This document shows, piece after piece, positions 1 through 64,000 of a DNA stretch of 64,000 nucleotides (positions are counted from its first letter, which is position 1; the number at the start of each line of letters is the position of its first letter). This DNA is from Lolium rigidum. Taxonomy: Eukaryota; Streptophyta; Magnoliopsida; Poales; Poaceae. The translations under genes and the position numbers were made by a program. The notes below the pieces were generated by a model. The model was not told where the DNA came from, searched no databases, and was given only the letters and a program-made list of their open reading frames with translations. Location: the NCBI RefSeq assembly GCF_022539505.1, contig NC_061512.1, forward strand, positions 155,913,962 through 155,977,961, given 5' to 3'.

Positions 1-1
1 G

Positions 2-619
2 GGAGAAAAAGCGTTACCGTTTTACGCTCTAATCAAGCAAGGAGAAAAATTCCAATGGAATGAAGAGGCAGAGCGAGCTTTCGAGGGTTTAAAGCGCACA
101 ATTTCGACACCACCAATATTGGTGGCACCAAAAGAGAAGGAACCTCTCCTGCTATACATCGCAGCCACACCTCAGGTGGTTAGCACGGTGCTAGTTGTTG
201 AAAGAGAGGAAGAAGGAAAACTCCATGGAGTGCAAAGGCCGGTATATTTCATCAGCGAAGTTTTATCGCCTTCAAAACAGCGGTGCCCGCAGTACCAGAA
301 GCTAGCATATGGAGTAATTACAACAGCAAGAAAATTGCGCCACTATTTTTCGGCACACCCGATAATAGTAGTCAATGAAGCACCTCTATCAAATATACTG
401 AACAATCCAGAAGCTACAGGGTGTGTCTCCCTTTGGGGAATAGAACTTTCCCCTCGGGACATCACGTATGAAAAAAGAAAGGCAATCAAGTCACAAATTT
501 TGCCAGACTTCATTGCAGAGTGGATGGAGTTGCAAAATACAGGACCCCCAGATTTGTCGAGAACCTGGACCATGAACTTCGATGGATCCAAGAGAGTAGA
601 AGGAGCTGGTGCGGGGTGA
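2..619 (+). pseudogene. Gypsy pol: RT tail and RNase H (Tat lineage), partial
   Basis: This frame is open from the window edge, so the element starts to the left. It encodes the end of reverse transcriptase and the adjoining RNase H of a Ty3/gypsy polyprotein, which copies element RNA into DNA inside the virus-like particle. Visible marks are 'FQWNEEAERAFEGLK', 'LLLYIAATPQVVSTVL', 'RPVYFISEVLSPSKQ' and 'KLRHYF', the usual gypsy RNase H block. The first catalytic Asp of that block appears replaced ('YIAATP'), a known trait of Tat elements whose first RNase H is degenerate. The frame runs into a second RNase H ('WTMNFDGSK') and breaks near 615. Frame breaks imply a dead copy or sequence errors. 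Confidence 0.85.
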
Positions 620-1067
620 TACTCATATCACCCGAAGGCGACAAATTGAAGTACATCCTACGGATGACGTTCCCAAACGCATCTAACAATGAAGCGAGAA
701 TATGAAGCCCTTATACACGGGATGAAGATGGCGAAAGCACTGCGGCGCGACTCGACTAAAAATCTTTGGCGACTCACAATTGGTAGCTCAGCAAGTTATG
801 AACCAATGTGATGCAGTCAATGACAGCATGGTGGCATACAAGGAGGTGTACAACGAGCTTGAGAAGCTGTTCGATGGATGCGAAGTAAATCACATCAGTA
901 GGCTGAGCAATGATGAAGCCGACATTCTCGCAAACATCGGATCTCAGTGCCTCCCAATCCCGCCAGGGGTGTTTTGGGAAGAGATAGCTGAGAGATCCAC
1001 AAAGACAAAGAAGGTGCAGAAGAAGAAGGAGGAGAAAACTTCGGTGCCTCTCAAAGATTCCAGATGA
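520..1067 (+). pseudogene. Gypsy pol: second (archaeal-type) RNase H
   Basis: Frames across this stretch spell a second RNase H domain: 'WTMNFDGSK' (about 565), 'GVILISPEG' (about 615), 'FGDSQLV' (about 765) and 'SNDEADILANIG' (about 905). The four acidic positions expected of RNase HI can be seen (D in NFDGS, the E near 700, D in GDSQ, D in DEAD). A duplicated RNase H before integrase is diagnostic of the Tat/Retand branch of Ty3/gypsy elements (established knowledge). At least three one-base frame breaks occur, near 615, 697 and 745-765, and another follows near 1055. One of them, at 694-698, lies on a CGAG sequence (see findings). Confidence 0.8.
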
Positions 1068-1086
1068 AGAAGAGGACCAAGAGCTA

Positions 1087-2094
1087 GTGATGATGGTAGA
1101 AATCCCATGGATGCAAACGTACATATCGTATATCCTAAGGAAAGAAATACCTGACGATCCAATTGAAGCAAGGCGAGTTATTCGACGATCCAAAGCTTTC
1201 ACAGTGGTCAAAGGGGAGTTATACAAGCGCAGTATCTCGGGAGTGTTGCAAAGGTGCGTTACACCCGAAGAAGGAAGAATAATCTTAAAGGATGTACACG
1301 AGCGAATATGTGGTCACCACGCGAGCAGTCGAGCTATTGCGGCCAAGGTTTTTCGAGCTGGATTTTACTGGTTGAAAGCAATCGATGATGCAAAAGAGAT
1401 AGTACGAACCTGCGACGCGTGCCAAAGATTCGCCGCAAAACCACACTCCCCAGCAGTAGAGCTGATGCCAATACCATTGTCTTGGCCCTTTGCCCAATGG
1501 GGACTTGATATGGTGGGCAAATTACATAAAGCTTCGCCAGGAGGATACGAGTACATGTTGGTTGCTGTCGATAAATTCACCAAGTGGATAGAAGCAAAGC
1601 CGATAAATTCGCCAGATGCAGCGTCAGCCATAAAATTCGTGAAGAGCATCGTTTTTCGGTTTGGAGTACCTCACAGCATCGTCACAGACAACGGCAGTAA
1701 CTTCACATCCAAGGAGTTCAAGGCATACTGCTCAGAAGTAGGCATCAAACTGCACTTCGCGTCAGTTGGGCACCCGCAAACCAACGGCCAAGTCGAGAAA
1801 GCCAATTGTATCATCTGCAACGGTATTAAAAAGCGCCTGCTAGGACCGCTTGAAAAGGCTCGGCATACCTGGACAGAAGAATTGCCAAGTGTTCTGTGGA
1901 GTATTCGAACAACACCAAATACGGCGACACAAGAAACTCCGTTCTTTTTAGTCCACGGAGCTGAGGCAGTACTACCGATCGAAATAGAGCATGACTCCCC
2001 AAGAGTCATAGAGTATGACGAAGAAACTTCAAGAAGAGCTTTGGAGGACGATGTGGACGCACTCAACGAAGCTCGAGATGAAGTACTCTCATGA
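1087..2094 (+). CDS. Gypsy integrase (Tat lineage)
   Basis: A 335-residue frame covers the integrase, which inserts element cDNA into the chromosome. The zinc-binding H2C2 motif lies at residues 71-112 (H71, H77, C109, C112). The catalytic triad is D141 ('GLDMVGK'), D201 ('VTDNGSNF') and E237 ('NGQVEKAN'), with the classical 35-residue spacing between the last two. The frame stops at TGA 2092-2094, in a place where related proteins continue, so it is really the middle of a polyprotein. All catalytic residues are present. Position 3' of the RNase H domains fits the gypsy order RT-RH-INT. Confidence 0.9.
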   Translation: MMMVEIPWMQTYISYILRKEIPDDPIEARRVIRRSKAFTVVKGELYKRSISGVLQRCVTPEEGRIILKDVHERICGHHASSRAIAAKVFRAGFYWLKAIDDAKEIVRTCDACQRFAAKPHSPAVELMPIPLSWPFAQWGLDMVGKLHKASPGGYEYMLVAVDKFTKWIEAKPINSPDAASAIKFVKSIVFRFGVPHSIVTDNGSNFTSKEFKAYCSEVGIKLHFASVGHPQTNGQVEKANCIICNGIKKRLLGPLEKARHTWTEELPSVLWSIRTTPNTATQETPFFLVHGAEAVLPIEIEHDSPRVIEYDEETSRRALEDDVDALNEARDEVLS

Positions 2095-2367
2095 GTCACC
2101 AAGTACCAGCAGGACCTGAAAAACTACCATAGTCGACGGTTGCGGCCAAGATCTTTCCAGGTCGGCGATTTGGTCTTACGGCTCAATCAGCAAAGTACTG
2201 AAAAGCTCGAGTCACCATGGCTGGGCCCTTACGTCGTCACGGAAGTAATCGAAGGAGGAGCGTACGGGATCAAGGACAAGAAGACAGGGGTTCCCGAGAA
2301 AACCCCGGAACGTGGCGCAGCTCGGGCGTTTCTACGCCTAGAGTCGAAATATAGTCCTCCTTTGTAA
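2095..2367 (+). pseudogene. Gypsy pol C-terminal tail
   Basis: After the stop at 2092-2094 the same frame continues with 'YQQDLKNYHSRRLRPRSF', then 'QVGDLVLRLNQQS', 'LGPYVVTEVIEGGAYGI' and a stop at 2365-2367. This is the SH3-like/GPY-F module that follows the integrase core in gypsy polyproteins. The separating TGA could derive from CGA by loss of a methylated CpG (inference). No chromodomain is seen, as expected for Tat elements. Confidence 0.7.
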
Positions 2368-2797
2368 AAATACAATGTACTGAAACGCCCGCGAGTTTTC
2401 AGACGCACTCTTTTCCTTTTCAGGGCACCGAGTGGGGCTGGAAAGGTTTTTAATGAGGCGGGCTCGCGGTGCTGCAATATAATAAAATATAGTGATGAGA
2501 CACATCTCTTTTCGTCGACATACTCGGGGGATTACGCCTCGAAGCTACAACATATACACAACATAGATAAATCTAATGTGCAAGAAATATTTTGCCTTGG
2601 TATCAAATACCTCGCCAAATAAAAGGAATTACAAAATAGCAATCAGCAAAAGAACAAAATACTCGGGGGCTTGTACCCGCAAATATAGTATACTCAATAA
2701 AAATTCGGGTGCTTTGGTTTACAACCTCGCATACACAATAAAGAGATTTACCACCGAAACAATCGGGGGATTGAGGAAGAAAAATATTTCCTAAGCT
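2368..2797 (+). other. Spacer between pol and antisense genes
   Basis: No convincing gene lies here. The stretch is AT-rich and carries repeated G-run motifs resembling the polypurine tract found before the 3' LTR of this element: CTCGGGGG at 2523-2530 and 2662-2669, and TCGGGGGA near 2763. The 72-codon plus-strand frame at 2576-2794 is built from these repeats and I do not regard it as a gene. Confidence 0.5.
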
Positions 2798-3845
2798 TTA
2801 CAATATAGTATATGTTTGCAACAATACAGGACGCCATTTTATAGAAAAATCGACAAGAAAAAATAAATTCCGGCTCAATATATTATCTATGGTCATCCGT
2901 CCAGTATTTGCAGTGCGAGTACTATGTTCAGCATAGCTGCCCCTTTCGAAGAATTCAGAGTCCATCCGAAGAAGTTCATCCATCATATCTTCTGCCACAG
3001 GGGTCACATAATCATCAATTTTGCCGACATCCCTCTTCCTCTTCGCCATCTTGGCTAAGCACTTGGTAACAATTTGGCTCATGTCAAACTTGGGATAGCA
3101 GATTTTGATCATCATCATAGCAAACCTAGCACCAGCAGATAGTTGGGCTCGTACAAAGTGATGAATACGAGGAGCATCTTGAAATTTTTCCAACAATCCA
3201 AGAATAGTGTCGGGTGCCTCGTTCCGAGAAAACAACGTCTTGTAAACCAGAGTCAGTGTCCTGGTGCAGAAATCAAGGAACTCACGAACCTGACAGGCGC
3301 GGTCTTGAAACCTAACAATTTGTCGGGTCCGCTCGGGAGTGGCCCATAATAAAGAGCCATGGTCAAGGGAAAGGTTGACGAGCCATTCACCCTTTCATCT
3401 TCAGCAGCAGCATCGATAAAGGAGCCTAAATGGCGACAACATAAGAATATCGAAAAAAGAAATAGCGAGAAAACGGGAATCTCGGTTTGCAAGAGCATAC
3501 ATGACATATCTGCACTGGCTTCAATCATCAAATCAAGCATAAAATTTTCTCGAGTAGTTGCTTTTTCAGCTTCTGAAATAGCAGTTTCCTTGGCAGTTAT
3601 GGCTTCTTTAGCTTGTTGAAGAGCAATTTTTCCCTTTCAGATGCTTTGCGAGACTGCTCCATCATCGCAAGAGTTTGCTTTTTCATGGACTGAAGTTGTT
3701 GGCGCAGTTCTTGCAAATCTTGTGGGGAGTGTTTACTCGAAGAACCTTCGACAAGGTCATCGGCGACAAGTGTTTTCTTCGAGAAGGGGGAAGCAGGAAA
3801 AGTATCGGCAAGATGAGGACTCGCGGAGTAGTTATCAAATATCAA
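2798..3845 (-). pseudogene. Second antisense ORF group of the Tat element
   Basis: Minus-strand frames at 3845-3597, 3540-3253 and 3235-2798 look like exons of one antisense gene. The first is coiled-coil-like ('LQELRQQLQSMKKQ', 'MMEQSRKASEREK'), rich in Gln, Lys and Glu. The second includes 'SFIDAAAEDERVNGS' and 'MALYYGPLPSGPDKLL'. The third has 'EKFQDAPRIHHFVRAQ', 'MMMIKICYPKFDMSQI' and 'MAKRKRDVGKIDDYVTP'. These resemble the C-terminal parts of antisense proteins often carried downstream of pol in grass Tat elements. No enzymatic motif is visible and the function is unknown. Exon borders are approximate. Confidence 0.55.
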
Positions 3846-4033
3846 CTGGAAAAGAAAATTTCAGTATCAATGATCACGCAAAATAGAATTCCATTTGATA
3901 TTCGGGACATTTACATAGATATTACAGAAGGAGTCTTCAAAAGAATTACTACGACAGTTGTCACCAAAGCTACTGTGGCGACAACTTCAGAAGGAACAGG
4001 AAAATGAGAAACAGAAAAAAATAAGACATTCTA

Positions 4034-5370
4034 CTAGACCTCCGACTTTGACGAGCTAGGGGCAGGAGTAGGCGCGAATCCAAGATAAGCGAGGATCTTC
4101 TTGGTGTTGGGTTTCGCAGCCCTAATCAGTGATCGCCACTTCGTGGTCTCCATCTCCTGGGTGTCGCCAACTTTGGTCCAGTCGATGTTTTGCTGGCTAT
4201 CGGCAACCAGGGCGACAGTGCTTTCAACAGCGACCTTCATATTTTCTTGGCGCACCTTCAGTCCAAGATCTTCTGGCGGATTTGGCAAGAGCAAGAAAAG
4301 TCGCGGGTTCCTCTTTCTTCGGGAAGAAGTAGGGGAAGAGTCGCGACAGTCCTTCCTTGGCTTGATCAATGCCCTCGCGTGCTTCTGTTCCGTGAAACTC
4401 AAGGAACGAAAGTGCGTCAAGAAGAGGATCATTGTCGGGATCTTCAAGTTCAAATTCCTGAGAGGTTTTACCTATCAAGACAAAAATTTATTGATCAACA
4501 AACGAGTAAAGAAAAGCAAGTCCAAAGAATACAAAATGGTTCAGATACTTACTAACAAAGCGACGGTTTTGCGACCTCAGGCGTTTAATAATCGCATCCT
4601 CGCGAACAGATTGTGCAGCTATATGCTCGCTCAGCGAAGTCTCGGCATCGTGAAGCCTCTTCTTAACTTCTTCGACACCAGCAGCGTCGGCCTTGGCCTT
4701 GTCAGCCTCTGCCCTAGCTTTACTAGCATCTGATTCGGCCTTCTTACGAGCCTCCTCACTTTGCTCTTACTTTTGAACAAGTGTGTTGGCACGCTCGTTG
4801 GCCTCCGCCAGTTTCTCTGCCAAGAAAGTGAAATCTAGTTAAAATCACGACAAGAAAGGAGTGAGAAGGCAAGGGAAAAGAGAAGCAGCAAGACATTACC
4901 TTCAGCTTTGCTAGCATAGTCGCGGTACCCAACAAATTGGGCACCGAAGCGGATGAATTCCTTAATCAAAGGCTGTTAAAAGAAAGATAGAGAAAGAAAG
5001 CGTCGGTAAGGAACAAAAGTGCGATAGCACAAAATAAAAAGAAGTAAAAAGTGAAAACAATGACAGCATCAGAAAGCATTCAAAGACTTACATCATCCAG
5101 AAGAGGAGTCGAGGAGCTACCCAATTGTAGGGTAGGCTGTGTGATTGATTCAACCCTTGCACTTTTTGGCGAAGGGACAAGAGGGCTTGCAGGAGGAGTA
5201 GGCGCGTCGGTGTTTTGTTGAGGAGGCGAAGATTCTTCTCCTTCAATTTGCACCTCCGAAACAACTAGAGTATGCGACGTACTCGTTCGAGCAGTCGCAT
5301 CAATAGTTGGCATTTCTTCCTCGTCATCACTACGATTAAATGGCGACAAGATAAGAAGCAAGATAGACAA
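4034..5370 (-). pseudogene. Antisense Transposase_28-type gene, 3' exons
   Basis: These are the later exons of the antisense gene whose first exon is at 12549-13492. On the minus strand the order is: 5370 to about 5093 ('MPTIDATARTSTSHTLVV', ending at a GTAAGT donor); about 4970-4905 ('IRFGAQFVGYRDYASKAE'); about 4840-4553, an Ala/Lys/Glu-rich coiled coil ('KAESDASKARAEADKA', 'RLHDAETSLSEHIAAQ') with an in-frame stop after 'NTLVQK'; and 4479-4034 ('ALVADSQQNIDWTKVG', 'RSLIRAAKPNTKKILAYLG'), stop at 4034. A frame break separates two overlapping frames near 4220-4450. Such proteins accompany Tat gypsy elements in grasses; their role is not established. Exon ends are inferred from splice-like sites. 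Confidence 0.65.
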
Positions 5371-5414
5371 AAATCTTCAAATAGCAAAACAATAAGAAAC
5401 AAAAGGTGACTTAC

Positions 5415-5582
5415 GAACTGACGAGGGCTTCCAGGTATGGATCGAAAGCTGCCTTCCGACGTGAAGGAGCAGCTTCTTCGGCTTTGGAAGTGCCGGAATC
5501 TTCGACATCAGTCCTCGTCCTTTTGTTCTGTGGAGACACAGCAGGAGGAGGAGAGTGTGCCGAGGTGGTACCCTCGGATTCG
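5415..5582 (-). pseudogene. Antisense Transposase_28-type exon, distal half (interrupted)
   Basis: The minus strand reads 'ESEGTTSAHSPPPAV', then 'NKRTRTDVEDSGTSKAEEA' and 'RRKAAFDPYLEALVSS'. It joins in frame with 12319 to about 12500 once the element at 5588-12313 and one copy of its GCTTC target duplication are removed. This shows that the retrotransposon landed inside an exon of the antisense gene. Confidence 0.65.
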
Positions 5583-5587
5583 GCTTC

Positions 5588-7294
5588 TGATGTCTACGGG
5601 TGCTTCTATTCTTGTAGACAGTGTTGGGCCTCCAAGAGCAGAGGTTTGTAGAACAGCAGCAAGTTTCCCTTAAGTGGATCACCCAAGGTTTATCGAACTC
5701 AGGGAGGAAGAGGTCAAAGATATCCCTCTCATGCAACCCCGCAACCACAAAGCAAGAAGTCTCTTGTGTCCCCAACACACCTAATAGGTGCACTAGTTCG
5801 GCGAAGAGATAGTGAAATACGGGTGGTATGAATTAATATAAGCGAGTAGTAACGGCGCCGGAAAAGTGCTTACCGGCGTGTGGTTGATGGTGGTAATATT
5901 GCGGGAAGTACGAGATGCGATAAAACGAGTAAACAAGCAGCGGTAGCAGTATTTAGGAACAAGGCCTAGGGATCATACTTTCACTAGTGGACACTCTCAA
6001 CATTGATCACATAAAGATAGATGCTAGACTCTACACTCTCTTGTTGGATGATGAACACCACTAACTGTGTAGGATTACACGAACCCTCAATGCCGGAGTT
6101 AACAAGCTCCACAATATTCGATGTTCATGTTTAAATAACCTTAGAGTGCATGACAGATCAACATAACCAAACCAAGTACTAACATAGCATGCACAATGTC
6201 ACCTTCACACTACGAAAGGAGGCATAGATCACATCAATACCATCATAGCAATAGTTAACTTCATAATCTACAAGAGATCACAATCATAGCCTACGCCAAG
6301 TACTACACGATGCACACACTTGTCACCATTACACCGTGCGGGAGGAATAAACTACTTTAATAACATCACTAGAGTAGCACACGAGATAAATTGTGATACA
6401 AAACACATTGCAATCATAAAGAGATATAAATAAGCACTTCACTATGCCATTCATAACGAGTGAATAAGTATTACGTGAAATATAGCCTAAGAGACCCACA
6501 CGGTGCACACACTCGTCACCTTTACACACGTGGGACAAGGAGTCTCCTGGAGATCACATAAGTAAAACCCACTTGACTAGCATAATGACATCTAGATTAC
6601 AAGCATCATCATATGAATCTCAATCATGTAAGGCAGCTCATGAGATTATTGTATTGAAGTACATAGGAGAGAGATGAACCACATAGCTACCGGTACAGCC
6701 CCGAGCCTCGATGGAGAACTACTCCCTCCTCATGGGAGACATCAACGTTGATGGAGATGGCGGTGGTGTCGATGGAGGAGCCTTCCGGGGGCACTTCCCC
6801 GTCCCGGCGGCGTGCCGGAACAGAGACTCCTGTCCCCCAGATCTTGGCTTCGCGATGGCGGCGGCTGCGGAAGGTTTTCTCTGGTTTCGTCGAACGTGTC
6901 GTGGTTTTTAGGTCGGGGACCTTTATATAGGCGAAGAGGCGGAGTCGGAGGGTCGACGAGGCGACGACACACTAGGGGCGCGCCCCCTAGGGCCGCGCCG
7001 GCTCTGTCATCCGGGGGCCCGGTGGCCCCCCTCGGCCTCTCTCGGGTGTTCCGGAAGCTTCGCGTGATCCTAAGATGTTGGGCGTTGATTTCGTCCGATT
7101 CCGAGAATATTTCCTTACTAGGATTTACGAAACCAAAAACAGCGAGAAAACAAGAATCGGCCCTTCGGCATCTCGTCAATAGGTTAGTTCCGGAAAACGC
7201 ATAAATATGACATAAAGTATGCTTAAAACATGTAGATATCATCAATAATGTGGCATGGAACATAAGAAATTATCGATACGTCGAAGACGTATCG
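5588..7294 (-). repeat. 3' LTR of the non-autonomous element
   Basis: About 1707 bp, from TGATGTCTACGGG to GACGTATCG in plus-strand reading. It is nearly the same as 10610-12313 apart from scattered small differences, many of them at CAG/CTG sites. Minus-strand transcription would enter here last, next to the polypurine tract. Confidence 0.9.
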
Positions 7295-7310
7295 GCATCC
7301 CCAAGCTTAG
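7294..7310 (-). other. Polypurine tract of the non-autonomous element
   Basis: On the minus strand this reads CTAAGCTTGGGGATGCC and abuts the 3' LTR, the position expected of the plus-strand DNA primer. Two further copies lie inside the element at 9018-9034 and 9075-9091. Confidence 0.7.
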
Positions 7311-9672
7311 TTCTGCTCGTCCCGAGCGAGTAAACGATAACAAAGATAATTTCCGGAGTGACATGCCATCATAACCTTGATCATACTATTGTAAGCATAT
7401 GTAATGAATGCAGCGATCAAAACAATGGTAATGACATGAGTAAAAAACTGAATCATAAAGCAAAGACTTTTCATGAATAGCACTTCAAGACAAGCATCAA
7501 TAAGTCTTGCATAAGAGTTAACTCATAAAGCAATAAATTCATAGTAAAGGTATTGAAGCAACACAAAGGAAGATTAAGTTTCAGCGGTTGCTTTCAACTT
7601 ATAACATGTATATCTCATGGATATTGTCAATGTAAAGTAATATAACAAGTGCAATATGCAAGTATGTAGGAATCAATGCACAGTTCACACAAGTGTTTGC
7701 TTCTTGAGGTGGAGAGAGATAGGTGAACTGACTCAACATAAAAGGTAAAAGAATGGCCCTTCGCGAGAGGAAGCATTGATTGATATATTTGTGCTAGAGC
7801 TTTGGTTTTGAAAACATAAAGAGAGCATAAAAGTAAAATTTTGAGAGGTGTTTGTTGTTGTCAACGAATGGTAGTGGGCACTCTAACCCCCTTGCCGGAC
7901 AAACCTTCAAAGAGCGGCTCCCATGAATTATTTTTATTTTTGGATGGCACTCCTTCCAACCTTTCTTTCACAAACCATGGCTAACCGAATCCTCGGGTGC
8001 CTGCCAACAATCTCATACCATGAAGGAGTGCCTTTTTATTTTAGTTTTATTATGATGACACTCCTCCCCACCTTTGCTTTCTCAAGCCATGGCTAACCGA
8101 ATCCTTCGGGTGCCGTCCAACAATCACATACCATGGAGGAGTGTCTATTTAGGTTAATTAATTTGGGACTGGGAATCCCATTGCCAGCTCTTTTTGCAAA
8201 ATTATTGGATAAGCGGATGAAGCCACTAGTCCATTGGTGAAAGTTGCCCAACAAGAATGAAAGATAAACACCACATACTTCCTCATGAGCTATAAAACAT
8301 TAACACAAATCAGAGGTGATAAATTTTGAATTATTTAAAGGTAGCACTCAAGCAATTTACTTTGGAAATGGCGGAGAAATACCATGTAGTAGGTAGGTAT
8401 GGTGGACACAAATGGCATAGTGGTTGGCTCAAGGATTTTGGATGCATGAGAAGTATTCCCTCTCGATACAAGGTTTAGGCTAGCAAGGTTATTTGAAACA
8501 AACACAAGGATGAACCGGCGCAGCAAAACTCACATAAAAGACATATTGTAAACATTATAAGACTCTACACCGTCTTCCTTGTTGTTCAAACTCTTTACTA
8601 GAAATTATCTAGACCTTAGAGAGACCAATTATGCAAACCAAATTTTAGCAAGCTCTATGTATTTCTTCATTAATGGGTGCAAAGTATATGATGCAAGAGC
8701 TTAAACATGAGCACAACAATTGCCAAGTATCAAATTATTCAAGACATTTTAGAATTACTACATGTAGCATTTCCCGATTACAACCATATAACAATTTAAC
8801 GAAGAAGATTCAACCTTCGCCATGAACATTAAAAGCCAAGAACACATGTGTTCATATGAACCAGCGGAGCGTGTTTCTCTCCCACACAAGCATTTATTCA
8901 AACAAAAACAAAAAAAAACAGACGCTCCAAGTAAAGTACATAAGATGTGGTCGAATAAAAATATAGTTTCAAGAGAAGGAACCTGATAATTTGTCGATGA
9001 AGAAGGGGATGCCTTGGGCATCCCCAAGCTTAGACGCTTGAGTCTTCTTGAAATATGCAGGGGTGAACCACCGGGGCATCCCCAAGCTTAGACTTTTCAC
9101 TCTTCTTGATCATAGTATATCATCCTCCTCTCTTGACCCTTGAAAACTTCCTCCACACCAAACTCGAAACAAACTCATTAGAGGGTTAGTGCATAATAAA
9201 AATTCACATGTTCAGAGGTGACATAATCATTCTTAACACTTCTGGACATTGCACAAAGCTACTGGACATTAATGGAATAAAGAAATTCATCCAACATAGC
9301 AAAAGAGGCAATGCGAAATAAAAGGCAGAATCTGTCAAAACAGAATAGTCCGTAAAGACGGATTTTATTGAGGCACCAGACTTGCTCAAATGAAAATGCT
9401 CAAATTGAATGAAAGTTGCGTACATATCTGAGGATCACTCACGTAAATTGGCATAATTTTCTGAGTTACCTACAGAGAATTAGGCCCAGATTCGTGATAG
9501 CAAGAAATGCATTTCACGCGAGTAATCCAAATCTAGTATGAACCTTACTATCAAAGACTTTACTTGGCACAACAATGCAATAAAACTAAGATAAGGAGAG
9601 GTTGCTACAGTAGTAAACAACTTCCAAGACACAAATATAAAACAAAGTACTGTAGTAAAATAAACACATGGG
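7295..9672. other. Non-coding internal region of the non-autonomous element
   Basis: No gene is seen in this 2.4 kb. It is AT-rich. It holds an imperfect tandem repeat of about 105 bp (7942-8044 and 8053-8150), each unit containing 'CCATGGCTAACCGAATCC' and bounded by inverted CACTCC/GGAGTG segments. At 9006-9026 there is a perfect 9-bp hairpin (GGGGATGCC, 3-nt loop TTG, GGCATCCCC) overlapping a polypurine-tract-like repeat. Confidence 0.6.
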
Positions 9673-10446
9673 TTATCTCCCAAGAAGTGCTTTCTTTATA
9701 GCCATTAAGATGGGCTCAGGAGTTTTAATGATGCACTCATAAGGATGAGAGTTGAAGCAAAAGAGAGCATCAAGAAGCAAATTCAAAACAAATTTAAGCC
9801 TAACATGCTTCCTATGCATAGGAATGTTGTAAATAAACAAATTCATGAAGCATGATGCAACAAGCATAGAAAGATAAAACAAGTGTAACTTCAAAAATTT
9901 CAGCATATAGAGAGGTGTTTTAGTAACATGAAAACTTCTACAACCATATTTTCCTCTCTCATAATAACTTTCAGTAGCATCATGAGCAAACTCAACAATA
10001 TAAGTATCACATAAAACATCTTTATTCACATGCATAAAAGTATCATTACCCTCCACATAAGCATAGTCAATTTTATTGGTAATAGTGGGAGCAAATTCAA
10101 CAAAGTAGCTATCATTATTATTCTCATCATCAAATATAGGAGGCATATTGTAATCATAATCAAATTTATCCTCCATAAAAAGCGGTACTAAAAGACCAAT
10201 ATCATTATAATCATCATAAATAGGAGGCAAAGTATCATCAAAGTAAATTTTCTCCCCAATGCTTGGGGGACTAAAAATATCATGCTCATCAAAGCCAGCT
10301 TCCCCAAGCTTAGAATTTTCCATATCATTAGCAACAATGGTATTCAAAGTATTCATACTAATATGTTCCATGGGTTTTTTAATTTTCGCATCAAACCATC
10401 CATGTCTTAAATCAGGAAATAGAATAAGAAGCTCATTGTTGTCCAT
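9673..10446 (-). CDS. Uncharacterised retroelement ORF, 257 aa
   Basis: An intact 257-codon frame beginning 'MDNNELLILFPDLRHGW' lies just downstream of the primer-binding site, in the place where gag normally starts. The N-terminal half is acidic with repeated 'DD' and 'PPIYDDYND'/'PPIFDDENN' segments. The C-terminal third (about residues 180-230) is hydrophobic and could hold one or two membrane-spanning segments ('LHLFYLSMLVASCFMNLF'). There is no zinc knuckle, protease or RT motif. I do not recognise the family. It may be a diverged gag-like remnant or an ORF specific to this element. Confidence 0.5.
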   Translation of the reverse strand: MDNNELLILFPDLRHGWFDAKIKKPMEHISMNTLNTIVANDMENSKLGEAGFDEHDIFSPPSIGEKIYFDDTLPPIYDDYNDIGLLVPLFMEDKFDYDYNMPPIFDDENNNDSYFVEFAPTITNKIDYAYVEGNDTFMHVNKDVLCDTYIVEFAHDATESYYERGKYGCRSFHVTKTPLYMLKFLKLHLFYLSMLVASCFMNLFIYNIPMHRKHVRLKFVLNLLLDALFCFNSHPYECIIKTPEPILMAIKKALLGR

Positions 10447-10582
10447 TATGCCAAACTAGTGTAAACAAGAAACAAAAAGATGCAATTGCAGGATCTAAAG
10501 GAAATAGCTTCGAACACTCACACAATGGCACCAGAAAAGTACTTTACCTTGGACCTGAGTATGAGTGCCTTCTACCTTTCCT

Positions 10583-10599
10583 CCCCGGCAACGGCGCCA
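10583..10599 (-). other. Primer-binding site complementary to tRNA-Asp
   Basis: The minus strand reads TGGCGCCGTTGCCGGGG ten bases inside the 5' LTR. This matches the 3' end of plant tRNA-Asp including the terminal TGG complement of CCA. It fixes the orientation of the element as minus. Confidence 0.75.
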
Positions 10600-10609
10600 G
10601 AAAAGTGCT

Positions 10610-12313
10610 TGATGTCTACGGGTGCTTCTATTCTTGTAGACAGTGTTGGGCCTCCAAGAGCAGAGGTTTGTAGAACAGCAGAAAGTTTCCCTTAAGTGGA
10701 TCACCCAAGGTTTATCGAACTCGGGGAGGAAGAGGTCAAAGATATCCCTCTCATGCAACCCTGCAACCACAAAGCAAGAAGTCTCTTGTGTCCCCAACAC
10801 ACCTAATAGGTGCACTAGTTCGGCGAAGAGATAGTGAAATACAGGTGGTATGAATTAATATAAGCAGTAGTAACGGCGCCAGAAAAGTGCTTACTGGCGT
10901 GTGGTTGATGGTGGTAATATTGCAGGAAGTACAGATGCAGTAAAACAGTAAACAAGCAGCGGTAGCAGTATTTAGGAACAAGGCATAGGGATCATACTTT
11001 CACTAGTGGACACTCTCAACATTGATCACATAAAGATAGATGCTAGACTCTACACTCTCTTGTTGGATGATGAACACCACTAACTGTGTAGGATTACACG
11101 AACCCTCAATGCCGGAGTTAACAAGCTCCACAATATTCGATGTTCATGTTTAAATAACCTTAGAGTGCATGACAGATCAACATAACCAAACCAAGTACTA
11201 ACATAGCATGCACACTCGTCACCTTCACACTACGAAAGGAGGCATAGATCACATCAATACCATCATAGCAATAGTTAACTTCATAATCTACAAGAGATCA
11301 CAATCATAGCCTACGCCAAGTACTACACGATGCACACACTTGTCACCATTACACCGTGCGGGAGGAATAAACTACTTTAATAACATCACTAGAGTAGCAC
11401 ACGAGATAAATTGTGATACAAAACACATTGCAATCATAAAGAGATATAAATAAGCACTTCACTATGCCATTCATAACGGTGAATAAGTATTCCGTGAAAT
11501 ATAGCCTAAGAGACCCACACGGTGCACACACCGTCACCTTTACACACGTGGGACAAGGAGTCTCCGGAGATCACATAAGTAAAACCCACTTGACTAGCAT
11601 AATGACATCTAGATTACAAGCATCATCATATGAATCTCAATCATGTAAGGCAGCTCATGAGATTATTGTATTGAAGTACATAGGAGAGAGATGAACCACA
11701 TAGATACCGGTACAGCCCCGAGCCTCGATGGAGAACTACTCCCTCCTCACGGGAGATAGCAGCGTTGATGGAGATGGCGGTGGTGTCGATGGAGGAGCCT
11801 TCCGGGGGCACTTCCCCGTCCCGGCGGCGTGCCGGAACAGAGACTCTCGTCCCCGGATCTTGGCTTCGCGATGGCGGCGGCTCTGGAAGGTTTTCTCTGG
11901 TTTCGTCGAACGTGTCGTGGTTTTTAGGTCAGGGACCTTTATATAGGCGAAGAGGCGGAGTCGGAGGGTCGACGAGGCGACGACACACTAGGGGGGCGCG
12001 CCCCCCCTAGGGCCGCGCCGGCCTGTCATCTGGGGGCCCATTGGCCCCCCTCTGGCCTCTCTCGGGTGTTCTGGAAGCTTCGCGTGATCCTAAGATCGTC
12101 GGGCGTTGATTTCGTCCGATTCGAGAATATTTCCTTACTAGGATTTCCGAAACCAAAAACAGCGAAAACGACAGAACGGCCCTTCGGCATCTCGTCAATA
12201 GGTTAGTTCCGGAAAACGCATAAATATGACATAAAGTATGCATAAAACATGTAGATATCATCAATAATGTGGCATGGAACATAAGAAATTATCGATACGT
12301 CGGAGACGTATCG
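10610..12313 (-). repeat. 5' LTR of the non-autonomous element
   Basis: About 1704 bp, partner of 5588-7294, from TGATGTCTACGGG to GACGTATCG. It is followed by the GCTTC target duplication at 12314-12318. The promoter of the element should lie here, firing leftwards. Confidence 0.9.
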
Positions 12314-12318
12314 GCTTC

Positions 12319-12500
12319 CTTTTCAGAAGATCCCGCAGATTTTCGAGAACCTGCGGGTTCACTATCAGGGCCAGGAGCATCTTGGTTGTCATCATCGATA
12401 ATGGCTCGTTCTTCGACTTCCCCACCTTCAGGAAGGGGAGGAAGAGAGACAATATCTCGGATGGTTCCGTACAAAGCAAAGAGGGATGTCAATAAAGGAG
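12319..12500 (-). pseudogene. Antisense Transposase_28-type exon, proximal half (interrupted)
   Basis: The minus strand reads 'LPPLPEGGEVEERAIID', then 'DDNQDAPGPDSEPAGSRK' and 'SAGSSEKEA', directly up to the GCTTC duplication at 12314-12318. It is a low-complexity acidic linker typical of this protein family. The exact splice acceptor (between about 12470 and 12510) is uncertain. Confidence 0.6.
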
Positions 12501-12548
12501 TTATGCAAAGGATGTCAAACAAAAATAGAGAGTCGACAAAAAGTTACC

Positions 12549-13492
12549 TTGGGGAGCGCATTGGCGGCGCTGTATGGTTTTACTCGACAAGAAGACGGGA
12601 CAGGATCTTTTTTGCTGAGGGAGGAAATTTTTCGGACAAGTTTTTCTAAGTCCTTGACCGATAAATCCACCGACAGGCGGTCCACATCATTGTCGCCAGC
12701 ATACTTCCAGAGGGGATTTTTGCGAGCCTGCAGAGGTTGCACTCTGATTCTAAGGAAATAAGCTGTGATCTGGATACCCGACAGTTCATGGCCGCGGGTG
12801 TTTTGCAGTTCGCGGATGCGGGTCATCAATGCTTCCGTCGCCGTTTTTTCTTCCTCGGTAGCTTCTGCATCCCAGGAACGGTGGCGGTAGATTTTTTCGG
12901 CACCATCAAAAGGAGGGATGTTGTCTTCAGCACATCCATGATTCTCTTCATGAATGTATAGCCATTTTTTGCGCCATCCTTGAACTGAGTCAGGGAATTT
13001 GACATCGAAGTAATCGACATCAGGGCGAACGGAGATAACAATGCCGCCTATGTTATAGGCGACATTGGCAGAGCCATTACGACGGCAGAAAAAGATACGC
13101 TTCCACAACACCCAGTTTGGCTGGACGCCGAGGAAGGATTCACAAAGAGTGATGAAAATGGAAATATGGAGGATAGAATTGGGTGTGAGGTGATGAAGTT
13201 GCAGTCCATAAACGAAAAGCAACCCCCAAAGAAAAGGGTGAATGGGGGCAGAGAGGCCGCGGATGAGATGATCGACGAAACTAACCCGATACTCCATTGG
13301 AGGGGTTGGGTAGCTCTCTTCGCTGGGGAAGCACAGCGCCTTTGGTTTCTTGTTGATCCCCAGCTTCTTCAGGAGGTTGATGTCTTGGGTTGAGATTTTG
13401 GATCTCTCCCACTCAGCGCTTCCAAGATCTACGGAAGCCATCTTGGATTCAGGAGTGTTGTGCCTGGTCAATCTGCGCGGTGGCATCAACAA
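12549..13492 (-). CDS. Antisense Transposase_28 (gypsy-type) protein, first exon
   Basis: About 314 codons are open from ATG 13492 (a second ATG, 'MASVDLGSAEWERSK', follows at about 13441) to a donor-like GTAAC at about 12548. Recognisable blocks are 'STQDINLLKKLGI', 'EYRVSFVDHLIRGLS', 'FVYGLQLHHLTPNSIL', 'FLGVQPNWVLWKRIFF', 'YFDVKFPDSVQGWRKKW' and 'HELSGIQITAYFLRIRVQP'. I recognise this as the domain named Transposase_28 ('putative gypsy type transposon', PF04195). Despite the name, no transposase activity is established. It is encoded on the strand opposite to pol of the surrounding Tat element, between pol and the 3' LTR. The exon is intact; downstream exons are broken or interrupted. Confidence 0.85.
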
Positions 13493-14847
13493 TGGCGCAG
13501 GAACACAATGTGAGAGTGGTTGAGCTCAGGGAGTTTTGGAGCGCAAGAGGGGATTTTTGCAGAGGAGAGCAGGGGAGCGGCGCGAGCGAAAGTGCTGGAG
13601 GAAGAAGATGAAGACCTTAAATAGAGGTGCGACGAAGCGGCGAACCGTTGGATGGAAAAAGTGTGCGGTAAGATGATGTACACATGGAACAGGGGTAAAA
13701 AAGTAACTTCGCCTTAACAGGTGTTATAGTGCGTGCGCCAGGAAAAGCGGAGAACGTGTGTCCTCCACTTGCACGACGTGTCAATATGATGCGTAGTTTG
13801 GGCCCGCAGGGCAGCGAGAGAGAACGTCTCGCGATTTCCAGGAACAGTGGACGTGGTTATCATCAGCAATGATGTCACTTCAGCAAGAAGATTTTCGACT
13901 CAACATTTTCATAAAAAGGCGACAGCGAAAGATATTGGAGAGCTTTTGATCAAATACAAGTTTTTGATCAAATGCTCGGGGGCTACTTTGGAAAAATGAA
14001 AAATTCGAGAAAGACAGAATAGAAATGGTGTGAGCCTATGATCAAATACAAATATTTGCTCATAGCCTCGGGGGCTACTCCCATCGGGAGCGCTGTTCGC
14101 GCACCCGAGAGATTTGAAAATTTCGGGAGAAAAGAAAATATAGCGGCATAAGGCGTGGAGCCTACACCCAAGCACAAGTCCTTGGCTGTAGCCTCGGGGG
14201 CTACTCCCATCAGGAACGCTGTTCGCGTGCCCGATGAAATTATAAAAAAGAAAGATAAAAGAACAAGAGAGTATATTTCAAGTTATAAGTAACTCTACAT
14301 ATACTCCCATCGGGAGAGCAATATAAGTCATCCGTTGACTCAATAAAATGTGCCATTCCAACAGTACGAATAAGCACTCGACAATATATTCTCAGAACGC
14401 CAAAGTTGCGAATAATTTCTGAATGCCGCAAAAATTTGCGAAGGTAAGACCCCAGATCCGTTCTGAGTGGCGTGGCGCCGTCTCTGACGTGCTACTTCTA
14501 TCCGTATCAACAGATACGAAGAAAAATCCTAACGGACGCGTTAGGTACCCGATAAATATGACTGGGACTCGACAGAATGGTAAGACCTTAAGCGGCACTG
14601 TCGAAGTTTACACCAGTATCCCGAGATCATGTCCGGGGACGTGATCTTGAAGTAGGTTTTTGCGGATTGCCACTAGAGCGGTTAACTAGTACACGATCCG
14701 TCAGATGAACTAGCCCCAATTACCATTATCCCTGTACAATATAGAAATTCATATGAAGAAATATAGAGAAGTTTAAAGTTGTCAAGTAAATATAAACAGT
14801 GGAGATTTTCCCTGACTCTATGATTCAAGCAAAATCTCGGGGGCTAC
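13493..14847 (+). other. 3' non-coding region of the Tat element with repeated G-run motifs
   Basis: This lies between the antisense gene and the LTR and holds no convincing gene. A block 'CTCGGGGGCTACTCCCATC' followed by GGGAGCGCTGTTCGCG and ending in CCCGA occurs at about 14072-14115 and again at 14195-14235. Partial copies lie at 13975-13987, 14302-14313 and 14836-14847. The last copy directly abuts the LTR and is the functional polypurine tract. Confidence 0.65.
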
Positions 14848-15232
14848 TGACATAGGCATCCCCAATGGGCATGCCGAAGATAGTACCCAGGGTTTACTGA
14901 AGGCCCACGACTCGAAGAGTAAGAAGAATCGGAAGCCCAAGTTGATATTAGGGAAAGTTAGAGTTGTATTAGGAGATGATGTTTGTAATCTTGCGGGATG
15001 AGTTGGAAACCCTCCCGAACTTTGTAACTTGTACAATACGAATCCCTCGGCTCCACCTCTTATATAAGGGGAGTCGAGGGACAAAGAAAGCATCGAATCG
15101 TTGTCTCTCAAACCCTAGTTTTCGTAATCGTCGAGTACTTTTCGGCTGAAACCTTCGAGATCTACTTGCCCTCTACTTCCAACTAAACCCTAGTCTACAA
15201 CCTGTAGGCATTGATAAGCTAATCCCTTGTCA
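14848..15232 (+). repeat. 3' LTR of the Tat gypsy element
   Basis: A 385-bp LTR bounded by TGACA and TGTCA, preceded by the polypurine tract CTCGGGGGCTAC. It contains a TATA box (TATATAAG, 15061-15068) in the position of the U3/R promoter. Its partner LTR lies left of the window. The bases after it (GCGGT, 15233-15237) should be repeated at the missing left end. Confidence 0.85.
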
Positions 15233-16964
15233 GCGGTGTCCGACGGACCAGTTTCCTCACATGCAGTGGCCGAAGCGGCTGCGGCAGTCGACGACGAAGC
15301 AGCGGCAGTGGACGTCGAAGCAACGGTAGTCGACGAGGTAGACGGTGAGGAAGCCGAGGTAGGAGCCGGCGGAGACGACGAAGGACTGGCCGGAGTGGCT
15401 CGGAGGATGTCGCTGCGGTGGCCCTGGTACCAATTCCTCGTCTCTTCGTCCATCAGTTCCATGTTGCCGCCGCCCATCAGGAACGCCAAGTCTGTGTTCC
15501 TCTTCTTCGCCGCCGCCGTCGTCTTCAGAGGGCGATCCGGATGCCTTGGTTGGCGATCATCTCCCGCCACATGCCGTCGAACTTGTCGTTCCTCCCGTCG
15601 GCGTGCGACCTCAAGTCGGCCCAGCACTTGTCGATCGACGCCTGCATCCTGTCGGCGGGATTGCCCGTCTTTTTGAGCTCTTTGAGCTTCTTCGGCCGAG
15701 TTCGGGCGCCCTTCCGCCGCGCCGGCCCGCCGGAGCGTCGGGGTTGTACTGCTCGGTCTTGCTCTTCGAGAGGGTCGTGCGGGTTTCCTTCCACTTCTTG
15801 CAGTTCTCGAGGCGGGCGTAGACGTTCAGGAACTTGAACTGCAGGCCGGTGTCGTCCGTGTACATGTCCAAAGCACGACGCAGCTGGGGAAAAAGAGTAC
15901 GGCGATACGGGTCAGCTCACGACGATGTACCTCGGTGATGCAGGGTCGACGGAGCATACCTTTTGCTCCAAGTCGTGGCCGCTGATCGGCCGTTTTTCGA
16001 CCTCCTCCTGTATGCCGTGCCATTTGTTGCACGCCGTCTGCATGATCCCCCAATGGGTGGCCATTGCCTTGTCTCCCCGGTACACGTTCATGTTCGTCTT
16101 GTTGAAGTAGGGATCGACGAGTTTGCGTTCCTCGTACGCCTGCCTCACTCGAAGCCAATATGTGTTGAACGACTGATTGGCCCCGTTTATGCCGTTCGTG
16201 GACACGGTCATCCAAGCTTCGGCGAGGCACTCCTCTTCCTTCGGCGTCCATTTGATACGCGGTTCGACAGGCGGCAAGTCCTTCTTCCTCTTCTTCTTCT
16301 TCCCCTTCGACAGGTTGGCGGCAGCTTGAGCTGGCTCTTCTTCTTCTTCGTCTTCTTCTTCGACGGCTTGGCTTCCGTCGGCAACATCCTCCCGATGTTC
16401 GTTGCGCGCCGCCACAGCTGCCGTCGCCCTCGCCTCCTCTTGCGTGAAGAACCCCGGGCTCGCAGCGGCGGCCATGGAGCCGGAGGTGATCATCTCGTGG
16501 ATCTCCTCTTCGTTCGGCGCCGCCATCGCACTGAACGGGAGCGGCCCTCGTCGCATGACCGGCGAGGTGCCCTCGAACTGGCCGCCGCTGCCGATGTCAA
16601 GCTCGGGCGGCGACGACGTGAACCTGGACGGTTGGAGGTAGGCGCCCTCTTGGAACATGGCAGGCGGCGACGGCGAGTACATCGAAGGGGAGAAGGACGA
16701 CGGGGAACTGCTTGTACCTTGCGCCGGCCATTGGCCGGGGAACATGACGCCGCCGCCGCCGCTCATGGCCATGCTGATCTTCCTCGCTTGTTCGTCCTGG
16801 GCCGCCGCCGCCGCCCTCTTGGCGGCGGCTTTTTTCACCCTCTCCGCCCTGCCGCATGTTTCCACCTCGCGTCGTTTCTCGTCCGCCGCCCATTCTGCGT
16901 TCGTCATGCCCGGCGGCCGCTCCTTCTTCGCCCGCGGCTTCCTCATCGTCGCCTTCAGCGGCAT
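15233..16964 (-). pseudogene. Harbinger ORF1-like Myb/SANT protein with NAM-associated C-terminus, truncated
   Basis: In Harbinger elements this accessory protein binds DNA and helps the transposase reach the nucleus. Exon 1 (16964-15960) starts 'MPLKATMRKPRAKKERPP'. It continues through a low-complexity Ala/Ser/Pro region and acidic/basic runs into a Myb/SANT trihelix segment ('IKWTPKEEECLAEAWM', 'SFNTYWLRVRQAYEE', 'MQTACNKWHGIQEEVEK'), and ends at a GTATGC donor. Exon 2 starts at 15883 after CCCCAG ('LRRALDMYTDDTGLQFKF', 'LENCKKWKE') and holds a NAM-associated C-terminal region ('RMQASIDKCWADLRSH', 'AFLMGGGNMELMDEETRNWY'). Exon 2 shows two frame breaks, near 15705 and 15535. The frame then runs across the Tat LTR junction and stops inside the LTR, replacing the native C-terminus. 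Confidence 0.75.
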
Positions 16965-17068
16965 TGTGGTGGACGAGAAGACGAGGAGGAGAGCGGTGGT
17001 GGACGAGAAGACGCCGCCGGAAGCCGGAGCTCGGAAGACGAGGAGAATGGACAAATTCGGCGGGAGAG

Positions 17069-17124
17069 AATGGGGATATGCAAGCAAATTGGAGGGAATG
17101 GGGATATGCAAGCAAATTGGAGGG
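17069..17124. repeat. Perfect 28-bp tandem duplication
   Basis: Two identical 28-bp units (17069-17096 and 17097-17124), each beginning AATGGGGATATGC, lie upstream of the Harbinger ORF1 start on the minus strand, probably in its leader or promoter. Confidence 0.85.
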
Positions 17125-17477
17125 AAAATCGACATGATCTGGTTTTCCTGTCGCCGACTACGCGGGTCCACACGACGTTTCGCGCCAAAATCTTTCGTCC
17201 GGAGTCCCCGAGCGCGCCCCGGGGGACCGGGGATGGCGTGGGCTCGCCGGATGGATGAAGGGCCAATTCCAGACGAAAACGAGGAACCGAGGGCGCAATT
17301 GGGCCGATTTACGCCGTCCGGATGGAGAAAACGTCGCTCGGGGGCCTCGTCGGGGAGACGAGTGGAGATGCTCTAAGGATGCATGGAGCAAGGATGTACT
17401 TAACGACTTTTTTTTTAGGGTGACTTAACGCCTGGTCTGAGGACCAGTTGTCCAGTTCAATACTCGCACGATATTTC

Positions 17478-17589
17478 AGCCCATAGTTCGTTATTGGGCT
17501 TCATCTTCTCTCCCTGGCACCATGACCAAGGATCAGCCCATGACCAGCCCGATAGGGTTTTGTTTCTAGGTCTCCATGCCCCTATATAA
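17478..17589 (+). promoter_or_regulatory. RPL17 promoter: site II motifs, telo-box and TATA box
   Basis: Site II-type motifs occur as AGCCCA (17478-17483, 17535-17540) and TGGGCT (17495-17500). A telo-box TAGGGTTT lies at 17553-17560, and CTATATAA at 17582-17589 is the TATA box. This combination is well known for plant ribosomal protein genes and ties expression to cell growth. The leader that follows is C/T-rich. Confidence 0.8.
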
Positions 17590-17665
17590 CTGACCGCTTC
17601 CTCCAACCTTCCCAACCCCTCGCTCTCGCCGCCGCCGCTGCCCTGCCCTCCGCGCCGCCGCAGCC

Positions 17666-20700
<3,035 letters not shown>

Positions 20701-20710
20701 TAATTGACCA

Positions 20711-21020
20711 TCAAACCTGACCTAAGATGACACCGAAGCAACAAAGAATTGCATGGATGACATCAAGCTCAGAGGGGATGGGTTTGGTGAAGACCATTAC
20801 GCCATCCACATATAGAGAGCCACGATGACGTAGACCATAAGACCGCATAACAGAGAGGATACCATGGTCCTCGTAGTGAGAAACATACGGGACAACAAAT
20901 ACCATAACCAATATGAATAATAGGATGATAAGGGATCCCCTTGACGAAGCTGTAGTGTTTCAAGAGGACGTGGAGGTCTGAAAGGGATGAGAAGATGAAG
21001 CCTTGACTCAATAGATGAGC
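20711..21020 (-). pseudogene. LINE reverse transcriptase relic
   Basis: Frames on the minus strand contain 'LRQGDPLSSYYSYWLWY' and then, after a frame break, 'GSLYVDGVMVFTKPIPSEL' and 'CCFGV'. These correspond to the conserved RT blocks of plant L1-type LINEs; the catalytic YADD-type motif is altered to YVDG. Both ends are missing and no active element remains. Confidence 0.6.
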
Positions 21021-22149
21021 ACCACAATGATGAGAGGATGAAGCAACAATGTGGCATAAGCTGGTACTATAGTATAGAAAGGGAACAACTTGAGTCAATA
21101 GATGAGCACCACAAGATGAAGGAGCATTAAGAAAAAGTTAAGGGTAAGTGTGTGTAGTGTTTCAAGAGGACGTGGAGCGCTGAAAGCCCTGCCATGTGCA
21201 GTGTATGGTGGTATTTTGACATCGTTGCCTTTCTTAAGGCAATTCATGCAATTTTCCACCCATGCTCTCTAGAGTGTAAACTTATGATATAGTCCTTTAC
21301 CGGGTTTGGTAATGACGACACTTCTGTGTCGCTACCTTCCTGAAGATGTTTACTTTTTTGGAGAACCTTCTCGCCTCCCATGTGTTGAGGACAATGATTT
21401 GATGTGGCCACCATTGGTTAGTGTTTGTTTTTGTTTAAGCACGAGTTTTGACGGAGGCGCGTCAAGATTGTCCAAGCCAAGTAGCCTTTTTATTTTTTGT
21501 GGCGACAAAAAAAAGTAAATTATAGTTAGTCCATACATAAATTGGATGTATCCGAATTGCCCCCCCCCCCCCTCTAAAAGAAGGTAGGGATGCGTCTTGT
21601 ACACCCACAAAAGAAGAAGAAGAATGTTAGCACATTTTTGAATTGTTATTAGTACTTTTTTTTTGCCATGAACATTGCACAAATAAGTTGTGCACATTAC
21701 ATTACTCTAGGCAATGCATGTTGTTATTATGGGGAAAAAAATGGTCTTTTCGTTAAATGTTTGAAAGAACTTTTGGCTAGTCGTACCAAACGAAACAAAA
21801 ACTAAGTCCAATAGAAATCAATTATTTATGTTCATGGATGGATAACATGTGGTGAGCCTCTTGCATGATTTGTTTGTTTGTATATTCGTCTTGATGATTG
21901 CGCAAGGGAAACCAGCTTCTCTATTACATGCAAGGTACATCATCATTTACGTCATGGTTTGGTTGTTGTTTTATATATGCATATTGGAGGTAAATGGTTT
22001 ATGTGCATCGTGATTGGGTCATAGCCATTTTCAGTTGAGTCATAGACATGCCCAGTAAAGTGTCTAAATTTTCACAAAAGGCTAAATTCTTTATCTCAGT
22101 TGAGATGTCAAATTTTATACCCATTGTGTACTAAAATGACATGTGTAGT
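21021..22149. other. Intergenic region without a recognisable gene
   Basis: The sequence is AT-rich. Two short segments of the neighbouring LINE relic are repeated: 'TAGTGTTTCAAGAGGACG' at 20951 and about 21158, and 'CAATAGATGAGCACCACA' near 21008 and 21096. A 12-base C run lies near 21560 and is a likely sequencing weak spot. Confidence 0.4.
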
Positions 22150-22602
22150 TTTTTTTAGAGCAACCACATATTTCATTAATCGAAAATCAAGTTACATGAA
22201 GCAACACATGTGGAAACTAAAAGATAAACTGGGATAAAATAATTATCCTGAATTTGCAGATAAAATTCTAAAAGATCGAGAAATACAAAGTGATCCCTAG
22301 GGTTTTGTGCAACCGCCATAGGCAGCGGCCACAACCCAACACTCCAGCGTCGCCGAGACGGACACCAGAAGACACGCCGAGCCTCCACCATTGCAAGATC
22401 CAACGAGGCTTTGTGTGTCGATGAACATGCATGCTGCAGGTAGAGAGGCACATGTCGTTGTGGCTCGTCGACCGGGGGACGTCACCGTGCTATGTTGGAC
22501 CAATACCCGCCGCCTCCCATCGAAAGAAGTCGGAGAAGAATGACTTATCCACCACCTGGCTTGGGGAAGGCCAGGGAGAGGCTAGCTCGGGGAAGGCTAG
22601 GG
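22150..22602 (-). mobile_element. Retroposon fragment with poly(A) 3' end
   Basis: The plus strand starts with T8 followed by 'AGAGCAACCACATATTTC', the reverse of a retroposon tail. A GC-rich part follows with no long frame, the layout of LINE-derived non-coding retroposons seen elsewhere in the window (38460-39710, 40043-40691). The solo LTR at 22608 interrupts it, and homologous GC-rich sequence may continue at 23596-23890. The far end is not defined. Confidence 0.4.
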
Positions 22603-22607
22603 AGAGG

Positions 22608-23590
22608 TGATGACCCACAAGTATAGGGGATCGCAACAGTCTTCGAGGGAAGTAAAACCCAAATTTATTGATTCGACATAAGGGGAGGTAAAGAATACTT
22701 ATAAGCCTTAACAACTGAGTTGTCAATTCAGCTGCACCTGGAAAAGCACTAGTAACAGGGGTGATGTGAAAGCAGCAGTAATATGAGAGCAATAGTAACA
22801 GATAACACAACAGCGAGTAATAGTAACACGGAGGCAATGACACCGNNNNNNNNNNNNNNNNNNNNNNNNNNNNNNNNNNNNNNNNNNNNNNNNNNNNNNN
22901 NNNNNNNNNNNNNNNNNNNNNNNNNNNNNNNNNNNNNNNNNNNNNAAGGCAGCTCATGAGATCATTGTATTGAAGTACATGGGGGAGAGAGTACCAACTA
23001 GCTACAACTAGAACCCGTAGTCCATGGGGGAACTACTCACGGAGCATGATGGAGGCGGTGGCGTTGATGGAGATGGCTTCCGAGGGCACTTCCCCGTCCG
23101 CGCAGGTGCCGGAACAGAGACTTTCGTCCCCGAAACGGAGTTTCGCGATGGCGGCAGCGCCCGGAGTCTTTCTCGGAGTTTCGTCAATTGGTATCGCGTT
23201 TTTAGGTCGAAAGGGGTCTTATAGGCGAAGAGGCGGCGCAGAGGGCGCCCGGGGCCTCCTCACCATAGGCCGGCGCGGCCGGGCCCGGGCCCGCGCCGCC
23301 TTATGGTGTGGTGGCCCTCCGGCCCGCCTCCGACTCTCCTTCGGTGTTCTGGGGTCTTCTAGGAAAAATAAGATACTCGGGTCTTTGTTTCGTCGAATTC
23401 GAGAATATTGCCCGAACGACCTTTCGGGAACCAAAAACAAGCAGAGAACGAGAACCGCACTTCGGCATCTTGTTAATAGGTTATTTACAGAAAACGCATA
23501 AAACATTATAAAGTGCGAGCAAAACATGTAGGTATTGTCATAAAACAAGCATGGAACATCATAAATTATAGGTACGTTGGAGACGTATCA
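22608..23590. repeat. Solo LTR with assembly gap
   Basis: An LTR from TGATGACCCACAAG to GACGTATCA is flanked by a perfect AGAGG duplication (22603-22607 and 23591-23595). No partner LTR or internal region is seen, so it is a solo LTR left by recombination, unless the gap hides internal sequence. Its right half is related to, but diverged from, the LTRs at 5588 and 10610 ('AAGGCAGCTCATGAGAT', 'GGCATCTTGTTAATAGG'). Confidence 0.75.
22846..22945. other. Assembly gap (100 N)
   Basis: Exactly 100 Ns, the conventional placeholder for a gap of unknown size. Comparison with the 1.7 kb related LTRs suggests several hundred bases or more are missing. Confidence 0.99.
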
Positions 23591-23918
23591 AGAGGCCACC
23601 GTCTTCCCACCCACCACCATTCTGCCGCCCGGTCGATCTTAGGTTAGGGTGGGGTCGTGGAGGGTACAGACGCACGAGGGAGACGGCGCCTGGGAGGAGG
23701 GCCAGGAGGAGGAAGGGACACCGAGGAAATAAAGGGGATAGGACGACAAGTGAGGTGGCTTATTCGTTCCGTGTTAGGAAGGAGCTCCTGATCTTTGTGT
23801 GGCCATGACGGCCTAGGCGGGCGAAGGTGTGACCAAAGATGGCGAGGGCGACCACGGTTGTGCGGGATCACGGGGATTTTGCATATTCCTCTCAGGTGGA
23901 ATACGGCTAGTCAATGTA

Positions 23919-24231
23919 CCCACTCCATCCACAAATAAGTGGACATCTAGCTTTCTAAAAAATCAACAAATAAGTGTACATCTAGACTTCTTGGTATGTT
24001 TTTTTTATGTTTATCCCCTAGTGCATGCCTTGATCTCAGCCTCCATTAATTATTTTTGGTTTCTCAATGTTGTTTTATTGGTTACTAGCATGCACAATAT
24101 TTATTAGCGCCTAAATCAAAGCATCTTCTTGATTAATGAGTAGATTGATTGAAGGAATGAGGGATTTATTTACAAAAAGCTTAAGGTCTCTTGAAAACCG
24201 CGCGTGTCCACTTATTTGTGGACGGAGGGAG
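23919..24231. mobile_element. Stowaway-type MITE
   Basis: Bounded by TA duplications (23917-23918, 24232-24233). Its terminal inverted repeats of at least 26 bp begin CCCACTCCATCCAC on the left and read CTCCCTCCGTCCAC inward from the right, the standard Tc1/mariner Stowaway terminus of grasses. It is 313 bp long with no coding capacity. Confidence 0.85.
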
Positions 24232-24242
24232 TAAAATACTAA

Positions 24243-24534
24243 GACTAGCCACAATGAGAGTATCATAAGTAGTATCATGCATGCCATGTTGGCAAAAATC
24301 TGATGTGGCACACCAATTAATGAGGTGAGAGATGAGAGTGGTATCATAATATGATACCGTATCATAACACGTAAAACTAGAAAACTTAATGGCAAACACA
24401 TCATGTACACACACATTTGCATTGAGATTCTACAAAATATTAAATATGATGATATTATGCATTATGCGGTTAGTATCATAAACTAGTATCATGTGCATGA
24501 TACTAGTGTATGATACTTTCCATTGTGACTAGTC
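24243..24534. mobile_element. Tourist-like MITE (PIF/Harbinger)
   Basis: Flanked by TAA (24240-24242 and 24535-24537). Terminal inverted repeats are GACTAGCCACAATG and GACTAGTCACAATG. The interior carries many ATGATAC/GTATCAT repeats that can pair. It is 292 bp and non-coding. It lies 8 bp from the neighbouring Stowaway element. Confidence 0.75.
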
Positions 24535-24537
24535 TAA

Positions 24538-24985
24538 GTGCAAATCACATTAATACTGGCGGTTAGATTGAGGTTAGTGAGTCTAATCACGTGGTGGTTA
24601 TTGTTTTGTGTATAACATGTATAGAAATTCTTGTTTGCTCTTTTATTAGTAGTGGAAGTGGACAAATCACTTCTGGTACATCCTTCCACGTATCTGAAAC
24701 AGGTGCTGAAATCTTTGGTGTAGAAACAAAATTATTTTATATTGAACTCCAACATTATCTACTCATTCGGTCCGTCCATAGCAGCCACGTGTTCCTGTAA
24801 ACTCAGGGGAGGAATACATGGTGGAATTGAAGAGATTTGTAGTGCTAAATTCTATGGTTGGAGATCTCACCTACGAACAAAAACTTGTAGTGCTGAATTT
24901 CCCCTTGTTATGAAGGGTGAAAAGTCTTGCTCGTAGTTTTTTTAGCAGAAGGGAAGCTTTATGTGCAGCATGTCCTACTGTTCAT
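24538..24985. other. Upstream region of RPS19
   Basis: About 450 bp with no gene or clear repeat, AT-rich. It separates the Tourist-like element from the RPS19 promoter motifs. Confidence 0.4.
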
Positions 24986-25105
24986 AACCCTAACCCCAGG
25001 AGGCCCAATCGGCCCAACCTGCATCACATGGCCCATAACCCATCTCCTCGTCAGTATAAATTCCCTCCGCCCTGCGCTCCCGCACGCCGCCTCCACAAAA
25101 CCCTA
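24986..25105 (+). promoter_or_regulatory. RPS19 promoter: telo-boxes, site II motifs and TATA box
   Basis: AACCCTAA at 24986-24993 and AAACCCTA at 25098-25105 are telo-boxes. GGCCCAA at 25002-25008 and 25011-25017 and GGCCCAT at 25030-25036 are site II motifs. TATAAAT lies at 25055-25061. This is the same module as at RPL17. Confidence 0.8.
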
Positions 25106-25180
25106 GCCCTCGCAGCCGCAGCGGCGCGCACCCATCTTCCTCCTCCCTGAAGACAGCGGCCTCGCCGGCGAGAGGACAGG

Positions 25181-26695
25181 ATGGCGACCGAGGCACCAGC
25201 TGAGACCGCGGCCTCCACGGCGCGCACGGTGAAGGACGTCAACCCCCACGCCTTCGTCAAGGCCTACTCCGCCCACCTCAAGCGCTCCGGCAAGGTAACG
25301 CGCCCAGCTCTTTCAGATCCGTCGCTATGGCTGATTCCGGTAGCGTATTAGCTGGAGCAGGCGCCTGCCTTCGGGATCTTGGCGCCATCCCGTCCGATTT
25401 GTTTGTGAGGTCGTGTCGAGCCCGTATATTCTGTTCATTCCCGAATAGAATTTCAATCCTACTGTTTCGGTTACTCCAAGTACGTCCGCTTCGGTTGAAA
25501 TTTCTGATGTTGTGTTGGTAGTATAGTATCTGGATCGCGATTGCTTTGTGAAGTCGTATCCTAGTTGCAATAGATGTAGCAGTGTGGTAGATCGAGTGAT
25601 CAGACATGGTCATATATTAGTAGATCTCATGGAAATGATTGGAAGAGTCATGTGGCTGACTCTGGGTTCCGTTGTTTATTTTCTTCAACTTTACTTTTGT
25701 TGGATTTTTTACTCTGTAGTTTTAGTTTGGTTAGAGTGGTCCGTTTGATGCCTGTCCACTCGTATTTATGAATGGAAATTAGTGTCTGCTTACCTAGTGG
25801 TACTTGGCTTTATCTTACAGTTGAATGACAATAATGTCCAATTGAGGTCATTTGCTATAAGATCCATCTCAACAGTATCTCTAGTTCTCTTTGACCCTTC
25901 TATTTTTGTGCTGTAAGCATTCCAATTTCCTTAGACATTTAGCATGTCTCCATTAAAGAAAGTCTGCTTAGAAGGTATAGCTGGTTGAGTGGCAAGTACA
26001 ATGGTACAAGAGATTGAATCTCCCTACATGATTTAAAGTTAGACCACCATTTGGGTTTTGGAGCTTGTTTATGGTAATGTTTTTTTACATTGCTTCCTAG
26101 AATTCTGTTCACTGAAATACTCTATGCTTTATGCTCATACAGATGGAGCTTCCGGAGTGGGTTGACATTGTCAAGACTGCAAGGTTCAAGGAGCTCCCAC
26201 CCTATGATGCTGACTGGTACTACATCAGGGCTGGTTAGTCGACCTGTTTTTTCCCCTCTCTTTTACTATGTTTATTCACGTGTTCAATTGATTTACTGGT
26301 CATATGCTAAATTTGATCTGTTGTTCCATGTTGTCACAGCCTCGATGGCAAGGAAGATCTACCTGAGGCAGGGTATTGGGATCGGTGGCTTCCAGAAGAT
26401 CTATGGTGGACGCCAAAGGAATGGCTCACGCCCCCCGCACTTCTGCAAGAGCAGTGGTGCTGTTTCTCGCAACATCCTCCAGGAGTTGCAGAAGATGGGC
26501 ATCGTGGATGTCGACCCCAAGGGGTAATGCATCTGCTTTTGTGCTTTCTTCTGTTCGATCATTGCTAGTTCTATCGCTATGCCTGTTGTTTGCTCATCTT
26601 ATTTGGCTTTGTTCTGTTGCAGTGGAAGGCTCATCACCTCCCAGGGAAGGCGCGATCTTGACCAGGTTGCTGGAACCGTTCCTGCTGAATTCTAA
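25181..26695 (+). CDS. RPS19: 40S ribosomal protein S19 (eS19 family)
   Basis: A component of the small cytosolic subunit needed for 18S rRNA maturation and 40S assembly. Four exons (25181-25294, 26143-26233, 26340-26523, 26623-26695) give 153 residues with consistent GT-AG introns and phases. Family marks: '[20 protein letters not shown]', '[20 protein letters not shown]', '[17 protein letters not shown]', '[17 protein letters not shown]', '[13 protein letters not shown]' and a C-terminus '[16 protein letters not shown]'. The N-terminus has a short Ala/Thr-rich extension common in plants. The start at 25181 lies 120 bp after the TATA box and is the first ATG of the frame. Intact. Confidence 0.97.
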
Positions 26696-27697
26696 GCGGT
26701 TGGAATCCCCTTGATGCAATCATGTTTGGTAGTAGAATTTGGCTACAGTTTTGAACCCTGTGTTATGAGAGAATTTGAAGTAGCATGCATCCAGTTTATG
26801 GTACAATGAGATATTGTCTGAGCGTCTAAATTAACTTCCAGTTCTTCTGGGATTATCTTTTGCTTTCGAATTCTTATGATGAAGTTGGATTTTCTCCTTA
26901 TCTCGTGAATGTTACTTCTGTAATTGTTAATGTAATATTTGTCATGGTCTATTGGTCTTGCTTTAAGTTATGTTTAGACATATTAATTGTTGATCCAAAG
27001 ATTGTGCAATAGGTCATGTTTACGCTAGGATACTTGAAACATGAGTAATCTGAAAGCCCAAAAATAGTTTTATGTAGAATGTTGAGTGATTGACACCTTA
27101 CCTGATGTAGATGTACGTGCCTTGAGAAAACGGTGCCAGGATTCTTTAGATAGCTAAGTAGCAACCAGCTGCCTCATTTGGGGTTAGAGCAGGTAGTTTT
27201 CCAGGAAGCACATCCGAGAGGGTGATCGTGAATTCGTGATCACTATCTCACTGTTGTTCAGATCCAGGTGATCATTAGTCGAGTTTGCAGGAACGCTGAG
27301 GAATCCTAGCAAAATCATGCACCTAGCTTTTGAAACTACCCGATCTCACCAAAACCATGAGGTTTGTTGTTTGATTTTCTAAAATAAAAGGTTTCCAGAG
27401 GGCATGATGTGAAAAGTTACTACCAGTATGAACAGATTGTTTATCATAATTGCACATACTCTCAAATGGTTTCTGATGGTTTCTGTGGATTTGGTCCTGT
27501 TGTTGTAGGTTTTTGCTCAGTTTTCTCTTAAAAACTGAGCTTAATGAGGCAAATCTTTTACCTCCGTTTTAAAAAATGAAAGAAAATGTCCAATTGTGAT
27601 CATTGTCTTGTATTGGTCTATTACAGATTTTCACCATACGGTGCCAACATATTGTGCGAATATGCATACTAGGTTCGGAGGATTATTTCACATGGTC
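26696..27697 (+). other. RPS19 3' region and intergenic sequence
   Basis: The 3' untranslated region probably covers the first 250 bases (T-rich). No gene or clear repeat is seen in the remainder. Confidence 0.4.
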
Positions 27698-27705
27698 ATC
27701 GTGGC

Positions 27706-28739
27706 TAGGGGTGGAAACTCGTAGTCATAGTCCATATGATCTGACATCTGTATTCGAGAAATTAAAAAAGGAAGTGGTAATATTCGAATCTGGACTTATG
27801 TGAAAATGTGTTAAATATCTGGATCCATTTTACTAAAACAATACAAATATGGTATTATATTTTGAAGCAAATATGAATATGGAAATGGATATATCCATAT
27901 TCGAATAAGATTATGTTAGCCAATTTTAGCAATTTGACCTCAATATGTCAATTACCTAACCTAGAGAAACTAACAAATTGGTCAAATGTTTTTTTATGTG
28001 ATTCAAGTTGAAACAACTATGCATTATATCAATATATTTATCTCTCTATCGTTCTATAGTTTTTTTGCGAGAAAAAAACAGAAACTTTATTAAGCAGGAA
28101 GGGGGGGGGAATGGTGTTTTGGCACATGGGTGCATATGCTCCCTTTATTTTGAAATGCATGTTACATACATTTTGAAATTTTAAAAAATTGAAACGAAAA
28201 ATTTGCACGTACATCTTCACGTGCTACGCGCTCACAAAGTCGTTTCATAAAAATCCGACTTATCATGTGACATGTGTAAAAAAGGCAAAATTCAATGCTG
28301 AAAATAAGGCTTTTCAGGAGATAAATTTTCTCTTTTTTACACAGACCACAAAACATATTTGTTCCTCGCGAAACTTGACGAACGTACATATATTGTTGAG
28401 TTGTACATGTAGAATTTTTTGTCAAAATTTTCCAACATTTTGAAATATAATTTTTTGATACAGGGAGCATATGCACCCGGGAGCCGTATTGAATTTCCGG
28501 CAGGAAGGGTTACAAGACGATCATGGTCTAGCACTTGAAGGACATCATCAGGCCCAGAACCTAACCACGTATAGTTGACTCATTATAAGACATGAATCTA
28601 TTATTTTCTTATATTCGTATCCGCTCCGAATTGAAAAAACATCTGGTCTGTATTCGTATTCGAGTAACATCCACTCCAAATTCGTATTCATTTTGAAAAT
28701 ATGGAAACGGTAAGGGCACTATCCGATCCGTTTCCACCC
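27706..28739. mobile_element. hAT-like non-autonomous element
   Basis: Bounded by a perfect 8-bp duplication ATCGTGGC (27698-27705 and 28740-28747), the size typical of hAT elements. Termini are TAGGGGTGGAAAC and, read inward from the right, GGGTGGAAACGG. The interior is AT-rich with many ATTCGTAT/ATATTCGA repeats and no transposase. A related copy with the same left end lies in the kinase intron at 32586. Confidence 0.75.
28127..28481. mobile_element. Nested MITE, probably Mutator-like
   Basis: An inverted pair around GGGTGCATATGCTCCCT (left near 28130, right near 28464-28480) encloses about 350 bp of AT-rich sequence, inside the hAT-like element. Termini appear to start with GGC. I could not identify a convincing target duplication, so the superfamily is uncertain. 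Confidence 0.5.
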
Positions 28740-28747
28740 ATCGTGGC

Positions 28748-29425
28748 CCTTCTTGCACCCCACCTGTTGTCACTGTTGTAGCGCCACAACGAGCGACATT
28801 TTGTGCATGGATACTCACCGGTCACCTCACACGTTTGACCTAGTTTCTTGGGGGATGACTCCGAGAGTTGGGTGGAATTTGTAAACTAGAGAGCATGATA
28901 GGCAAGTGCTCCGTTCATCTTTTGATATTGTAATATCTTGTTGAACATTGGAGCCTTGACTTGATAGTTGTGAGATTTGGATGAGTGAGGTGATCCTTCT
29001 TTTTGTGAACACAGAGGCGATCCTAATAAATGGGAAGGTGCATCCATTGCATTTGTCCATGTGTACTACTACTGGACTTCATATCCAATTTAAAGAGCTC
29101 AACAACCGTGTGAGATTTGTTCTTCGGAGTACCTATCCATGCCCACTTTCAAATGCACAGGAAATAGGATATACATTGCTTTCAACGTGTGAATGGACGA
29201 CCATCAATTGAAGAGGACGGCTGCTTAGTGGCCATCTCCCTTCATACCGGTGGTCACGATTACTATTTGTTTGGATCAATAGATGAAAATAATCATGTCT
29301 TGCGATAAATCCTGTTCGGTTTGATCGGATCGGGTGTGCAAGCTAATGATTGGATCTTTTGCTCTTATAAGTGGACAACTTTCACATGGAGAACGAGACG
29401 CTAATCCTGACATATAAACCTAGTA
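28748..29425. other. Intergenic region without a recognisable gene
   Basis: Mixed-composition sequence. The short frames at 28827-29060 and 28981-29211 have no recognisable motif. Confidence 0.35.
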
Positions 29426-29518
29426 CTACCTCTGGCCCGAATTACTCGATGCACATCAGAGGTGAAGCAAGGTCAATTAACCTCATGGTCTGCGCCAAGT
29501 AAACGAGGCCGGAGGGAG
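29426..29518. mobile_element. Short Stowaway MITE
   Basis: A 93-bp element between TA dinucleotides (29424-29425, 29519-29520). Left end CTACCTCTGGCCCGAATTAC; inward from the right CTCCCTCCGGCCTCGTTTAC. Both match the grass Stowaway consensus that begins CTCCCTCC. Confidence 0.65.
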
Positions 29519-29520
29519 TA

Positions 29521-30314
29521 CAAAATTTTAGAGCCCATTCACACAAATCATTAATCGAGCTACTATGTTCAATTCGTATTTCTTTTTCCCGAGAAAAGGT
29601 TATTATATCAACAAATTACACGGTGGCCCGAAGGTGCTCGTTCCAACGGGTAATCACAAATTAGGTGCTCCTTAAAATAGAAAATTGTATCCAGTCAAAT
29701 GGGAAGAGTGTTTTTTTTTCTGCGAGGCAAGGAAAATGTATATATCATCAGGATGAAAAGTGTCAAAGATCTAGTCAACTGAAGGAGGAACACTTCACTG
29801 AAACCTGGCAAGTGGTTCTGCCTGGCACACTCAATCCGTTTTTCATCTAGGATTCTCTCCTTTATTTCGTTTTTTCCTGTTAGGTTTCTCTCATTTATTT
29901 TCATTTCGTCCTCCCCCAACGCTGCCAGCCCAGCCAACCTCTCCCCGCAGGAAGCGCCCCCTCTCGATCTCCTCCCCCTAACCATTGGCGGCGGCCGGCC
30001 GCGGCGAGCTCCCACGGCGCGACGGCTGACCAGTAAGCACCACCGTACCCTCCTCCCCACCCTCCGCTCGGTTCCTCCCGGTCTCAGCCAGATCCGTCCG
30101 GCCGATAATTCGGCAATTATTGGTTCCCCGATTCGTCGGTTCCTCAGTCGACTGACCCATATCGTTCCCCCGCGAGTCTAATTCGGGACAAAATCCTTGT
30201 TGCAGGTCTCGATTCCATCACTCCGGCGGTTGACTGACCGGCCGATCGCGGCGCCGATGGCGGGACGGCCACGGTGGTGACCGTTACGGAGTTCTTGGTG
30301 GGCTCCTTGCCGCG
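29521..30314 (+). other. Kinase upstream region, leader and possible leader intron
   Basis: The GC-rich, C/T-rich stretch from about 29900 looks like the kinase promoter and leader. A GTAAGC donor at 30033 and a TTGCAG acceptor ending at 30205 could define a 173-bp leader intron (inference). A 7-codon upstream frame, ATG 30257 to TGA 30280, ends 34 bases before the main start. Confidence 0.4.
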
Positions 30315-33300
30315 ATGGCATCCAAGACCGCTGCTGAAACACTCGCCGACAAGCAATGCACCAAGGCCCTCGCCGAGTCCTCCGAGGCCGCGCCTTCTGC
30401 GTGCCAGCCCCAGGAGCGAACTGGCGGAGCAGGCAAATCGGGGCCTGCTTCGCCGATAGCGGTTCCGCCGCCGGGCGATGTGGCCACGTCCAGTGGAGTC
30501 AAAGAAGACGATAAAGGCTGCAGCTCCGTTGACGGGTGTGTCAAACTGGACTGCGACGAGGACGCCGAGAAGAGCTCGATGCGGGGCAGCGTCAAGGACA
30601 GCTCGGTCTCCGCCAAGTTCAGCGACGGGACGAGCAGCCTGACGAAGGCGAGCGGGAGCACCAAGGTCAGCGGCCACGCCGACTTCGTCCCGAGCGGGAA
30701 GAGCAGCGTCTACCGGCCCAGCGCCGGCAGCGACGTGAGCGACGACAGCACCTGCAGCAGCATCTGCAGCAGCGCGAGCAAGCCTCACAAGTCGAACGAC
30801 TCGAGGTGGGAGGCGATCCAGGCCGTCCGGACCAAGGAAGGCTCGCTGGGGCTGAGCCATTTCAGGCTGCTCAAGAGGCTTGGCTGCGGCGACATCGGCA
30901 GCGTCTATTTGTCGGAGCTTAGTGGCACGAAATGCTACTTCGCGATGAAGATTATGGACAAGGCGTCTCTTGCTGGCCGCAAGAAGCTTCTGAGGGCCCA
31001 GACTGAGAGGGAGATTCTGCAGTGCTTGGACCATCCGTTTCTTCCAACTCTGTACACCCACTTCGAGACGGATAAATTCTCGTGCTTGGTGATGGAGTTT
31101 TGCCCTGGAGGAGACCTGCATACTCTAAGGCAGAAGCAGCCTGGGAAGTTTTTTCCTGAACAAGCTGCCAAGTAAGTGTCTTCGTTCTATGTTTTATTTT
31201 GCTGATAGCTATATTTAGCATTCATGATCCACCACCGTTCATGCTTATTTCTTTCATTATATAGCACCCAGGTGTGTACTAATGCAACCGGTTTGGTACT
31301 TGGATATATCGAAAATTTGGTGTCAAATTATACCTTTCATCTGTTCACTTGGACAAGATGATATCACCGTCGTCTCTCATATGCTTTTTGCTCTCTACCT
31401 GTTTGTATACTTATTTGATAGCATTCATATTAAACTTTTAGATTGTAAAATCAAGTTCGTGGGGTGTGTTTGGTTTGAAACCAAGATTGCCCTACCAAAC
31501 ATTTGGCTATCTGATTTTTTTGCCAAGGTTTCTGTGCCCATGAGTTAGCCAGCTTTCGCTAAAAAGTTGAACTAGAGTTGGTAAGGAGCCATTGACATGC
31601 CAAATAATTGGCAACCATCCAAACAAGGACCAAAGTTTTGGTCATAGCAAAAAAAACTTTAGTTAGGTATATTTTGGCCACAAACCAAAATGCTTATCAG
31701 AATACCTTTTTGCCACACAGGCTAGCACTGATGCTTATTTTAAAGGATGAGCGCCTGATTAGGCATGCATGCTTAGGAGGTGCTTGTGCATTTAAATAGC
31801 AATAATTAATACATAATAAATCATCTAAGCACCTACAGAATGCGTCCTTGCATTGGTGGAGTTGCATATAGGTGCTTAATGGTGTGGCAATATTCTTTCT
31901 CATTGAGCACTCACACATAAGCACCTTGCATTGTACATGCCCTTAGCTCATACATGTTGAAAATCTTGTTCAAATGCTGATAAATGCTTTTGGTTTCATG
32001 GATCATATGTGGTCCTCTTGTATTTTATTAAGTTTATCAGTATCATGCATTTTTTGTCTGGGCTCTCTATGATTAACAACTATCTTTGATTTTCTATTCT
32101 TCTGGAGCTTTTCTGTTACTGTTAGCAAGGTTTGTTGGAAATTAGTATTGCTTCTGTTGCTGAATTGAGTGTCATTTTGGAATTTGAAGAACATATTGTT
32201 CAGAACAATTTCACATCTTAAATTCTTGATGATCACAACTGAGTAGTTCGATAGTCACGTATTATCTGTCGTTGGTAGTAGACATGTAAGCACTAGAAGT
32301 GGTAGTGATGCTGTTGTTAAACCAAATTGTCTGGAGCTCCTCTAATGGACATGCGTCTGTAGTATAGATGTCACCGCTTTACCTGTAGGTTCTTAGACTA
32401 ACGGGATTCTACCTGTTAAATATGGCATGATTAGGGTGTAAGCATTTATCCTTGACCAACTGTGGTTGGATTATCTGGGTGGTCAACCAAATCATGCATT
32501 CACACTAGCACTTTGTCTTCTGAACCAGGTATTTTCTCTAGAAAGTTGTAACTTGTAGGCACTAAAATAAATGCTTTGTATGTCCTAGGGGTGGAAACGG
32601 ATCGGATGTGGATCGGATAGTACCCTTCCCATACCCGTTTTCATATTTTCAAAACGAATACATATGGATGTTGTCGAATACGAATGTGGAGTGGATGTTC
32701 CTGGAATATGAATGCGGAGCAGATGTTTTCTCAATGCGGAACAGATATGAGTAATGAAATAATAGACCCTTATCTTATTGTGAGTCAACTATCTAATGAT
32801 ATAATACACAATAGTTTGTTTGATGTTCCATAGAAGAATAAATTTGACCACTTTGTTTGTATTTTTGGTTGAATAATTGGCATATCAGGATAGAATTACC
32901 AAAATAGGCTAACATGATTTTATTCGGATACGGATATATGTTCCATATCTACATTTGGTTCAAAATCCAATACCACATTTGTTTGTGTATTTATAAAACG
33001 AATCCGTTTTTTTTTGAGAAAACGCAAAAGTCTTTTGCATTTCATTTCATTGGAAAGGAGTTCGGTACAAAACTCTGCGGTAAGATGGCTCGCAGGCCTA
33101 GGGCTCCGGCACGTGCCCAGAGGGTGGCCTTGTCTCTGATCCGGGCAACCTGTGTAGTGGTCGATGGTTGGGCATTCTCAAAGACGCAGCTGTCGTGATG
33201 CTTCCAAATCATCCGGATATTTACCGCATCCATTTTAATGTTCGTCCGGATTCAGATATTACCATGACCATTTTCGATTTCCCGAATACGAATATCGGAT

Positions 33301-36300
33301 AAGTCGAATTATCCACTACCAGTTCCCACCCCTATTTGTTTTTTTCTGAGAAAACGCAAAAAGCCTTTGCTTTTCTTTTCATTGAAAATAGAGAGTTTGT
33401 TGTTACATGCCTCCTAAGAGGTTAAGGTTCCGAATACAAATTACAATTTAGTGAACATCCCAGGTCAGCGGCAGGAAGACACGCAGGCCTGGCGCTCCGG
33501 CTCGAGCCCAAAGGGCAGCTTCATCCTTGATATTGGCGACGACATTGTTGACGGAGGGTTGAGCTCCATTGAACACACAGTCATTGCGTTGTTTCCAAAT
33601 CAGCCAAGGGGTCAGAAGCGTGATGGAGGCGAGACTTTTGCGAAGAGTTTTGGGCGTCGCCTGCTTGGCCTGGCACCACCATCTCTGGAGCGTGTCGTCA
33701 TGCTCTGGCGGCCTATTTGTAACTACCTATATCATTGATTTGGGAACCTTAATCTATTAAAAAAATCCCATCATACATCCATGTCCAATATCTAGTTACA
33801 TGGGCCTTAAGATGCACATCTATAGGGATTACTTTTGTGATAGGAAGTGTGATATTGGATAGAGTTATTTATGGCAATGTGCTAGAAGTGAAACATTCAT
33901 CGGTTGGCTATTTTGTTCATGAGTGTGTTGGAGTCGTAGTTTAAAAAACTGGTCCGGTGACCAAACTGGTAAGGCTGTCTGTTCAGGTTTTTACCGGTCG
34001 GACCGCCGGTTCACTGTCTGTTCTTTAAGAAAAAAAATGTTTTTGCTAATAAGTATTAATAGATAAATACATATGCAAAAATATGGTAGCATATCTAGAC
34101 TTAGAATATGCAAGAATTCACATAACAAGTTGCAAATATTCTCAAATGGCAATGACATGGCTAGAATTTAAGCCAAATTCCAACTTTCCAAATCCCAACA
34201 GCGTGGTGTCTCAGACGTGCACTGCTCACCGACATTAGAATATGATTATAGGAAGTACAACAACCATTACCTAATCTCTAGTCTGAATCTGTATCATAAA
34301 AATATTCTCTGCTAGCGTGTCTAATATAATTACACGATTATATGAAGTACAACTAACTGAGAACATGACTAGGTTGGAAAGTTTTTACTCCCAGCATGTT
34401 GAATAAATTACAATAGAAGTTTGACCATCCACATAAAACAACCGCAGCTTAGTTGGTTATCTGCTCCTCCCAGACGTGCACTTGCATGCTCAAGCTGCAG
34501 GGTTCGAGTTCCACCCGAGGCAATTAAAATTTTCCAACACTAGGATGGAGCCAGTTGGACCGGTGTCCGGTTTAGTGCGTAAACCTGGCGGTTGGACCGT
34601 GGTTTACCTGGTTTATTCTGTCTCGCTGGCGCAGATGGTCCAGTGTGCTTAAAGGACCGCTGGAGCCTCCGGTTCTGGGATTTTTCCGGTTGAACCAGTG
34701 GTCTGGTCCGGTTTCCTATGGCTAGAGTGTGTGGATTATGGAGTTTACTTCACCATCTTGGTTATGGAACTTTGGCTCAAGGATTACACGTCACAACTTG
34801 TCGCTCGGGTACCGACAAGCTGACAAGTCATGACAAGTCTTAACAAGGGATAGACAAGTCGATATGTATTGACCTGTAACTACTAAAAAATATACAGTAA
34901 CTATTCTACTTACTGTACTAAATTTTGAGGGCATGGGGAGTGGAGAGGAACCTGATACTGTGACAAATGCGTCCAGCGGGCAGGCCCTTCGCTTCTCCAC
35001 GAGCCAGCAGCCTACAATCAAATAAGAGGAGGCGGCGGCAAGCCGGCGGTGGCCAGGTGAGGGGCGGCGAGAGGGGAGTGTCCAGGTGAGGGGCGGCGGC
35101 TGGGTGGGAGCCTGGGAGGGCACGATCTGTTTAGATAGGGTTTCACAGGACGCGATGGGCTTTTTATTTTCCAGCCCACAACTTGTCGCTCGACCTCTCG
35201 AGAGAGACAAGCCGTGATTAGTTGTTGACTTGTCAACTTGTCGATCAAGAAGTTTAACTTGTCGTGTTGCTCCAGCTTATCGACAGTCAAGTTGCGACCT
35301 GTAGACAAGTCACAACTTGTCGAACGACACTTAATCCTTGCTTTGACTCTGCTTTTTGTTCTGATCTGTCCATTTAATCAAGCTTGCCTTGGAGAGTGAA
35401 CATAACATACCTCATACCTGGCATACCTTTGTCTGAGCAAGGGCATATCAATTTAGTCAGACAAAAACAATACCTTCAGCACATCTGGAGCATTTTTGGT
35501 CCACTATCTGAATTCTTGTATCATTTTTGTCTGTTTCTTGTACTGCTTGCGGAGTTACTTCTGTACCCACGTAAATTACTTACTTCAGTTTAGTTTACCC
35601 GCTGTTTCCATGTTCTTCACTTGTGGAACTGACTTAGATATTGGATACAAATTTACACAAGTGAAGAACATATCCTCATTAAGTAGGTACTAGCACACAC
35701 TGTTAAGCGTAAAAACTCATGATTTCTTTAAAATATGTGCAGGTTTTATGTAGCAGAGGTGCTTCTTGCTCTAGAGTACCTACACATGCTCGGTATCATA
35801 TATCGGGACCTCAAGCCAGAGAATGTTCTTGTGAGAGAAGATGGCCACATTATGCTGTCGGATTTTGATTTGTCCCTCCGCTGTGATGTGAGCCCTACAC
35901 TTCTTAAATCTTCCAACCCTGGTGTAGATCCTAACCTAAAGAGCAATCCAGCTTATTGTGTACAGCCCGTGTGTATTGAGCCAGCCTGTATTCAGCCCGC
36001 TTGTGTTACAACAACCACATGCTTCTCGCCTCGATTTTTCTCATCCAAGTCCAAGAGGGAGAAGAAGGAAAAGAAAGCAAAGGCAGACATTGCAAGTCAA
36101 GTCAGACCACTCCCTGAGCTTGTTGCAGAGCCCACAGATGCAAGGTCTATGTCATTTGTTGGCACCCATGAGTACTTGGCACCTGAGATCATAAAGGGCG
36201 AGGGGCATGGGAGCGCTGTCGACTGGTGGACCTTTGGCATATTCTTGTATGAACTTCTTTACGGAAAGACCCCGTTCAAAGGTTCAGGGAACAGGGCAAC

Positions 36301-36610
36301 ACTATTCAATGTTGTCGGACAGCCCCTCAGGTTCCCAGAATCGCCTGTTGTGGGTTTTGCGGCAAGGGATCTTATAAGAGGATTGCTCATCAAGGAGCCA
36401 CAGCATCGATTGGCGTACAAGCGTGGAGCCACAGAAATAAAGCAGCACCCCTTCTTTGAAGGTGTTAACTGGGCATTGATAAGGTGTGCTACTCCTCCAG
36501 ATATCCCCAAGCCAGTTGAGATCCCTCGTCCGGTAGCCTCCACAAGTCAAAAGGCAACGCCATCATCCGAGAAAGCTCCAGACAGTTATCTTGAATTTGA
36601 TTTCTTTTAG
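30315..36610 (+). CDS. AGC VIII (D6PK-like) serine/threonine protein kinase
   Basis: Two exons (30315-31171 and 35743-36610) encode 574 residues. Residues 1-175 form a Ser-rich, low-complexity N-terminus. The kinase domain follows: glycine loop '[11 protein letters not shown]' (189-199), ATP-binding Lys in 'FAMKIMDK' (K212), catalytic loop '[11 protein letters not shown]' (D308), and 'DFDLS' (326-330) with DFD in place of DFG, the hallmark of plant AGC VIII kinases. A Cys/Pro-rich insertion ('[16 protein letters not shown]') separates it from the activation segment '[14 protein letters not shown]'. The C-terminus 'DSYLEFDFF' is the hydrophobic PDK1-docking motif. Members include D6PK, which phosphorylates PIN auxin carriers at the plasma membrane, and rice G11A. 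Which substrate this one uses is not shown. Its intron is 4571 bp. Confidence 0.95.
32586..33334. mobile_element. hAT-like element in kinase intron (related to 27706)
   Basis: The left end TAGGGGTGGAAACGG and right end CCCACCCCTA mirror the element at 27706-28739, and the interior has the same ATTCG-rich repeats. A LINE tail is nested near 33005-33225. I could not confirm an 8-bp duplication because a second LINE has landed at its right edge. Confidence 0.6.
33005..33225 (-). mobile_element. 5'-truncated LINE tail
   Basis: The minus strand ends in poly(A) (plus-strand T-run at about 33007) and encodes the last LINE residues: '[19 protein letters not shown]' and '[17 protein letters not shown]'. 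Only the C-terminus of the RT-containing ORF remains, as usual for L1-type insertions. Confidence 0.7.
33340..33711 (-). mobile_element. 5'-truncated LINE tail with target duplication
   Basis: Flanked by a perfect 9-bp duplication CCTATTTGT (33331-33339 and 33712-33720). The minus strand encodes '[18 protein letters not shown]' and '[11 protein letters not shown]', the same LINE C-terminus as at 33005, and ends in poly(A). Confidence 0.8.
33944..34725. repeat. Unclassified repeat with subterminal CCGGTT/AACCGG motifs
   Basis: Both ends are dense in GGTCCGGT, CCGGTT and ACCGG motifs in both orientations, while the middle is AT-rich. That pattern is typical of transposase-binding subterminal repeats in hAT-like elements. 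Left 'AAACTGGTCCGG' and right (inward) 'AAACCGGACCAG' are similar. I found no target duplication. Confidence 0.4.
34441..34520 (+). other. tRNA-like (SINE-type) segment
   Basis: Eighty bases contain an A-box-like GCTTAGTTGGT (34447-34457) and a B-box-like GGTTCGAGTTCC (34501-34512) with tRNA-like spacing, followed by a pairing arm remnant CACCCGAGG. It is not a functional tRNA, since acceptor and anticodon stems do not close. It may be a captured tRNA or SINE head within the surrounding repeat. Confidence 0.4.
34778..35340. mobile_element. hAT-like MITE with ACAAGT subterminal repeats
   Basis: The termini are CAAGGATTACACGTC on the left and, inward from the right, CAAGGATTAAGTGTCG. The flanks are CTTTGGCT (34770-34777) and CTTTGACT (35341-35348), an 8-bp duplication with one mismatch. 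ACAAGT/ACTTGT occurs many times within 150 bp of each end. The middle is GC-rich with no transposase. Confidence 0.65.
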
Positions 36611-37267
36611 TGGATTCTTCCAAGACAATTTTATGTGCAAGCTGTAAAGTCCTTTTTTTTTTCTCCAAGACATTTTTTCTGGATTCTAATAACCTGATAT
36701 GTAGATGTCATATGTTCCTAGTGCTATTCTTAAGTTTCATTTGCAGTTCATTTCACCTCATCACATTAGATGGGAGCCTCTATCAGGTGGATGTTGTAAT
36801 ATCCTTCATCAATCACTGAGAAGTAGGTTCTCTTTTTTTAATACAAATAAGTGTTTATGTTCCATGTCCAACTATGAAGTTGGAAGGTATATTTGGTGTA
36901 CTGGAAGGTGCTCATACATTGATGTGGTAAACATCATTGGAGCAGTTGCATATAGTACATGCTCTCGAAATAGGCCTGAATTCCTCTAAGCTGCTGCAAG
37001 TCTTTATGGTGTTTGAACAGGAGAGAAACCTAAAATATTGCAGTTCCAGTGATAATGCTCGATAGAATGTTCCTGTTCAGTTTGGACGCTGTTAGTAGAG
37101 GTATCTGATATGCACAAAATTGTTATGCTGCAACGAGTTACTTGCTAAACTGTCGATTGAATTTCCCTCCGGATCACATGAATGTTTGTTTTTGGATCAG
37201 CAGTCATCACTTCAGTTAGAGTTCTCAGATGTCTTTCCCAACCACTATAAATTAAACATTAGTATTA
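36611..37267 (+). other. Kinase 3' region
   Basis: T-rich sequence without a gene, containing the kinase 3' untranslated region. No repeat was recognised before the miR2118-bearing segment starts at about 37268. Confidence 0.4.
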
Positions 37268-37441
37268 GTATGATGTTGAAGAATTACTACTGAGGCCTAC
37301 TCTGTTGGAGTTCACGTACAAATCATGTCCTGGGTTCCAAGTATATGTCTTTCATTTTGTTGTGCTTCTGGAGCACATGTCTGCAGGTGCAGATTAATGA
37401 TATCAAGCTTCTTGTATAATCTGAATGTAGCAAACAAGAAG

Positions 37442-37606
37442 GGTGAGGAAGGAGCGCTTAAGAACGATAGGAATGAGAGGCATCGGAAATACCAAACCAT
37501 GGTTCCACCTAAGTTCTCAACACAAGAGGTGAAGAACAACTAGTTAGGCTTTCCTCTATGTACTCATTCCCACTGCTCTTAGGCCCTCTCTTTCTTCCTC
37601 TTCCTA
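37442..37606 (-). ncRNA. MIR2118: miR2118-type precursor hairpin 1a
   Basis: The candidate mature 22-mer is on the 3' arm at 37489-37468 (minus strand; core CGATGCCTCTCATTCCTA). The star-like 22-mer is on the 5' arm at 37570-37549 (GGAATGAGTACATAGAGG). Flanking arms extend pairing (CTAAGAGC with GTTCTTAAG). Sequence and arm order match the known grass miR2118 family; the mature form equals that of hairpin 2a. miR2118 directs cleavage of reproductive PHAS transcripts in anthers. Expression is not shown here. Confidence 0.8.
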
Positions 37607-37684
37607 GCTCGTTTCTTGTAGATCTCGCATCGAATGTGCACACATACATTTGGTTTCCAACCTAAAGTAATGAGCAAGATAAAA

Positions 37685-37841
37685 AGGAAGAGGAAGGAGT
37701 GCTTAAGAACAATAGGAATGAGAGGCATTGGGAAACAACAAACTATGTTCTCACCTCAATTCATAGGTGAAAACTAAGCAAGTTAGGCTTCCTCCATGTT
37801 CCCACTCCAACTGCTCTTATGCCCTCTTTTCTTCCTCTTCC
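37685..37841 (-). ncRNA. MIR2118: miR2118-type precursor hairpin 1b
   Basis: The candidate mature 22-mer lies at 37734-37713 (core CAATGCCTCTCATTCCTA) and the star-like strand at 37808-37787 (GGAGTGGGAACATGGAGG). Long flanking complementarity (GGAAGAGGAAG with CTTCCTCTTCC) gives a stem well beyond the 22-mer. It lies 245 bp from hairpin 1a in the same orientation, consistent with one transcript. Confidence 0.8.
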
Positions 37842-37925
37842 GGACTCGCCTTTAAAATCTCACGATAATCTAAATATGTGCACACATGTCTATGGTTTCT
37901 CCATCAAAGCTTGCACATAAGCCAA

Positions 37926-38087
37926 AAGGAAGAGGAAGGGGTGCACAAGAACTGTAGGAATGGGAGGCATCAGAAAAGCACCAAAACTAATATTTGCACC
38001 TCCAACACTAAAGGTGGAAACAAACAAGTTGGTCTTTCCTCCATGTTCCCATTCCTAGTGCTCTTGAGCTCTCTCTTCCTCTTCCTG
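37926..38087 (-). ncRNA. MIR2118: miR2118-type precursor hairpin 1c
   Basis: The candidate mature 22-mer lies at 37976-37955 (core TGATGCCTCCCATTCCTA) and the star-like strand at 38055-38034 (GGAATGGGAACATGGAGG). The stem is long and near-perfect near its base. It is the promoter-proximal hairpin of cluster 1, about 90 bp downstream of the TATA box at 38173-38180. Confidence 0.82.
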
Positions 38088-38172
38088 GTTTATTCTTAGT
38101 ACTTACAAATCTGAGGAAAAAACTCTCAAACAGCAATCTTGAATTGATGGAGAAAGTGTTTCAGCTTTGTGG

Positions 38173-38180
38173 TATATATA
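38173..38180 (-). promoter_or_regulatory. TATA box of miR2118 cluster 1
   Basis: TATATATA in a context shared with cluster 2 (plus strand GTGGTATATATAGG). It lies 93 bp upstream of hairpin 1c. Conserved sequence continues upstream of it (CATGTGGCACC near 38239). A start site near 38145 would give one transcript spanning all three hairpins (inference). Confidence 0.6.
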
Positions 38181-38457
38181 GGATGTGCAGGGTACTTTGT
38201 AGAGAACCTTAGGGGAGGAAGAAATGAAGGCACCCATTTCATGTGGCACCATTGTACAATCAATGAAAGTGGAGATACATATCACCGGGTCATGTCCTAT
38301 TGTCATAGAATGTTAATTTAAAGCACGTGCATAGACATCGTCTGCTTGATCACCAATATCTGTAATCTAATAGTGCCAACCTGTGCATTTATGCAATACG
38401 AAAATAGGTAGTTGGAATTATGAACTAAAACTAATATGAACCTAGAGAACTTAAGGT

Positions 38458-39710
38458 CTCTAATTTCTTTTTTAATAAAGGGGATATATTAATATATGAA
38501 GATACTAATTATGCATAGCCTACGCAATAGTGCAATACCATAATTGTAGTACGAATGTACACATCCAAGAAAAAAGAAGAAGCTAAAAAAGAAAAATCCT
38601 GCTATACTATTCCAGTCTTTGTAGCAGCACAAACACCACCAAGACAACGCCTGAAATCCAAGTTCTCCAAAAGCAATGCCTCTAAAAAGAAAACAATGCA
38701 CAAGCGCCGTCATTGCTCAATCATAGATCTTAGGTTTTCACTCTGAAGAAAGTCTCCGCTCTATCTAGGCACAACCAATCAAGTCTAGACTTTGAATTTT
38801 CACCCTGAAAGGTAAGACATTGAACTTTCCCTATGCTACCACCCCCACTTGCGTACCGCTGCTACGAAGCCCGAATCACCAAGCAAGTTCCTCATCGCCG
38901 CAAAGACTTGAACCACCATTCCTAGTCCTCAAATCACGGATTCCATGCCATTCTCCGCCTCTGACTTCACCATGGAACTAAAAGACATGTCTCATGATAG
39001 CAACATATAGAAAAACTTTACGTCGCTCCCTCATGAAACCAAACGGCCGAAAAAAACATGGGTACGCATGAACAAATCCCATCCGATCCAGCAATATCCA
39101 CACATGAGGTGCCCAAAGGAGTTCGCCGACGGAGCCTTCCGGAACTCAATACTTCAACCAGATCAAAGAGGACAAGCATCCATCGCATGTCTTCCTCTTG
39201 GCGCGAGAGGAACCCTATGACCACCGCCTTTATACGAACTAGGCCTGCAGGCAACAGTCAGCAGAGCCACCCCATGTCAACCGCACCGAGCGGAGACCAC
39301 GAGCATAGCCAGGCACAAATCACGTTGGGAGGCCAAGCCCGCCCACTCCCGACCAAGTTTGGCCGCTAATTTCCCACAGGTCACCGACATGGACGATCTT
39401 GGGATGCGCTGCCATGCCAAGATCTCATCGAGACTCCATGGTCGAGCACCACCAAGCAGATGGTCGGAACGCCTCCAGGCCCGACCCCGCGCTTCCCCAA
39501 CAGCCGCAAAGGCCGCCATAGACGAGTAGATTAGGAGGGCTGCCGCCCTAGGTCCAAGCCACCTCGCGCCGCCACTAGAGGAGACAGCCTCACCGCCGCC
39601 ATCCGCGGTACGGGCCTAGCCCAGCTGCCTCCTCCGGCGGAGGAAAGAGGGGAGGGGTGGGGAGGGTGGCGACGATGATTTCTAGGGTTTCCCCCATGCC
39701 TCCCGACCTC
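38458..39710 (-). mobile_element. Retroposon inserted in segmental copy 1
   Basis: On the minus strand it begins GC-rich ('GGGGGAAACCCTAGAAATC') and ends AT-rich ('CCCCTTTATTAAAAAAG'), about 1.25 kb with no convincing protein. The flanks CTCTAAT and CTCTAAA suggest a short target duplication. The segment is absent from copy 2, so the insertion came after the duplication. It resembles LINE-derived non-autonomous retroposons; the family is not named. Confidence 0.6.
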
Positions 39711-39985
39711 TAAATAAGCTAAGAAATATTAAGAAACAAGGGAAGAAGAACATTCCAATGAAAATTTTGGTATAAGATGTACTTCAAACACCAATAATAA
39801 AAAAATGACTAGGAATAGGAACATGGAGGAATGCCCATTTTTTTAGATCATGCTTTCACCTCGACGCCATCTACCGTCACTGAGCACGATATTGTGAAGT
39901 TTAAGCGTCTACTTGCTAAAACATGTTCTTCTAGATGTATTACAGGCTCAATGACTTGCTTCAAGCGTTGAGTGACCATCATCTA
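39711..39985. other. Tail of segmental copy 1 with a star-like sequence on the plus strand
   Basis: 39711-39740 aligns with 42640-42670 ('ATAAGCTAAGAA'). At 39812-39833 the plus strand carries GGAATAGGAACATGGAGG, a miR2118-star-like sequence in the opposite orientation to the six hairpins. No matching mature arm is seen to its right. Confidence 0.45.
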
Positions 39986-39989
39986 CATA

Positions 39990-41402
39990 GTTAGGTACAT
40001 CCTCGTGGATCCTAGATTCTCGAACTTCCTTTCACATGTCTTTTTTTTTGCGAGAAACCACTGATTATATTAAACTCCAGAAATTACAGAAAGACACCCC
40101 ATAAAGAAAGAAATAGCACATAGGTCCTTCTGCAACACAGTGACGACGGCAAGGAACCAGACGTATCGGCGACGCGCCGCCCGCTGCATCTTCCAAACCT
40201 TGGAACGAAGATGATCCCCCACGGACAGGAAGTTGCCGAAACTCGAACTCCGGAGAGCCTCCATCCTTCGCCAAGCCAGCACCACCGCCGGACTCCACCA
40301 CCAGCAGCTTCGGTTTCTTGATCTGGATCCGCCGCTCCGGGATCCAGCCAGGGAACAAGCGCGCACGGCGGCCACCCAGGACCGCGAGCACGGGGAAGAC
40401 GCCTGCTTGATGCCGAAGCTCCGAAGAACGCCCGCACCGGAGAGGAAGAAGATGACCCAAAAACGCCAACCGCCGATGCCTCCGCCTCCACGACGCCGCC
40501 GACAAGCACCCTACTCAAGCCTACACTATATACACGACGAGATCCTGGGTTCCCCCACCCTCCCGCCGCCGGAGCGGCCGGCGGAGGGAAGGGGAACCAG
40601 CAAATCGACGCCGGCGAGGTGGTTTGACTAGGAGATCCCAAGAAATCGCCTCCGGCACTGTAGCGGGGGAGGAGACGGGTCCAAGGTCCCCTCCTTTCAC
40701 ATGTCTTCTAATTCTTTCGCCTCGTCCTCTCTTAGATATCTCAATTTTCCTATTAATGTTCTTAGTGCCGATGGTACTCTATTGCTAGTCGGGCACTCTT
40801 TTTGCTTCGTTTTATTTTTCTCATGTTCGGGGCGTTATCATGAACCTATTTTTTCTAGCCAACCTACTGATTCTGGTTTTCGCGCCATTCATGACACTGA
40901 TTTTTGCCCTATCCAGGATCATCGCACGAAGGCTCTGGTTGGGGATGGCCCTCTCCGCCATGACTCTCAGGGACTTTGGGATTTAGAATGACTCCATGTT
41001 CCTTGCCTTGCCCCCACACTCTCTAGTTCATTTGCTTTCGCCGCTTCATCTACCAACTCTTTCCAACAGTGGTATCATCGATTTGGTCACCTTTTAGTTC
41101 TCATCTATCGACTTTAGTTAGTCGTGGTCTGTCCTGTCTAAGGAGCTACCCTTTTACCATGTTAAGGTTGTAGGATTGGTAAACAATTTCAATTACCTTA
41201 TCCTACTAGTGAGTCAGTGTGTCAGCTTCCTTTTGATTTAGTACAATGTGATTTATGGGGTTCGGTCTCCTTGACTTCGAAAGGGGGTCATATATACTAT
41301 ATTAGTTTTATTAATGATTTCTCTCGATACACTTTACTTTATGTCTTCTCGCAATGAGGTTCCCTTAGTTATAAGCGTGCCATGGTTCACACTCAGTTCT
41401 CT
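39990..41402 (+). pseudogene. Ty1/copia relic (protease to integrase region)
   Basis: Frames interrupted by stops and a nested retroposon contain 'SWILDS' (protease region, near 40010), 'LRYLNFPINVLSADGT' (40730), the pre-integrase region (about 41070) and 'MVHTQFST' (41382-41405). It is truncated at both ends and abuts segmental copy 2 at about 41403. It cannot be active. Confidence 0.6.
40043..40691 (-). mobile_element. Retroposon with 16-bp target duplication
   Basis: Flanked by a perfect 16-bp duplication, TCCTTTCACATGTCTT (40027-40042 and 40692-40707), inside the copia relic. The minus strand starts GC-rich and ends in poly(A) (plus-strand T-run at 40043). There is no recognisable protein. 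It is the same style of element as 38458-39710. Confidence 0.75.
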
Positions 41403-41610
41403 ACAATGTTGAAAAATCACTACGGAGGCCTACTTCGTTGGAGTTCACGGAGGAATCATGTCATGGGTTCCAAGCATGTCTTCCATTTTGTTGTGCTTCT
41501 GGAGCACATATCTGCAACAGAAATGATTAACGATATCAAGCTTCTTGTATCATCTGAATGTCTGCAATATATGTTTGTTTTTTCTGCTAAAGCGATCTAG
41601 CAAACAAGAA

Positions 41611-41766
41611 GGATGAGGATGCATAGATTTAAGAACGGTAGGAATGAGAGGCATCGGAAATAACAAACCATGCTTTCATCACCTAAATTCCTCAATACAA
41701 GAGGTGAAGAACAACTAGTTAAGCTTTCCTCTTTGTGCTCATTCCCGCTGCTCTTAGCCCCTCTCC
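41611..41766 (-). ncRNA. MIR2118: miR2118-type precursor hairpin 2a
   Basis: The candidate mature 22-mer at 41660-41639 is identical to that of hairpin 1a. The star-like strand is at 41745-41724 (GGAATGAGCACAAAGAGG). The lower stem is weaker than in the other hairpins because both outer arms have diverged, so processing is less certain. Confidence 0.7.
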
Positions 41767-41846
41767 TAAATCATTTTTTAGACCTCGCATCGAATATATG
41801 CACACATTACATTTGGTTTCCATGCTAAAGCAACCGAGCAAGCCAA

Positions 41847-42006
41847 AAGGAAGAGTAGCGAGTGATTAAGAACAATAGGAATGGGAGGCACCGGGAAACA
41901 ACATACTAAGTTCTTACCTCAATTCATAGGTGAAAAACTAAGCAAGTTAGGCTTCCTCCATATTCCCACTCCAACTGCTCTTATGCCGTCTTTTCTCCAT
42001 CTTCCC
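41847..42006 (-). ncRNA. MIR2118: miR2118-type precursor hairpin 2b
   Basis: The candidate mature 22-mer lies at 41897-41876 (core CGGTGCCTCCCATTCCTA) and the star-like strand at 41972-41951 (GGAGTGGGAATATGGAGG). It corresponds to hairpin 1b by position and star sequence, but the mature strand has changed at three positions. Confidence 0.75.
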
Positions 42007-42090
42007 GACCCGCCTTTGAGATCTCACATTTATGTAAATATGTGCACACATGTCTATGGTTTCATCGTCAAAGCTTGCACATAAGCACAC

Positions 42091-42252
42091 AAGGAAGAGG
42101 AAGGAGTGCACAAGAACGGTAGGAATGGGAGGCATCAGGAAAGCAGCAACTAATATTTGCACCTCCAAAACTAGAGGCGGAAACAAACAAGTTCGGCGTT
42201 CCTCCATGTTCCCATTCCTAGTGCTCTTGAGCTCTCTCTTTCTTCCTCTTCC
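42091..42252 (-). ncRNA. MIR2118: miR2118-type precursor hairpin 2c
   Basis: The candidate mature 22-mer lies at 42141-42120 (core TGATGCCTCCCATTCCTA) and agrees along its full length with the miR2118 form I recall from rice. The star-like strand lies at 42218-42197 (GGAATGGGAACATGGAGG). The stem is long and well paired. It is promoter-proximal in cluster 2. Confidence 0.85.
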
Positions 42253-42336
42253 TGGCTTATTCTTAGTACCTACAAATCCGAGGGAAAAAATCTTAAACAA
42301 GCTTGAATTGCTGGAGAAAGTGTTTCAACTTTGTGG

Positions 42337-42344
42337 TATATATA
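42337..42344 (-). promoter_or_regulatory. TATA box of miR2118 cluster 2
   Basis: TATATATA in the same context and at nearly the same distance (85 bp) from hairpin 2c as in cluster 1. Its conservation across the duplication supports a functional promoter. Confidence 0.6.
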
Positions 42345-42851
42345 GGAGTGCAAGGCACTTTGTAGAGAACCTTAGGGAGCGGAAGCAATGAAGACGCCCA
42401 TTGCATGTGGCACCGTTTTACAATCAATGACAGCGAAGACACGTACCACGGGACTTGTCCTATCGTCCTAGACAATTAGTTTGAAGCACATGCGTGGACA
42501 TCTTCCACATGATCACCTATATCTGAAATCTGGTGTATAGCAATAGTTCTCCAACTTGTGCATTTATGCAGTACGAAAATAGGTAGCCGTTGGAATTGTG
42601 AGCTAAAACTAATATGAACCTAGACAATTTAAGGACCCTATAAGCTAAGAATTGTTAAGAATCAATGGAAAGAGCATCGAGGTGAAAGTCGATACAAAAT
42701 GTATTTCAGACATCAACAACCTAAAAATGTACTTCAGACATGAGCTACACCAGAACGCATGAATAATAAAGAGAAAGAAAAGGGAGAACTAATAGAATAT
42801 GATTAGCCTATGATTATAGAGATCTATTATTTTTAAAACTATATCTTATAT

Positions 42852-43068
42852 ATATATATATATTTTTGAATTGAGGAGCTCCCGCTCCCGATTTCATTAA
42901 AAATGAAACCAAGTATCACTTGCGCCCATTACAACTTCATCCCACACCTTTCCTCCAAACTTCTAAAGTTTGACTAAAAGAACCAGACATCATATCCTGT
43001 ATCTCTCTAAGTGAATTTCGAGAAACTCAGAAAGCCTTTACAGTACAACAAGGATTTGAATCTAAAAT
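42852..43068 (-). mobile_element. Short retroposon with 16-bp target duplication
   Basis: Bounded by the perfect duplication AAACTATATCTTATAT (42836-42851 and 43069-43084). The plus strand begins with an AT/T-rich run followed by 'GAGGAGCTCCCGCTCCC', the reverse of a LINE or SINE tail. It is 217 bp and non-coding. Confidence 0.75.
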
Positions 43069-43084
43069 AAACTATATCTTATAT

Positions 43085-43838
43085 GTAGTCAGTTTATCGA
43101 GAAACAAAATGTAGACATGTTATTCTGTAACTAACTTAATATCTAAGTTATGTACAGAGTAGCATGGTCGGATAATTTGGATGCAAAGGAAGAACGAGGG
43201 CCTGGAGAGAGTTCGGTACTTCTTCTATCCATTAAAGAAGAATTTGTACCATTCTATGTGTCAAAGTTGTCTCTTATCTTGTGAAGTTTGAAAATGTGCT
43301 TGTTTATGTCTGTACCTGCCCCTTTTCAGATAGAGAGATGTATACCGGAAACTTCAAAATATTCTAAAAAATATATACAAATGCATATAAATGCTTGTAT
43401 TTATGTATAACTTTTCATCGAATTATGTTTTCATGTGTGACCTACAGTCCTACACAAAAAAGACAAACGAGACTACCAAAATCGAGTTTCAGTGCCTATC
43501 GCGAAACATGCGGTTTGTGTGAATTAGGCCACAATCGTGACCTGCCTCTTATCTTGCTCCGTACTACTTAATCTCATGTGAAGCATATACCCTGTTTTAG
43601 TAAGTTGCCAGCATTCGTTTCCCAATGTTTGCAATTCTGATGTTCATCTTAGCATTTTTCTCCTTTCCTCTGCCTGTTTTAAGTACTCATCACTGTCTTA
43701 TGCTCGGAGTATCAATTTAGAACACATACGTGCTCCTAAATAACTAAGCTTGTATCGACTAGAAGTGAGTTACCTGTTTTCTTGTGGCATCTTTGACCGT
43801 ACCTTCTACTGCTCCTGAAAGATGACAAGTATTGTATA
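43085..43838. other. Intergenic region without a recognisable gene
   Basis: AT-rich sequence. I see no reading frame or clear repeat border in it. Confidence 0.35.
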
Positions 43839-44026
43839 TTCTGTCTGTCCCAAAATGCAAAGCGTAAGACTTGAACAAATTATCACTCGACTGATATGTG
43901 ATTTATGCTCTACAAATCGAATAACTGTTTTTAATATACAAATCTAATATCATCAGTTTTAAATAACATAAACCACATATTAAGAAAATAGTTTCCCATA
44001 GATACATTTTGGGACGGATCAATGGG
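43839..44026. mobile_element. Degenerate Stowaway MITE
   Basis: Between TA dinucleotides (43837-43838, 44027-44028). The ends TTCTGTCTGTCCCAAAATG and (inward from the right) CCCATTGATCCGTCCCAAAA resemble the Stowaway terminus with CCGTCCCAAAAT. It is 188 bp and AT-rich inside. Confidence 0.5.
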
Positions 44027-44130
44027 TATATCCTAAAACCAATCATGTGTGTCAGCACACCGCAGGTTCTACTTATTTTTGCTATGTTCCAACATTTAGG
44101 TTCTTATCTATATATTCTTCTTCACATGTT

Positions 44131-45415
44131 TTTTTTTCGAGGATACACCATGGAAAGGTGTATCAATCTCATAGAAGAAAGTTAAAGAAGGAAAAGTTGA
44201 TGCTGCCCACAAGGGGGAGCAGCTCCCCACACACGCCTACTCTCCTAGTTGCCACGGGAGAAAACTAGGATCAAGAAAAGCAAAAAGAGTGCCAAGAAAG
44301 AGCTTGGCAAGCCGCCACCTATCAAACTCCACACTAATCCTGTCTCTAATGGTGAACTGCGAAGCCACCACACCGTTGAAGACCACATCGTTCTGGTGCC
44401 TCCAAATACACCAGAACACCAGGATGATCGCGGTCCACATATCCTGCCGATGGGCCACCGGGCAGGTACGTGAAGACCACCACTCCAGAAGCTCAGTGTC
44501 CGCCGCTGGGAGCCAGTCCTCCTTGCCCCAACAGCGAAGGGCCCAATACCAGGCCTCCCGCACCACCACACAGCCAAGCAGCAGATGCTGCAGGGACTCC
44601 GACTCCTGGTCGCACAGCGGACAAGCCGATGGGCGAGGCAGGCCACGTCTCTAAAGTCTATCGGCCGTCCAACAACGATTCTTCGCGGCGAGCCACACAA
44701 AGAACTTGCATTTGTAGGGGGCTCGGGAACGCCAAATCTCATCGGAGATAGGAGCCCTCACCTGTCCAGCAAAGAAGGCTCCATACACCGACTTGGCGAA
44801 GTAGCAACCGTTAGCCGACCATCTCCACAGAGGCAGATCCTCTCGCTCGGGGTCCAAATGGAAGTTGGCTAGCCTTTGCCAGAGTAAGAAGAACTCCGGG
44901 AGAGCCTCGACACTCATATCGGGGCCACAATCGCGAAGCCACTGGCCCTCCCTCAGCGAGCATGCCACTGCTCTCCTCCTCGAGACCATACTAGCCACGT
45001 TCGGAGCGATCTCCGCCACTTTGGCTCCGCCAAGTCAGCGATCCGTCCAGAATCGAGCCCGGTCGCCATTGCCCACAGTGTAACAAATAGCAGCGTCCGA
45101 GATCGCCATACAGAGGCTGGGGAGTTGAATGTTGAACTCCGCCCAAGCCTTTGACTGGTCCACCTTTTGCAGCCACGCCCAACGACTTCGCAGAGCAAGA
45201 TTGAGGAGGCGGAGGTTTGGAATACCTAGGCCACCAAGTGGCTTTGGGGATGCCACTTTGTCCCACGCGACCAAGCAGTGACCACCCGAGATCTCACGAC
45301 GCCCTTTCCAAAGGAAGGCGCGATAAATCTTCAATAACGCCTCAACGACCTTCGGAGGGATGTCCATAGATCGCCGAGAGAGTAGTCTGGACCAGAATGG
45401 TCTTGTGGAAAGTTA
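44131..45415 (-). pseudogene. 5'-truncated LINE with zf-RVT domain
   Basis: Consecutive minus-strand frames spell the C-terminal third of an L1-type LINE ORF2. They are 'LTFHKTIL' (45410), 'RAFLWKGRREISGGHC', 'PLGGLGIPNLRLLNLALR' and 'WLQKVD' (45367-45035); 'LWRWSANGCYFAKSVY' and 'YKCKFFVWLAAKNRCWTADRL' (45019-44651), the zf-RVT region; and 'FWCIWRHQNDVVFNG' to the stop at 44237. The plus-strand T-run at 44131 is its poly(A). There are at least two frame breaks and no target duplication was found. Confidence 0.8.
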
Positions 45416-45968
45416 AGCTGCCTCTAAAATTGAATACCTTTTCATGGCTAACCTTGAGAAACATCTTTAAGTGAGAATGGAAACGCAACAAAAGTTGTGA
45501 ATTTTAATCATCTGTTCCTAAGAATATTCAGGACTGAGATCAATCTGGTACATTTTAGAACACACTTTAAATTTTAATCGTGTCCCTGATAGTGTGCAAT
45601 CCCACTTTAGTGCCTGGCTACCTGCTTTCAGGAAACATGAAGAAGCAGTTGGTAGATGTGGGTGCTGCACCTGTATTCGGGTCAATTTGGAGTTTCGAAA
45701 TGCAGCATGTTTTGATAAAAGAAAAGGGGTCATCGACCGCTTTACAGTAATTCATATGGTAGGATACGGTTAAGTTCCTGCTGTATTATGCTGACAAAAC
45801 AGGTTAACAACGAAGATGGGAGATAAGCCTTTGTTGTTCGAGCAAGTAGCAAACGGGATCTTCAGCTTATCTAGTGGTAGGAGACCTGGGGTCCGACTAT
45901 TGATTGCTGCAGTTTGAAGATGAAGTTGTTCCAAGATCTTGGCATTTGATATCTGTTTCCTACTGTGA
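45416..45968. other. Intergenic region without a recognisable gene
   Basis: Between the LINE and the gypsy LTR. The 71-codon minus-strand frame at 45518-45733 shows no recognisable motif. Confidence 0.35.
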
Positions 45969-46294
45969 TGTTGGTAGAGACTCGGGGTCTACCAGGCCGG
46001 GGACGTAGGTTGTAGGGGTGGAAGTGCACGGATCGCGGGGGAGGAAGGCGGCGCCGGCGGCCAGCCGCCGTCGTGAGGGAGAGGGAGGGCGGCGCACGGA
46101 GGAGAGGTGACGGCTAGGGTTTGGAACGCCAACTCCTCAGGGAGTTGGCAATAATAGATTGATTATTGCTTGTCCTTTCACGTAGCTATTACAGAGATAT
46201 ATATAGGCTAATGACCTAAAGATAAATGGGCTAAGCCCCTAATTTAGGCCCACTAATGGGCTTCTTCCTGCTATAAGATAAACCGGTCATAACA
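45969..46294 (-). repeat. 3' LTR of the minus-strand gypsy chromovirus
   Basis: The minus strand begins TGTTATGACCGG, overlapping the end of the polyprotein frame, and finishes CTCTACCAACA (45969). It contains TATATATA at 46197-46204. It is about 326 bp. The 5' LTR was not found in the window. Confidence 0.6.
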
Positions 46295-48543
46295 TCTCTC
46301 CCCGCCTTCACAAACAGCTCGTCCTCGAGCTGAACATCTGGAAACTGCTGGCGGAACTCCTCGAGCTTCTCCCAAGTGGCCTCCTCTTCTGGCAGACCGG
46401 CCCACTGCACCAGAACATGCCAAACACCGCGACGCTGCTGCGCCTGTATCACCATCGCCACTTTGGCTGGAGCTGGCACAAGACGACCATCTGCAGTAGG
46501 GGGAAGGTCCGGCGTCACTGCCGGCGGGTCCCCGCGGTAGGCCTTGAGTAGGCCGAGATGGAAGACGTCATGTAGGCGCGATGCAGCCGGTAGCTCCAAG
46601 CGGTATGCGAGTGTGCCAACTCGTTCCAACACTCGAAAAGGACCGGCGTAGCGGGGTCCCAACATGCGCTTGGAGCGTGGGTCCAGGGACTGCGTGGTCC
46701 TGTGAAGGAGGCGCAACCAAACCCAATCCCCCACCGCGAACTCTGCCTCGTGGTGATGAGCATCATAGTACTTCCGGGCCAGCTGCTGTGCTTGGAGAAG
46801 ACGCTGACGCGCCTCAGTCAGGATCTCATCGCGGGTGCGAAGCAGGTCACCCGCCGTCTCGGTTTGAGCCGTGCCCGACTCATAAGGAAGCATCGCCGGC
46901 GGCGGTCGCCCGTAGACCACCTCAAAAGGCGTGGCATGCAGGGCGGAGTGATAGGAGGTGTTGTAGCAGTATTCCGCCCATGGCAGCCAATCCACCAAAG
47001 CTCGTGGTCGATCACCCGTCACGCATCGCAAATACATGGCGATCACCTTGTTGACCACCTCGGACTGGCCGTCGGTCTGAGGGTGGAACGCCGTGCTCAT
47101 GCGGAGCTTCACACCTGCCATCCGAAAAAGATCCCGCCAGACGTGACCAATAAACACAGGATCACGATCGCTGACGATGGATGAAGGAAATCCGTGGAGG
47201 CGGACGATGCCGTCGAAGAAGGCCCGTGCCACGGACGCGGCTGAATATGGGTGGCCGAGGGTGATGAAGTGCGCGTACTTGGAGAAGCGGTCGACCACCG
47301 TGAGGATGACGGACTTGCCGCCCACCTTGGGAAGGCCCTCGATAAAGTCCATGGAGATATCCGCCCACACTTGGGAGGGTACGTCCAGCGGCTGCAGCAT
47401 ACCCGCTGGTCGCAGCGTCTCCGTCTTGTTCCGCTGGCACGTCACGCATGACCGCACCCAGTCACGAACGAGCGCACCATCCCCGGGGATGTAGAAATCA
47501 GCGCGAAGGCGATGGAGGGTCTTCTGCACGCCCTCATGGCCGGCGGAGTGTGCCAGCGACATGACCTGTTGGCGCAGGTCGCCGTGGGCGGGTACGAAGA
47601 TGCGGCGTCCATGTAGCAGGAGCCCGTCGTCAAAGCGCCAAGGCGCCCCCAAGTCGCCGTCGGCGAGGCGCCCGCGGAGTGTCTGGGCGTCCGCGGCCGT
47701 GGCGGTCGCACGGCGGACGTCGTCGATGAAGGTGAAGGACGGTCCAGAACGGATGCACAGGACGGTGCCCGCCGTGGCAATGTCGTATGCAACATCCTCC
47801 GTGTCGCGGCGGGATAGGGTGTCGGCAACCGTGTTGAGACGGCCGGGCCGGTACTCCACGATGAAGTCGAAGCCGAAGAGCTTGCTGATCCACTGGTGCT
47901 GCGGAACTGTGGAGAGGCGCTGGTCCAGCAAGAACTTGAGGCTGTAGTGGTCTGTGCGCACCCTGAACGACCGGCCCCAGAGGTAAGGGCGCCAGTGGCG
48001 CACAGCCTGGACCAGCCCGATCAGCTCGCGCTCGTATGCCGCAAGCTTGTGGTGGTGAGGAGCGAAGGGTCGGCTGAAGAAGGCCAGCGGCCCCTCTCCC
48101 TGGTGGAGGACGGCGCCGAAGCCAATGCCAGAGGCGTCGCAGTCCACCACGAATGGCATGTCGAAGTCCGGCATCTGGAGGACGGGTCCTGTCGTGAGGG
48201 CCTGCTGAAGGGCCTCGAAGGCTGTAGTCGCCTCCTCGTCCCAGGAGAAGGCGTCGCGTCGAAGTAGACGCGTCAGTGGCGCGGCGATGAGGCCGAAGTC
48301 CCGGATGTACTTCCGGTAGTACCCGGCGAGGCCCAAGAAGCCGCGGAGAGCCCGCGGAGACCGCGGGATCGGCCATGCGGCGACGGCGGCGACCTTGTCG
48401 GCGTCCATCGCGACACCGTCCGCCGAGATGACGTGGCCCAAGTATGCGACGGAGGTCGTGCCAAACGAGCACTTCGAGCGCTTGAGGTGGAGACGATGCG
48501 CTCGAAGCTCGTTGAAGATGATGGCAACGGACCTCGATCTCAT
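46231..48543 (-). CDS. Gypsy chromovirus polyprotein: RT end, RNase H, integrase, chromodomain
   Basis: A 770-codon uninterrupted frame. It starts inside RT ('KCSFGTTSVAYLGHVIS'). RNase H follows, with D in 'FVVDCDASGIG', E in 'YERELIGLV', D in 'RTDHYSLKFLL' and D in 'NTVADTLSRR'. Integrase has zinc motif H...C ('SCVTCQRNK') and the triad D in 'ISMDFIEGLP', D in 'VSDRDPVFIG' and E in 'DGQSEVVNK'. The C-terminal chromodomain ('WHVLVQWAGLPEEEATWEKL') tethers integration to heterochromatin and marks this as a chromovirus, distinct from the Tat elements. The N-terminal gag, protease and catalytic RT are missing: the frame is cut at 48545 by another LTR element and does not resume recognisably beyond it. 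Confidence 0.9.
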   Translation of the reverse strand: MRSRSVAIIFNELRAHRLHLKRSKCSFGTTSVAYLGHVISADGVAMDADKVAAVAAWPIPRSPRALRGFLGLAGYYRKYIRDFGLIAAPLTRLLRRDAFSWDEEATTAFEALQQALTTGPVLQMPDFDMPFVVDCDASGIGFGAVLHQGEGPLAFFSRPFAPHHHKLAAYERELIGLVQAVRHWRPYLWGRSFRVRTDHYSLKFLLDQRLSTVPQHQWISKLFGFDFIVEYRPGRLNTVADTLSRRDTEDVAYDIATAGTVLCIRSGPSFTFIDDVRRATATAADAQTLRGRLADGDLGAPWRFDDGLLLHGRRIFVPAHGDLRQQVMSLAHSAGHEGVQKTLHRLRADFYIPGDGALVRDWVRSCVTCQRNKTETLRPAGMLQPLDVPSQVWADISMDFIEGLPKVGGKSVILTVVDRFSKYAHFITLGHPYSAASVARAFFDGIVRLHGFPSSIVSDRDPVFIGHVWRDLFRMAGVKLRMSTAFHPQTDGQSEVVNKVIAMYLRCVTGDRPRALVDWLPWAEYCYNTSYHSALHATPFEVVYGRPPPAMLPYESGTAQTETAGDLLRTRDEILTEARQRLLQAQQLARKYYDAHHHEAEFAVGDWVWLRLLHRTTQSLDPRSKRMLGPRYAGPFRVLERVGTLAYRLELPAASRLHDVFHLGLLKAYRGDPPAVTPDLPPTADGRLVPAPAKVAMVIQAQQRRGVWHVLVQWAGLPEEEATWEKLEEFRQQFPDVQLEDELFVKAGRDVMTGLSYSRKKPISGPKLGA

Positions 48544-48545
48544 CC

Positions 48546-49722
48546 TGTTATCACCAGAATTTGACCAAGTCAGAGGTGGGCCGCGATCAAGATGGACGTG
48601 AAAAAAATATATATAGAAGTAATACGTGGATCGGCCTTTTATACCAAGTTGGGCTTAATTGCCCGTGTATCTGTAACATATTAGATCGCATCTTAGTTTA
48701 GAGGTTAGAATCTTACTCGTGCACGGTTTGGTGCACGCCCACATTAGAAAGTCCGCTGGACTATAAATATGTATCTAGGGTTTATGGAATAACAACAACT
48801 CACGTTCAACCCCAAAACAAACCAATCTCGGCGCATCGCCAACTCCTTCGTCTCGAGGGTTTCTATCAGGTAAGCGACATGCTGCCTAGATCGCATCTTG
48901 CGATCTAGGCAGCACAAGCCCCACGTTGCTCATGCGTTGCTCGTATCGAAGCGCTTTTGATGGCGAGCAACGTAGTTATCATTAGATGTGTTAGGGTTAG
49001 CATTGTTCTTCGTTTAAGCATGCTTACGTAGTGCAACCCTTGCATATCTAGCCGCCCTCACGCCTATCTTAGGTGTGGGGGCGGCACCCCGCTTGATCAT
49101 TATTTAGTAGATCTGATCCGTTACGATTGCTCCTTGTTCTACAAGGATTAGTTTAATATCTGCAATAGTTAGGCCTTACAAAGGGGGAGGATCCAGTGGC
49201 ACGTAGGGTGGCGTTCGCAAGTCCTAAACGGGATGTTCCGAGGATCAACTTCATGTTGGTTTTTAGGCCTTGTTTAGGATCGGCTTACGAGCACCGTGCG
49301 TGGCCGCGAGGCCCAACCTCGGAGTAGGATGATCCGATTATGCGGTGAAAACCCTAAATCGTCGTAGATCTCTTTAGCTTCATCTTGATCAAGCAGGACC
49401 ACCAAGTATTCGTGCACCCCGTACGAATCATGGGTGGATCGGCTCTTTGAGCCGATTCACGGGATAACTTGAGAGCCGATCGAGGCTCGTATTTAATGTT
49501 TACATGTATGCTCTGCAGGAAACTAAGCGAGGCATCCCCATCACCTTCCTGACCAGGTATAGGTCAGGTGGCACGCCCTTGCACTTCGCATCGCCGCGTG
49601 TGACCAGAAGAGCATTGCGGGCCGTCGCTCGGAGGGGTCTCAGCCACCCGCAGCTCTAGGCTCTTCCCGGCTCTACGGTGTTGACAAGGCCGCTGCCCGC
49701 CGGTGGGTTTTGGCAATCAACA
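48546..49722 (+). repeat. 5' LTR of the gag-only element
   Basis: From TGTTATCACCAGAATTTG to GGCAATCAACA, 1177 bp. It includes a palindromic segment 'GATCGCATCTTGCGATC' (near 48892) and 'CGGCTCTTTGAGCCG' (near 49440). The sequence just inside (CCGGCACGCCCGGTGGGAC, 49727-49745) is probably the primer-binding site; I did not identify the tRNA. Confidence 0.88.
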
Positions 49723-49789
49723 CATTCCGGCACGCCCGGTGGGACAATCGTCTACATCAACCACATCGCCATCTACATCCGAGATGGCG

Positions 49790-52560
49790 GACGGCACGCC
49801 AGCTCACCTACGAGGATCTGCCTGACGAGCTCAAGAAGCAGTACAACGAGATCAAGGCCACCCTCGAAGCCGACCTCATCGGCTCTTTTCAGAGAACCCG
49901 TTCCCATGGCATCAGATGGAAGGGATTCTCACCGCAAGGTGCGCTCGATGGGATAGACCTCTCTACCCCGTCGGAGGAACGCACCGTGGGTCCGCGGCAG
50001 GAGATCAACTACCCGGTGGCTCACTCGCTACACCGCCACTCCGAGAACTTGGTCAACGTGTTGGAGCGTGTCGCTCCGCGCGTGATCCGGAGATCATGAG
50101 CCACCGTACTCGCCGTCGGGACCAGCTCTCGGGACTCATCAAGGAGAGTTGCCACTCCGGTCCCGTCCACCGCTGCCATATGCGTTGGCAGCACCTGCCG
50201 AAGTGCCGACTACACCGGCATTCCTCGTCTACGGGATTGGTGGCGACCCTAGTGACTACCGAGTTCTTAATGGAGGCGCCTAAGGAGATCCCTCAAGGAT
50301 ACGCGTGCATGTATGTGCCGGATTGTGGTGACTGGGCACTCACAAACCAGGCCACAACATCGGGGACTCCGGCGAATACAGGAGGAACGTCGGCGACAGA
50401 GCTTGAGAAGCAGACGTGGCTAGCTAAATGCGCCACACCGACGAAACTCCCGAGCCCAGCTCCTGCAGTTGGCTTAGAGCTGGAGAAGCAAACATGGCTG
50501 GCCAAGTACGCCACCCCGGCGAATCTTCAGAGTGCAACTCCTACGGCCAGCACAGACGGATCGGATCGGTACCATACCGAGAGACCAGCTTCGGCATGAT
50601 GCCGAAAGAAGGGCGACCGGCTATTCCAAGCCGTACCCCGACGATTACGAGATGATCCCGCCGCCACCTAAATATCGGCTCCCCGACTTCTCCAAGTTCA
50701 GTGGATCGGATGGCTCCAGCTCCATCGAGCACGTCAGCCCGATATTTGGCTCAACTAGGACCGGCTTCGGTGTCGGATCAGCTACGCGTGAGGCTCTTTT
50801 CACAGTCCCTCACGGGATCGGCTTTTGGATGGTACACCTCTTTGCCAGCAGAACTCCATCCAGTCTTGGAAGCAATTGGAAGAGCAGCTCCATATGCAAT
50901 ACCATTCAGAAGCTTCCGAGTCTGGCATTGCCGATCTAGCACAACTACGTCAGAAGCGCGGGGAAACGGTGACAGAATACATCCAGCGCTTCAGGAATCT
51001 TAGGAACCGATGTTATTCGGTTCGTATAACCGAAAAGGAAGCAGTCGAGTTGGCGTAGCAGTGCCTTGCAACACAGCTCAAGGACATGGCCTCCCAAGCA
51101 GATTATCCTCGCCGGCGCACATGGTTCGAAACTATCGGCATATGAACAGCGCCACCCCGACCCGTACCAAGACAAGTTCAAGCGTGCAGTAGTTATGGTC
51201 GATACAGAGGAAGATGAAGTGCTCGCGGGAGACCAAGAAATAGCAATGGCTGAATGGACTCGGGGAGGAACCCCGTGGCCCGCAAATGGGTAAAGCCACC
51301 GTGGCCGCCCGTGGGATTTGATTTTGACGTGACCAAGACCGAGCAAATCTTCGACCTCCCGCTCAAGGAGAAACAGTTGACGATTCCTCGAAGGTCTCAA
51401 GTTCCCCACGGCGAAAGAGCTAAACGGAAAGCCGTATCGCAAATTCCACAACTCGCTTTCCCATGCCACCAACGACCGCCGGGTGTGGCGCCGAAGACAT
51501 CCAAGCGGCGATAGAGAAGGGGCGGCTAATTTTCAACCAAGTACGCCATGAAGGTCGACACCCAACCCTTCCCCGCCGTTAACATGGTAGAAATCACCTA
51601 CCCCGAAGGTTGCCAGCCGGGTCCCTCGTTCAGCATCAACATGGTAGGACCCGGAAACCACTCGGCAAAGATGGAGATGAGGGCAGCTGCTCTCATAGCA
51701 AGGATACAGAGGAGGCCGCTCCACGCGATCGGCTCCGTCATGATGGCAAGCGCTATGTCACAGAGGGAGAGGTGAAGAATAAAAGATATCAGCGACCCCT
51801 CTCTGACCACCTCCTCAACAAATATGCGAGTCAGTATGACCAACGCCGACGGCCCAATTACGATGATAGAGGAGATCGTCTGGCTAGAGAAGCCAGAAGA
51901 TATCGTCGGCAGGATCGCGATGAGGAGAAGCACGAGCGCTGTGCCACGGAAGCATCAAGGGAGCAAGATGACAACGCCGGACATTGGGACTGCCCCTTCT
52001 TCGTACACTCGCTGGGATTCAGGAATGAGCCGATTGCCCACAATCGGCAATCGCCCGTAATGCAACAAGAAGAAGAAGGAGGCAGCCAACGTGTCCGTGT
52101 TCGAGCGCCTAGGGCCTCTCCCGCCACAAAGCAAACGCGCCGAGTCACCTCGTTGGGCAGATCTTGAGGATTCGAAGACGAGGGAGAAGTGGAAGAAGAC
52201 AGGTACCACCGGCCAAGGTGGTGCCCCGACGGACTCAGCCGTTCCCAAAAGCGCAGGGTTCAGCGATTGCGCGGCCTCGGAGGAAGCCGAAAGGTTGTAC
52301 CCGCATACGCTAAGAAAGGCACGGCCTGATCTGGCTGCAAAGGTTCAGCGAACCCTGGATGAAGAGGGTCGTCCACGGAAAATGGAGTGGCGCCCTAAAC
52401 AGAGGAGAGCCGATGATGAGACATCGGCTGGCACAAACATGGTGCTCGTCTTGCCGACAGAACTTAGCGCTCCACGACTCTACGGAGCACTCAAGGTGGA
52501 CGACAGCAAGCGCATCAAGTCAGAGGTTGGGTTGGTTTTATCCAGCTCGACCAAGTAGCA
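49790..52560 (+). pseudogene. Gypsy gag, frame-broken
   Basis: Three frames alternate: 'TYEDLPDELKKQYNEIKATL' (49800-50099); 'PPKYRLPDFSKFSGSDGSSS' and 'QLRQKRGETVTEYIQRFRN' (50650-51058), the retrotransposon gag core; then 'PYQDKFKRAVVMVDTEEDEV' (51150-51290) and a basic region 'YDQRRRPNYDDRGDRLARE' (51830). The gag protein packages element RNA. A nonsense codon after 'EAVELA' and several frame breaks make it non-functional as read. Protease, RT and integrase motifs do not follow. The 155-codon frame at 52091-52558 continues the same polyprotein tail. Confidence 0.75.
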
Positions 52561-53731
52561 AGATCAAACCAATGAGCAAACCAGGAGAGGCTGATCCTTG
52601 TGATCGGCCCCAAAAATTTATGAAGGGAACTTACAAAACCTTCAACGAGCAAGCAACGTGGAGGCCGATTCCAGCAATCGGCCAAAATTATCCTCACCCA
52701 CCATTCTCGCTCGGGTTCAACATGTTATCCAACGTAGCCGATACCATCAATTCTCTTGACAGAATCGGCTCGGGGGGCACCCAGGTAGATAAAATACGAG
52801 GATATGCAACGGAAGCATCTCATCTTCTGGTGATGGGTATTGGAATATGGGGGCCGAGGCACAGGTCGGCCGTAAAAAAAAAAAGTGAAAATTCGAAATT
52901 TTTCGAGCACAGCCGATGCAGCAGGCATCGACTTAAGGATATAACAGCCGATGCATGGTCATCGACTCAAGAGGAGTAACTGTTACGATCAGAGGGTCAA
53001 TGGAGCACAAAGGGAGATTTTTTATGAAGGAACTCCTCAATGGAGCAGTTTTGGAAGCTCAGATCCTCTCTTCAAGAACAATATCAGGAGCAGCATGGGC
53101 GCGCGGATCAGGTCCATCAAAGGAAAGGAGCCGACCTGGCCGGCAAGAACTGAAGAAGGCTCGGGGGGCAGCTCACCTTGAAGGCTCTCTGCTTTGAGAA
53201 GCCGATTTATGTTCAAATCGGCTGGCTCTGCATAAGAAGCTCCCTCGTACATGATCAAACCCAGGTCCATACAGCTAATTCGCGTATCCTCGCCTCGTTT
53301 TGTTTTGGCTGAGACTCGGGGGGCAACAGGCCTATAGGTGCCCTGTGTTTAAGAGCCGATTGGAGTTACCTCGGTTGTTATTGCGTCATGATCGTCTCAG
53401 GGAGGAACTGGGAAGGAAAAGCCATCGTCTGGTACGAGGTTTGGACCGTACTGGTGCTGCAAGAAAAGGAGAGATTGGTTCCTCAAATTAGCCGATGAAT
53501 AGTCATCGGCTGCGGGACTGCAAAACGCCACGGTCGAGAAAAACAATGATAACCCGATTCGTCACTATCGGTCTTGGTGTGGCGGGCGGAAGGATGAAAA
53601 TTGGATTAATGAAAGGAGAAATTAGAAGAACAATTCTCATTAATTCAAAGGAGCAGCTTTACAAGAAGAGCCGATGGCTCTCAAAAGAGGGATCTAGTGC
53701 CTAGTGCACTGCTGCTGCTAGTCCTATTCTA
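52561..53731 (+). other. 3' non-coding region of the gag-only element
   Basis: No gene is seen. The motif AGCCGAT or its complement ATCGGCT recurs many times (for example near 52913, 52944, 53200, 53351, 53491, 53671), as does 'GGCTCGGGGG', again resembling repeated polypurine tracts. Confidence 0.5.
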
Positions 53732-54166
53732 CTAGTCGTCGCTGTCCTCATCGTCGCCGTCGTCGAGGTCGTCGGCGCTGCTCCCAGGAAGCTCCTCGCC
53801 GCTGCTGCCCCAGCCGTCGGCTGGAGCCTCTTCCTCCTCCTCGTCATCATCATCGTCCTCGCTGTCCGCCCAGCCGCGGAAGCGCTTCGTTGGAGGATAC
53901 CCAATGGAGGCGGAGGAATCATCTTCCTCCTCCTCATCTTCTTCTTCCTCGTCATCACCGTCGTCCTTGCTGTCCGCCCACATGCGTGAGCGCTTCTTCG
54001 GCGGGAGCTTGGTGGAGGGGGAGGCCTTGGTCTTCTCCGCTTCTCCTCCCTTCTTCTCCTTGTCAGAGGAGATGGGGTGCGCCCCGGAGCGGAGATCGTC
54101 CTCTTCTTTGTTCTTCGGCAACGGTTGAAGAGAGGTGCCTGAAGCAGCGGAGGAAGAGGAAGACAT
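53732..54166 (-). CDS. Antisense acidic ORF in the gag-only element
   Basis: Starting at ATG 54166 ('MSSSSSAASGTSLQPLPKN') this frame gives 144 residues to the stop near 53732. It has a Ser-rich start, a Lys-rich centre ('KLPPKKRSRMWADSKDD') and two related repeats in which 'R-W-A-D-S' is followed by long Asp/Glu runs. It has no catalytic motif and resembles a nuclear acidic protein or chaperone tail by composition only. A longer start at 54280 exists, but its extra part looks like leader. It is the second example in the window of an antisense gene 3' of a gypsy element. Function unknown. Confidence 0.5.
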   Translation of the reverse strand: MSSSSSAASGTSLQPLPKNKEEDDLRSGAHPISSDKEKKGGEAEKTKASPSTKLPPKKRSRMWADSKDDGDDEEEEDEEEEDDSSASIGYPPTKRFRGWADSEDDDDDEEEEEAPADGWGSSGEELPGSSADDLDDGDDEDSDD

Positions 54167-54449
54167 GGTTGCAGGAAAGAAGGGTTTTTTGGTTTGGTGA
54201 ACGGAGCAGAGCAAGGCGATGGAGTGGTGAACTGCTTGGCACAGATAAATAAAGAGAGTGTAGTGGAGATTTAATGCCATGACGGTTCTCGAGGACGTGA
54301 GGCTGGGATTGACAGTTCATACAGAGAAGCCCGGGAGGCGAGGCGTAATGATGGAAGATTCTGCGGCAGTTCTGCTCTGCCATGACATGACCCGACGAAA
54401 GAAAGCGTAATGATTTTGGAAATGTCATTTCCAAAACCAGGGGGGCATG

Positions 54450-55622
54450 TGTTATCACCAGAATTTGACCAAGTCAGAGGTGGGCCGCGATCAAGATGGA
54501 CGTGAAAAAAATATATATAGAAGTAATACGTGGATCGGCCTTTTATACCAAGTTGGGCTTAATTGCCCGTGTATCTGTAACATATTAGATCGCATCTTAG
54601 TTTAGAGGTTAGAATCTTACTCGTGCACGGTTTGGTGCACGCCCACATTAGAAAGTCCGCCGGACTATAAATATGTATCTAGGGTTTATGGAATAACAAC
54701 AACTCACGTTCAACCCCAAAACAAACCAATCTCGGCGCATCGCCAACTCCTTCGTCTCGAGGGTTTCTATCGGGTAGCGACATGCTGCCTAGATCGCATC
54801 TTGCGATCTAGGCAGCACAAGCCCCACGTTGCTCATGCGTTGCTCGTACCGAAGCGCTTTTGATGGCGAGCAACGTAGTTATCATTAGATGTGTTAGGGT
54901 TAGCATTGTTCTTCGTTTAAGCATGCTTACGTAGTGCAACCCTTGCATATCTAGCCGCCCTCACGCCTATCTCGGGTGTGGGGCGGCACCCCGCTTGATC
55001 ATTATTTAGTAGATCTGATCCGTTACGATTGCTCCTTGTTCTACAAGGATTAGTTTAATATCTGCAATAGTTAGGCCTTACAAAGGGGGAGGATCCAGAG
55101 GGCACGTAGGGTGGCGTTCGCAAGTCCTAAACGGGATGTTCCGAGGATCAACTTCATGTTGGTTTTTAGGCCTTGTTTAGGATCGGCTTACGAGCACCGT
55201 GCGTGGCCGCGAGGCCCAACTCTGGAGTAGGATGATCCGATTATGCGGTGAAAACCCTAAATCGTCGTAGATCTCTTTAGCTTCATCTTGATCAAGCAGG
55301 ACCACCAAGTATTCGTGCACCCCGTACGAATCATGGGTGGATCGGCTCTTTGAGCCGATTCACAGGATAACCTGAGAGCCGATCGAGGCTCGTATTTAAT
55401 GTTTACATGTATGCTCGCAGAAACTAAGCGAGGCATCCCCATCACCTTCCCGACCAGGTATAGGTCGGTGGCACGCCCTTGCACTTCGCATCGCCGCGTG
55501 TGACCGGAAGAGCATTGCGGGCCGTCGCTCGGAGGGGTCTCAGCCAGCCGCAGCTCTAGGCTCTTCCCGGCTCTACGGTGTTGACAAGGCCGCTGCCCGC
55601 CGGTGGGTTTTGGCAGTCAACA
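54450..55622 (+). repeat. 3' LTR of the gag-only element
   Basis: 1173 bp, partner of 48546-49722, followed by the CATCC duplication. Differences between the two LTRs are few and several fall on CAG/CTG/CGG sites. Confidence 0.88.
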
Positions 55623-55627
55623 CATCC

Positions 55628-56056
55628 GCTGCGTCGGGGATCTTGGACGTGCGGTTTCCCCCACGGGCGGCGGACATGATGTTTTTCCCGCGGGCAGCGA
55701 CCTCAAAGTCTACGCCATCGACAGTAATCCGGCAGGGAGAAGGCATGGTGTCACCAACAGGAGCGCACCGCGTAGCACCACTGCATTCCGCCGCCGGCCG
55801 CCGCGCGGGCTCCTTTTGTCCCGCTGGTTTCCATGGGATCCAGGTGGTTGTACAGATGCACGTCCAACGGGCGGATGGTGTCCACTTTATGTTCAGGTGT
55901 CAACAATAAAGCATCCCAATTTATTTCAGGTTGAGAGTAATAAAACAAGCCGATATGTAAAAGGCTCGTTTTTAGGTGTTAGGGTTGTGTTGCGTCGAGT
56001 CATGGTTTGTTTAGGTTGTAGCTCGAGGACGAGCTGCATGTCCAGGTGGGGTGTAG
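55628..56056. other. Fragment between LTR elements, origin uncertain
   Basis: The minus-strand side should contain the displaced chromovirus sequence, but no RT motif is visible. The plus strand near 56017-56050 reads 'LEDELHVQVG', resembling the end of a chromovirus polyprotein ('LEDELFVKAG' at 46310), directly before an LTR. The junction is therefore rearranged. Confidence 0.4.
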
Positions 56057-56274
56057 TGTTAGAGTACGTCATGGGCCTGGGTCCGTTAGTCTTATGGTTT
56101 GCTTAGGGGTCAAGTAAGCCTTGCTTGGGAGTCAAGTAAACCTCTCTATATATGGAGAGGAGATGTATCAATCTAATCAAGCAAGAATTAAGAAGGAAAT
56201 CCCTTCCCTCTTGCCACCGGCCGTGGGCAAGGTCCCTGGCCGGCCCTCTCTCTCCCTCCCAAACCCTAGCAGCC
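56057..56274 (+). repeat. Gypsy 3' LTR fragment, split by a copia element
   Basis: Begins TGTTAGAGTACGTC after the purine run AGGTGGGG, with TATATATG at 56147-56154. It appears to finish at 61235-61242 (ACATAACA) on the far side of the copia insertion, giving an LTR of about 226 bp. Confidence 0.5.
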
Positions 56275-56428
56275 TGTGAAAATACATGTTTGGTCTACTC
56301 GGATAATCCCGAGCGTGATTCTCTCGTTGATATATATAGAAGGTTTGGGCCCAAAGGCTTACAAGGATTACGTGAAGGAAACGTATACGTAAAACCTATT
56401 ACAGTACGACTATATCGTATGTCTAACA
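56275..56428 (-). repeat. Copia 3' LTR
   Basis: Starts TGTGAAAATACATG and ends CGTATGTCTAACA in plus-strand reading. It contains the AT-rich GATATATATAG box. Confidence 0.9.
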
Positions 56429-56483
56429 CCCTCACTTAATCACAACGTATCAAGTTGAGATTACGCTTAAACTCTTCAAAGCT

Positions 56484-58092
56484 TCAAACAGGAAGGGGCT
56501 TTGTAAAACCATCTGCAATTTGATCCTTGGAACGAATAAACCGAATCTCCAATTGCTTCTTCATTACTCGTTCTCTCACAAAGTGGAAATCTATCTCAAT
56601 ATGCTTTGCTCTTGCATGAAACACTGGATTTGCTGACAAATACGTTGCTCCCATATTATCACACCATAAACATGGCGTTTGAGATATCCTCACACCAAGT
56701 TCTCGAAGCAAAGACTGTATCCAAATAATCTCAGCGGTAGCATTGGCCACTGATTTGTACTCCGCCTCAGTACTGGACCTAGAAACTGTATCTTGCTTCT
56801 TAGCACTCCAGGAGATTAAATTCGGTCCATAGTACACGGCAAAACCTCCGGTGGACCGACGATCATCTACACAACCTGCCCAGTCTGCATTTGAGAAAGC
56901 ACTAACCAACGTAGATGAGGACTTCATGAAGGTGATTCCAAGCCCAACGGTGTGCTTAACATATCTCATGATGCGCTTGGCAGCAGTCCAGTGCAGAGTA
57001 GTAGGAGCATGTAAATACTGACACACTTTGTTGACAGCATAAGAGAGATCAGGTCTGGTGAGTGTAAGGTACCGCAAGGCGCCTACCATGCTTCTATACT
57101 TTGTACTCGTCATCAGGACCCAGTAGCTCTCCTTCATGAGCTGTGATTTTTTCTGAGGATGAAAGGGGTGTAGGCGCGCCTTTACAGTCTACCATACCAA
57201 CACGTGCAAGAACATCTTGCGCATACTTAGTTTGACTTAATATCAACCGATCATGACTCTTATGAACCTCCATACCGAGAAAATAGTGCAGGTCACCTAG
57301 ATCTTTCAATGCAAACTCCTTGCTTAAATCCTTCAGTAATGCATCGCTTGAGAGGAACTGGCAACGATGATATCATCAACATAAATAAGCATGAAGATAG
57401 TAACAGATGACTTGCGATAGATGAACAAGGACATGTCAGATTTTGAAGCAACAAATCCAAGGGAGAGAAGCTGAGAACTCAACCGAGAATACCATGCTCG
57501 AGGTGCTTATTTCAGTCCATATAATGCTTTGTCAAGTTTGCAAACATAACTTGGCTTGTGTTTGTCTTCATAACCTGGCGGCTGTTTCATGTAGACCTCC
57601 TCTTCCAGAACACCATGCAGAAACGCGTTCTTGACATCTAACTGTCGCAAACTCCATCCCCTTGAAACAGCAACAGACAAAAACCAGCCGAATAGTAGCA
57701 ATTTTAACAACTGGACTGAAGGTATCCTCGTAATCAATACCATAACGTTGCTTGAATCCTTTGGCTACCAACCTAGCCTTGTATCTATCAATGGATCCAG
57801 CCGACTTCCTTTTGACTTTGTAAATCCAACGACAGTCAATAATATTAGTCCCATGTCGAGGTGGAACGAGCTTCCAAGTTTTATTCATCATAAGAGCACC
57901 ATATTCCGCATCCATGGCTTCTTTCCAATTTGTACTTGCAAGAGCATCATCAAGATTGGCAGGTTCCTCAAGAGATGCTGACAAAATCCAGCGAACAGTT
58001 CCATCTTTATACTCTTTTGGTTTGACAATTCCTCTCGATGCGCGTGTATTCGGACGAGGCAAAGAAACTGCAGTTTGCACAGGATGTGGCAC
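56484..58092 (-). pseudogene. Copia RT and RNase H, frame-broken
   Basis: RT begins near 58092 ('[19 protein letters not shown]', '[20 protein letters not shown]'). After a break near 57660-57700 it continues ('[20 protein letters not shown]', '[10 protein letters not shown]'). The catalytic YVDD lies at about 57375-57386, between ORFs. '[14 protein letters not shown]' (57300) and the RNase H frame 57137-56484 ('[18 protein letters not shown]', '[18 protein letters not shown]', '[13 protein letters not shown]') complete the set. At least three frame breaks (about 57700, 57480-57310, 57100) prevent a single product as read. Confidence 0.85.
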
Positions 58093-58699
58093 AGGCAGGC
58101 GAGCCGTAGAAGATCCGGGAGCACTGACGCTGGCAGCAGCCGAATCTGCAGGATCGGCATGTGAGCTCGGCGCAGACGATCGTGTGGTCTGCGGTGTGGC
58201 CGAATGAGAGGCAGAACCGCCAGCTGCAGAGTGGGCGGGCGTAGAGGATCCACCCGGGGACCCAGCGGAGGCAGCGGGCGCAGGACTCGTGCGTGGCGTG
58301 GGCGCATCTCGCGCGTCGGACTGAGTAGGGGACCGTGCAGGTGACAGAGACGGCTGATCCGAGGCGGATCTCGACCGCGAGATGGCGTCAGTGAATCTGC
58401 TCCGTGTCCTGTGCTTTTGTCTTCTTCTGCAAAACTGTTTTCAGTATTCTTGCCACTATTGTGATCAGAATTTTCACCAAGCGGCACCATCCTGCTGGCA
58501 GTAACCTGTGGAGCAACACAAGAAGGACTAGTGACAGGATTAGTAGAAACATTAGTCATGTATGTATCATCAATAACTCCATCCCCTTGTTCAGGATTAC
58601 GAAGGGACGGTGGAAGTAGAAGAATCTCTTGGCGAAGTAGGGCTCCGACATTTGGGTGAAGAGATTGAAAAGGAAACACAGCCCTCATCGAAAACGACG
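58093..58699 (-). pseudogene. Copia linker between integrase and RT
   Basis: Minus-strand frames here are Pro/Arg/Ser-rich and low in complexity, as is usual for the variable spacer between integrase and RT. The frame changes near 58700, close to where the gag-pol frame ends. No domain is recognised. Confidence 0.55.
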
Positions 58700-60961
58700 T
58701 CACGAGAAATATAGACACGTCCCGTAAGACACCTCAAGGCATTTAACCCCCTTGTGACGCGGACTATATCCAAGGAAGACGCACTGTGTAGAGCGAAAGG
58801 CTAACTTGCGTTTATTGTATGGGCGAAGATTAGGCCAACATGCGCATCCAAAGACACGTAAAGAGGAGTAATCAGGTTTGGTGTGTAGGAGACGATGCAC
58901 AGGGGTGTCATTGTTGATGGTGCGACTGGGAAGCATATCAATGAGATAAGTGGCAGTCAGAAACGCCTCGTCCCAAAATTTGAGAGGCATATGTGCATTA
59001 GCAAGAAGGGATAAACCTATTTCAACTATGTGACGATGCTTTCGCTCAGCGGAGCCATTTTGTTGGTGTGCATGGGGGCACAATACATGATGAGCAATGC
59101 CTTGTGTTTGGAAGAAGCTGTTTAGTTTGACATATTCGCCTCCCCAATCTGACTGAACAGTGAGGATTTTCTTGTCAAGTTTACGCTCAACTAGCTTTTG
59201 GAAATTTGTAAAGGCATTGAACACATCAGACTTCTTTCTGAGAAGATAAATCCATGTAAATTTACTATAAACATCAATAAAGCTTACATAGTAATCATGT
59301 CTACCAACAGAAGTAGTGGCAGGACCCCATACATAAGAGAAGACTAACTGTAGGGGTGCTGTAGATACACTGGTGGAAACTGGATATGGAAGCTGATGAC
59401 TCTTAGCTCGCTGACATGAATCACAAACTAGTTCTAATGTGGAATCCCTAATACAAGGTAATTTATTCTTGCTAATAATTTGGCTAACTATAGTAGATGA
59501 AGGATGACCAAGGCGACTATGCCACTTCGCGTGTGTTGGCTTGGCGGCGACAAAAGCATGCTTCTGAAACTGGGAAGATGACACCAAGGATGAAATAAGA
59601 GGATAAAGCCCACCAACACATCTCCCTTTATGAATTATTTTCCGCGTGACCTGATCCTTAATCAAAAAATAGAAAGGATGGAACTCTATGAACACTTTGT
59701 TATCATATGTAAAGCGATGAACAGAGAAAAGATTTTTTGAAGCATGAGGAACATGGAGGATATTACGAAGATGAAAATCCTGAACAGGGTGACGAATTAT
59801 GGAATGACCAACATGAGTAATATCCATACCTTGCCCGTTGGCGGTGTTGACCTTGTCACCTCTGTAGTTGTCGCGGACGGTCAAGTTGTTGAGCTCACTT
59901 GTAATGTGGTGGGTAGCGCCGGTGTCTCCATACCAGTTGGTATCCACACCATAGGAGGCCGCGTTGACCTCCTTGTCTTCATAGGGTTCATAGTCTTCAT
60001 AGGGTTCATAGTCTTCATCGAAACGCCGCCAACAATCTTTGGCGGGGTGACCCTCTTTGTTGCATATCTGGCATGTGATGTCCACCCAAGGTGTGGTGCG
60101 ACGCCGACCTCGTCCGCGACCACGCCCTCCTCCTGGTGGTGCGCGTCCTCCTCCTCTGCCTTGGCCGTAGGGCCGATCATCACGACGCTCATCACGGCGG
60201 TCAGGACGCCGATCATCACGGCGGTCACCACGAGCGCCACCACATCCACTGCTGAAAGTGCGAGAGCGCTGCTGTTTGTTGGCGAGGTTTGCTGATGTCT
60301 CGAACTCTGAAGCTGGCTGTCCCCGTAGCATGAGTTGGCGTTCATCATAGGCATTGATGTGGGCGTATAAGTCGCTGAGAGATATGGGCACGGTGGCCAC
60401 GCCAAGGGCAGCAACTAAGGAATTGTAATCTGCACCCAAACCAGCAAGGATGAAAGAAACATGTTCATCTTCAGGGACAGGTTTCCCGGCGGCAGCGAGT
60501 TCGTGAGCAATGCGTTGCATCTGAGTGAGGAATTCTGAGGTAGTTTTGTCGAGTTTCTTCGTATTCGCAAGGGCAACCCGGAGATTGGTAATCTTGGATT
60601 GACTCACAGAAGCGAACATAGACTCGATGGCCTTCCAAACAACAGCGGTGTGCTCATGGCGAAGAACATGGGTCATGATCTCCAGTGACAGGCCGTTGAG
60701 GAGATAGGAGAGTACGATCTGATCCCGGACAAGCCAGGTTGCGTACTCAGGATTGGGAACGAACGATGGTTCCTTCTCTTTGTCAGCGGGAGCTTGAGGC
60801 AGCAGCTTCGCTGGGGCAGCGTCGGATCCGTCCAAGAGGCCGACCTGCTGTGCTCCACGGATGGCGGGCAAGATCTGCGCCCGCCAGATCGGATAGTTTG
60901 CCCGCGTCAGTTTCTCTGATGGCGGGGCGCCGAGATTCAGCTGGTTGCTCGATGAGGCCAT
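58700..60961 (-). CDS. Copia gag-protease-integrase polyprotein
   Basis: A 753-codon frame from ATG 60961. Gag ('LTRANYPIWRAQILPAI', residues about 18-35) is followed by an Arg/Gly/Asp-rich region and a CCHC zinc knuckle 'CQICNKEGHPAKDC' (about 296). The protease motif is 'WYGDTGATHHI' (about 340). The pre-integrase zinc region is 'HSRLGHPSSTIVSQII' with 'CDSCQRAKSH'. Integrase has D in 'FIDVYSKFTWIYLL', D in 'TVQSDWGGEY' and E in 'NGSAERKHRH'. It makes the capsid, cleaves the polyprotein and integrates the cDNA. A short imperfect repeat 'DYEPYEDYEPYED' follows the zinc knuckle. The frame ends early at 58700 through a break. Confidence 0.92.
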   Translation of the reverse strand: MASSSNQLNLGAPPSEKLTRANYPIWRAQILPAIRGAQQVGLLDGSDAAPAKLLPQAPADKEKEPSFVPNPEYATWLVRDQIVLSYLLNGLSLEIMTHVLRHEHTAVVWKAIESMFASVSQSKITNLRVALANTKKLDKTTSEFLTQMQRIAHELAAAGKPVPEDEHVSFILAGLGADYNSLVAALGVATVPISLSDLYAHINAYDERQLMLRGQPASEFETSANLANKQQRSRTFSSGCGGARGDRRDDRRPDRRDERRDDRPYGQGRGGGRAPPGGGRGRGRGRRRTTPWVDITCQICNKEGHPAKDCWRRFDEDYEPYEDYEPYEDKEVNAASYGVDTNWYGDTGATHHITSELNNLTVRDNYRGDKVNTANGQGMDITHVGHSIIRHPVQDFHLRNILHVPHASKNLFSVHRFTYDNKVFIEFHPFYFLIKDQVTRKIIHKGRCVGGLYPLISSLVSSSQFQKHAFVAAKPTHAKWHSRLGHPSSTIVSQIISKNKLPCIRDSTLELVCDSCQRAKSHQLPYPVSTSVSTAPLQLVFSYVWGPATTSVGRHDYYVSFIDVYSKFTWIYLLRKKSDVFNAFTNFQKLVERKLDKKILTVQSDWGGEYVKLNSFFQTQGIAHHVLCPHAHQQNGSAERKHRHIVEIGLSLLANAHMPLKFWDEAFLTATYLIDMLPSRTINNDTPVHRLLHTKPDYSSLRVFGCACWPNLRPYNKRKLAFRSTQCVFLGYSPRHKGVKCLEVSYGTCLYFS

Positions 60962-61063
60962 GGTGACGCGGGTGAGGACGAGCGCCGCGCGGAGAAGACG
61001 CTACAGCGACGACAATACGACGACGACGATTTTCGCGATCAGGTGGATGTACTGGAGAGGGGA

Positions 61064-61076
61064 GCTCTCGATACCA
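61064..61076 (-). other. Copia primer-binding site
   Basis: TGGTATCGAGAGC immediately inside the 5' LTR on the minus strand, close to the initiator-Met type TGGTATCAGAGC common in plant copia elements. Confidence 0.7.
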
Positions 61077-61229
61077 TGTGAAAATACACGTTTGGTCTAC
61101 TTGGATAATCCCGAGCGTGATTCTCTCGTTGATATATATAGAAGGTTTGGGCCCAAAGACTTACAAGGATTACGTGAAGGAAACGTATACAGAAACCTAT
61201 TACAGTACGACTATATCGTATGTCTAACA
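61077..61229 (-). repeat. Copia 5' LTR
   Basis: Partner of 56275-56428. Starts TGTGAAAATACACG and ends GTCTAACA, followed by the CAGCC duplication. Confidence 0.9.
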
Positions 61230-61242
61230 CAGCCACATAACA

Positions 61243-61649
61243 GATGTGTATGTGGCCACTCAGCTTTCCTTTGAGCTTATTTGGGTTTATTTTCTAATTT
61301 TCTCTTGGACATTTTGTGCTGAATGTTGAACAAGAGCAAACTTTAGTAGGGAGAAGTACCATTCCGTCATTCCGTGCCCTATTTTAGCTTCCTCATTAGC
61401 CTTTTATGGTTCAATTTATGAACACTGATGGCTTCTTATAATGGGAAATCCTCGAGCATTCTAAAAAAATGAATCAATGTTCTGATCTAAATGCACTGAT
61501 TACTTAGATGACTACTGACAAAAAAATACCAAGTGAAACATACACTACCACCAGCCAGCACATGTACATACTCTCACACAACATATGCTAAAGACTGGAG
61601 TCGTCGAGATTCAAGATTGATGAAGTTGCCACAAGTGTACTGCTATCGA
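61243..61649. other. Intergenic region without a recognisable gene
   Basis: AT-rich sequence between the gypsy LTR remnant and the LINE relic. Nothing is recognised. Confidence 0.35.
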
Positions 61650-62125
61650 CGGGAAGGTCTCCATCTATTTATAGAATATTTCTGGGCTGACCTAATGGCA
61701 ACGAAGAAATTTTTCTTCACATATGATACTTTTAATATTAAGGATGGATTGTAGATTTGTTTCTGGGAGGATACATGGTTAGGGAATAGGTCTCTCTTGG
61801 AACAATATCCAGCGTTATATAACATTGTTCGTCGCAAACGTTTAGACGGGATTTAATCGGTCCGAGATTTCTTGCATTGAATGTCTTACTTCTATGTTTG
61901 AAGTCCATTCAGTTATCCAAAGGGCAGGATAAATTTCGTTAAAACTTACAATCCAATAGAAAGTTCTCTGTAAGTTCTTTGTACAATGCAATTATCCAAT
62001 CTCAAATACCAGTTGATAAAAACAAGAAATTTGAAAGATGAAAATACCGCTCAAAATTAAGATTTTTAGCTGGGTATTTGCGTCGAGGAGTAATCCTAAC
62101 CAAAGACAATCTTGTGAAACGCAAT
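61650..62125 (+). pseudogene. Old LINE relic, plus strand
   Basis: Frames with several stops contain 'FWADLMATKKFFFTYDTF' (61680), 'FWEDTWLGNRSLLEQYPAL' (61765) and, near 62100, 'NLVKRN'. They align with 'FWASVMATKKYC', 'FWEDKWLGTTTLCEQYPAL' and 'NLVERNWHGC' of the minus-strand LINE that follows. It is cut at 62125 by that younger LINE. Confidence 0.7.
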
Positions 62126-62126
62126 T

Positions 62127-64000
62127 TTTTCGATAAGGGGCGCTTTATTACTCAAAATGGTTTTAAGCATTACACCCAGCCTCTGCATACTAAGATGCAC
62201 ACAGTCGTTTAGTAGTCCAGTATCAAACAAAAGGAGATAAAAGGAACGATGTAAAAAAGCCAACTACTATAAAGCTCCATTGGCTTCAATCCTCCGACTA
62301 TGCAGCCACCCATGTTGGGAAATAAACTCCCTGGCCGTGTTCTTCAACCGTGTAGACACCTCCGTAAAGAGATCTCGATCTTCTAAACGGTGAAGTGGCG
62401 ACCATAAACGGAGCAAAGCTTTGCACCGGTAAATAACCTGCATGATAGAGGAATTGTTGTCATTAAAAACCTTGTCATTTCTACATAGCCAAAGCGACCA
62501 TGCTACCGTAATCGCTTCCACTCTGATAATAGTTTTGTACCTAGAATCAACCTCATTTAGCCAATTGCCATAGATGTTTGCAATGCTACGAGGTGGATGT
62601 AAGGTAGACCCTATCTGAATGATTGACCATATAGATCTAGCAACCCGACAACTGAAGAAAATGTGTTTTATTGTCTCATCTTCGTGACAAAATACACATT
62701 TCGTACAACCATGCCAGTTACGTTCTACAAGGTTATCTTTAGTAAGAATCACACCTCGACGAAGATAACATGCAAATACCTTTGTTTTAAGAGGTATCTT
62801 CATCTTCCAGATGGATTTATTATTTAAAATCGGTTGTGTTGGGATGCACAGAGCTTTGTACATGGAGCTAATCGAGAATACACCATTCTTGGTTAGACTC
62901 CAACAGAATTCATCTGTCCCATGAAGCAAGTGAATTGGATCCTTCCGCCGAAGCAAATCGTTCCAAGTGACTAGCCGGGGACCAAGGAGATAACGTCTGA
63001 ATGTCATAGAGGGATGGGAAGATTCCAACACCTTCTGCAAGGTATCCCCTTTATGACGAACAATACTGTACAAAGCTGGATACTGTTCGCAAAGAGTGGT
63101 TGTTCCCAACCACTTATCCTCCCAAAACCGCATCTCCGCCCCATTCTTAATGGAGAAAGAACCAAAAGGGAAAACAATATTTTTTAGTTGCCATGACGCT
63201 AGCCCAAAAATGCGAATCACCTGGTTTCCAAAGAACCTGAGAGATCGTCTTTGAGCCAACATACTTTTTCCGCAGTAGTTGTTGCCACACACCATCCTCC
63301 GTTAACAACCTGGCCAGCCATTTACCAAGCAAGACCCTATTCTTAACTTCAAGATCATGGACACCAATTCCACCTTGATCTTGGATGGAATACAACACTC
63401 CATTTAGTTAATCGGTACTTTTTCTTCTCACTATCCCCTTGCCAAAATAATCTTGATCGGAAATTGTCCAGTCTATGTAAGAGTCCTTTCGGTAACTGGA
63501 AGAAAGAAATCATATACAGTATCACATTTGTAAGTACTGAGTTTATGAGAACTAATCTTCCACCTAGGGACATCAATTTTTCTTTCCAACTAGTAAGACG
63601 TTTTTGAAATCTTTCTTCAACAATTTTCCATTCAGCCAGCGTAAGCCTCTGATAGTGAATCGGAATGCTCGGATAGCTGATTGGAAAACAACCAATCCCT
63701 CAGCCGAATAATTCAGCATATAGGTTGGCATCATCTTTGGCATCACCGAAACAAAACAATTCACTCTTATGGAGATTAATCTTTGGACCTGACAACTGCT
63801 CGAATGCTGAAACAATTAATTTCAGATTGCGTGCCTTTTCCAAGTCATGATCCATAAATAGAATTGTATCATCGGCATACTGAAGGATGGATAAGCCCCC
63901 ATTAACCAAATGGGGGACCACTCCTTCAATTTTGCCATCGATCTTAGCGCGCTCTATTATAATTGCAAGCATATCCGCCACAATGTTGAATAACATTGGA
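62127..64000 (-). pseudogene. LINE ORF2 (RT and zf-RVT), running off the window
   Basis: The poly(A) end is the plus-strand T-run at 62127. On the minus strand, frames at 63996-63700 hold RT ('ILQYADDTILFMDHD', with the catalytic YADD), then 63815-63573 and 63576-63355 ('GGRLVLINSVLTNVILYM', 'LPKGLLHRLDNFRSRLFWQG'). The long frame 63295-62267 holds the zf-RVT region ('WSLTKNGVFSISSMYKAL', 'CTKCVFCHEDETIKHIFFSC', 'AWSLWLCRNDKVFND'). Three frame breaks separate them, so as read it is inactive. Endonuclease and ORF1 would lie to the right, outside the window. Confidence 0.85.

What the first reader, a model, noticed from the sequence alone, without database searches (positions are those of the whole stretch)
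37442..42252. Two clusters of three miR2118-type hairpins on the minus strand
Six sites carry a 22-mer of the form TTYC[C/T]..TGCCTCYCATTCCTA on the 3' arm of a long stem, with a star-like GGA[A/G]TG..ACATGGAGG strand on the 5' arm. Mature positions: 37468-37489, 37713-37734, 37955-37976, 41639-41660, 41876-41897, 42120-42141. This arm order and sequence match the grass miR2118 family, which triggers 21-nt phased siRNAs from long non-coding PHAS transcripts in pre-meiotic anthers. Five distinct mature forms are present, so the locus could widen target range. It lies beside a kinase gene in otherwise transposon-rich DNA and would be missed by protein-based annotation.
Basis: partly seen in the sequence, partly recalled or inferred. 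Interest (0 to 1): 0.92.

Follow-up and report, generated by a model that had tools for sequence, protein, structure and literature searches.

The report
Ryegrass miR2118 gene clusters
Two duplicated triplets of miR2118 microRNA genes sit beside a kinase gene in annual ryegrass; it is a known kind of anther small-RNA trigger in a new species and place, and two of its five microRNA sequences were found nowhere else in that genome assembly.

Summary
All six 22-mers are at the stated places on the minus strand, on the 3' arm of a stem. Five of six hairpins pass Rfam's MIR2118 cut-off (88.5-137.8 bits); the sixth (41603-41780, 54 bits) pairs poorly and looks decayed. The genome is Lolium rigidum.
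The clusters are 82%-identical copies of one unit: TATA promoter, three hairpins about 240 nt apart, 3' block. 75 hairpins pass the cut-off in the clusters fetched, window included. Stems co-vary; a bulge 16 nt below the miRNA in 38 of 83 folds fits base-to-loop dicing. 1172 miR2118-like 22-mers (up to 3 mismatches) face 33 in the reversed-pattern control; 81 are my hairpins. This fits a large pool of 21-PHAS target sites, but some are probably a T-rich repeat.
Expression, dicing and phasing are untested: no small-RNA data. A new member of a known kind. Freshest point: two mature forms occur, as exact 22-mers, only at this locus.

The parts
42085..42256 (-). MIR2118 hairpin A1; mature 42120-42141 TTCCTGATGCCTCCCATTCCTA, star 42197-42218
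   Evidence: Rfam 137.8 bits; MFE -80.3, z -6.9; 3 unpaired in mature nt 1-20; mature identical to osa-miR2118f as printed in PMC7847607
41841..42009 (-). MIR2118 hairpin A2; mature 41876-41897 TTCCCGGTGCCTCCCATTCCTA (only exact copy found in the assembly), star 41951-41972
   Evidence: Rfam 88.5 bits, just over gathering 85; z -4.9; only exact 22-mer
41603..41780 (-). decayed MIR2118 hairpin A3; mature-like 41639-41660 TTTCCGATGCCTCTCATTCCTA, star 41723-41745
   Evidence: Rfam 54.0 bits, below gathering 85; z -3.0; 6 unpaired in mature nt 1-20
37920..38089 (-). MIR2118 hairpin B1; mature 37955-37976 TTTCTGATGCCTCCCATTCCTA, star 38034-38055
   Evidence: Rfam 121.3 bits; z -6.8; same mature printed as a tae-miR2118f form in PMC3398953
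37678..37845 (-). MIR2118 hairpin B2; mature 37713-37734 TTCCCAATGCCTCTCATTCCTA, star 37787-37808
   Evidence: Rfam 116.8 bits; z -7.8
37433..37608 (-). MIR2118 hairpin B3; mature 37468-37489 TTTCCGATGCCTCTCATTCCTA (exact copies in the assembly: B3 and A3 only), star 37548-37570
   Evidence: Rfam 118.2 bits; z -5.2; 5 unpaired in mature nt 1-20; zero-mismatch rows
42300..42480 (-). putative promoter of unit A, TATATATA at 42337-42344
   Evidence: similar sequence upstream of unit B and of 7 of the 33 other MIR2118 units in the fetched loci; transcription not tested
38134..38315 (-). putative promoter of unit B, TATATATA at 38173-38180
   Evidence: as for unit A
41406..42640 (-). duplicated unit A (promoter, three hairpins, 3' block)
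   Evidence: 82% identical to 37273-38462 over 1260 columns; identity by segment
37273..38462 (-). duplicated unit B
41406..41516 (-). block downstream of the third hairpin kept between the units (counterpart about 37273-37385); possibly part of the primary transcript
   Evidence: 89.2% identical between units, 34.7% beyond it; no match to it in the other fetched loci (C7 matches cover only about 41545-41602)
39714..39831 (.). unit remnant in the spacer: 39714-39807 resembles sequence upstream of unit A (72%); 39812-39831 is a star-like fragment on the + strand

Best explanation
The locus is two tandem copies of a MIR2118 gene unit in Lolium rigidum, each probably a separate polymerase II transcript on the minus strand with its own TATA promoter. 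Each transcript would fold into three hairpins about 240 nt apart. DCL1 would cut about 16 nt above a 5'-arm bulge, then again 21-22 nt further up, releasing a 22-nt miRNA with 5' U from the 3' arm. Loaded in an AGO1-clade protein, the miRNAs would cut complementary non-coding 21-PHAS transcripts in pre-meiotic anthers and trigger RDR6/DCL4 phasiRNAs. Shown here: hairpins, covariance-model match, stem covariation, bulge position in part of the folds, duplicated promoter sequence, and a genome-wide excess of miR2118-like sites beyond the hairpins. Inferred: transcription, dicing, AGO loading, target cutting, phasing, anther timing. Five hairpins look intact; A3 looks dead or weak.
For: Rfam 5 of 6 over cut-off. 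Fold z-scores -3.0 to -7.8. Over 48 non-redundant hairpins of this genome, 21 of 46 stem pairs have two-sided changes (shuffles 13.9, 0 of 500 as high; slid controls 11-18) and 87.3% of cells pair (slid controls 47.9-55.9%). The 5'-arm bulge lies exactly 16 nt below the miRNA end in 38 of 83 own folds (22 of 48 non-redundant). Mean information: mature 1.63 bits, star 1.48, loop 0.69, flanks 0.45-0.58. In the partition function of each whole cluster the matures pair with upstream sequence (mean 0.66-0.83), not downstream (0.00). 75 hairpins over cut-off in window and fetched clusters. 1172 sites at up to 3 mismatches against 33 in control, 81 of them in my hairpin list; 0 of 16 isolated-site loci, 12 of them in the 3-mismatch set, give any Rfam match at E 0.01 or better. 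Related promoter sequence at 7 of 33 other units. In rice, deleting 14 miR2118 loci causes sterility and 648 phasiRNA clusters fall (PMC7305157, passages).
Against: No small-RNA or transcript evidence. A3 fails the cut-off; A2 is marginal. Between units A and B the hairpin arms are not uniformly better kept than flanks (77-96% against 75-89% for promoter, leader, linkers and 3' stretches), so selection on every hairpin is not proven. 19 of 83 folds show no 5' bulge by my rule and 26 of 83 have the largest one elsewhere than 16 nt; in the window B1, A2 and A3 show none. 26 of 33 other units lack similarity to this promoter. The non-hairpin sites were not shown to be transcribed or phased; at least five of the 16 isolated ones are T-rich look-alikes, three identical, which suggests a dispersed repeat, and the reversed-pattern control does not exclude repeats. 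The bulge rule and the DCL1, RDR6, DCL4 and AGO steps are recalled general knowledge.
Confidence: 0.88

Rival explanations
1. Real but inactive MIR2118 relics: the duplicated units are decaying pseudogenes and active copies lie elsewhere (C7, C3, C5 80 Mb).
For: A3 is degraded and A2 marginal; some arms of hairpins 2 and 3 have diverged to 77-81% between units; 70 other hairpins pass the cut-off.
Against: A1, B1, B2 and B3 keep 117-138 bits, 3 to 5 unpaired in mature nt 1-20, and each unit keeps a TATA element. The three mature segments are 95.5%, 86.4% and 100% identical between units.
Confidence: 0.1
2. Shifted pairing: the 3' arm of one hairpin pairs with the 5' arm of the next, so stems are shared, as reported for Bdi-MIR2118ab in Brachypodium.
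For: Cut out alone, mature-plus-next-star segments of the window (192-200 nt) are about as stable as the canonical hairpins (180 nt): -70.9 v -68.2, -77.8 v -80.6, -48.8 v -53.7, -72.7 v -71.6 kcal/mol. Brachypodium precedent (PMC4053937, passages).
Against: In the full cluster the downstream pairing probability is 0.00 for all six matures. Over 43 neighbouring pairs the canonical form is more stable in 34.
Confidence: 0.05
3. An inverted-repeat or transposon-derived siRNA source making 24-nt siRNAs, not a miRNA gene.
For: Transposon-type reading frames around; the plus strand also folds.
Against: The family fits one covariance model with a fixed mature position; stems co-vary; conservation peaks at mature and star and drops in the loop.
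Confidence: 0.02

Closest known systems
Rice MIR2118 clusters on chromosomes 4 and 11 (18 members, 12 mature classes; PMC7305157, passages)
   Same: Tandem hairpins, several mature forms; A1 mature equals osa-miR2118f as printed in PMC7847607 (passages)
   Different: Another species; two three-hairpin units as a segmental duplication; two mature forms found only here in this genome. Synteny with rice was not tested
Wheat MIR2118 on chromosomes 1, 2, 4 and 5 (140 exact mature matches in hexaploid wheat; PMC7057497, passages) and the tae-miR2118 sequences of 1AL (PMC3398953, passages)
   Same: Clustered and expanded in a related cool-season grass; A1 and B1 matures both printed as tae-miR2118f forms
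   Different: No chromosome-level correspondence was tested here; counting methods differ
Bdi-MIR2118ab of Brachypodium with stem sharing (PMC4053937, passages)
   Same: Neighbouring MIR2118 hairpins whose arms could pair in another register
   Different: Here each hairpin has its own star and the canonical register dominates in the full-cluster fold
miR482/miR2118 of eudicots (PMC8368212, passages)
   Same: Same superfamily and phasiRNA-trigger role
   Different: Largely NLR gene targets there; grass-type noncoding targets are the likely ones here (inference)

Membership tests
MIR2118 (Rfam RF01911) | covariance-model score at or above gathering (85 bits) | tested here: met
   5 of 6 hairpins (88.5-137.8 bits); A3 at 54.0 bits does not meet it
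MIR2118 (Rfam RF01911) | 22-nt mature with 5' U on the 3' arm | tested here: met
   6 of 6 by sequence and predicted fold; true ends need reads
MIR2118 (Rfam RF01911) | tandem clusters | tested here: met
   two triplets, spacings 237-245 nt; window included, 41 of 43 neighbour pairs 200-310 nt apart are 227-248 nt; 5 wider gaps (423-466 nt) were left out
Plant miRNA gene (criteria recalled) | at most 5 mismatched positions in the miRNA duplex | tested here: met
   unpaired among mature nt 1-20: A1 3, A2 3, B1 3, B2 3, B3 5; A3 6 fails
Plant miRNA gene (criteria recalled) | precise mature and star reads | not testable with these tools
   no small-RNA data
21-PHAS trigger | complementary sites in the genome outside MIR genes | tested here: met
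   1172 sites v 33 control, 81 in listed hairpins; 0 of 16 isolated-site loci give any Rfam match at E 0.01. An unknown share is probably repeats
21-PHAS trigger | 21-nt phased siRNAs starting at the cut site, pre-meiotic anther | not testable with these tools
   no reads or degradome
Stem-sharing MIR2118 (Bdi-MIR2118ab type) | one arm used by two matures | tested here: not met
   six stars for six matures; downstream pairing 0.00 in the full-cluster fold

The most novel reading that the evidence does not exclude
This locus is a private trigger: the A2 (TTCCCGGTGCCTCCCATTCCTA) and B3/A3 (TTTCCGATGCCTCTCATTCCTA) miRNAs, found as exact 22-mers nowhere else in the assembly, start phasiRNAs from their own subset of 21-PHAS transcripts, so that variant arms of a redundant family are specialised by target pool. 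For the B2 form, hairpin variants and non-hairpin sites differ at different positions, so trigger and target pools could be matched variant by variant.
Probability: 0.25. Interest if true: 0.5.

Novelty: new member of a known kind. Interest (0 to 1): 0.35.

Why it matters
miR2118 is required for fertility in rice (PMC7305157, passages), and annual ryegrass is a major, resistance-prone weed (PMC9664059, passages). Two library searches listed five papers holding both 'Lolium' and 'miR2118', none of them about ryegrass by title. The hairpin inventory and the candidate target sites make the pathway testable in this species, and the locus-specific mature forms let its output be told apart from other copies in ordinary small-RNA data.

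Tried and rejected
Stem sharing between neighbouring hairpins was tested and does not dominate in the full-cluster fold. Plus-strand origin: Rfam scores the plus strand 22-66 bits against 54-138 on the minus strand, so minus was kept. A second small-RNA duplex from the conserved hairpin base (3' side 18-32 nt below the miRNA 1.48 bits, 5' side 1.29) was considered; a conserved clamp below the bulge explains it as well, so it stays a lead. Constraint between units A and B is uneven by segment, so I do not claim selection on all six hairpins. Whether the promoter module also occurs at non-MIR2118 loci could not be tested: the DNA search did not complete. The rice chromosome of the kinase orthologue was left open. 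Paper searches for a MIR2118 promoter element returned capped listings (25 of 110 and 15 of 819); from the listing I opened five papers (PMC7305157, PMC7057497, PMC8368212, PMC4053937, PMC7847607), passages only and on other points, so they settle nothing about what is in print. The search on base-to-loop dicing and those were seen as listings; only PMC4053937 was opened.
Full report
CHECK. The minus strand was read directly. I name the clusters A (41.6-42.3 kb) and B (37.4-38.1 kb), hairpins 1 to 3 in the direction of transcription. Rfam scores: A1 137.8, A2 88.5, A3 54.0, B1 121.3, B2 116.8, B3 118.2 bits; gathering is 85. Weaker plus-strand matches (22-66 bits) are the mirror of the same inverted repeats. 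Folding is well below shuffled energy for five hairpins and less so for A3 (z -3.0, 1 of 100 shuffles as low). So five look like working precursors and A3 like a decayed one.

WHERE IT IS. The window lies in a 2,438,458,167-base assembly of 1,764 contigs, on contig C5. The Lolium rigidum paper gives 2.44 Gb, 1,764 scaffolds and N50 361.79 Mb (PMC9664059, passages); contig C6 is 361,799,021 bases and C5 271,427,052. The kinase protein joined from two exons (about 30315-31175 and 35744-36610, plus strand; edges approximate) is 100% identical over its 574 residues to an NCBI L. rigidum D6PK-like kinase on a contig of 271,427,052 bases. The kinase ends about 0.8 kb from hairpin B3, tail to tail with cluster B.

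ANATOMY. A and B are copies of one unit: 37273-38462 against 41406-42640, 82% identical over 1260 columns. Each has a TATATATA about 205 nt upstream of the first mature, three hairpins, and a 3' block (89% identical) after which similarity stops (35%). Sequence similar to this promoter lies upstream of 7 of the 33 other MIR2118 units in the fetched loci (three at C5 80 Mb, four on C7); the other 26 gave no match. An alignment of six promoters, A and B included, shows shared blocks. The tree of 48 non-redundant hairpins groups A1 with B1 (0.83) and A2 with B2 (0.81), and A3 and B3 with the third hairpin of a C7 unit (0.76), so the triplet is probably older than the A/B duplication. The spacer has taken insertions: a GC-rich stretch about 40042-40691 with an A-run, flanked by a 15-base direct repeat AGACATGTGAAAGGA.

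FAMILY IN THE GENOME. The first RF01911 search listed 36 places, all over cut-off, as a lower bound. An exact 15-mer pattern gave 56 places against 1 in control. In the loci I fetched plus the window, 83 sites have at least 14 of 22 mature bases paired upstream and at most 5 mismatches. By Rfam, 52 + 18 hairpins in fetched clusters and 5 in the window pass: 75. Two of the fetched sets (C7 128 and 130 Mb; C5 80.03 and 80.52 Mb) look like near-copies and may be uncollapsed haplotypes, so 75 may overstate a haploid count; it may also miss copies elsewhere, such as the unfetched sites at C3 355.98 Mb and contig C209. Of 48 neighbouring pairs in the 35 units, 43 are 200-310 nt apart and 41 of these are spaced 227-248 nt; 5 wider gaps (423-466 nt) were left out. 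There are 38 distinct matures in the 83.

PROCESSING. On 48 non-redundant hairpins, information content is highest in mature (1.63 bits), star (1.48) and the 3' stem 18-32 nt below the duplex (1.48; its 5' side 1.29), lower in the stem directly below the duplex (1.10-1.22), and low in loop (0.69) and flanks (0.45-0.58). Stem pairs co-vary: 21 of 46 pairs with two-sided changes, mean 13.9 in shuffles with 0 of 500 as high, 11-18 in slid controls; sliding drops paired cells from 87.3% to 47.9-55.9% (the structure came from one of the sequences, which favours it). In each hairpin's own fold the largest 5' bulge lies exactly 16 nt below the miRNA in 38 of 83 (4 more at 15), elsewhere in 22, and none was called in 19. 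In the window B3, B2 and A1 have it at 16; B1, A2 and A3 gave none. From recalled general knowledge, 15-17 nt above a bulge is where DCL1 makes its first base-to-loop cut; I opened no paper on it. In the whole cluster the matures pair with upstream sequence (mean 0.66-0.83), never downstream (0.00), although isolated shifted hairpins are almost as stable, which matters because stem sharing is reported for Bdi-MIR2118ab (PMC4053937, passages).

TARGETS. The degenerate 22-mer TTYCYRATGCCTCYCATTCCTA with up to 3 mismatches gives 606 + 566 = 1172 places; the reversed control gives 33 (only the first places are listed). 81 of the 83 hairpin matures fall in that set, leaving at most 1,091, less any hairpins I did not fetch. 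Sixteen isolated loci from the 15-mer search had no Rfam match of any family at E 0.01 or better; 12 of the 16 belong to the 3-mismatch set. Against my reading: at least five of the 16 are T-rich look-alikes, three of them the identical TTTTTTCTGCCTCCCATTCCTA, so part of the excess is probably a dispersed repeat, which the reversed-pattern control cannot exclude. For the B2 form, 51 places lie within 2 mismatches, control 0; the 28 not in my hairpin list differ from it most often at position 12 (10 of 28), while the 23 hairpin matures differ mostly at positions 6 and 14 (12 each). So those sites are not simply copies of the same genes. For the A2 form, 62 places lie within 2 mismatches, control 0, and the only exact one is A2. 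The B3/A3 form is exact only at B3 and A3 among the zero-mismatch places. That these sites are transcribed and phased is inference.

KNOWN OR NEW. Rice has 18 members in two clusters with 12 mature classes; deleting 14 loci gives male and female sterility (PMC7305157, passages). Wheat and its relatives have 25 to 140 exact mature matches by genome (PMC7057497, passages). A1's mature is printed as osa-miR2118f (PMC7847607, passages); the A1 and B1 matures are printed as tae-miR2118f forms (PMC3398953, passages). The A2, B2 and B3/A3 forms had no main-text hit as RNA 22-mers in the library (DNA letters were searched for the A1 form only; supplements not searched). The five papers that hold both Lolium and miR2118 are, by their titles, two on alfalfa and one each on foxtail millet MYB genes, rice restorer-like proteins and walnut (search listing). 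This is a new member of a known kind. A specialist would find it useful rather than surprising.

Noticed in passing
window 18396-19093 (+): Three tandem snoR74 H/ACA snoRNA copies over Rfam cut-off (85-101 bits), about 280 nt apart.
   Followed up: no
G000 C7 128.31-128.80 Mb and 130.26-130.36 Mb; C5 80.03 and 80.52 Mb: MIR2118 clusters occur as near-copies, partly in opposite orientation; possibly uncollapsed haplotypes rather than true duplicates.
   Followed up: partly
window 39714-39831: Spacer between the clusters keeps a piece resembling sequence upstream of unit A and, next to it in the opposite orientation, a 30-nt star-like fragment: perhaps the remnant of a further unit.
   Followed up: partly
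window about 40042-40691: GC-rich insertion with an A-run and a 15-base direct repeat on both sides, probably a retroposed element.
   Followed up: no
window 38470-39690: Insertion in the upstream region of cluster B with 66-71% relatives at C3:355.937 Mb, C5:80.043 Mb and C4:71.098 Mb, each within about 2 kb of a miR2118-type site; since only such loci were searched it may just be a common repeat.
   Followed up: no
48 non-redundant MIR2118 hairpins of the fetched loci and window: The stem 18-32 nt below the duplex (GGAAGAGGAAG / CTTCCTCTTCC) is about as conserved as the star on its 3' side and more than the stem directly below the duplex; a clamp or a second small RNA could explain it.
   Followed up: partly
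L038, L043, L048 (and similar in L041, L042): Identical or similar T-rich 22-mers ending in the miR2118 core at separate places, perhaps a dispersed repeat carrying a miR2118-like site.
   Followed up: no
window 5588-7300/10610-12319 and 48546-49725/54450-55625: Two pairs of 97-98% identical direct repeats, probably the long terminal repeats of retrotransposons.
   Followed up: no
window 22846-22945: A run of 100 unknown bases, likely a scaffold gap.
   Followed up: no
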